Shown: positions 1 to 34,439 of the stretch, piece after piece
Numbering within the stretch: position 1 is the stretch's first letter
Layout: every line of letters starts with the position of its first letter
The notes under the pieces: model-generated
The model's input: the letters and a program-made list of their open reading frames with translations, nothing else
Told to the model about the DNA's origin: nothing
Database searches by the model: none
Source: an uncultured Pseudomonadota bacterium
GTDB taxonomy: Bacteria; Myxococcota_A; Bradymonadia; Bradymonadales; Bradymonadaceae
Assembly (NCBI GenBank): GCA_950059285.1
Contig: CATLTV010000036.1
Coordinates: 1-34,439, forward strand
Length of the DNA: 34,439 nucleotides
Direction: 5' to 3'
Made by a program: the position numbers and the translations under genes

Positions 1-1385
1 GTGCTGTCGCTCTCGGTGTGATCAATGAGGGTGGATGGAACATCCCACAATGGACCAGATGAGCGTGTTACCGTATCTTCCATATCCTCATCATTCACAC
101 CTCCAATGGGCTGATATTGCTCCATTTTTCTGCGATCGCTCTCGCGCGTCAGCTGCTCCAACACCTCGGATGAGATGCTCGCCTGAGCCGTGGGATCAAT
201 GGACATGTCCATCGTCTGAAGACTATCAAGACGCATGCTCTCAAGCTCAATCGTGGACTCATAGTCCTGCTCAAGATCTTCTCTGGACAGAGGTTTTAGC
301 TGTGTGGTTTGAGCCGATTCATCATGGTCACCAAGCATGTCTAACAGTGCATCAGGACGAGAACGTTCTGCCTGAGGAACCACCGATGTGACCTCATCAT
401 CATCATCCGTGTACGCCATCATCTCATTGGTGCGGTCCACGGCGACACGGTCTGCGAGCATGGCAAAATCAATCAATGAGGCCGGGACATCAATGGTATC
501 GCGCGTTTTTTGACCGCGCTCATCATGTAAATCAAGGAGCGCTGATGTAAACTCCTTGATGTTCTGATAGCGCGCCTCGGGCTTCTTTTCGAGCGCCTTG
601 AGGATCACCTGCTCGAACTCTGGCGAGATCCTTGGGTTGAGCTGACTGGGAGGCGTGGGCTTGGCTTCAACCTGGGCCATCATCAACGCAAACTCGGTGG
701 ATGCGTTAAACGGCACATCCCCCGTACATAACTTGTAGAGCGTGATGCCAAGACTATAGATATCTGCGCGACCATCAATATTTTTCGAACCCACAATTTG
801 CTCGGGGCTCATGTAATGCAGCGTGCCGACTGTGGTGCCTGTCGCTGTCAATTGCTTGGTACGCTTGAGCTTGGCCACACCAAAGTCCATCACCTTGGGA
901 TACCACAGCCCTCGAGGTCCTTGATTAATCAGGATATTTGAAGGCTTCAAGTCGCGGTGCACAATGTGACGACTGTGCGCAAGACCCACCGCGCTGAGCA
1001 CAGGGATAATCACTTCCAGAATCTCTGCCTGGGTGAGCACACCGCTATCCACAAGCAGGTCTTCGAGCGTCTTCCCCTCGATGAACTCCATTACAAACGC
1101 AAGCGTGGGTTGCTCCATAAACTGGTACACCCTCACAATGTTTGGGTGCTGGAGCATCATCTGAATACGACCCTCGTCTACAAATCGGGCTCGCACAATG
1201 TCGCTCTTGCTGTACACTCGATACAGACATTTGATCGCAACCTTCGTCCCCGTTTGAAGATCGCGGGCAAGGAAGATGGAGGCCATCCCTCCCTCATCAA
1301 GTAAGCGCTCGACCTTGTAACGGTCCAACACCACCTGACCAGGTGTAAGCTCATCGCCTCCTTTTCGGTTCCGACCTGATGTCAT
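1..1385 (-). CDS. Eukaryotic-type serine/threonine protein kinase (3' end outside window)
   Basis: Reverse translation from the ATG at 1385 is open to the left edge (about 461 codons seen). A Hanks-type kinase domain spans roughly residues 23-285. Visible elements are the ATP-binding lysine in VAIK (K52), the catalytic loop HRDLKPSN (143-150, with D145 and N150), DFG (167-169) and the activation-segment end YMSPEQ (E195). This is the usual Pkn/Stk family fold, which phosphorylates Ser/Thr on partner proteins in the cytoplasm. After the domain comes an acidic, low-complexity linker with a run of Asp near residue 330. Whether a membrane segment or sensor domain follows cannot be seen. The start is supported by AAGGA about 8 nt upstream. 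It is divergent from the membrane protein at 1422 with only 36 bp between them. The substrate is unknown. Confidence 0.95.
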   Translation of the reverse strand, partial: MTSGRNRKGGDELTPGQVVLDRYKVERLLDEGGMASIFLARDLQTGTKVAIKCLYRVYSKSDIVRARFVDEGRIQMMLQHPNIVRVYQFMEQPTLAFVMEFIEGKTLEDLLVDSGVLTQAEILEVIIPVLSAVGLAHSRHIVHRDLKPSNILINQGPRGLWYPKVMDFGVAKLKRTKQLTATGTTVGTLHYMSPEQIVGSKNIDGRADIYSLGITLYKLCTGDVPFNASTEFALMMAQVEAKPTPPSQLNPRISPEFEQVILKALEKKPEARYQNIKEFTSALLDLHDERGQKTRDTIDVPASLIDFAMLADRVAVDRTNEMMAYTDDDDEVTSVVPQAERSRPDALLDMLGDHDESAQTTQLKPLSREDLEQDYESTIELESMRLDSLQTMDMSIDPTAQASISSEVLEQLTRESDRRKMEQYQPIGGVNDEDMEDTVTRSSGPLWDVPSTLIDHTESDS

Positions 1386-1421
1386 AGAGTATGTCCTTGT
1401 GGACCTCTGATAAGGTGAATC

Positions 1422-2276
1422 ATGCCAATGAGTATACTTCAGACATTCAAAAACACAAACAAATCAAAGCGTTGGTTGGTCATCACTGCGACTCTTTGCG
1501 CAACACTTGCGCTCTGCCTGCTCCTGTACTCCACTCTGTGGACTGCAAAAACAGAAGACAAACCAAAACCTTACACTTCCAACACGACGCTCCAACCCTA
1601 TATCGCACCTTCCAAGAAAATCAAAGAAACAACCGCCCCCACTCCAAAAAATAGTCCTCCACAAAACACACCACACATACAGACAAAACCTCCAGTCACA
1701 CACACCTCCCAAACATCGCTCCCCCCGGAGCTTGAGCCCATCCCCCTGCCCCCAAAGGAAGACCTCTCCTACTTTGATCCTCCTCAACCCACCACCGCTG
1801 AAGACAACTCACACGACTCAGAAAACCAACCTGATATGGAGACCTTCTCCGAAGACGCCATCAACGCTCAAAACGCCAACATCGGCCCCAAAAACTGGAT
1901 GGCACAGCTCCCCGAAGAACACGCAAAACAGGTCGTCCAGGATATCAAACACGGCGAGGAGCTCGCCAATCAAGAACTCGACAAGCAGGAACGCCAAAAC
2001 CTCCTCCATGATCACCTCAAGGACCTCGTCACACGCAGCGTCCTCTCATGCGCACATCACAACCTCCACCCCCGCGCTCGCTGTGTCGTTCAAGTCAACT
2101 CCATCATACTCGCCCACAACCACGGGCGACTCAACGGCATCACCGCCACCGCCAACATCCACGCTGGCGGCAAAGACATGATCTCATGCCTTGAACAGGA
2201 CCTCGAAGGCCGACACTTCACGCTCCACATTGAAGACACAAACCTCTACAAAATCAGCATCCCCATTGGTCATTGA
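1422..2276 (+). CDS. Membrane-anchored proline-rich protein of unknown function
   Basis: A 284-aa protein with one N-terminal hydrophobic segment (about residues 19-41, preceded by Lys/Arg), so it is probably a signal anchor with the bulk outside the cytoplasm. Residues about 50-120 are a Pro/Thr/Lys-rich linker. The rest is a small charged domain with four cysteines, two of them in a C-x8-C arrangement near residue 207. The layout (anchor, Pro-rich spanner, C-terminal domain) resembles periplasm-spanning TonB- or gliding-type accessory proteins, but I do not recognise the family. The ATG at 1422 has AAGGTG 4 nt upstream; the ATG at 1428 has better SD spacing and may be the true start. It is divergent from the kinase, so co-regulation is possible. 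It ends 20 bp from the convergent gene at 2297. Confidence 0.75.
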   Translation: MPMSILQTFKNTNKSKRWLVITATLCATLALCLLLYSTLWTAKTEDKPKPYTSNTTLQPYIAPSKKIKETTAPTPKNSPPQNTPHIQTKPPVTHTSQTSLPPELEPIPLPPKEDLSYFDPPQPTTAEDNSHDSENQPDMETFSEDAINAQNANIGPKNWMAQLPEEHAKQVVQDIKHGEELANQELDKQERQNLLHDHLKDLVTRSVLSCAHHNLHPRARCVVQVNSIILAHNHGRLNGITATANIHAGGKDMISCLEQDLEGRHFTLHIEDTNLYKISIPIGH

Positions 2277-2296
2277 CAGCCTTCATCCAGCGAGCT

Positions 2297-4693
2297 TCAT
2301 GCCTGAATGTCATGCACATTTCTGAGAGTATACTCAGTATTTACACGGTCCAACAATCCATTCTCACATGCTGCTCTGATTCTATTACTTAGAGCCACAC
2401 CACATTCAGTAAAGCCCAACTCTGCATCCAAGTAATCTTTGATGTCACGAGCAGAAAAAGAAGAGTATTCTTTAATGTAATTTTCAAATGCTACATCAAG
2501 AGGATCCTCTCCAATCTCTTTTCTCATAACGGCTTTTCCAGCAAGCCCCGTCGATACATCATCCTGCTCATGAAAAATTCCCCACAATATCTCAGGCCCA
2601 TCTTCACGAGCGAGCAAAAAGCATGCTGCTGGATCATCATCAAGATTTTCTAATGCGCGATAAATACCAATGGGGGAGTCTTCAGGCAGGTTGTTCTTCA
2701 CAGCCTCAATAACCCCCAATAGAAAAGACTCGGTCAGGCCAATATTTTTGCGATGGATAAAGCGAGACTTACCTATATACACAATATCAGCTGATTTGAC
2801 CAACGACTGGCGAGCGCTTGCATCACTGGTTTCAATACCATGCTGAATGAGTTGCTCATAAATTTCAGCATCCACAACAACCCCTCCAAATGACTGAACT
2901 ATATCTTCTATTTGCTCAGTGAGCGTGGCCCGTTCCAGACCACTTCCTGCTGGCGCAAGCTCTGTATTTGAACCCTTGAATGACTTCAAATCCTCACGAC
3001 GAGCCAGGGTATAATGGAGCAGTGCAGTAGAAATCACTGCATCCATGGTGCCATCACTCAAAAGTTCCTGACGAAGATCTTCCACGTCAACTATTGCAGC
3101 TTGTTCGTGAATACGTTGTGCTGCGATCTCGGCAACATCAAGCAAGTCCTGCTCATCCACGGGTAAGTGATCTCGATGGATGTAAAGACCCTCCTCAAGG
3201 CGATACACAAGCTCTGTGCGCTGCAAGTGACAGTACACATGTCCCACATCGGGAGCATCAAGATCGCGTGTATACGACTGATAGAGTTCGGCAATCTCGG
3301 ACAATGACAGAGGCTTTAAGCTACGCTCTATGGCCGCTGCGTACAGGCGTCCTTCTGTCACACCAAGGTTACGCCAGGAAGTTTCATCTTCACGAGGATA
3401 GTCGAGCAACTCATCCAGCAACACGGTTAATGCTGCATCTTCCAACTCAATGGCAAACTCAGACTCAAGACAGGCCTTGGCCTGGTATAGCCTGATCTGG
3501 CGGAGTGGCAAATCTTTGAGCACGCTATCTATTTCTTTCAACAGATCTTCCCTCGTATCCGCTGTCAATCCACAACACAAGGCATTGCCATAAATTCTCG
3601 CATCACGACCTAGAACATCCATGGCAAAGAGTAACTCCCAGGTATCCTCATCACCTGGAGAAAGCTCCAGAGCGCGCTCCAGATCGAGCAATCCCGAGTT
3701 GTCATCAAGCACGGAGAGAAAGGGACCTAACAGCTCGTGAAATGCTTCAAAATAGAGTGCGGCTGCATCTTGAACCACCTTGTCTAGCCGCTGCCTGACA
3801 CGCTCTCGTGTCTGCCCCATATCCTGCCCAAGCTCTTCCAATGTAGCACCATCACGATACCGACGACGCACAAGAATCCTGTCAACAGGAACCAACTCAT
3901 CAAGGATGCGCTTGACGCCATCTCTGGTGCTGGTCGGCTTGCCTTGCTCACCAAACAGGTAGTACGAAAGACCATGCTCAGCCAGCATCTTGACATGTGC
4001 GCTGATCTCGTCGCGTGATGTGTTACCCACACCGTCAAGATGTTTGAGTTGATGCTTCTCAACCATCTCTATCACATGGGCCAAATCAGCCTCGATCTTC
4101 TCAAGCGCATTCGTGGGGCGTGTGGAAAGCTTGCGTAGAACCTCTGTAGCTGGGCGAGACACATCCACGCCATGCGACTGAATTTTCTCACAAATTGAGG
4201 CACCTAAATTGGGACACTCACCTTGATGCATTACACGAGCTTGCTTGATCAACTCGGTAATCACCAAGACCTTGTTTCGTCCAACTCCTGGCTGTTGATC
4301 AAGCGTAGCCTCATCCAAACCCAGTAAATCAAACCATGTCTTCACGCCCAAACGAGACAACGTAGTACGGCCAAGACCACTGATACCTCGAGGATCGATC
4401 TCCTGAAACACTGGGTGATGACCAGGAAGAACCGTAATCAAGTCCTCTTCTTTGTGAGAAGACATACGCCGCGCTCTAAAAATTAGACTCTGCAGCGCAG
4501 CAAATTTATCTGCATCAAGACCTGATGTGTGCCTGAGTTGCTCTTCATCCAACGCAAGCAAATCCTGCCAAGTATACACACCCAAGTTCTGCAACATAGT
4601 CGCATCAAGGCCATCTTTCACCTCAAGCGCCAGAGACATCTTCATGGAGTTGACGACTTGTTGTTCTTCCGATTTAAATATCTCATTCTGCAT
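2297..4693 (-). CDS. RpoA-CTD-like/HhH plus sigma-70 region 4-like DNA-binding protein of the R-M island
   Basis: A 798-aa protein. Residues about 33-75 and 104-155 are two helix-hairpin-helix units of the RNA polymerase alpha-CTD type (pattern LGVYTWQDLLALD and LGVKTWFDLLGLD, followed by GVGRNK). A third HhH-like GVG loop lies near 221. Residues about 265-310 look like sigma-70 region 4.2, with LEELG then TRERVRQRLDK. The remaining ~480 residues have repeated features suggesting tandem winged helices, each ending in a strand such as GLYIHR, KSRFIHR or EYTLRN. The frame is open to a GTG at 4714, but GGAGG 9 nt before the ATG at 4693 makes that the better start. It is the last gene of the island, 209 bp after the peptidase gene. 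DNA binding is likely by family. A role in transcription of, or defence by, the R-M locus is inference. Confidence 0.85.
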   Translation of the reverse strand: MQNEIFKSEEQQVVNSMKMSLALEVKDGLDATMLQNLGVYTWQDLLALDEEQLRHTSGLDADKFAALQSLIFRARRMSSHKEEDLITVLPGHHPVFQEIDPRGISGLGRTTLSRLGVKTWFDLLGLDEATLDQQPGVGRNKVLVITELIKQARVMHQGECPNLGASICEKIQSHGVDVSRPATEVLRKLSTRPTNALEKIEADLAHVIEMVEKHQLKHLDGVGNTSRDEISAHVKMLAEHGLSYYLFGEQGKPTSTRDGVKRILDELVPVDRILVRRRYRDGATLEELGQDMGQTRERVRQRLDKVVQDAAALYFEAFHELLGPFLSVLDDNSGLLDLERALELSPGDEDTWELLFAMDVLGRDARIYGNALCCGLTADTREDLLKEIDSVLKDLPLRQIRLYQAKACLESEFAIELEDAALTVLLDELLDYPREDETSWRNLGVTEGRLYAAAIERSLKPLSLSEIAELYQSYTRDLDAPDVGHVYCHLQRTELVYRLEEGLYIHRDHLPVDEQDLLDVAEIAAQRIHEQAAIVDVEDLRQELLSDGTMDAVISTALLHYTLARREDLKSFKGSNTELAPAGSGLERATLTEQIEDIVQSFGGVVVDAEIYEQLIQHGIETSDASARQSLVKSADIVYIGKSRFIHRKNIGLTESFLLGVIEAVKNNLPEDSPIGIYRALENLDDDPAACFLLAREDGPEILWGIFHEQDDVSTGLAGKAVMRKEIGEDPLDVAFENYIKEYSSFSARDIKDYLDAELGFTECGVALSNRIRAACENGLLDRVNTEYTLRNVHDIQA

Positions 4694-4816
4694 TGTAACG
4701 TTCCTCCCATACACGGTATTAATGAAGACTTACAGCGGTTAAAATAATTGTGTACGGGAGCTGACTGGCCTGAAGGTGCGAGAGCTGTGTCGAAAAATCA
4801 GCAGCAGTACAAGGTA

Positions 4817-4845
4817 CTTGCTCTCACTTTTCTCCTTGCTCTCAC
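4817..4845. repeat. Short direct repeat upstream of the HhH/sigma4 gene
   Basis: CTTGCTCTCAC occurs at 4817-4827 and again at 4835-4845 (period 18 bp), in the 209-bp gap between the peptidase stop and the ATG at 4693. An inverted CAAG-GTA-CTTG lies next to it at 4810-4820. The gap is long for an operon, so the gene may have its own promoter here, with these repeats as possible binding sites. I could not pick a convincing -35/-10 pair. Confidence 0.35.
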
Positions 4846-4902
4846 TCCTTCATCCTTCATCAGCTCTTCGAATATAATCACTTCAACTGCTTTAAAACCT
4901 AA

Positions 4903-5643
4903 TCAACTCATAAACATATGAGCCTTCCTATCTAACCTATGCTTGACCTCCTTCCAGCCAGGCAAGACCTGCGAAAGCAAACTGTAAAAACGGTCGCTGT
5001 GGTTGTGTTCTGCGATGTGACACAGCTCATGCAAGATCACATAATCAATGCACTCACGTGGTGCCTTCACAAGGTGCACGTTCAAGGTCAATGCCCCCGT
5101 AGGTGAGCAATTGCCCCACTGTTTGGTCATGAACATCGTCTTGAACTCGGGCTTGTCATCCACCCAGAGCGCCTGATCCAGCATCGCATCCAGTCGTCTG
5201 TCAAAGACCTGCTCGGCGCGCTCCTTGTACCAGGCATTAAGCAAGTGCTTGATCTTACTCACCTCTCGTGAGCGTGTGTGAACCTCAAACTTGCCTCGCA
5301 ATAACTTCACGCCCTGAGGTGTATGTCGATCCACGTCCACAACCTTCAAGGTGTGTTGACGGCCCATGTAATAATGGCTCTCTCCACTCAGGTAGCGTCG
5401 CGCCAAAACATGTTCCTGACTATCCTTAAACTCCTCAAGTTGCTTGTAAATCCAGCGTGCACGTTTTCTCACTGCACCCAAGACCTCATCGTGTGAAGCA
5501 TGTGGCGGGGCCATCACCTCAACCTCACAGCTTGGATGCACCTTGATCAATACACTCCTGGTATTATGAGGCCGATCATGACGCTGGAACACAATGCGCT
5601 CATCGCCATACATCAAGCTTGCGCTGTCATAACGTGTTCCCAT
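4903..5643 (-). CDS. YgjP-type (DUF45/M48-like) zinc metallopeptidase of the R-M operon
   Basis: A 246-aa soluble protein with the zinc-peptidase signature HELCH (H205, E206, H209) followed by NHSDRFY, where H215 is the likely third ligand. Ahead of it is KQWGNCSPTGALTLN, matching the (R)WGSCS...LN motif of the YgjP/DUF45 family. The family is predicted to be a metal-dependent peptidase, and such genes are commonly found next to type I restriction genes, but a substrate is not established. The ATG at 5643 directly abuts the hsdR stop (TAA then ATG, 0 nt apart), so it is translationally coupled to hsdR. Length is normal and the catalytic residues are intact. Confidence 0.9.
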   Translation of the reverse strand: MGTRYDSASLMYGDERIVFQRHDRPHNTRSVLIKVHPSCEVEVMAPPHASHDEVLGAVRKRARWIYKQLEEFKDSQEHVLARRYLSGESHYYMGRQHTLKVVDVDRHTPQGVKLLRGKFEVHTRSREVSKIKHLLNAWYKERAEQVFDRRLDAMLDQALWVDDKPEFKTMFMTKQWGNCSPTGALTLNVHLVKAPRECIDYVILHELCHIAEHNHSDRFYSLLSQVLPGWKEVKHRLDRKAHMFMS

Positions 5644-8600
5644 TTATGCACCTGCCCTCATCATCTGCACCACACGTTCCACGACATTTTTCACTGGTCC
5701 CATATCATGACAGGTCTTGAACATCATGGGAAGCAGCTCTCGCCTGACTTGCGCCTCGATGTTGTCCAACTTGACCGAGTGTGTGCGTTTTGCCCTGTTA
5801 ATGATGTGCTCGGTCTCAAAGGCAAGCTCCACCCACTCCTGTTCGCTAATCTTGGATTGCTCCTCAAAAAAGCGCGACAGCTCAAGCTTAAAAATACCAT
5901 ATATTGCCTGTGGATACACATGACCCACAAGTGCCTTGGGAATATCATCAACCTCCCGATTCTTGACCTTTTCCTCAAACTCGCGAAACAGCATGTATTG
6001 CTTGAGTGGATGATCAAACAACGCCTCGGCCTCCTCGATGGCCTGCCTTAACAGCTTTGAAAACTGCTCCTTGGCGTAAGGATCATCCTGAAGTTCCTGC
6101 TCAATCGTGCGCGTCAGACGAGTCTTGATGAGGTCGGTTTCATTACGCACCTTTTCGGTGCTCCACTCCTCGGGGTCTTGCGACTGCCCCATCTTGCCAA
6201 CCTCATATACCCCCTCTGGCTCGGCGATGCCGATACCCACCACATGCTTGTCGAGCAATCGCTTGATGCTCTCCTCGTACTGGTCGTAACTGACCGTTTC
6301 CCCAGCGTCTTGCTTGACGAGCTGGCGAAGGTTTGAGAACTGCTTGATCGTCTCCTTGTAATGTATGCGATCCTCCTCTGTGAAGCTGCTATCCTCAAAG
6401 AATGAGACCGATTGCAAGGCAACCTTGAGGCAGGTTGAAAATGCCCCCAGAGCCTCATAGAAATCTTCACGATTTTTAAGGTTTACATCGACCATCTCGC
6501 CACTCTCACTTTCTTCCATACGCGGAATAAGCACTTGCCTTAACTGCTCAAAATCACGTTTATTTTTCACGCCATCAAACACAGCCCAGAGTTTCTTGTA
6601 AAGCCCTGGCAAGCGCTTGTACTCGGTGCTCATCTGGTTGTACAAACCTTCAAGATCGTTGATGTCATAACCGCCCTGTGTATGGGCTGCGAGATCCTGG
6701 TATTTCTCAATGGTCGTATCGAGCTCGGAGAGGATGCCTCGGTAATCAATGAGCAGTCCAAACTCCTTCTTCTCGTGGAGTCTGTTCACGCGCGCAATGG
6801 CCTGAATCAGGTTGTGCTCTTTGAGTGGTTTATCAATGTAGAGCACCGTGTTGTTTGGTGCATCAAAGCCAGTGAGAAGCTTGTCGACCACAATAAGCAT
6901 CTTGAGCGGATCGCGTTCATCATTGAAGCGCTCGATCATCTGCTTTGTGTAAATCTGCTCGTCGAGGGTGCCCACGTTGTCTTTCCACCAGCGCACAACC
7001 TCGGGGGTATCTTCCTCTTCAACGGAGGTGTGCCCCTCTCGACTGTCTGGCGGGCTCATGATCACCGCAGATTCAAACAGGTTGGCCTCATCAAGATACT
7101 CCTTGTATTTGATTGCAGCGCTCTTGCTGTCTGTGGCGAGCTGGCCCTTTAAACCCTCGGTAATATTTTGATCAAAGTGATTGGTGATATCGAACGCGAT
7201 CAGGTAGATACGACCATCACTTTGATAAATATGACCTTTTTGCGAATACTTACGCTTGAGGTCAAGCTTTTGCTCCTCGGTTAACGAGCGCGTAATGCGT
7301 TCAAACCAGGAGTCAATGCCACGGTCATTCACATCGAGTTCGGGTTTGCGCTCCTCGTATAACAATGGCGTCACGGTGCGATCCTCCACCGCGCGTTGCA
7401 TGGTGTACGCATGCACAATGGGACCAAACTTGTTGGTGGTCTTGTCATCCTTGAGGAGTGGCGTACCTGTAAAGGCCACAAACGAGGCATTGGGGAGCGC
7501 CTGCCTCATGCGTGTATGGTTCTCACCGTTTTGACTGCGGTGCCCCTCGTCGATGAGCACAATCATATCTGCGCTATCATTGTGACATTCGGGCAGTTTG
7601 GTCGCCGTGTTGAACTTCTGGATCAGTGAGAACATAATGCGCTCATCGCCTTTTCCGATCTGTTCAGCCAGTCGCTTTCCACTTGTAGCCATTGCGCTCA
7701 GGCGATCCTTTTTCGACGCAAGCTCGCCGCCAGATGCGAAGGTGCTGCTCAGTTGGTTTTCAAGATCAACCCTGTCCGTGACCACAAGCAATCGACATGA
7801 CTTGAGCGCGTCGTGGAAGATCAGCGACTTGCTTAAAAAGACCATCGTAAACGACTTGCCCGAACCTGTGGTGTGCCAGATCACACCTCCCTGGCGACCT
7901 CCATCGGGGCGTTTGATTGAGATACGTTCAATCAGGCGCTTGATACCAAAGACCTGTTGATAACGTGCAACGATCTTGCCTACCTTCTTATCAAAGAGCG
8001 TAAAGTAGCGCACCATGTCGAGTAATCGCGCGGGGTCGAGCAAACTGATCACCATGCGGTCCTGGTCGGTCAAAGCGAGCGCCCCGCCGCCAAGCAGCTC
8101 TTCATACCAACGCCTGTAATGTTCAGAACGATGCCCAAAGATAGCATTGATCTGCCCCGCACTCAGCGGCCCGTTTTTGATCCTCTCCATGTCGTCATCA
8201 TCAAAGTCCTCCTCTCGCCAGGTCGCCCAGAACTTCATGGGCGTGCCTGTGGTGGCGTAGCGTCCTTCAATACTGTTAATGGCGAGTAGAAGCTGACTGT
8301 ATACAAACAGATGTGGGATCTCGTCGTTCTTTTGATTGCGCAGAGATTGCGAGATGCCTTCCTCGATCGTGGGTCTGTGATCATGCTTGTGCGAGTCGGG
8401 GCGCTTTGCCTCGATCACCACCAAAGGTAAACCATTGACAAACAACACAATATCAGGACGCCGGCAATCCTTTCTTCCGATTCGCCTGACGCTAAACTCA
8501 TCAGTGACATGGAGTTTATTCTCAGTGGGATTGTCCCAATCAATAAGTGGAATGGTGGCGTGCACCTTCTTACCATCCACAAATTCCGTGACCGTGATGC

Positions 8601-8910
8601 CATAACAGAGGTGGTTGTAGAGGGTTTCATTGGCGTGAAGGAGCCCCTGATTCAGAGCAGGTCGGCAGAGTTGAGAGATCAGGTTATCCACCGACTTTTT
8701 GGAGAGCGTATAAGACGTTCCCGCGTGCACAAACTGTCGTGTGGACAGGACATCACGCAACACATCCTTCAGCACGACCTCATCGAGCTTTCCACCACGC
8801 GCATCGTTGGCCTGTTGAGGTGAGAGGTAAGTCCAGCCAAGGTTTGCAAGCAGTGTAAGTGCTGGAATCTTGGCGCTGTATTCTTCCTGAAGTTTGGGTG
8901 CCGTGGTCAT
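5644..8910 (-). CDS. hsdR: Type I restriction endonuclease subunit R
   Basis: A 1088-aa motor/nuclease subunit of a type I R-M complex. The N-terminal PD-(D/E)xK nuclease shows RPDIVLF (D153) and VIEAK (E167, K169). The SF2 translocase follows: Walker A TTGSGKS (347-353), motif II DEGH (454-457), motif III FTGTP and motif VI near QAIARVNR. The C-terminus is helical and probably binds the M2S core. It cleaves DNA after ATP-driven translocation when the M2S site is unmethylated. The frame is open to 8967, but GGAG 7 nt upstream of the ATG at 8910 fixes the start. It lies 73 bp after hsdS and is coupled to the peptidase gene. All key motifs are intact, so it looks functional. Confidence 0.97.
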   Translation of the reverse strand: MTTAPKLQEEYSAKIPALTLLANLGWTYLSPQQANDARGGKLDEVVLKDVLRDVLSTRQFVHAGTSYTLSKKSVDNLISQLCRPALNQGLLHANETLYNHLCYGITVTEFVDGKKVHATIPLIDWDNPTENKLHVTDEFSVRRIGRKDCRRPDIVLFVNGLPLVVIEAKRPDSHKHDHRPTIEEGISQSLRNQKNDEIPHLFVYSQLLLAINSIEGRYATTGTPMKFWATWREEDFDDDDMERIKNGPLSAGQINAIFGHRSEHYRRWYEELLGGGALALTDQDRMVISLLDPARLLDMVRYFTLFDKKVGKIVARYQQVFGIKRLIERISIKRPDGGRQGGVIWHTTGSGKSFTMVFLSKSLIFHDALKSCRLLVVTDRVDLENQLSSTFASGGELASKKDRLSAMATSGKRLAEQIGKGDERIMFSLIQKFNTATKLPECHNDSADMIVLIDEGHRSQNGENHTRMRQALPNASFVAFTGTPLLKDDKTTNKFGPIVHAYTMQRAVEDRTVTPLLYEERKPELDVNDRGIDSWFERITRSLTEEQKLDLKRKYSQKGHIYQSDGRIYLIAFDITNHFDQNITEGLKGQLATDSKSAAIKYKEYLDEANLFESAVIMSPPDSREGHTSVEEEDTPEVVRWWKDNVGTLDEQIYTKQMIERFNDERDPLKMLIVVDKLLTGFDAPNNTVLYIDKPLKEHNLIQAIARVNRLHEKKEFGLLIDYRGILSELDTTIEKYQDLAAHTQGGYDINDLEGLYNQMSTEYKRLPGLYKKLWAVFDGVKNKRDFEQLRQVLIPRMEESESGEMVDVNLKNREDFYEALGAFSTCLKVALQSVSFFEDSSFTEEDRIHYKETIKQFSNLRQLVKQDAGETVSYDQYEESIKRLLDKHVVGIGIAEPEGVYEVGKMGQSQDPEEWSTEKVRNETDLIKTRLTRTIEQELQDDPYAKEQFSKLLRQAIEEAEALFDHPLKQYMLFREFEEKVKNREVDDIPKALVGHVYPQAIYGIFKLELSRFFEEQSKISEQEWVELAFETEHIINRAKRTHSVKLDNIEAQVRRELLPMMFKTCHDMGPVKNVVERVVQMMRAGA

Positions 8911-8983
8911 GTGTACTCTCCTTTTATTGAGGTGAAAGGGGCGGGCATTGAAGCCGCCTCCTTTCACCTCGACAACGTATCAA

Positions 8984-10210
8984 TCAATCCAGGGATAACG
9001 TGAGTTGTGCTTGGGCCGCCTCTTCATCCTTCACCTTGTAAGAGTCACTGGGATCCCCCTCACTGACACTTTCATCCACAATCACACGTCGTTTTCCCGT
9101 AAGAAGTTGCTGCATCAACGCCTTCTTTTCGAGTTTGAGCGCCTCAAGCTTTTGCTCATAAAGCTCAATCTCACGATCAGCATCATTCAACACTTCTGCG
9201 ATTGCTTTTTGTTCATCCAGACTAGGCAACATTATAGGCATATTTTTAAACATCGGAAGCCTTAGGGACTTAACAGTAGAGCCAACGGCTTTAGATAAGA
9301 AGTAATTTTTGAACTTAAGAATATAGTAATATAAATATTTACCAAAAATAACATCCGAGCTCGGCATCACAGCATACGTTCTTTGATGAAGACCAAACTT
9401 TCCACAGAAATACTTAGGAGAAAAATCCTGACCTTCTCCAGGAACAATTACAACTTCGGAATCATACAAATAATCATCACTAAACATTAAGTCTTCAGAT
9501 CTATCAAAAAACATATAAAGACCATTTGGATTACAATCCGCTCGATTTGACTTTCCAGTCGATATATTTGCAATAGTACCAAGCTTCACAAATATAGTTC
9601 CGCTCAACTTACTAGATGGAGTCGTACTTAATCCGAAGAAATGTTGCATCAACGCTTTTTTCTGCAACCTACTGCATTCAATCAACTTTTCAGTCGTTTG
9701 AATCGCATCATCCCAGGTGGACAAGATCTCTGCGATCTTCTTTTGTTCGGCGAGCGGTGGGAGGAGAATTTTAATCAGCCTTAACGACTTGATAGATATT
9801 TCCTTAAAAGTACTACCTTGACTTTTAACACTCATTTTATTTTTGACTTCATCACTTTCAATTGCATAGTATGCATAAAGATTATCAACATCATCACCAA
9901 AAGAAAGAAGCGCAGTACCCCTAGTTAAATTTGCACCGTTCAACGCATCAGGAACAATTGCAACATCTCCAATATTGCCTCTTAATGATAAAACCAAATC
10001 TCCAGAAACGACTGAAGTCCGTATATACTTTTCATGTATCAGATTTGAAGTTCTCCCTAACCTATCAACACTACTCAAATCGTTTAAATCTGAACATTTA
10101 ATATAAGGAACCCCTCCAGGAATATGTGGTCCAGCTTGCACAATTCCATAACATATCTTCTTGTCACAAGCATCTTGTAACCTAACTCTTTTCCAACCTT
10201 CAGGCATCAT
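8984..10210 (-). CDS. hsdS: Type I R-M specificity subunit S
   Basis: A 408-aa protein with the classic two-TRD layout: TRD1 at about residues 5-148, conserved helix 1 from PPLAEQKKIAEIL through KKALMQ (about 150-190), TRD2 at about 203-326, and conserved helix 2 from PSLDEQKAIAEVL through KKALMQQLLTGKRR (about 328-370). Each TRD recognises half of a bipartite site and the helices bind HsdM. Both TRDs are visibly A+T-rich compared with the helices and with hsdM/hsdR, which suggests TRD exchange. The SD AAGGAG (10218-10223) lies inside the duplicated HsdM tail and favours the ATG at 10210; the ATG at 10207 and the TTG at 10216 are alternatives. The start overlaps the tail stop (ATGATGCCTGA), implying translational coupling. 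Confidence 0.95.
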   Translation of the reverse strand: MMPEGWKRVRLQDACDKKICYGIVQAGPHIPGGVPYIKCSDLNDLSSVDRLGRTSNLIHEKYIRTSVVSGDLVLSLRGNIGDVAIVPDALNGANLTRGTALLSFGDDVDNLYAYYAIESDEVKNKMSVKSQGSTFKEISIKSLRLIKILLPPLAEQKKIAEILSTWDDAIQTTEKLIECSRLQKKALMQHFFGLSTTPSSKLSGTIFVKLGTIANISTGKSNRADCNPNGLYMFFDRSEDLMFSDDYLYDSEVVIVPGEGQDFSPKYFCGKFGLHQRTYAVMPSSDVIFGKYLYYYILKFKNYFLSKAVGSTVKSLRLPMFKNMPIMLPSLDEQKAIAEVLNDADREIELYEQKLEALKLEKKALMQQLLTGKRRVIVDESVSEGDPSDSYKVKDEEAAQAQLTLSLD

Positions 10211-10319
10211 AACCAAGCTCCTTCAAGTAACGACCCATATTGTCTTCAAGGCGAGCCATCTCGGTGAGGAGGGCTTTACGCTCGGTGCGGACGGCGACGA
10301 GGTCGATCTCTTCTTCTTC
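10195..10319 (-). repeat. Direct repeat copy A of the hsdM 3' end
   Basis: This 125-bp block matches 11141-11265 in the same orientation with five mismatches by eye. Weaker similarity continues with a 3-nt indel to about 10333. It ends sharply at AACCTT (10195-10200); beyond that the two copies are unrelated. Together with the second copy it brackets hicAB. Confidence 0.9.
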
Positions 10320-10361
10320 AAACGTGTCAACGTAAGTCTCAAGATTAATATACAATTTCAT
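10200..10361 (-). CDS. 53-aa mini-ORF: duplicated HsdM C-terminal tail
   Basis: The last ~44 residues closely match the HsdM C-terminus (VDTFEEEEID... to RYLKELGYDA), with one Glu fewer and one Ser-to-Gly change; most base differences are synonymous. The first ~9 codons differ. An ATG at 10361 has a good SD (GGAGG, 10371-10375, spacing 9) that is itself built from the end of hicB (CGG AGG TAA). The stop TGA overlaps the hsdS start codons, as in normal hsdM-hsdS junctions. It cannot methylate DNA. It may be translated only to deliver ribosomes to hsdS, or be an inert remnant. Confidence 0.7.
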   Translation of the reverse strand: MKLYINLETYVDTFEEEEIDLVAVRTERKALLTEMARLEDNMGRYLKELGYDA

Positions 10362-10367
10362 CAAAAT

Positions 10368-10721
10368 TTACCTCCGATAAGCAAGGCGAGCAACGATGAG
10401 TTGGTTTAGGCTTACTCCTTGGCGAGCTGCATCCGCAGCAAGCTCACGGTGCAAGTCTTTGGGGAGTCGCACATTGAAGCGCCCGCTGTAATCCTTCTTG
10501 GACAATGGCTCTGGAACACGATCGCCACTTTCCACAATATCTTCAATCACATAACCCACCACCGCCTTAATTTCGCTCAGAGCATCCTCAGGTGAATCGC
10601 CATGAGCTGCAAGTGAGGGAAATTCGGTGACCCTGCCCACATAAAGCTCATCCTCTTCGCTCCATGCTACACGGTACTCATAGTCATTTGCGCTGTAGTT
10701 AGTCGTTGTTGTCGTCGTCAT
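10368..10721 (-). CDS. hicB: HicB-family antitoxin
   Basis: A 117-aa protein. The N-terminal HicB (partial RNase H-like) fold shows YRVAWSEEDELYVGRVTEFPSL followed by AHGDSPEDALSEI. The C-terminus is a ribbon-helix-helix DNA-binding domain (SGRFNVRLPKDLHRELAADA, then GVSLNQLIVARLA). It neutralises HicA and normally autoregulates the operon. The frame extends to 10892, but the ATG at 10721 has GAGG 6 nt upstream and overlaps the hicA stop by 23 nt, as expected for a coupled pair. Its last codons supply the SD for the HsdM-tail mini-ORF, so hicB is physically fused into the hsdS expression signals. Confidence 0.92.
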   Translation of the reverse strand: MTTTTTTNYSANDYEYRVAWSEEDELYVGRVTEFPSLAAHGDSPEDALSEIKAVVGYVIEDIVESGDRVPEPLSKKDYSGRFNVRLPKDLHRELAADAARQGVSLNQLIVARLAYRR

Positions 10722-10962
10722 AAAGGGCCTCATGTTTTTTGAGCGCTGCGATGACTTGGCGTACCTGGTATGGTGCCGCCCGCCCTCCTCGTTGCGCCTG
10801 GAGGTTGATACGTGGATCACCTTGCCAGGGTGTCCGAAAGATATGGTGTGAACCTCGTATTCGAGGCTCACCAAAAAAGTGTGTGCACACATTTACCAAG
10901 CGTGCAAAGCGGACATTTGAAGGAGAGCTTTCAAGTTCAGTAATCGCTTGAGCGATATCCAT
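10699..10962 (-). CDS. hicA: HicA-family mRNA interferase toxin
   Basis: An 87-aa protein with the HicA signature GSHHIFRTPW (His39/His40; the GSH histidine is the family's catalytic residue) and a basic, dsRNA-binding-like C-terminal helix. HicA cleaves mRNA when freed from HicB. The key histidine is present. The C-terminus ends in an acidic DDDNND tail, because it overlaps the Thr-rich start of hicB in another frame. The SD is weak (ACGAG). The pair lies between hsdM and hsdS and has its own candidate promoter at 11101-11128. Confidence 0.9.
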   Translation of the reverse strand: MDIAQAITELESSPSNVRFARLVNVCTHFFGEPRIRGSHHIFRTPWQGDPRINLQAQRGGRAAPYQVRQVIAALKKHEALYDDDNND

Positions 10963-11026
10963 AATGATTCTCGTTGTGTGTAAATTCTTTTATTCATGAT
11001 TAACAACGTTCTCTCCTTTGAAGTGG

Positions 11027-11097
11027 CAGTTGTCGGGGCAATTGCAAAAACTGGGGATCGATTTGAATCCAGATTAAACCAGTGAACCACCGACAAC
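11027..11097. promoter_or_regulatory. Inverted repeat in the hicAB leader
   Basis: GTTGTCGG and CCGACAAC are perfect inverted 8-mers about 50 nt apart, between the candidate hicA promoter and the hicA start. In RNA they could close a long stem-loop in the ~130-nt leader. I see no further clear base pairing, so the function is uncertain. Confidence 0.35.
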
Positions 11098-11100
11098 CAC

Positions 11101-11128
11101 ATAGTACCATATATAGTACCACAAGCAA
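11101..11128 (-). promoter_or_regulatory. Candidate hicAB promoter with overlapping direct-repeat operator
   Basis: On the minus strand TTGCTT (11128-11123), 16 nt, TACTAT (11106-11101). The octamer GGTACTAT occurs twice at 12-bp spacing (11120-11113 and 11108-11101), covering the spacer and -10 element, which fits an autoregulatory HicB site. It lies just past the hsdM stop, within the inserted segment. Confidence 0.5.
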
Positions 11129-11140
11129 GAGAGGCAAGCT

Positions 11141-11265
11141 AACCTTCAGGCATCATAGCCAAGCTCCTTCAAGTAACGACTCATGTTGTCTTCGAGGCGA
11201 GCCATCTCGGTGAGGAGGGCTTTACGCTCAGTGCGGACGGCGACGAGGTCGATCTCTTCTTCTTC
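11141..11265 (-). repeat. Direct repeat copy B: true 3' end of hsdM
   Basis: This partner of 10195-10319 lies inside and just past the full-length hsdM gene. It still carries the SD and ATGATGCCTGA of the ancestral hsdM-hsdS junction, but the hsdS frame then stops after five codons (MMPEG, then TAG). That marks the point where hsdS was separated from hsdM. Confidence 0.9.
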
Positions 11266-12669
11266 CTCAAACGTATCGACATAACGTGGGATGTTGAGGT
11301 TGTAATCGTTCTCTTTGATCTCATCGTGTGTGGCGAGATACGCGTACTTGTCGACGGTCGTGCGGTCACGGAAGGTTTTGACGATGCGGTTGATGTGCTC
11401 CTCTCCCAGAATGTTCTGGTTTTTGCCAGCATCGTAGGTGTTGCTGGCGTCGATAAACAACACGGTATCGTCGGTCTTCTTTTTTCTGAAAATAAGGATC
11501 GCAGCAGGAATGCCCGTACCATAAAAGAGCTTCTCGGGGAGCCCGATGACGGCATCAAGCAGGTTCTCTTCGATGAGCTTCTGGCGGATCTTGCCTTCAC
11601 GCGATCCTCTGAAAAGCACGCCGTGGGGAACAACGACGCCCATGCGCCCGCTGCCCGACTTCAGGGTCTCTATCATGTGAAGAATAAAGGCATAATCGCC
11701 CTTTGTCTTGGGTGGCACACCTCGCTTGAACCTGCCAAACACGTCGTCGGCTGCTTCATCATGCCCCCATTTGCTGAGACTAAACGGAGGGTTAGCGGTC
11801 ACGATGTCGAACGTCATGAGGTTGCCATTTTTATCAAGCAACTTGGGGCTCCTGATCGTGTCGCCCCACTCGATCTTGTGGTTATCCTCGCCGTGCAAGA
11901 ACATGTTCATCTTGGCAAGTGACCAGGTGGAACCAATCGCCTCCTGACCATAAAGAGCGTAGTGCTTGCTGCCATCGTGATTTGACTGGATCTTCTTGCC
12001 ACACTTCATCAACAACGAGCCCGAACCACAGGCAGGATCACAGATCGTATCACCAGGCTGAGGATCAAGCAGCTCGGCGATCAAGTCGCTGACTTCGGGT
12101 GGAGTATAAAACTCGCCTGCTTTCTGGCCACCGCTTGCGGCGAAGTTCTTGATCAAATATTCGTAAGCGTTTCCAATCACATCGAGCGTCCCCACACGAC
12201 TTGGGCGCAAGTTAAGCTCGGGCTTGGCGAAGTCCTCAAGGAGGTGGCGCAGGATGGTGTTCTTCTGCTTCTCCTCACCGAGCTTATCCGTGTTAAACGA
12301 GATATCCTGAAAGACACTCTTGCCTGCATCCTTGAGCTTGGTCCCATTGGCCTCCTCAATGGCGTGCAAGGCGAGGTCGATGCGCTCACCGTTGCCAGGC
12401 TCATGGCGCTGATCATAGAGCGCTTGAAAGCTGGCTGATTTGGGGAGCACAAAGCGCTCATTTTTCATCATCTCCTCGACGAGCTCGGGCGCATCGCCGT
12501 ACTCCTGTTGATAACGCTCGTAATCATCCTGCCAGACATCCGAGATGTACTTGACGAACAACATGGTGAGGATGAAGTCCTTGTAGGTGTCCGCGCTGAT
12601 CGTACCACGGAAGGTATCACAGGCCGCCCAGAGGGCGTTGTTAATGCTGTCTTGACTGATTTGCTTCAT
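11146..12669 (-). CDS. hsdM: Type I R-M N6-adenine methyltransferase subunit M
   Basis: A 507-aa protein. The N-terminal helical HsdM domain starts with ALWAACDTFRG and runs through FVKYISDVW. The SAM-binding motif I is DPACGSGSL (211-219) and the catalytic motif IV is NPPF (293-296). The C-terminal helix (VRTERKALLTEMARLED...) contacts HsdS. It methylates adenine in the host site as M2S. The start is supported by GGAG 8 nt before the ATG at 12669. It lies 72 bp after the single-TRD gene. Its 3' end is duplicated at 10195-10319, and its natural partner hsdS now lies ~930 bp further downstream, beyond hicAB. Confidence 0.97.
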   Translation of the reverse strand: MKQISQDSINNALWAACDTFRGTISADTYKDFILTMLFVKYISDVWQDDYERYQQEYGDAPELVEEMMKNERFVLPKSASFQALYDQRHEPGNGERIDLALHAIEEANGTKLKDAGKSVFQDISFNTDKLGEEKQKNTILRHLLEDFAKPELNLRPSRVGTLDVIGNAYEYLIKNFAASGGQKAGEFYTPPEVSDLIAELLDPQPGDTICDPACGSGSLLMKCGKKIQSNHDGSKHYALYGQEAIGSTWSLAKMNMFLHGEDNHKIEWGDTIRSPKLLDKNGNLMTFDIVTANPPFSLSKWGHDEAADDVFGRFKRGVPPKTKGDYAFILHMIETLKSGSGRMGVVVPHGVLFRGSREGKIRQKLIEENLLDAVIGLPEKLFYGTGIPAAILIFRKKKTDDTVLFIDASNTYDAGKNQNILGEEHINRIVKTFRDRTTVDKYAYLATHDEIKENDYNLNIPRYVDTFEEEEEIDLVAVRTERKALLTEMARLEDNMSRYLKELGYDA

Positions 12670-12741
12670 AATCTTTAGCTCCTTATGCTATTGATTTTAT
12701 TTTATTATTTCACGATTCACTGATACAGATTGATAAACGAT

Positions 12742-13359
12742 TCAGGGTGATGGCTCAAGGTCCGAGGCGAGCGCGTCAAGGAGGAGTTCACCCTGAGAGA
12801 TGAGCTGTTGGGCGATGTGTTGTTGTTGTCGAATGGTGTCCACCAGTGCACTGATCGTGTGTTGTCGAGGCAATGGAGGGACGGCGATGGGAGTGTGCTC
12901 AAGGATCTTACGCTTGATACTACGCGTAACAGATCCCTCGCTGTGAGAGAGGAAGTAACGCTGCGCAGGGAGGCTATTAAGATACCAGGCGAGGAATGCA
13001 GGCGTGACCTGAGTCGTTTGAGGTAGGCGAATAATATAGAAGTAGGGAGCGGCGACAGCTTTGAGAGGTTGCTCAAGGAGCTGTTCACTGATCAGAACCG
13101 CGTAGGGAGGATCAGCGCGCGCTGCAAAGAGGATATCATTTGGCTGGAGCCAGTCGGGGTCGCGCTTCCCTGGGAGCGTGGTGCGTGTACACGAGGACCA
13201 CTCAACGCCTTGCCCAACAGAGACATTACTCATTTGCACAACAATGGCATCAGGATCTTCGGTGTCGTGGATGCGACCACGAAAAGGGTAGCCAATGGCG
13301 ATGGTGGAGAGCTTTGAAAGCTTTGTATGTTTTACTGGTGTAGTTTTTGAAGAAGACAC
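12742..13359 (-). CDS. Half-size, single-TRD HsdS-like protein
   Basis: A 205-aa protein resembling one half of a type I specificity subunit: a TRD-like region (about residues 10-150, including WLQPNDILFAARA and YLNSLPAQRYF) followed by one conserved-helix region, VPPLPRQHTISALVDTIRQQQ... to GELLLDALASDL. A normal HsdS has two of each. It is the first gene of the operon, upstream of hsdM. The frame is open to a GTG at 13368, but GAGG lies 8 nt before the GTG at 13359, which I prefer. It could act as a half-subunit that dimerises, as an alternative specificity with HsdM, or as a modulator. It is not an obvious remnant, since the frame is intact. Confidence 0.8.
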   Translation of the reverse strand: MSSSKTTPVKHTKLSKLSTIAIGYPFRGRIHDTEDPDAIVVQMSNVSVGQGVEWSSCTRTTLPGKRDPDWLQPNDILFAARADPPYAVLISEQLLEQPLKAVAAPYFYIIRLPQTTQVTPAFLAWYLNSLPAQRYFLSHSEGSVTRSIKRKILEHTPIAVPPLPRQHTISALVDTIRQQQHIAQQLISQGELLLDALASDLEPSP

Positions 13360-13388
13360 AGGGCACACCTCTTTGTTAATTGCCTATG

Positions 13389-13456
13389 ATGCAATAATTA
13401 CAGTTTCTCCACACAGAAGTCAAGCACATTTTTATTGCATAAGTGACAATTATGCA
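13389..13456. promoter_or_regulatory. Repeated ATGCA(A)TAA operator-like half-sites around the R-M promoter
   Basis: ATGCAATAA at 13389-13397 and its exact reverse complement TTATTGCAT at 13432-13440 flank the -10 and -35 elements. A further inverted pair TGCATAA-N7-TTATGCA spans 13436-13456. Such symmetry around a promoter suggests a dimeric regulator, possibly with looping. The regulator is unknown. Confidence 0.45.
13395..13423 (-). promoter_or_regulatory. Candidate sigma-70 promoter of the R-M operon
   Basis: On the minus strand TTGACT (13423-13418), exactly 17 nt, TAATTA (13400-13395). The predicted start is near 13388, ~30 nt before the GTG at 13359. It would drive the single-TRD gene and hsdM, and possibly the whole island. 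Confidence 0.65.
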
Positions 13457-13519
13457 TTTTGAGTTTTTGGCCCTGTGCATGCGTCAAAAAATTGCTCTGT
13501 GTAGGGTGCACGCATACAC

Positions 13520-13544
13520 TTGTGAACGTAACAAAGGTTCACAA
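13520..13544. promoter_or_regulatory. Perfect inverted repeat TTGTGAAC-N9-GTTCACAA
   Basis: Eight-base arms at 13520-13527 and 13537-13544, 27 bp before the preferred start of the membrane protein at 13572. It looks like a dimeric repressor site and supports placing the start downstream of it rather than at 13443. Confidence 0.4.
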
Positions 13545-13571
13545 CGTGATGTGAAAGCGAGCCAGATTATC

Positions 13572-14525
13572 ATGCACCCTTTAATGACACATATTCACCC
13601 CGCCTTGCGCGTCGCCCTCCTCTCCTGGATCATCGGTCGTGGTGGCGCACTCCTGCTTTGCCTCCACAAAGGGCTTGATATCCTGCCCAAAGTACACACG
13701 TCACGCCCTCTCCCTGGCGATGTGCTACTCACTGAATTATTTGCGCTTTTTGGCTCTTACTCGGGCCACATCGCGCTCGCCATTCAGGAACTTCTCATGT
13801 TGCTCGCCATTACGAGCATCTACAACTTCAGCCGCAAGGACGCTCTGCCTCAAACCGCCGAACGTGCCACCTGGCTGTTTGCGCTCTCTCCCCTTCTTTT
13901 GTGCGCCACGCCCCTCTCACCCATGACCATCGGCGTCAGCGGCGGTCTGCTCGCCCTGGCATCGGCTGTTCACGGACGCTACCTTGTCGGTATCATCGCT
14001 GCCCTGCTTGCCACATTCTTCATGCCCGAGGTCGCCCTCATCTTCCCTGGATTGCTCGCGCTTGGCTTGCGCGCAAAATCACCCAGCACACCCGCAATGG
14101 TCCCTGTCGCGCTCGGCATGACACCTCTTATCTCACTGATAGGAATCATCTTTCTCTCGTTCATGCTCGCTGGCTACCATGATATCTCCATCCGCAACCT
14201 CGCCAGCGCCTCACCCATGATCCTCTCCATGGACACCCTCCAGCATGGCATCTCACCCTCCACCCCATTCATCCTCTTTGCGCTCGGCCTGCTCGCAAGC
14301 ATCATCATGGCCTACCGCTACGCTGAAAATACCCCCAAAAGCTGGCCCCTGATCACCATCCCTCTCATGGTCTGGCCCATCCTTCACCTCAACATCCTCC
14401 CCCTCGCCCCCCTCGCACTTCTGGCTGCTCCCCTCTTCGCCTACCTCGCCAAAATGACCGAGGACCCCGCCCTTGAACGCCCTGTTCTCGCACTCTCCAT
14501 CTTCCTCACTGTGCTTGCCATTTAG
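13572..14525 (+). CDS. Polytopic integral membrane protein, possibly PIG-V/mannosyltransferase-like
   Basis: 317 aa from the ATG at 13572, with about eight or more hydrophobic segments and short loops. The size and scatter of segments resemble bacterial members of the PIG-V/GT-C glycosyltransferase superfamily, but I could not find the expected catalytic acidic motif, so this is only a suggestion. The frame is open to a GTG at 13443. The extra residues are neither hydrophobic nor signal-like and would overlap two inverted repeats, so I start at 13572 (the ATG at 13584 is possible). It is divergent from the R-M operon and marks the island boundary. Confidence 0.7.
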   Translation: MHPLMTHIHPALRVALLSWIIGRGGALLLCLHKGLDILPKVHTSRPLPGDVLLTELFALFGSYSGHIALAIQELLMLLAITSIYNFSRKDALPQTAERATWLFALSPLLLCATPLSPMTIGVSGGLLALASAVHGRYLVGIIAALLATFFMPEVALIFPGLLALGLRAKSPSTPAMVPVALGMTPLISLIGIIFLSFMLAGYHDISIRNLASASPMILSMDTLQHGISPSTPFILFALGLLASIIMAYRYAENTPKSWPLITIPLMVWPILHLNILPLAPLALLAAPLFAYLAKMTEDPALERPVLALSIFLTVLAI

Positions 14526-14636
14526 AAAGAATCCACAAATTTCACATTGCCCTTCGAATTTTCACACGATACGTTGCGCCGTTATATCTATCGGTTATGT
14601 CAGGCGATCTGACCGATTTTCATATTTCTACAGACA

Positions 14637-15620
14637 ATGTGCAACCTCGTGAAACTTCAGCCCTTGACTCTTGTTCTTCTATTTGCCCTCTCCTCATGCA
14701 CTGCAACATCGCATAATCTAAGTAAAAAAATCGCACCAGGCACACCTAACCTCAGTCAGGAAGATGTGCTCAAGCATGTATCACAGCCAGGCACCATCAA
14801 GATCCAGCGCCTCACCGTCGCTGACTGGAAGCTCAAGCGCAAGGGCCTCATCAACCTCAAACACCCCCGCTCAAAAGAAGCCAAACTCAAAAATACTTAC
14901 GAGGATGTACACCTCTACATCTACATCCTTGAACACCCCACGCAGGGCACCTTCTTCATTGACTCTGGTGTAGCGAGCAACCTCACAGACCCAGATGCGG
15001 ATGATTACCCCGTCAAGTCCCCCGTGGTACGCAAAGCACTGAATTTCAAAGAGTTCAAACCACTTCGCACCACCGCAGATGTCATTCAAGAACATGGCGC
15101 GCCAAACGGTGTCTTCCTGACCCACATCCATATCGATCACATCATGGGTGTGCCAGACCTTCCCAAAAATACCCCACTCTTTATTGGTCCTCACGAAACG
15201 TCACACCGCGAAGCCAAACACCTTGGCACACGAGGAACTCTGAATCGCTTCCTGGATGGCGCACAACCATTTCAAACACTCCCCTTTCCAGAACATGAGG
15301 AAGGACAACCCTTTAGCGCCGTCGATCTCTTTGGCGACCAGCAAGTCTTTGCCATCCACACCCCTGGCCACACACCTGGCTCACTGGCATTCCTCATAAG
15401 AACGGAAAATGGACCCATCCTCCTCACAGGAGACACCTCTCATACCGCATGGGGCTGGGACAACTGCGTCGCACCAGGACTCTTCAACAGCGACATAGAT
15501 GAAACACAAAAAGACCTAGAAATGCTCAAGGCAATCGAAGAAAAACTCCCCAACCTCACCGTGTGGACAGGTCATCAGTCACTCTCCACACCACGCAGCA
15601 ACACCAACCGCTGCAACTAA
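14637..15620 (+). CDS. Metallo-beta-lactamase-fold hydrolase lipoprotein (AHL-lactonase-like)
   Basis: A 327-aa protein. A lipoprotein signal peptide ends at LLFALSSC (Cys21 lipidated). The MBL metal motif THIHIDH gives H163/H165/D167/H168; further ligands are H245 in HTPGHTPGS and D266 in TGDTSH. The early FIDSGVASNL strand and overall spacing are most like the N-acyl-homoserine-lactonase/glyoxalase-II-like branch. The substrate cannot be decided from sequence. It should act as a two-metal hydrolase anchored in the periplasm or outer membrane. No strong SD is visible. The stop abuts the possible TIR element at 15621. Confidence 0.88.
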   Translation: MCNLVKLQPLTLVLLFALSSCTATSHNLSKKIAPGTPNLSQEDVLKHVSQPGTIKIQRLTVADWKLKRKGLINLKHPRSKEAKLKNTYEDVHLYIYILEHPTQGTFFIDSGVASNLTDPDADDYPVKSPVVRKALNFKEFKPLRTTADVIQEHGAPNGVFLTHIHIDHIMGVPDLPKNTPLFIGPHETSHREAKHLGTRGTLNRFLDGAQPFQTLPFPEHEEGQPFSAVDLFGDQQVFAIHTPGHTPGSLAFLIRTENGPILLTGDTSHTAWGWDNCVAPGLFNSDIDETQKDLEMLKAIEEKLPNLTVWTGHQSLSTPRSNTNRCN

Positions 15621-16059
15621 GAGGATATTGACAGTTGTTCTTATAACATTTCAAAAGCATGAAACGTTTCAGGCACATAAAAAGAGCGTAGAGTAAGGTT
15701 TAAGGAGCACAAAAAGCTCTTTTATGCGTTGTTTTGTTTTTTGCATTGTGCTCGAGAGCAGCAGAGCCAAGGAACCTCACAAGTTCGCTTCCAAGCGCTC
15801 TACTTACTCTCGCAAAGTTCCCAAGTACTTCTTGTTTTGTCCTGCACTTCGTTTCGGCCAAACCTGCGGTACTTGTTGCAAAACGCTCCGTCAAATTCCT
15901 CGTTTCGCCTCTTATGCATAAGAACCGACTTAAATTAAGCTGTTAATAAGCAAACTGATTTCGTCGTACTGAAAGGCTACACAAAAAATTTGTCGTCGCT
16001 CGTCTAATTGGAAGATTGTGGTGTGCATGACCTGACTTTTGAACACTGTCAACACCCTC
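15621..16059. mobile_element. Possible small non-autonomous element (MITE-like) with imperfect terminal inverted repeats
   Basis: This is otherwise non-coding sequence. The left end (15621-15640, GAGGATATTGACAGTTGTTC) and the reverse complement of the right end (16059-16041, GAGGGTGTTGACAGTGTTC) agree at 17 of 20 positions with one gap. Both ends are flanked by TAA. The interior holds an inverted pair GAGCACAA (15705-15712)/TTGTGCTC (15746-15753) and a 64-codon minus-strand frame. No transposase is present. It could also be chance symmetry or a small-RNA locus. Confidence 0.35.
15700..15894 (-). CDS. Doubtful 64-aa ORF inside the TIR-bounded segment
   Basis: A short frame starting with TTG and preceded by GAGG at tight spacing. 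The product is basic with no motif I recognise (contains FARVSRALGSELVRFLGS). Plus-strand frames over the same bases are also open, so coding is uncertain. It may be the only product of the candidate element or simply a shadow. Confidence 0.2.
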   Translation of the reverse strand: MTERFATSTAGLAETKCRTKQEVLGNFARVSRALGSELVRFLGSAALEHNAKNKTTHKRAFCAP

Positions 16060-16075
16060 TAAAACTCAACAAAGA

Positions 16076-16151
16076 AAGCACAGCAACTAAAGCGACCTGG
16101 GCGAGCGGCTACAAGTAGCCGCTCGCCCAGGTCGCTTTAGTTGCTGTGCTT
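16076..16151. terminator. 37-bp-arm perfect palindrome between convergent genes
   Basis: Arms 16076-16112 and 16115-16151 are perfectly complementary around a 2-nt AA centre. It lies 21 bp from the stop of the EGF-repeat gene and serves both directions. The inner GC-rich stem (core GACCTGGGCGAGCGGCTAC) is followed by a weak TTTAGTTG, so it would be an imperfect intrinsic terminator with extended symmetry. Confidence 0.75.
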
Positions 16152-16172
16152 ATCGCCTGTACCTATTTACAC

Positions 16173-19121
16173 TTACTGGTAAACACCCGTTGCGCTCAGA
16201 TCGCAGATGTGACCGTTCAAAGGAGAAATCTCCCACACAGAACTGTCGCTGTTCGCAGGCAACGTACCACTCCATGGATAACCTGTACGCTGGTTGGCGT
16301 AATTTTCACTACGGTCAGGAAGTGATGGACTGAATGTAGAGTTACTACCGTAGCTCATCGCATCGATATGCACGCCCACAGCATTCTTGAGCTCTACCTC
16401 GTCACCGCTGTTGCCAAGACCTCCAAACCAGGAGCCTCCAACAAAAGCTGTCGATGCAGAAAGGTGTGCATCATCTGCGGAACATCCATACACGCCAAGA
16501 CCTGATGCGCCAGAGGAAGCAACCAGAGCAAGACCCTTACCTTGACCAAGAGTTTTTGTGTTGAATGTCAAGCAGTTACCATTATCACAAATCTGCCATC
16601 CAGCGAGGTCAATGTCTCCACAACTATTGTTGTAGAGCAAGATGTACTCACCATCAGGCTCTGTCTGAGCATCGTGCAACACGCTGACAATCATCACATC
16701 ACCCGCATTATCACCTGCATCGGTACAGGTCTGAGGAGGAATGGAGCAATCCGCGCCAGTGTAACCACCAGTACATGTACACACACCTGTTCCTGCCGCA
16801 CCATCATCACAGACGCCATTGCCTGAGCAAGGCGTCATCACACCACCAGGACAGATGCCCGCACAATCCACACCATAAGTACCTGCTGGACACGTGCATA
16901 CGCCCGTTCCGTTTACTCCATCATCACACACACCACTGTTACAATCACAGGTGCCTGCACAATCAGAGCCGAATGTGCCTGCTGAACACAAACATGCGCC
17001 CGTACCATTCACGCCGTCATCGCACGCTTCACCTGTGCAGTCACAGGTTCCCGAACAATCTGCACCGTAAGTACCAGCAGGACAGCCACCGCAAGCGCCT
17101 GTGCCCATTGCGCCATCATCACAGCTTCCGCCGTTGCAGTCACAAATACCCGCACAATCTGCACCATAAGTATCTGCGGGACATGTACATGCGCCTGTGC
17201 CCATCACGCCATCATCACAGCTTCCACCATTACAATCACATGTGCCTGCGCAATCAAGACCATAGGTGCCAGGTGCACATGTACATGCGCCTGTTCCCAT
17301 TGCGCCATCATCACAGCTTCCGCCATTGCAATCGCAAATGCCAGCGCAGTCCGCACCGTATGTGCCTACTGGACATGAACACACGCCAGAGCCCATCGCG
17401 CCATCGTCGCAGCTTCCGCCGTTACAATCACAGGTGCCCGAACAGTCCACACCATAAGTACCTGCGGGACATGTACATGCGCCTGTTCCTGTCACTCCAT
17501 CGTCACAGCTTCCACCATTACAATCACAGGTGCTTGAGCAATCTGAACCGTAAAATCCTGCCGCACATGTGCATGCGCCTGTACCCATCACGCCATCATC
17601 ACAGCTTGCGCCATTCTGGCAGTCACAGGTTCCCGAACAATCTGCACCGTAAGTACCAGCGGGACAACCACCACAAGCACCTGTGCCGTTTGCACCATCA
17701 TCACAGGTGCCACCGTTACAATCACATGTGCCCGAGCAATCTGGGCCATAAGTACCTGCGGGACATGTACATGCGCCTGTTCCATTTACACCATCATCAC
17801 AACTTCCGCCGTTCTGACAGTCACAGGTCTGCGCACAGTCAGCGCCATAGAATCCAGTAGGACAGGTGCATGCGCCCGTGCCAGCCACGCCATCATCACA
17901 GCTTGCACCGTTTTGACAATCACAGCTGCCCGAGCAATCTGCACCGTAGAATCCTACAGGACACGTACACGCGCCTGTTCCAGCCGCACCATCGTCGCAC
18001 GTGCCGTTTGCACACTGACAGGAAGATTCACAACGTGCGCCATAAAATCCTGGAGCACAATCACATGTGCCATCACCCGCTGCACCATCATTACAAAAAG
18101 CACCGTTTTCACAATCACATGCCTGCGCACAGTCTGCGCCAAAGAACCCTGCTGAACAGGTACAAGCACCCGTGCCATTTGTACCATCATTACAGATGCC
18201 ACCATTTTGACAATCACAGCTAAACTGACAGTTCTCACCATAAAACCCATCAGGGCAGGTGCACGAACCAGAGCCATTTGCACCATCATCACAGATACCA
18301 CCGTTTTGACAGGTACATACCTCATCGCAAGTTGTGCCAAAGAAGCCATCGAGGCACACGCACATACCTGTGCCATCCTTGCCATCATCACACAGCGCAC
18401 CATTTTGGCAGTCACAAACACCGTCACAAGCCATGCCATAACGATTTGCAGGACACTCATCACAAAGACCTGTGTCTTCATCACAAGGTTCGCCACCACA
18501 AGCGCAGGTATTCGCGCAGGTCGAACCCCAGAATCCAGGTGCACAATCACATGTACCTGTACCGTTTGCACCATCATCACAGCTTGCACCGTTTAGACAG
18601 CCACAGACTTGCTCACAGCTCTCACCAAAGAATCCATCAGGGCAGGTGCACATACCTGTGCCATCCTTACCATCATCACAGACGCCGCCGTTCTCACAGT
18701 CGCAAATCCCATCGCACTGCTCACCAAAGCGCCCATCGGGACACTCGCCGCACACGCCATCTGCACCGCAAGGCAATCCTCCACAAGCACATACGTTCTC
18801 ACAACGATCGCCGTAGAAACCTGATGGACAGGTGCATGCCCCTGTCCCCATCATGCCATCATCACAGCTCGCACCGTTTTGACAGTCACACGCACTGGCA
18901 CAAAGTTCGCCATAGAACCCTGGCTCACACGCACATGCTCCGTCATCATCACAACTGCCACCGTTTTCACAGAGGCACATATCCATGTCCATATCCATCA
19001 TCGGCTGAATGACAGGATCATCCGTGGTCGGACATCCTGCCAAAAACAGCACAAAAACAGAGAGCAACAACACACCCAAAGGATGCAACAAAGACCTTGA
19101 TATAGCTTGACTTTTCATCAC
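16173..19121 (-). CDS. Multi-EGF-repeat lipoprotein with C-terminal lamin-tail-like domain
   Basis: A 982-aa surface-type protein. The signal peptide ends at FLAGC (lipobox, Cys near residue 29). A Met/Asp-rich spacer is followed by about 23 tandem EGF-like units of 32-33 residues (core CDCNGGSCDDG...GTGACTCPAGTYGADC), each with about six cysteines. The last ~200 residues (from DVMIVSVLHDAQTEPDGEYILLYN, including LAGWQICDNG, GDEVELKN and GVHIDAMSYG) match the lamin-tail domain pattern. Membrane-distal units (C-terminal half) are much more alike than the early ones, suggesting recent repeat expansion. Likely an adhesin or cell-surface interaction protein exported through the lipoprotein route; no partner is visible. 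Convergent with the MBL gene. Confidence 0.92.
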   Translation of the reverse strand: MMKSQAISRSLLHPLGVLLLSVFVLFLAGCPTTDDPVIQPMMDMDMDMCLCENGGSCDDDGACACEPGFYGELCASACDCQNGASCDDGMMGTGACTCPSGFYGDRCENVCACGGLPCGADGVCGECPDGRFGEQCDGICDCENGGVCDDGKDGTGMCTCPDGFFGESCEQVCGCLNGASCDDGANGTGTCDCAPGFWGSTCANTCACGGEPCDEDTGLCDECPANRYGMACDGVCDCQNGALCDDGKDGTGMCVCLDGFFGTTCDEVCTCQNGGICDDGANGSGSCTCPDGFYGENCQFSCDCQNGGICNDGTNGTGACTCSAGFFGADCAQACDCENGAFCNDGAAGDGTCDCAPGFYGARCESSCQCANGTCDDGAAGTGACTCPVGFYGADCSGSCDCQNGASCDDGVAGTGACTCPTGFYGADCAQTCDCQNGGSCDDGVNGTGACTCPAGTYGPDCSGTCDCNGGTCDDGANGTGACGGCPAGTYGADCSGTCDCQNGASCDDGVMGTGACTCAAGFYGSDCSSTCDCNGGSCDDGVTGTGACTCPAGTYGVDCSGTCDCNGGSCDDGAMGSGVCSCPVGTYGADCAGICDCNGGSCDDGAMGTGACTCAPGTYGLDCAGTCDCNGGSCDDGVMGTGACTCPADTYGADCAGICDCNGGSCDDGAMGTGACGGCPAGTYGADCSGTCDCTGEACDDGVNGTGACLCSAGTFGSDCAGTCDCNSGVCDDGVNGTGVCTCPAGTYGVDCAGICPGGVMTPCSGNGVCDDGAAGTGVCTCTGGYTGADCSIPPQTCTDAGDNAGDVMIVSVLHDAQTEPDGEYILLYNNSCGDIDLAGWQICDNGNCLTFNTKTLGQGKGLALVASSGASGLGVYGCSADDAHLSASTAFVGGSWFGGLGNSGDEVELKNAVGVHIDAMSYGSNSTFSPSLPDRSENYANQRTGYPWSGTLPANSDSSVWEISPLNGHICDLSATGVYQ
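16830..18960. repeat. Tandem ~96-99-bp coding repeats (EGF units)
   Basis: About 23 units, most conserved between about 17040 and 17900, where blocks such as CCATCATCACAGCTTCC recur every 96-99 bp. This region is prone to slippage and copy-number change, and to assembly error. Confidence 0.9.
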
Positions 19122-19384
19122 TCACACCACCAAGCGCCGAAAATAAATCAGGTTACACCTGTGCGACGAAACAGGATCCTGCGAACCCAGGCCACGCTCG
19201 CCTGAAGTTCAAAAAAATGACTCTGAATCAGCCCTCAAAATACAACCTATTTGACAGGCTATATCCGAGACCCTGACCACAGAGTCACTCCGTTAACACA
19301 TATTTTCATCAAGGCAAGTTACATGACGGAGACATCATCTTTCTCCTTCACACATCTGCATTCACTCCATCTCTTTATCGCGCA
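19122..19384. other. Intergenic region upstream of the EGF-repeat gene
   Basis: 263 bp between two minus-strand genes. It must hold the promoter of the EGF-repeat gene, but I could not identify a convincing -35/-10 pair, hairpin or repeat. Confidence 0.3.
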
Positions 19385-20095
19385 CTAAAGAAGCGCCATT
19401 TCGGGGAGTAGATCTCTTTTTTGCGTCTGTTCAAGTGAGCTTGCTTGTACTGCTGCGGCGAGCACACGCATGGCACCAATCCATTGATGACGAGCGCGGA
19501 TGAGATCGGCGGTGGAGGTCGTTTGAGCTGTGACGCCTTCCTGACTTTGCCTGAGATTCTGGCGCTTGAGCCACAGCTCTTCCATCGATGATGAAACGCT
19601 CCACCAGCGGCTCACCATATCAAGCAGTGTGCCCTGACTGTTGGGGATATCGATCCTCGCAAGCAGCTCCTGATCGGCGCGTGTGATACCAGACTGAGCT
19701 GTCTTGGCGGCGCGAATCTGTTCTTCATAACGTAACAATGTGGTGTTCAACCCAGCGGGGAAGAGGCGGTCACGAAGCGCCGAACTCTCACGTGCAAATT
19801 GTGCATCGTCGATCAACTCACCGATGCCAACGAGCACATGATAAATACCACGCACGAGGCGATCATGCTCAAGGTCAACCTGACCAAGTTGCATTGTCAT
19901 GTCGTGCAACTCCTCGGCCTGCTCGGGACTTTGCTCACTGACCACCTTGAGCTTGCGGTGCATCTTCTCCAGGAGCTGCATCGCACCATGGGTCTCGCTG
20001 ATCTTATCAAAATCGGCGCGACGCTTGACAAGACAGCGGTCCGAAATATCCAACATCTCCTGTGTACTCAATGACTTCAACGTGGTTCCACCCAT
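19385..20095 (-). CDS. Helical cytoplasmic protein of unknown function
   Basis: 236 aa from the ATG at 20095, which has AGGAG about 5 nt upstream (the frame is open to 20194, but those residues look non-native). There is no signal peptide or membrane segment. Nearly the whole protein is predicted as amphipathic helix with heptad-like Leu/Met spacing (LLEKMHRKLKVVSEQ, LHDMTMQLGQVDLEH), so it may form a helical bundle or coiled coil. I do not recognise the family. It is divergent from ileS. Confidence 0.75.
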   Translation of the reverse strand: MGGTTLKSLSTQEMLDISDRCLVKRRADFDKISETHGAMQLLEKMHRKLKVVSEQSPEQAEELHDMTMQLGQVDLEHDRLVRGIYHVLVGIGELIDDAQFARESSALRDRLFPAGLNTTLLRYEEQIRAAKTAQSGITRADQELLARIDIPNSQGTLLDMVSRWWSVSSSMEELWLKRQNLRQSQEGVTAQTTSTADLIRARHQWIGAMRVLAAAVQASSLEQTQKRDLLPEMALL

Positions 20096-20655
20096 TGCTT
20101 CTCCTCTTTTACGCAGGCTCAATAAAACTGTTTGGAATAAGACACGAAGTCCTCTATATTCTCTCCTTGGCGTGAGTCTACATCTTGCCATCACAATTTA
20201 CCATGGTGGCTCATCAACTCAGACACATTGTTTAGCAAGGCTATGCAGCGAACACACGACACTCACAACTTGTACATCCTGTACACCCTCCAGACCTGCT
20301 CCATTTCCATGGTGGAGTGTGGCCCATTCATATGCTCTGGAGCCTGCGAGCGCCGCATTGCCAAGGCTTGATGCCATCGCCTCGGTGATGACTCAGGCCG
20401 TAACGCCCAACCTACCCAATACACAAAAGTAGTTCTGTGACTGCTGTTTGCGTCATCGCCAGATGACGTCCGTGCAGTTCTGTGTTAGGCACTCCGTGTT
20501 AGCGCGCACAAGAACGCCTGCTCATGAGTTATACTCATACGAGCAACCTGGCGCTACGCATACACTCACAGGACACCAAAGAACAAACAAAGACCTGATA
20601 ACCTTCTGATATTCAAGAAGATAACACAGGAACACAACAGAGGTTCTTACCTGCT
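20096..20655. other. Divergent intergenic region upstream of ileS
   Basis: 560 bp. TATACT at 20530-20535 could be the -10 of ileS (no good -35), giving a ~115-nt leader. A small hairpin CGTCATC-GCCA-GATGACG lies at 20451-20468, and TGTACA occurs twice at 20271-20276 and 20280-20285. No T-box consensus was found and no gene is convincing. Confidence 0.35.
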
Positions 20656-23511
20656 ATGACAGATTATAAATCAACGCTTAACCTTCCAAATACAAAGTTC
20701 TCCATGCGCGCCCAACTCCCAAAAAGGGAGCAGGAAGCGATTGAAAAATGGGAGGCCGACAAGGTCTACCATCACATGGTTCAGCGTCGCCTTGATCAGG
20801 GCGCAGACCGCTTCATCCTTCATGATGGTCCTCCCTACGCCAACGGTAATATCCACCACGGCCACATCCTGAACAAAGTCCTCAAGGACTTCGTCGTCAA
20901 GTACCAGAACATGTCTGGTAAGGCCTGTACTTTCGTGCCCGGTTGGGACTGCCACGGCCTCCCCATCGAGCACCAGGTAGACAAGAACCTTGGCAAGAAA
21001 AAACGTGACATGACCAAGGTCCAGATCCGTCAGGCATGTCGTGAATATGCCAATGAATTTGTGGGCATCCAGTGTAACGAATTCAAGCGCACACTCGTGC
21101 TCGCCGACTGGGATAACCCCTACCGCACCATGGACTACAGCTACGAAGCCAAGACCGTGCGTGAGCTTGGCAAGTTCTTTGACCGCAAGCTCACCTACCG
21201 TGGCCTCAAACCTGTGCACTGGGACTGGGCTGCTCAAACCGCGCTCGCTGAAGCCGAGGTTGAGTACGCTGCGTTCACCACAGAACATGTCTACGTCAAG
21301 TTCCCCTTCAATGAGCTTCCCGAGGAGCTTCAGGAGAAGGTCCCTGCTGACGCAAAAACCTTCGCTGTCATCTGGACCACCACGCCGTGGACTCTCCCAG
21401 CAAACCTCGCCATTGCCTTGAACCCAGAGCTTGATTACCAGCTTGTGCAACACAACGATGAGGTCTACCTGTTCGCTCAGGGCCTCGTCGAAAGCGTGCT
21501 CAAGGAATGCAAGATCGATCCTGCTGAAACCTCCGTGCTCGCCACATTCAAGGGCTCCACGCTCGTGGGCGAACTTGAAGAAGGCAAAGGTCTCAAGGCC
21601 AAGCACCCCTTCATCGATCGTGACAGCGTGCTCTTGCCTGCTGATTACGTCACACTTGAACAGGGTACAGGCTGCGTTCACACCGCTCCTGGACACGGTC
21701 AGGAAGACTTTGTGCTCTGTCAGGGATTCCAGATGCCCATCATCTGCCCTGTCAACCGCTACGGTAAGTTTGATGAAGCGCCTGGCACTGAAGATGTGGT
21801 TGGCATGCAGGTCCACAAGGCAAACCCTGTCATCGTGCAGAAACTCGCTGACATCGGCATGCTCCTGAACCAGCCTGGCGAAAAGGTCACAATCGATCGC
21901 TACCCACATGGTTGGCGTAGTAAGTCCCCTGTGATCTTCCGTGCAACCACACAGTGGTTTGTTGCCATGGAACCAGAAAGCTCTGGCGATCCCGAGGCGA
22001 CATACCAACTTCGTCAGCGCGCGCTTGAAAGCATCGATAATGACATCACCTGGATCCCCAAATGGGGCCACGATCGTATCCACGGTATGGTTGAAGGTCG
22101 TCCCGACTGGTGCATCAGCCGCCAGCGCTCCTGGGGTGTGCCGATCACCGCCATGCACTGTGATGACTGCGCTCATGTCGTCGCCACCAAAGAAGTCGCC
22201 GATCATGTCGCAGACCTCGTGGAAGAACAGGGTGTTGATGTCTGGTTTGCTCTTGAGCCCAAGGAACTCCTCCCTGAAGGTTTTGTCTGCCCAAGCTGTG
22301 GTGGCACAAACTTCTACAAGGAAGAGGATATCCTCGATGTGTGGTTTGACTCTGGCGTAAGCTGGAGCGCTGTGCTCGAGACAAAACTTGGTCTTGGCGA
22401 CCAGGCTGACCTCTACCTTGAAGGCAGTGACCAGCACCGTGGTTGGTTCCAGTCTAGCCTGATGTGTGGCCTAATGTCTCGCGATCACAGCCCTTACAAG
22501 ACCTGCTTGACGCACGGCTTTGTGATGGACAAAAACGGACGCAAGTACTCAAAATCAAGCAAGAACTTCGAGCCACCTCAGCGCATGATCGACAGCATGG
22601 GTGCCGAAATCCTTCGCCTCTGGGTATCTGCCGTGGATTACCGTGGAGACATCACGCTCTCCAAGGAGATCCTGCAACGCATCGCAGACTCTTACCGCAA
22701 GATCCGCAACACCTTCCGCTTCTTGCTTGGTGGTCTTGATAACTTCAATCCTGATCAGGATCTTGTGAAGGTCGACGAACTTCTTCCGCTCGACCGCTGG
22801 ATCGTACAGCAAACCGCTGCGCTCGTGGAGCGTGTTGAAGATGCGTTCAAGGACTATCAGTTCCACACCATCTACCACGCGCTGGTACAGTTCGCGACAT
22901 CTGACCTATCAAGCTTCTACATGGACGTCACCAAGGATCGCATGTACTGCGAACTTCCTGACTCCAAGGAGCGTCGCTCGGGTCAGACTGCTTACTGGAT
23001 GGTGCTCGATGCGCTCGTGCGCTTGACCGCACCCATCCTCTCCTTCACCTCTCAGGAGGTCTGGGAGTTTATGCCTCGTCGTGCACAGGACCCCGAGTAT
23101 GTCTTCTGGGCTGACTTCCCAGCTGAAGCCAAGCTCCACATCGGCCTGACCGATGCCAAGCTCTGGGAAGATCTGCTTGAAGTCCGCACCGTGGTGCAAA
23201 AAGCACTCGAGGAAAAGCGTGGCAACAAAAAGAACAAGCAACCTGGTCAGATCGGTTCAAGCCAGGAAGCTGATGTCGTCATCACCGCGCCTGAAGCAGA
23301 GATGAAGCTCCTCAAGAGCTTTGGCGAGAAGATGCTTACCGAGCTGTTCATCGTCGCATCCGTGTCGCTTCAGAATGGAGAGTCTCTTGCTGTTGAGGTC
23401 ACTCCCTCGGAGCAAAACAAGTGTCCTCGCTGCTGGAACCACTGGGTGCCAAAAGACGCTGAACCCGAGACCCCCTGCGCACGTTGTGCAGACGTCGTCG
23501 CTAAACTGTAG
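20656..23511 (+). CDS. ileS: Isoleucyl-tRNA synthetase
   Basis: A 951-aa class I aminoacyl-tRNA synthetase that charges tRNA-Ile in the cytoplasm. The HIGH motif is present as HHGH (67-70) after PYANGNI, and the KMSKS loop as KYSKS (630-634). The CP1 editing region includes TTTPWTLPANLA. The C-terminal zinc ribbon CPRC (C923, C926) ... CARC closes the protein, the bacterial type-1 IleRS arrangement. Length is normal. It is followed by two hairpins before lspA, an ileS-lspA order that is common in bacteria. A long antisense frame across the gene is a shadow. Confidence 0.98.
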   Translation: MTDYKSTLNLPNTKFSMRAQLPKREQEAIEKWEADKVYHHMVQRRLDQGADRFILHDGPPYANGNIHHGHILNKVLKDFVVKYQNMSGKACTFVPGWDCHGLPIEHQVDKNLGKKKRDMTKVQIRQACREYANEFVGIQCNEFKRTLVLADWDNPYRTMDYSYEAKTVRELGKFFDRKLTYRGLKPVHWDWAAQTALAEAEVEYAAFTTEHVYVKFPFNELPEELQEKVPADAKTFAVIWTTTPWTLPANLAIALNPELDYQLVQHNDEVYLFAQGLVESVLKECKIDPAETSVLATFKGSTLVGELEEGKGLKAKHPFIDRDSVLLPADYVTLEQGTGCVHTAPGHGQEDFVLCQGFQMPIICPVNRYGKFDEAPGTEDVVGMQVHKANPVIVQKLADIGMLLNQPGEKVTIDRYPHGWRSKSPVIFRATTQWFVAMEPESSGDPEATYQLRQRALESIDNDITWIPKWGHDRIHGMVEGRPDWCISRQRSWGVPITAMHCDDCAHVVATKEVADHVADLVEEQGVDVWFALEPKELLPEGFVCPSCGGTNFYKEEDILDVWFDSGVSWSAVLETKLGLGDQADLYLEGSDQHRGWFQSSLMCGLMSRDHSPYKTCLTHGFVMDKNGRKYSKSSKNFEPPQRMIDSMGAEILRLWVSAVDYRGDITLSKEILQRIADSYRKIRNTFRFLLGGLDNFNPDQDLVKVDELLPLDRWIVQQTAALVERVEDAFKDYQFHTIYHALVQFATSDLSSFYMDVTKDRMYCELPDSKERRSGQTAYWMVLDALVRLTAPILSFTSQEVWEFMPRRAQDPEYVFWADFPAEAKLHIGLTDAKLWEDLLEVRTVVQKALEEKRGNKKNKQPGQIGSSQEADVVITAPEAEMKLLKSFGEKMLTELFIVASVSLQNGESLAVEVTPSEQNKCPRCWNHWVPKDAEPETPCARCADVVAKL

Positions 23512-23563
23512 GTTCCGTTGACTGAGACGGACCACACAGAACGAAGACACAGAACCTGGAGCT

Positions 23564-23580
23564 CTACACATCTTGTGTAG
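23564..23580 (+). terminator. Small hairpin after ileS
   Basis: CTACACA-TCT-TGTGTAG, a 7-bp stem 52 bp after the ileS stop. There is no T-run; it may add to the long palindrome that follows. Confidence 0.35.
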
Positions 23581-23590
23581 ACTCAAGTAT

Positions 23591-23656
23591 AGTGAGCGCG
23601 GCAGGTAGGCGAGTGGAGGAGTTAACTCCTCCACTCGCCTACCTGCCGCGCTCACT
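23591..23656. terminator. 66-bp perfect palindrome between ileS and lspA
   Basis: Arms of 33 bp (23591-23623 and 23624-23656) meet at GTTAAC with no loop. Unlike the other palindromes it has no A- or T-tract, so it is not a canonical intrinsic terminator. It lies 80 bp after ileS and 65 bp before lspA, both on the plus strand, so it would uncouple the two genes or attenuate read-through. Confidence 0.65.
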
Positions 23657-23721
23657 GTGTACTACGCTGCAAGGCTCACAAACCAAACAAAAACACATTT
23701 AAATACAGAAAGATACAAGCC

Positions 23722-24474
23722 ATGAACAAGGCGACATTGATAAAATTTTCCCAATTTTTCCTCATCGTGATCGTCGGCGTGGCCGCCGACCAGTGGACCA
23801 AATGGTACGCCGAGGAACGGCTCGCCACACAACGCCTTGGACATGAGGTCGTCCTCACTGTACCCGAAAACGTCGCACAAGAAACGACCGTCAAGGATGT
23901 GCTCAGCACCGAGTTCACATGGAGCACACCCGAGCAGGTCGACACGCTCGCAAGTCGTTGGGTCCGCAATGATGATGGCAAAAAAATGCGTCCTGATGAC
24001 AAGGTCGAAGCCAAACAAAAACTCCACATCACCAACCGTGATGTCGAGATCATTGAAGGCTACTGGGATTTTCAATACACCCGTAACCCTGGCGCTGCAT
24101 TTGGCTTCCTCGCCGACTCCGATAGCCCCTATCGCAAGCCGTTCTTCATCGTCATCAGCATCATCGCGATGGGCCTGATCCTCTACATCATCCGCACCAT
24201 CTCATTGCAACAACAGATCATGCTATGGGGCCTGAGCCTCATCGCTGGTGGCGCCATCGGCAACTTCATCGACCGCATCAGGTTTAGCTACGTCATCGAC
24301 TTCATCCTCTGGAAGTACACCGACGCACACCGCTGGCCCACATTCAACGTCGCCGATGCACTCATCGTCGCAGGCGTTGGCCTGATGTTCATCGAAATCC
24401 TTCGCGATATGAAACGCGAAAAGGATGAGCAAAAGGACATCATCGATACAGAGCCTGCTGAAGAATCTGCTTAA
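23722..24474 (+). CDS. lspA: Lipoprotein signal peptidase (SPase II) with a large insertion
   Basis: A 250-aa inner-membrane aspartyl peptidase that removes signal peptides from diacylated prolipoproteins. The first TM contains VAADQWTKW. The conserved TRNPGAAFG follows near residue 117. The catalytic aspartates are D184 (GNFIDRIRF) and D212 (NVADALI). LspA is usually about 160 aa; the excess is a charged ~80-residue insert between TM1 and TRNPGAAFG, on the periplasmic side by the standard topology, plus an acidic C-terminal tail. It lies downstream of ileS. The gene two downstream is lgt, the preceding enzyme in the same pathway. Confidence 0.96.
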   Translation: MNKATLIKFSQFFLIVIVGVAADQWTKWYAEERLATQRLGHEVVLTVPENVAQETTVKDVLSTEFTWSTPEQVDTLASRWVRNDDGKKMRPDDKVEAKQKLHITNRDVEIIEGYWDFQYTRNPGAAFGFLADSDSPYRKPFFIVISIIAMGLILYIIRTISLQQQIMLWGLSLIAGGAIGNFIDRIRFSYVIDFILWKYTDAHRWPTFNVADALIVAGVGLMFIEILRDMKREKDEQKDIIDTEPAEESA

Positions 24475-24480
24475 AACTAC

Positions 24481-24549
24481 AGAGAAGAAAAAAGAGAAGG
24501 GGCGAAAAAATACTGCGCAATTTTTTGCCCCCTCTCTTTTTTCTTCTCT
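24481..24549. terminator. Long imperfect hairpin after lspA with T-rich 3' side
   Basis: The outer 17 bp (AGAGAAGAAAAAAGAGA and its complement) are perfect. After one A:C mismatch and a bulged G the stem continues through GGGGC and AAAAAA to a loop around TACTGCGCAA. It starts 7 bp after the lspA stop. T-rich arms on both strands fit a bidirectional terminator. Confidence 0.75.
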
Positions 24550-24668
24550 GCGCCCAAAAACTCAATATTGGACACTGATTGTATAGTTCTGTTAACCTGC
24601 GCACGTTATCACCAAGGTTGCTCCAAACCTTCCTGTCGTGTCCTCGTCTACTCTGGAGTCGTCTCATC

Positions 24669-25934
24669 ATGTCCAAGCACGTTTTTTCACACCTCACACC
24701 ATCCATCCTCCTCCCCATGTTACTTGCAGTAACGCTCTCTGCATGCGTCGAACCCGAGGACAATGATGAAGACATTCTGATCATTGAAAGCATCGACAAC
24801 ACAGATATGTCAGGGGACGCTCAAACGGATGACATGTCCGAAGATGACATGTCCGAAGATGACATGGAGCCTGGCGAAGATGATGTGGACATGGCTGACA
24901 TTCCCGCAGAACCCACGCTTGGTTGCGAAGGAAATGCCTTCTCGGGTGAGGTCTTCTTTGATCATGACCTCTCATCCACATCACGTTACTCACTGCGACG
25001 CGATGACACTGACGAGCTCCTGAAGGGCGAAAACATTATCCTTTACAATCAGGACTTTAAGCTTCAGGGCACCACCTGCGACAATGGCACATTTGGCGCA
25101 AGCAACCTTCACGATGGCAATTATGTCTTTGGTGTCACAGACCTTGATGGCCGTATCAGCGCCTCATCCTCACAAGGCGTGCGCTTTATCGAGGCCGTCA
25201 AGGAAGGGAACCTCAACGTCGTTGTCTTTGGTGACAGCATCCCCGCTTATGGTCCTGCTCCCTGGTATCCCGAGTATCTTGAACAAACCCTGGACACGGT
25301 TGTTGACACAGACGTGGCCAACATTGCCATCCCTGGCACACGCTCTGTGGACTGGCTCCCAGGCGTCTCACACTATTACGAAGAAAATCTTTTCCCCCGA
25401 ATTGCTGACGCCGATGTCATCGTCTTTTCACTGGGCGGAAATGACCTCTATGAGCTTGCCAATGGCTCGGTGGACACCTCTGATCCATCGGCTGCAATTG
25501 CCCAGTTTGATGAGACCGTGGAAGAAGTCATCAGCAACCTCAAGTTACTTATCACAGCAATTCGCAACGAGAATCCCAACGTGGATATCGTCTGGATGCT
25601 CTATCCCAACTACGCCACAACCGAGCGTTGGGCCGCGCTCGCGCCTGACTTGATCGGTGTCATTGAGGGCGTTCTCGCAGGCAAGCTCAACTACATTCGT
25701 CGCGAACTTGCACACCATGAAAAGCTGATCATGTGGGACATCAACAACGCCACCAAGAAGCTTGACCTCGATGCATACCTCTCCGATGAGCTTCACCTGA
25801 ACAAACCAGGTCACATCCTCTGGAGTCAGGAGCTCTTCCTTACACTGGGCGGTGTCATCATCGAAAACGGCATCAGCATTGAAGCAGAACCTCGTGAAAT
25901 TGGTCTTGGAAACCCACTGAGCATGGATCAGTAA
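24669..25934 (+). CDS. SGNH/GDSL-type hydrolase lipoprotein
   Basis: 421 aa from the ATG at 24669. The signal peptide ends at AVTLSAC (Cys26). An acidic tether with repeated DDMSE follows (about 45-75), then a small beta-rich N-terminal domain. The SGNH hydrolase has block I FGDS (Ser190 nucleophile), a GTRS block-II-like glycine, block III GGND (256-259) and the C-terminal DELH catalytic dyad near residue 383. Family members are esterases or acyl-hydrolases acting on lipids, polysaccharide acetyl groups or peptidoglycan; the substrate is open. It sits between lspA and lgt, and the next gene starts 20 bp downstream, so lgt is probably co-transcribed. Confidence 0.9.
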   Translation: MSKHVFSHLTPSILLPMLLAVTLSACVEPEDNDEDILIIESIDNTDMSGDAQTDDMSEDDMSEDDMEPGEDDVDMADIPAEPTLGCEGNAFSGEVFFDHDLSSTSRYSLRRDDTDELLKGENIILYNQDFKLQGTTCDNGTFGASNLHDGNYVFGVTDLDGRISASSSQGVRFIEAVKEGNLNVVVFGDSIPAYGPAPWYPEYLEQTLDTVVDTDVANIAIPGTRSVDWLPGVSHYYEENLFPRIADADVIVFSLGGNDLYELANGSVDTSDPSAAIAQFDETVEEVISNLKLLITAIRNENPNVDIVWMLYPNYATTERWAALAPDLIGVIEGVLAGKLNYIRRELAHHEKLIMWDINNATKKLDLDAYLSDELHLNKPGHILWSQELFLTLGGVIIENGISIEAEPREIGLGNPLSMDQ

Positions 25935-25954
25935 CCCGCACATAAGCAGCACAC

Positions 25955-26953
25955 ATGTATCCCACAATCAACCTCGACTGGCTCATCCCTGGCGCCGATA
26001 TCTCACTGTATTTCCTCGCGATTGGTGTCGGATTCATGCTCGCAGCCTGGATCACCAGTCAACACTATCAACGCATCGGACTGGACCGCAGCCAGACTCA
26101 GGACTTCTTTATCTGGATGCTCATCATCGGTGTGCTCGGCGCGCGGCTCATGCATGTCATCGCCGATGGATTTATGTTGGATTACGTCAACCTGTGCATC
26201 GATCCAATGCAATTTGATGGCAAGGCGCTCCGCTCACTGGAGCCATGCATCGCCAACGCACAGTGTCTCATTGAGCAAGAAAATGGCGCTGATATTGGTG
26301 CCATCTGCAACCCCGAGGATGGCCTCTGTTACGCACAACAGGATTGCTTTAGACCTTTCAAGTTCTGGGCAGGCGGCCTCACCGTTTATGGTGCTCTGAT
26401 TGCGAGTATCACATTCGCCTACTTCTACATCAAACGTCGTGGCTGGCCATTTGCACAAATGATCGACATCGCAGCACCCTCCATCTTTCTTGGGGTCGCC
26501 ATCGGTCGTCTCGGCTGCTTCTTTGCTGGCTGCTGTTATGGGGATCTCTGCGACATTGACGCGCTCGCCATTCAATTTCCAGAACACTCCCAGGCATACC
26601 AACACCACTATGACATGCACCATGAAGCGCTCAGTCAGCAATGGAGCGCAGGTGTGCACAAGAGCCTCCCAATCTGGCCCACACAGCTTATATCGTCGGC
26701 CTACAACTTCGTGATCTTTGCGGTGGGTTACTTCATCATCAAACCACGCAAGTCATTCAACGGACAGGTTATTTTAAGCTGCGCGCTGATGTATGGCGTC
26801 GCCAGATTTATGATCGAGTTTGTCCGCGCCGACTTCAGAGGGAGCGCATTTGGCCTCTCCACAAGTCAGCTCGTGAGCCTCCCCATCCTCATCATCGCAG
26901 CCTGCTCAATGTTTATGCTCTGGCGAAAAAACAAAGCGAAAAAAGAGGATTAA
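25955..26953 (+). CDS. lgt: Prolipoprotein diacylglyceryl transferase with a Cys-rich loop
   Basis: A 332-aa polytopic inner-membrane enzyme that transfers diacylglycerol from phosphatidylglycerol to the lipobox cysteine. Visible signatures are the N-terminal FLAIGVGFMLA helix, GGLTVYGALI, the Lgt signature GRLGCFFAGCCYG (R185), and RFMIEFVRAD near the C-terminus. The usual bacterial length is 260-300 aa. Here an insert at about residues 75-130 carries six cysteines (C-ID, PCI, QCL, ICN, LCY, DCF) resembling the Cys-rich lipoprotein motif elsewhere in the window. The stop overlaps the convergent amidohydrolase stop within TTAA. Confidence 0.95.
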   Translation: MYPTINLDWLIPGADISLYFLAIGVGFMLAAWITSQHYQRIGLDRSQTQDFFIWMLIIGVLGARLMHVIADGFMLDYVNLCIDPMQFDGKALRSLEPCIANAQCLIEQENGADIGAICNPEDGLCYAQQDCFRPFKFWAGGLTVYGALIASITFAYFYIKRRGWPFAQMIDIAAPSIFLGVAIGRLGCFFAGCCYGDLCDIDALAIQFPEHSQAYQHHYDMHHEALSQQWSAGVHKSLPIWPTQLISSAYNFVIFAVGYFIIKPRKSFNGQVILSCALMYGVARFMIEFVRADFRGSAFGLSTSQLVSLPILIIAACSMFMLWRKNKAKKED

Positions 26954-28527
26954 ACCTCAACAAACTCAGCCTTCATCTCCCAGATTTCATCCACTGAACA
27001 GTCAAAGGGATCGTGATCAAGCGCGATCACATCAGCCATAAAACCTACGTGCAAACAACCAAGCAGATCATCCCAGCCCGCAGCTTTTGCCGCGCCCTGC
27101 GTGTACGCAAACAGCGCATCTTTTCTACCAATTGCCTGCTCGGGACGCCATACATCACCCGTGGCGGTGATCCTTGATTCAAACGAGGCAATACCATGCC
27201 AGGGGTTGGGATCATCAATCGGATAATCACTCCCACCCACCACAAGTGTACTCTCAAGCAGACTCTTCCAGTTATACAGACGCTCGATTTGATGCGGGTT
27301 TAACACCTTGTGTGCCCATGGCGAATCACTTCGCATGTGAATGGGCTGAACGCTGGCGATGATGTCGAGAGAGCCCAGGCGAGCGATGTCGTCATCGTGC
27401 ATAATTTGAGCGTGCTCAAGTCGTAAGAGTGCGGTGGGATTGTCTTGCCTTACACTGGCATATGCATCCACTACACGTCGTGCGGCCTGGTCTCCAATCG
27501 CATGCACAGCGATCGCAAATCCCTGTGACGCGACCTCGGGAAACTCACGCATCATGCGCTCCGAAGATACGACGGTAAGACCCTGATTGGCATCTTCTTT
27601 CAGGTAGTGCTCAAGCAAGAGCGCACCACGTGAACCCATCGCACCATCTGCAAAATACTTGATGCATCGCGCGGCGTACCATGCATCACCACTGTCAAAT
27701 GGTCCTTCCTTGATAATGTCGTCGATCTCGGGGTCATCACAATCGATCATGCAAAACAACCTGATTGGCATCTTGCCTTCTTTGTATAGACGGTGCGCCA
27801 TGTTCAAACCATTGCGCTTGGTCCACGCCATGTGCGCGCAGTTAATCCCAAAGCTTCGGAGCATACTTGCCTTCTCGCAGAACACCTCCTCAAGCTCCTC
27901 ATCCGTCTCGACAGGAATGCTCTCAGAGATCATCTCCAATGCTTCATCCACAAGTAATCCAGTCAATTCTCCGCTGGCATCACGAGCGATCAAACCACCT
28001 TCAATGACGGTCTCTGCGGTGATATTTGCGCGCCGTAAAGCTTCGCTATTCACAAGACATGCGTGGTGATCAATGCGATACAAACAGACAGGCGTATCGG
28101 GGAAAATGGCGTCGAGTTCGGCGCGTGTAACCGTTTGATTTTCCTCCCACAAATGATTATCCCAACCATGTGCCTGAACCCAGCCAGAGACGGGCAAAGG
28201 AGACGCACTGGCAACCTTCAACCTGCGCAACACCTCATCAGGAGATGCGCTCCCTCTCAGATCCACAAGACCACTGCGCATCCCCAGATCCCAGACATGA
28301 ATATGCGCATCCGCCAGCGCAGGGAAAAGACACGCACCTTGAGGTTCCACCTGTTCATCACACTCTTGCGACATCGCATCATCGCCCACTGCGATCACCC
28401 TGCCACCTCGCACAAGAAGCGCATGGGTGTGCTCCCCTGATGCGTCGAGATAAATTTTAGGATGGAGAATAAGAGTGGTCTTGGTATGCTCTTGCGTTGC
28501 GTGCATAAGGTGTTCGCTCATCTTCAT
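26950..28527 (-). CDS. YtcJ-like metal-dependent amidohydrolase
   Basis: About 525 aa. A composite TIM-barrel amidohydrolase with metal ligands HIH (H75, H77), the KYFADGAMGSRGALL strand carrying the carbamylatable Lys position, HAIGDQA, EHAQIMHD, and the final GSDYPIDDPNPW with its catalytic Asp. These match the YtcJ/N-substituted-formamide deformylase-like subgroup; the substrate is not predictable. There is no signal peptide, so it is cytoplasmic. The frame is open to 28602, but residues before the ATG at 28527 (or 28521) would overlap the divergent gene. The SD is weak. Convergent with lgt with no terminator between them. Confidence 0.9.
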   Translation of the reverse strand: MKMSEHLMHATQEHTKTTLILHPKIYLDASGEHTHALLVRGGRVIAVGDDAMSQECDEQVEPQGACLFPALADAHIHVWDLGMRSGLVDLRGSASPDEVLRRLKVASASPLPVSGWVQAHGWDNHLWEENQTVTRAELDAIFPDTPVCLYRIDHHACLVNSEALRRANITAETVIEGGLIARDASGELTGLLVDEALEMISESIPVETDEELEEVFCEKASMLRSFGINCAHMAWTKRNGLNMAHRLYKEGKMPIRLFCMIDCDDPEIDDIIKEGPFDSGDAWYAARCIKYFADGAMGSRGALLLEHYLKEDANQGLTVVSSERMMREFPEVASQGFAIAVHAIGDQAARRVVDAYASVRQDNPTALLRLEHAQIMHDDDIARLGSLDIIASVQPIHMRSDSPWAHKVLNPHQIERLYNWKSLLESTLVVGGSDYPIDDPNPWHGIASFESRITATGDVWRPEQAIGRKDALFAYTQGAAKAAGWDDLLGCLHVGFMADVIALDHDPFDCSVDEIWEMKAEFVEV

Positions 28528-28594
28528 TTCAAGGTTGTGATTGTTCGTATTGAGCCTTCGTGACAGCCTCACCCCATCACCTGGAGTTCCACCC

Positions 28595-29548
28595 ATGATC
28601 ATGGATGTTCATGTTCACCTGCTTGGCCTGAAGCCAGAGCATGGTTGCATCATCGGCAAGAAGCTGCTCAGAGGTCCCGCCTATCCTCTCCTCACAAGGG
28701 CACTTCATCTGCAAGGTACGCCCCGAGAGCGACTTGACCAGGCTTACGCAGATCGGCTCATCGCATGGACAAACCTCTCCGAGCTGGACGCCATCGGCGT
28801 CCTTGCGTTTGACGGAGTGTATACAAAAACAGGTGAGCTGGACAGGGACACCACGCAGGTCATGGTTGGCAACGACTACTGTATTGAGGTCTGCTCGCGC
28901 TCGGAAAAGCTTTATCCCATTTGCTCGATCAACCCACAACGCAAGGATGCCATCGACGAGCTTGAGCGTGTCTGTGAGCTTGGCAGCGTGGCCATCAAAA
29001 TGCTCCCCAACAGTCAGGGGTTTGATCCGCTCAATCCTGCCTATAAAAAGTTCTGGCAACGCATGGCCGACCTCGGGATGCCAATCATCACGCACACCTC
29101 TTTTGAGCACACCATTCCACCTATCAATCAGATGTACGGTCGACCCGAACGCCTACACCTCGCGCTTGAGCAAGGAGTGACGGTCATCGCAGCACACTGT
29201 GCAGGCTCAGGGGTCGCACACCCATTCCATGAAGACTTTCATACATGGCATGACATGCTCAAGGACCACACCAACCTCTATGGTGATATTTCGGCCATGA
29301 CATCGCTCTCTCGATTTCCTTACATTCACAAGGTGTTGGATAGTGATCTGGCCATGGAGCGCGTGATCATGGGCAGTGACTTCCCAATTCCTGTCAACCC
29401 CTTCGTGTTTGTGAAGCAAATCGGCGTCAAGGAAGCACGCCGCCTCTCAAAAATCACCAACCCCTTGCAGAAAAACCTGGAGACATTCAAGGCCATCGGC
29501 GTCCCCCAAGAAATCTTTGAGCGAGGAGCAAAGCTTTTAAAGCTTTAA
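28595..29548 (+). CDS. Amidohydrolase-2 family metal-dependent hydrolase
   Basis: 317 aa from the ATG at 28595, which has GGAG 8 nt upstream. The start MIMDVHVH provides the HxH metal motif immediately after the N-terminus. Further ligands are ITHTSFEH, IAAHCAGSG and the late GSDFPIPV with its conserved Asp. This is the amidohydrolase_2/ACMSD-like fold (decarboxylases and hydrolases). The substrate is unknown. It is divergent from the YtcJ-like gene with 67 bp between starts, suggesting shared control of a catabolic step. Confidence 0.88.
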   Translation: MIMDVHVHLLGLKPEHGCIIGKKLLRGPAYPLLTRALHLQGTPRERLDQAYADRLIAWTNLSELDAIGVLAFDGVYTKTGELDRDTTQVMVGNDYCIEVCSRSEKLYPICSINPQRKDAIDELERVCELGSVAIKMLPNSQGFDPLNPAYKKFWQRMADLGMPIITHTSFEHTIPPINQMYGRPERLHLALEQGVTVIAAHCAGSGVAHPFHEDFHTWHDMLKDHTNLYGDISAMTSLSRFPYIHKVLDSDLAMERVIMGSDFPIPVNPFVFVKQIGVKEARRLSKITNPLQKNLETFKAIGVPQEIFERGAKLLKL

Positions 29549-29619
29549 GTTCCACACCATCACAGCTATACTTGTGAGAACTGGCCTTCATTTAACAGAC
29601 TACTGCGCAGATCGTGTTT

Positions 29620-31128
29620 ATGCTGAACAACTTGAAACTTACCTCCATGAATCTTGTGCTCGGAGCCCTGTGCACACTTGCTCTTCAGGGCTGCACACTG
29701 GCCACAAACTTCACGGAATGTGAAACAGACTCGGACTGTGCGCAAGGCATCTGTGCCGAGGGCATCTGCGAGATGAACGTGGGCTGCACCTCACGCGCCG
29801 ACTGTGCCTCGGTATCGGACGCAGCCTACTGCCTTGCCAACCAATGCCGTGAGATCGACGCTGCACAATGTGGCCGCAAAGGTAAGGTTTTTCTCGACGA
29901 TCCCGATGGTGTGATCATCCCCATTGGCGCACTCATGCCACTGTCTGGCACCAACCGAGAAAAAGGCGAAGCAGCAAGTGATGGCGCAGAGCTTGCCCTG
30001 CGCCAGATCAACGCAAGTGGTGGTTCTACAAGCGGAAAATTTGGCCTCATTGTCTGTGACACACAATACAAGGCTGATGTCGCTGTCCAAAAAGCAAACT
30101 ACATGCACGAAGAACTTGGTATCAACGCCATGCTTGGTGCCATCTCCAGCGCCGAGACACTCGCTGTGGTCGATCAGGTCGCCACGCCCAAGGAAGTCCT
30201 CCTTATTAGCCCCGCATCCACATCGCCTGGTCTGAGTCGTCGCAGCGACTTCTTCTGGCGCACAATCGCCTCCGACGCCGAGCAAGCACCCGCCATGGCA
30301 GAGCTTCTTGCTGAGCGTGGCATCGAACGCGCGGTCCTCCTTTATGGCGGCGAGGACGATCCTTATGGAAACGGCTTCTTCAACGCGCTCACGTTCCACT
30401 GGGCCGAAAACCCCGACCAAAAACCTGCCACGCTCAAACTTGGCACATTCGACACCAGCGATCCACTCGCATCCCTTGAACAAATCAATCAAAGCGCACT
30501 TCAGTACAACAGCGCCGAGGCCCCCCGACCACAGGCGATCATCCTGCTTGGCTCACTGAGTTCAAGCGATCTGATCGCTCAGATCGAAGAGCAGTTCATC
30601 CAGAATCTCCCCGACGAAGACAAACCTATCTGGGTCCTCCCTGAAGCGTTGCGCGACCGCACACTGCTCGAAAAACAAGGCATTAAACCCGCCTTTGAAC
30701 GCATCATTGGCACGGCCCCTCTGCGCACAGAAACTCCCATTTATTCTACCTACGAAACCCTCCTCGATGTCACATTTGGCCGCAACGCGCTCGACTATCA
30801 GTTCCCCGATAAGGCTTATGACGCAGCCTACCTGCTCGCCCTCACCTATGGTGCGCAACAAACACCCGCGCTGGCCACAGGCGCACAGCTCAACGCCGTC
30901 ATGAGCCGCATTGCATCCTCGGGAGAACCCTCCAACTTGCTTGGAAACCAGTACTCTCTTATCGCAGGCACATTACGCGATGGACAAAGCGTGAACCTCG
31001 TTGGTGTAAGTGGTGAACTCGACTTCAATGACGCACACGATGTCTCCAACTCCCAAATCACAACCTGGACCATCGACGTCTCATCGGGCACACCTCAATT
31101 CATGGAAGATGAGCCCCCCTCTGAATAA
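29620..31128 (+). CDS. Cys-rich lipoprotein with a periplasmic Leu/Ile/Val-binding-type receptor domain
   Basis: 502 aa from the ATG at 29620. The signal peptide ends at LALQGC (Cys25). Residues about 30-80 contain the C-x4-DC-x2-GIC-x3-GIC pattern seen in myxobacterial-type lipoproteins. From IPIGALMPLSG onward it is a type I periplasmic-binding fold (Peripla_BP_6 family), with REKGEAASDGAELALRQIN and a ligand-cleft region ending LLISPASTSPGLS. Members bind amino acids or small ligands for ABC importers or sensing. No permease or ATPase lies nearby, so a receptor or non-transport role is possible. Confidence 0.88.
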   Translation: MLNNLKLTSMNLVLGALCTLALQGCTLATNFTECETDSDCAQGICAEGICEMNVGCTSRADCASVSDAAYCLANQCREIDAAQCGRKGKVFLDDPDGVIIPIGALMPLSGTNREKGEAASDGAELALRQINASGGSTSGKFGLIVCDTQYKADVAVQKANYMHEELGINAMLGAISSAETLAVVDQVATPKEVLLISPASTSPGLSRRSDFFWRTIASDAEQAPAMAELLAERGIERAVLLYGGEDDPYGNGFFNALTFHWAENPDQKPATLKLGTFDTSDPLASLEQINQSALQYNSAEAPRPQAIILLGSLSSSDLIAQIEEQFIQNLPDEDKPIWVLPEALRDRTLLEKQGIKPAFERIIGTAPLRTETPIYSTYETLLDVTFGRNALDYQFPDKAYDAAYLLALTYGAQQTPALATGAQLNAVMSRIASSGEPSNLLGNQYSLIAGTLRDGQSVNLVGVSGELDFNDAHDVSNSQITTWTIDVSSGTPQFMEDEPPSE

Positions 31129-31135
31129 TGTTGCC

Positions 31136-31942
31136 ATGCGCTCACACCTCTTACAACACGCAATGCTCTTCGCCTTCACCTCGCTCATTGCGTGTGATCG
31201 CACACCCAAACAAAAAGAACAAAAACAATTACAAAGCAGTCACTTAAGCCAAGAAAACCCACATCAAGAGCCAACCATGACCGATCCTTTCGCACCCTCC
31301 TACAGCGAACCTGTCACCCTCACTGGCATCCTTGATATGGACCGCCTCCCCTCGGGAAAACGCTTCCAGGGCACCTGGCTTATCACCGATACAAATCAAC
31401 CTCCTCTGCTCCTCTCCTATCGCCCCATTAAAGAATACTTCCACCTCATCGGACACGCCGTCACAGTCACTGGACGGCACAAAACACTCTCACCCAACGT
31501 CCAACAGGTCGACGCACACCACTTTGACGCTGATTCCATCACACCCACCCATCAAGACCAACTCACAACCGCTCACCTTGATGCACTTCCTCCTGCGCCA
31601 CTCATCGATCCCACACAAGGAATCTCACAGTGGAATCATCGCTGGGTCCATATCCACGGCACACCCCAAGCCCTCGAACAAGAAAACAACAGCATCTTCA
31701 AAGATGTGACACTTACGACCACATCCAAAGTCTCATTCACACTCTCACTCAATCAAGCCGAGTATAAACAACACTGGCTTCCGTTGGTGGGAAAACAATC
31801 CACCATCCTGGGAAAACTCATCACCACGGACGATCCAAAAGTCTTCATCCTCTCGGGACCACACCTCATGTGTGAAGGTTCGCTGAACGCTTGCCCCACC
31901 CCCTCTCCCAAAAAGACAAAACTCAAAACACAGCAAAAGTAA
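31136..31942 (+). CDS. Small lipoprotein of unknown function
   Basis: 268 aa from the ATG at 31136, 7 nt after the stop of the receptor gene and so probably co-transcribed. The signal peptide ends at TSLIAC (Cys20). Two beta-rich halves (TLTGILDMDRLPSG...TVTGRHKTL and RWVHIHGTPQAL...STILGKLITTD) look like tandem OB-fold-type units, but I do not recognise a family. The frame is open upstream to 31010, overlapping the receptor gene; the signal peptide decides the start. The last codons AAG TAA lie inside the palindrome at 31937-32003. Confidence 0.75.
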   Translation: MRSHLLQHAMLFAFTSLIACDRTPKQKEQKQLQSSHLSQENPHQEPTMTDPFAPSYSEPVTLTGILDMDRLPSGKRFQGTWLITDTNQPPLLLSYRPIKEYFHLIGHAVTVTGRHKTLSPNVQQVDAHHFDADSITPTHQDQLTTAHLDALPPAPLIDPTQGISQWNHRWVHIHGTPQALEQENNSIFKDVTLTTTSKVSFTLSLNQAEYKQHWLPLVGKQSTILGKLITTDDPKVFILSGPHLMCEGSLNACPTPSPKKTKLKTQQK

Positions 31943-32003
31943 TGTACAAAAGAGGGCGGCCTGTTGATTGAATCAACAGGCCGCCCTCTTTTGTACATTA
32001 CTT
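31937..32003. terminator. 33-bp-arm perfect palindrome covering a stop codon
   Basis: Arms 31937-31969 and 31971-32003 around a single G. The GC core GAGGGCGGCCTGTTGATT is followed by TTTTGTAC on both strands, the layout of a bidirectional intrinsic terminator. It serves both the lipoprotein gene (whose TAA is in the left arm) and the convergent gene ending at 32017. Confidence 0.85.
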
Positions 32004-32016
32004 ACAATGACTTAAA

Positions 32017-33642
32017 CTACCACCACATCAGGTTCAAATACACCTCATTGCGCCACCTCTGAGCAAGTTCGGAGTTAGGATCATCAAAATAATCTCTGAC
32101 CATGGAGTCCACAAAACCAGAGAGGATCTTGTCGTACTCCTCGTTCACATCGGGCAACTTGGGAAGCAAACGCTCGATCTGTTGTGCCATGTAATTATCA
32201 AGCCAGATGTTCAAATCGAAGTTCGGATCAAGCGTCATGCGCAACATCTGGAAGTACTCTTCTCGCGAAACTTCAATGTACTCCTCAATATAGGCATCAA
32301 GCTCCTCAAGATGCGCGATAAAGTCATCAAGCGTCAGGTTCATGGTGCGTAATAGCTCGTGAATCTCCAACGAAACTTGATATGAAGCCTTGAGCTGCTC
32401 ATTCAAATCGCGCGCGAGACTCACGTGGTGTGCAACGCGCACCACAGCAGATGGTCCTGTGAACTCTGCCACCTCGGGCACATCGCTCATCTCATCCCGT
32501 AAACTATTGATATTCCACTGAATATCCACACGCTCGACCTCAAGTTGACGGCGTCGCTCGTGATACACCTGAACCTCTTTTGCCACCGTCGCCTGATCCT
32601 GTCGGGCTTGCTCCAGTTCTTTTTTGATTTGATTGTACCTGGTGTCATCTCGCATCAACTCGGACACAGCCGCGATCTGACAGTAACCAAACATACACGC
32701 GATCAGGTTGTTCCTGCGCTGACGTTCGCGCTCGGCCTCAAGCTCTTTTTCGCGCTTGTCCAGTGAACGCACAAGATCATTAACCCTTAACTCTTTTTGG
32801 TAAAGCTCACCTTCAAGCACCTTGATCTCGGCATTTATGCGAGCAATCGCATCCTCCAAAATCACGTTACTCGTCGTCAGCTTGACCAACAACTCGCTGG
32901 AGCGCTCAAACTGCTTCTCTGCCAGATCTTCAAACCCACCATCGACATCAGGACCATCCTCGGATAACGACCAGTCAATCGGCTCAACCTTGATCTTGAC
33001 CGAGTCCGACAAGTTGTAAAATTCCCATGATATCTCAAGCGCTTGCCTGGCTTCTTCATAGTCATAAAACTCGACACAATTGTATCCCTCTTTGACGCCC
33101 AACACATCGCCGCCATACACCACGTCCTCCTCGGGAAGATACGTGCGCTTGCGACGATCAAATGGCAACGTGTACGCGTAGCTATACGCCAGATCATTGA
33201 GGAAGTCTGTGTAGTAGTGCTCCAAAATCCAACGAGGCATATCCTCCTGCGTTAGCCCCTCCTCACGATAGATGTCCCCTGCAACCATCGTGATCTTGAC
33301 AGGACCATTCACATCCGAGATCAAGATGGAACCTGTCCCCACATCCAGAGCGTCAAGCGACACACTCGCAGGATCTGACGCCAGCATGTTCAACGCATAC
33401 TCATTGACATAATTGATGCTGTGCCACTCCCCATCAGGCACAATATAAAGCACAGGGTTTGAGCCCGTCACGCTGTCAGCCTTGCCACCATGGACCGCGT
33501 CCTCAAGCGTTGGCGTATCAGCTTTCCTGAAAGAAAATGCATCGGTAGCATTCTCTTCCACGCCAGAAGCATCGTCGCCCCCGCAACCTACGCTAAACGC
33601 AGATAAAATAAACACGATCAACACGTACCTGAGCTGCATCAT
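32017..33642 (-). CDS. Coiled-coil lipoprotein of unknown function
   Basis: A 541-aa protein. The signal peptide ends at AFSVGCGGDD (Cys20). A linker with HGGKADS follows, then a globular domain (about 60-240). Residues about 245-400 are a long Glu/Lys/Arg-rich coiled coil interrupted by a hydrophobic CMFGYCQIAAVSEL stretch, which reads like a helical hairpin tip. The C-terminus is helical and acidic, ending MWW. The overall shape suggests a periplasmic stalk or toxin-like bundle, but no family is recognised. The start has GGAG just upstream (the second ATG at 33639 is equally good). Confidence 0.8.
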   Translation of the reverse strand: MMQLRYVLIVFILSAFSVGCGGDDASGVEENATDAFSFRKADTPTLEDAVHGGKADSVTGSNPVLYIVPDGEWHSINYVNEYALNMLASDPASVSLDALDVGTGSILISDVNGPVKITMVAGDIYREEGLTQEDMPRWILEHYYTDFLNDLAYSYAYTLPFDRRKRTYLPEEDVVYGGDVLGVKEGYNCVEFYDYEEARQALEISWEFYNLSDSVKIKVEPIDWSLSEDGPDVDGGFEDLAEKQFERSSELLVKLTTSNVILEDAIARINAEIKVLEGELYQKELRVNDLVRSLDKREKELEAERERQRRNNLIACMFGYCQIAAVSELMRDDTRYNQIKKELEQARQDQATVAKEVQVYHERRRQLEVERVDIQWNINSLRDEMSDVPEVAEFTGPSAVVRVAHHVSLARDLNEQLKASYQVSLEIHELLRTMNLTLDDFIAHLEELDAYIEEYIEVSREEYFQMLRMTLDPNFDLNIWLDNYMAQQIERLLPKLPDVNEEYDKILSGFVDSMVRDYFDDPNSELAQRWRNEVYLNLMWW

Positions 33643-33749
33643 ACACTCCTGTCTCTATAATGTGGCTCTTCACATGTGTGCGTAAAATAAAACGCTTCAC
33701 AATTTTCCGTATAGAATATCTACTTATACCACACACTATGGAAAAGCAA

Positions 33750-33823
33750 TACTTGGCTCAAAAAGAACGGAGCGGCGTGTTGCTTATAAGCAACACGCCG
33801 CTCCGTTCTTTTTGAGCCAAGTA
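33750..33823. terminator. 37-bp-arm perfect palindrome downstream of kdd
   Basis: Arms 33750-33786 and 33787-33823 meet at GCTTATAAGC with no spacer. The inner stem GAACGGAGCGGCGTGTTGC is followed by TTTTTG on both strands, a textbook A-tract/stem/T-tract terminator whose symmetry continues 8 bp further. It lies 12 bp after the kdd stop and upstream of the coiled-coil lipoprotein gene. Confidence 0.85.
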
Positions 33824-33835
33824 CAGAGGCTCCGC

Positions 33836-34439
33836 TTACATTAAGCGCTCAATTTGCTGCCTCACCACATCATAACGGCGCACAAGATCAAGCGTAATCT
33901 CGGCGTGATCCCTGGCGTAACCATTACCAATGTACAGATCCACATCCTTGCCCACGCCTTCACAACCAAGCGCTGCACGCGCAAAACTTGTCGCCATATT
34001 AAAGAAGTACACCTTGCCACGATCCTCGCAAGGCAAGATCGCAGACATCTCCGTCCCCTCAATGTTACATGTGTTCACCACAAGCTCACACAGCTTGCCA
34101 CCTGTCATCTCCTCGACCAGTGATAAAATCTGTACGGGATTCTTGGCGTTACCTGTGCGGAAATCATCAATAATACCAGCCTCTTGCAATGTGGTCATAT
34201 TGTTATCATGCAGGTCAATCGCCAGGATGCGTACATCTTTGCCAAGCGCATCACGTGCTGCCGCTGCACACAACATCCCTGACTTGCCCATCCCCAGAAT
34301 GAGCACATCCTTTGCCCCCTGCACCAGTCGCATCGTCTGTGCTGGCGCGCCACACACATCGAGTGAACTCAACGCCAACCTTGGCTCAAGATCCTTTGGC
34401 ATCACCACAATCGGTGAAGATGGCCACAAATAGGCGGTC
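33836..34439 (-). CDS. kdd: L-erythro-3,5-diaminohexanoate dehydrogenase, C-terminal part
   Basis: About 200 residues, open to the right edge (the frame continues upstream as TAYLWP). Conserved stretches include VVMPKDLEPRL, LDVCGAPAQT, a Rossmann loop LILGMGKSGMLCA, NTCNIEGTEMSAIL, KVYFFNMATSF and GVGKDVDLYIGNGYARDHAEITL. These match Kdd, the NAD(P)-dependent oxidative deaminase that converts 3,5-diaminohexanoate to 5-amino-3-oxohexanoate in lysine fermentation. The nucleotide-binding loop is shortened to GMGKSG. The other lysine-fermentation genes would lie outside the window if present. Confidence 0.9.
   Translation of the reverse strand, partial: TAYLWPSSPIVVMPKDLEPRLALSSLDVCGAPAQTMRLVQGAKDVLILGMGKSGMLCAAAARDALGKDVRILAIDLHDNNMTTLQEAGIIDDFRTGNAKNPVQILSLVEEMTGGKLCELVVNTCNIEGTEMSAILPCEDRGKVYFFNMATSFARAALGCEGVGKDVDLYIGNGYARDHAEITLDLVRRYDVVRQQIERLM

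Follow-up and report, generated by a model that had tools for sequence, protein, structure and literature searches.

The stretch of DNA analysed here, referred to below as the window (34,439 nucleotides), carries on its minus strand a type I restriction-modification system with hsdM, hsdS and hsdR together and intact; Pfam, NCBIfam and PADLOC match all three. The gene order on this strand is half-HsdS-like gene, hsdM, hicA, hicB, hsdM-tail copy, hsdS, hsdR and YgjP-like peptidase gene, and the region comprises the following features.

12742–13368, minus strand: conserved half-HsdS-like gene upstream of hsdM, 208 aa (PF01420, 4.1e-5)
11146–12669, minus strand: hsdM, complete, 507 aa (PF02384, 1.3e-108; PF12161; TIGR00497 hsdM, 290.7 bits)
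11141–11265, minus strand: hsdM-side repeat copy, with the hsdM end and a vestigial hsdS start (MMPEG, stop)
10963–11140, minus strand: hicAB leader with an operator-like site
10699–10962, minus strand: hicA-like toxin gene, 87 aa, with a GSHH motif
10368–10721, minus strand: hicB antitoxin gene, 117 aa (PF05534, 3.4e-15)
10203–10361, minus strand: stand-alone HsdM-tail ORF, 53 codons, its stop overlapping the hsdS start (open frame 55 aa, versus 513 aa for hsdM)
10195–10319, minus strand: hsdS-side repeat copy, with the hsdS initiation region (AAGGAG-N7-ATG) and the first hsdS codons
8984–10210, minus strand: hsdS, complete, 408 aa (PF01420, 1.6e-39)
5644–8967, minus strand: hsdR, 1107 aa (PF04313, PF18766; TIGR00348, 491 bits)
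4903–5643, minus strand: YgjP-like metallopeptidase gene, the last gene of the operon (PF01863, 6.5e-54)

The half-HsdS-like gene has relatives (24–49% identity) at the same position in 74 other fetched loci and thus looks like a conserved extra gene of such operons, not a decayed hsdS. At the other end, an SprT/YgjP-type gene occupies the same operon position in Vibrio and Komagataeibacter plasmids. Positions 2297–4714 of the minus strand encode an 805-aa protein that matches Sigma70 region 4 and, weakly, the RNA polymerase alpha CTD. The GC content is 0.385 in hsdS and 0.53 in hsdM; low GC is common for specificity genes, which get exchanged.

The end of hsdM is present twice, as direct repeats at 10195–10319 and 11141–11265, each of 125 nt, with 96% identity and five mismatches that leave exact runs of 17, 22, 3, 8, 35 and 35 nt. 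A repeat of this length and identity far exceeds what chance would give. Misassembly is an unlikely source of it, since the two copies are not identical and are flanked by different, unique sequence. In the hsdM-side copy hsdM is intact and is followed by a dead five-codon hsdS start, which has the same ATGs as the other copy and terminates after MMPEG, while the hsdS-side copy retains the overlap of the hsdM stop with the hsdS ATG. Between the repeats lie hicA (10962–10699) and hicB (10721–10368) with an operator-like, presumed promoter region of their own. The repeat, the hicAB pair between its copies and the contrast between the two hsdS starts had been noticed in the preliminary description and are borne out by the analysis, the repeat exactly as described. 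Homology of the hsdS-side copy extends further, in frame, beyond 10319 to about 10341, with one codon gap and three further synonymous differences.

The inserted pair is a HicAB-like module. The HicB domain is recognised with 56 bits against a cutoff of 21 (PF05534). The HicA_toxin match of 14 bits is under the 27-bit Pfam cutoff, and the tentative assignment of hicA is made on the GSHH motif and on hicB-adjacent relatives: relatives of hicA adjoin hicB in genomes of the phylum, with 33–62% identity. Relatives of both proteins occur within the host's own family, HicB reaching 56% identity. The operator-like site GGTACTATATATGGTACTA (11101–11121) is situated shortly downstream of hsdM; the relatives L104, L105, L107, L109 and L112 have similar sites upstream of hicA. 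Its distance from hicA is about 140 nt in the window and far shorter in relatives such as L104. A scan of the hicAB leader for promoter-like patterns gave no excess over shuffled sequence. It seems that hicAB brought a control region along; downstream of this region lie hsdS and hsdR, which may be expressed from the hicAB promoter.

The hsdS-side copy is at the same time an intact ORF of 53 codons (10361–10203, minus strand) that encodes MKLYINLETYVDTFEEEEIDLVAVRTERKALLTEMARLEDNMGRYLKELGYDA and ends in a stop codon, a feature beyond those given in the preliminary description. Its ATG comes after GGAGGTAAATTTTG at the hicB stop: the last hicB codons, CGG AGG TAA, supply a Shine-Dalgarno-like GGAGG, and the ATG stands 9 nt further on. 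Relative to the resident hsdM the ORF has eight substitutions, seven of them synonymous and one non-synonymous, and one in-frame codon indel. In simulations of neutral drift of the copy after a local duplication, one non-synonymous change or fewer was obtained in 0.1–0.5% of the runs (P about 0.001–0.005); neutral decay of a locally duplicated copy is thus disfavoured. Given how rarely neutral simulations yield so few non-synonymous changes, the copy either diverged within a complete hsdM allele or has had its reading frame maintained, and the synonymous pattern does not separate the two.

The copy is nearest to its own hsdM (35 of 39 nt), other tails compared reaching at most 30, and of the copies that match HsdM along their whole length it is the longest seen. 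The tail DNA, sought in the rest of the genome as a further copy or a donor, is absent there. A search with the tail peptide through 190 genomes from the phylum and 369 from the class of L007 identified no short tail ORF besides that of the window. The plasmid matches that were opened contained only full hsdM ends or one IS5-cut hsdM, and phage matches to the tail were few and weak. In the IS5 case (L088, a Klebsiella plasmid) the transposase gene stands directly before the last hsdM codons, and hsdS is preceded by a tail remnant only.

The state of the junction in relatives was taken from 136 distinct loci of this HsdM family (135 besides the window), one genome per species. The hsdS gene was called by its C-terminal motif, by which 103 loci were scored and 33 remained without placement; some starts are mis-assigned (e.g. 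L065, L084, L171). At 78 of the 103 scored loci hsdS overlaps or directly follows hsdM, a typical junction being GGTTATGGTGCCTRA. These empty sites, for which the preliminary description had called, are thus the usual state, and they support its claim that hicAB was inserted at an ancestral hsdM-hsdS overlap. The window itself has both marks of a coupled junction, the stop/start overlap and a Shine-Dalgarno within hsdM.

The sequence just before the overlap is constrained in the family. A Shine-Dalgarno-like motif stands 4–14 nt before the overlapping ATG in 108 of 109 hsdM ends that have this ATG, versus 10 of 25 ends without it. The Glu codon of the ELGY motif is GAG in 103 of 109 cases; elsewhere in the C-terminal region the figure is 871 of 2083 (42%; p = 1.8e-30). 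Genes with a preference for GAA likewise have mostly GAG at this codon, 35 to 3. The near-universal motif together with a GAG bias that persists even in GAA-preferring genes indicates that selection acts on a nucleotide signal inside the hsdM coding sequence.

The remaining scored loci have cargo between hsdM and hsdS: Fic, RhuM-like, a 286-aa family, DUF1016-like and, in the window, hicAB. The names of the cargo other than hicAB rest on sequence recognition, not on a Pfam scan. Many of these loci have a short stretch resembling the HsdM end before the displaced gene, for example VAKYLEELGYGA or EMAKYLKEMEYGA, each followed by a stop. With a frame-anchored profile, a tail copy immediately ahead of the next gene has a score above 0 at 15 loci, the window and fourteen others. 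The best score among 30,803 other ATG sites in the same loci is −4.8, the one exception being the own hsdM tail of L135, which is mis-anchored. Thus the check proposed at the outset, for other genes inserted with the same tail copy, gave fourteen further loci with different cargo. Short and eroded copies were detected only by this profile and by inspection of the sequence ahead of hsdS; a BLAST comparison across 80 relatives, aimed at long tail copies, returned the window alone.

The copies take several forms. In the Fic loci the copy is joined to Fic as a C-terminal fusion, and in L022, L025, L031, L055, L134, L145 and L172 it is a stand-alone tail ORF of 28–58 codons. They begin at variable points, from under ten to about 50 codons, and every copy directly before hsdS ends in the same stop/ATG overlap. 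Most of the other loci have a copy that is closer to other hsdM tails than to their own (rank of the own tail 13 to 114). Thirteen cargo loci were scored as having no tail, several of them with a mis-assigned start, and where tail similarity is absent a GGAG-like site before hsdS is mostly retained. In the cargo loci L018, L022, L025, L044, L057 and L066 the hsdM end has lost the ATG and/or the Shine-Dalgarno, which the copy retains, as expected if this function had moved to the copy.

L172 (G1114:C145) has two tail ORFs of about 40 codons in one operon, one between the DUF1016-like and RhuM-like genes and one before hsdS. The first of them has 36 identical nt at the coupling end and several amino-acid changes upstream. 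The locus resembles a small cargo array with tail copies as separators. Cargo and tail copy are common to L022, L031 and L055, and L055 has a different hsdS after the identical junction, which suggests that hsdS may have been exchanged at or after the tail copy there.

We consider it likely that the duplicated hsdM end re-couples the displaced hsdS to the inserted hicAB. In this family hsdS begins within the 3′ end of hsdM, so that the last hsdM codons double as protein code and as the hsdS initiation region, with its Shine-Dalgarno, start codon and stop/start overlap. Because the end of hsdM carries the Shine-Dalgarno of the overlapping gene, a functional reason absent from the preliminary description, an insertion would need this stretch twice: an insert at the overlap would disable translation of hsdM or of hsdS unless the shared stretch flanked it on both sides. 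In the window the insert, hicAB with an operator-like promoter region of its own, follows codon 5 of the old hsdS start, and the second hsdM tail stands ahead of the working hsdS. Ribosomes completing hicB could then begin the tail ORF from the GGAGG that the last hicB codons supply and, where the stop of the tail ORF overlaps the hsdS start, re-initiate on hsdS, so that hsdS and hsdR would be tied to the hicAB transcript. Translational coupling across the hsdM-hsdS overlap is described for EcoKI (PMC3510504; PMC6158711). The duplication, the tail ORF, the embedded Shine-Dalgarno, the empty sites and the recurrence with other cargo can be read from the sequences directly; we infer that coupling is the reason for which the copy is kept. 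Against coupling alone stand the length of the copy, 53 codons where about ten suffice for the Shine-Dalgarno and the overlap, and the mostly synonymous differences, which coupling does not require. The cargo loci in which no tail peptide is recognisable and the promoter scan, with its chance-level outcome, also count against it.

The same length and substitution pattern bear on another reading, which we think unlikely, namely that the product of the tail ORF is the reason for its retention. A free HsdM C-terminal tail docking on HsdS might either hold HsdS until HsdM arrives or compete with HsdM and so limit methylase or restriction assembly. The docking is known from PacII (7vru), the closest solved relative, in which the HsdM tails and HsdS form a four-helix bundle and deletion of the tail abolishes assembly (PMC9613975); the window HsdM aligns to the PacII M subunits up to the tail. 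The window copy encodes the whole of the corresponding segment, with its seven synonymous differences to one non-synonymous and the low neutral P given above, and stand-alone tail ORFs recur in the seven other loci. Elsewhere, however, only the last ten or so codons, which bear the Shine-Dalgarno, are recognisably conserved, and the first tail ORF of L172 is identical at the coupling end and changed upstream. An excess of synonymous differences is, moreover, also expected if the copy derived from another full-length hsdM allele. A broader version, which we regard as improbable, is that free-standing HsdM-tail ORFs are a recurrent small gene of cargo-bearing type I R-M operons that couples a displaced hsdS to an insert while its product docks on HsdS and tunes methylase assembly; an inserted toxin-antitoxin module would then control how much restriction enzyme is made as well as how it assembles.

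Re-coupling by the duplicated end, the reading that we prefer, is compatible with several origins of the copy. Campbell-type homologous integration is a conceivable but rather doubtful one; here a circular DNA with hicAB and a tail from a related hsdM allele would have recombined into the resident tail, so that a tail came to lie on either side. It would account for direct repeats with 35-nt exact runs, for synonymous differences such as exist between alleles, and for the density of differences at the 5′ edge of the copy, where 3 of 8 fall in the first 9 nt (P about 0.01). Yet no donor allele was found, the tail DNA being present nowhere else in the genome and no close hsdM in the 190 relatives, and the nearest of the tails compared is that of the own hsdM. 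The resident and the working hsdS starts, furthermore, share few nucleotides past the hsdM stop, so that tail homology alone leaves the left breakpoint unexplained. Integration of this kind, put forward in the preliminary description, is thus no more than possible. The accompanying proposal that the second tail came from another hsdM allele fares similarly: neutral drift after a local duplication is rejected as it implied, but the differences do not tell another allele from a retained coding ORF, and the own hsdM has the nearest of the tails compared.

The copy could instead be a local duplication of about 150 bp made in an illegitimate, repair-associated insertion of hicAB, a scar kept only for its last codons; we rate this as possible rather than probable. 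The two copies in the window are mutually best matches (35 of 39 nt, the next best 30), and the same is true of the first L172 copy, while the variable copy length in relatives is as expected for illegitimate breakpoints. The substitutions, seven of eight synonymous, and the frame-preserving indel speak against it, with the neutral simulation at 0.1–0.5%. The synonymous pattern favours Campbell-type recombination or selection on the frame, whereas the best-match result favours a local duplication.

A site-specific event at a gene end had also been considered in the preliminary description; a small mobile element would have integrated at the end of hsdM, comparable to integrative elements at the ends of tRNA or protein genes. 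It would fit with different cargo at the same position and with a target whose end is restored by a copy that the element carries. We nevertheless find it very improbable: only hicA, hicB and the tail ORF lie between the repeats, with no recombinase in the 946-bp unit; the variable starts and lengths of the copies between loci leave no fixed attachment core; and at most other loci the best match of the copy is a tail other than the resident one.

Recombination between the 125-bp repeats could restore the empty site precisely, and a toxin-antitoxin cargo would tend to select against such a loss of hicAB. As for the operon itself, HsdM is about 84% identical to gammaproteobacterial proteins, and a match to the tail is present in only 3 of the 190 genomes sampled from the host's phylum, the host included; the R-M operon was thus probably acquired horizontally. 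The HicAB relatives in the host's own family, where hicA adjoins hicB, are weakly consistent with hicAB having joined the operon later than the R-M genes.

If this reading holds, there would be a concrete rule for the entry of a gene into an overlapping, translationally coupled pair: entry requires a second copy of the stretch that the pair shares, and such a second copy would mark past insertions even once eroded. It would offer a simple explanation of how defence operons take up toxin-antitoxin, Fic, RhuM and other cargo at the hsdM-hsdS junction with activity retained. No account of a duplicated hsdM tail accompanying inserted cargo came up in a literature search, which is weak evidence of novelty, as most subscription journals lie outside its coverage.

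As in the EcoKI type I operon (PMC3510504), hsdS of the window starts within the end of hsdM, with a stop/start overlap; unlike in EcoKI, this overlap is duplicated and flanks the hicAB insert on both sides. EcoprrI, with the anticodon nuclease gene prrC within a type IC operon (PMC3874165, PMC12707154), is comparable in having a toxin gene inside its type I operon; the cargo of the window is HicAB-like. With HicAB modules the pair shares the hicA-hicB order with overlap, the PF05534 HicB and the operator-like site upstream; it differs in sitting between hsdM and hsdS and in a HicA under the Pfam cutoff. Elements that integrate at gene 3′ ends also leave a gene end on both sides of the insert, whereas the window has neither a recombinase nor a fixed core, and the restored part also holds the initiation site of the next gene. 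Finally, in the model of Type IB evolution of Roberts et al. 2012, DNA of the HsdM tail moved into hsdS and was duplicated (PMC3510504). Natural operons with the HsdM tail duplicated before hsdS are related to the duplication assumed there: tail-coding DNA is doubled directly upstream of hsdS, and hsdM retains its own. In Type IB systems the tail is fused to HsdS and HsdM is shortened, while in the window HsdM keeps its tail and the extra tail is a separate ORF, unfused to HsdS, that came with an inserted gene. The arrangement is, by this analogy, at most a possible Type IB intermediate.
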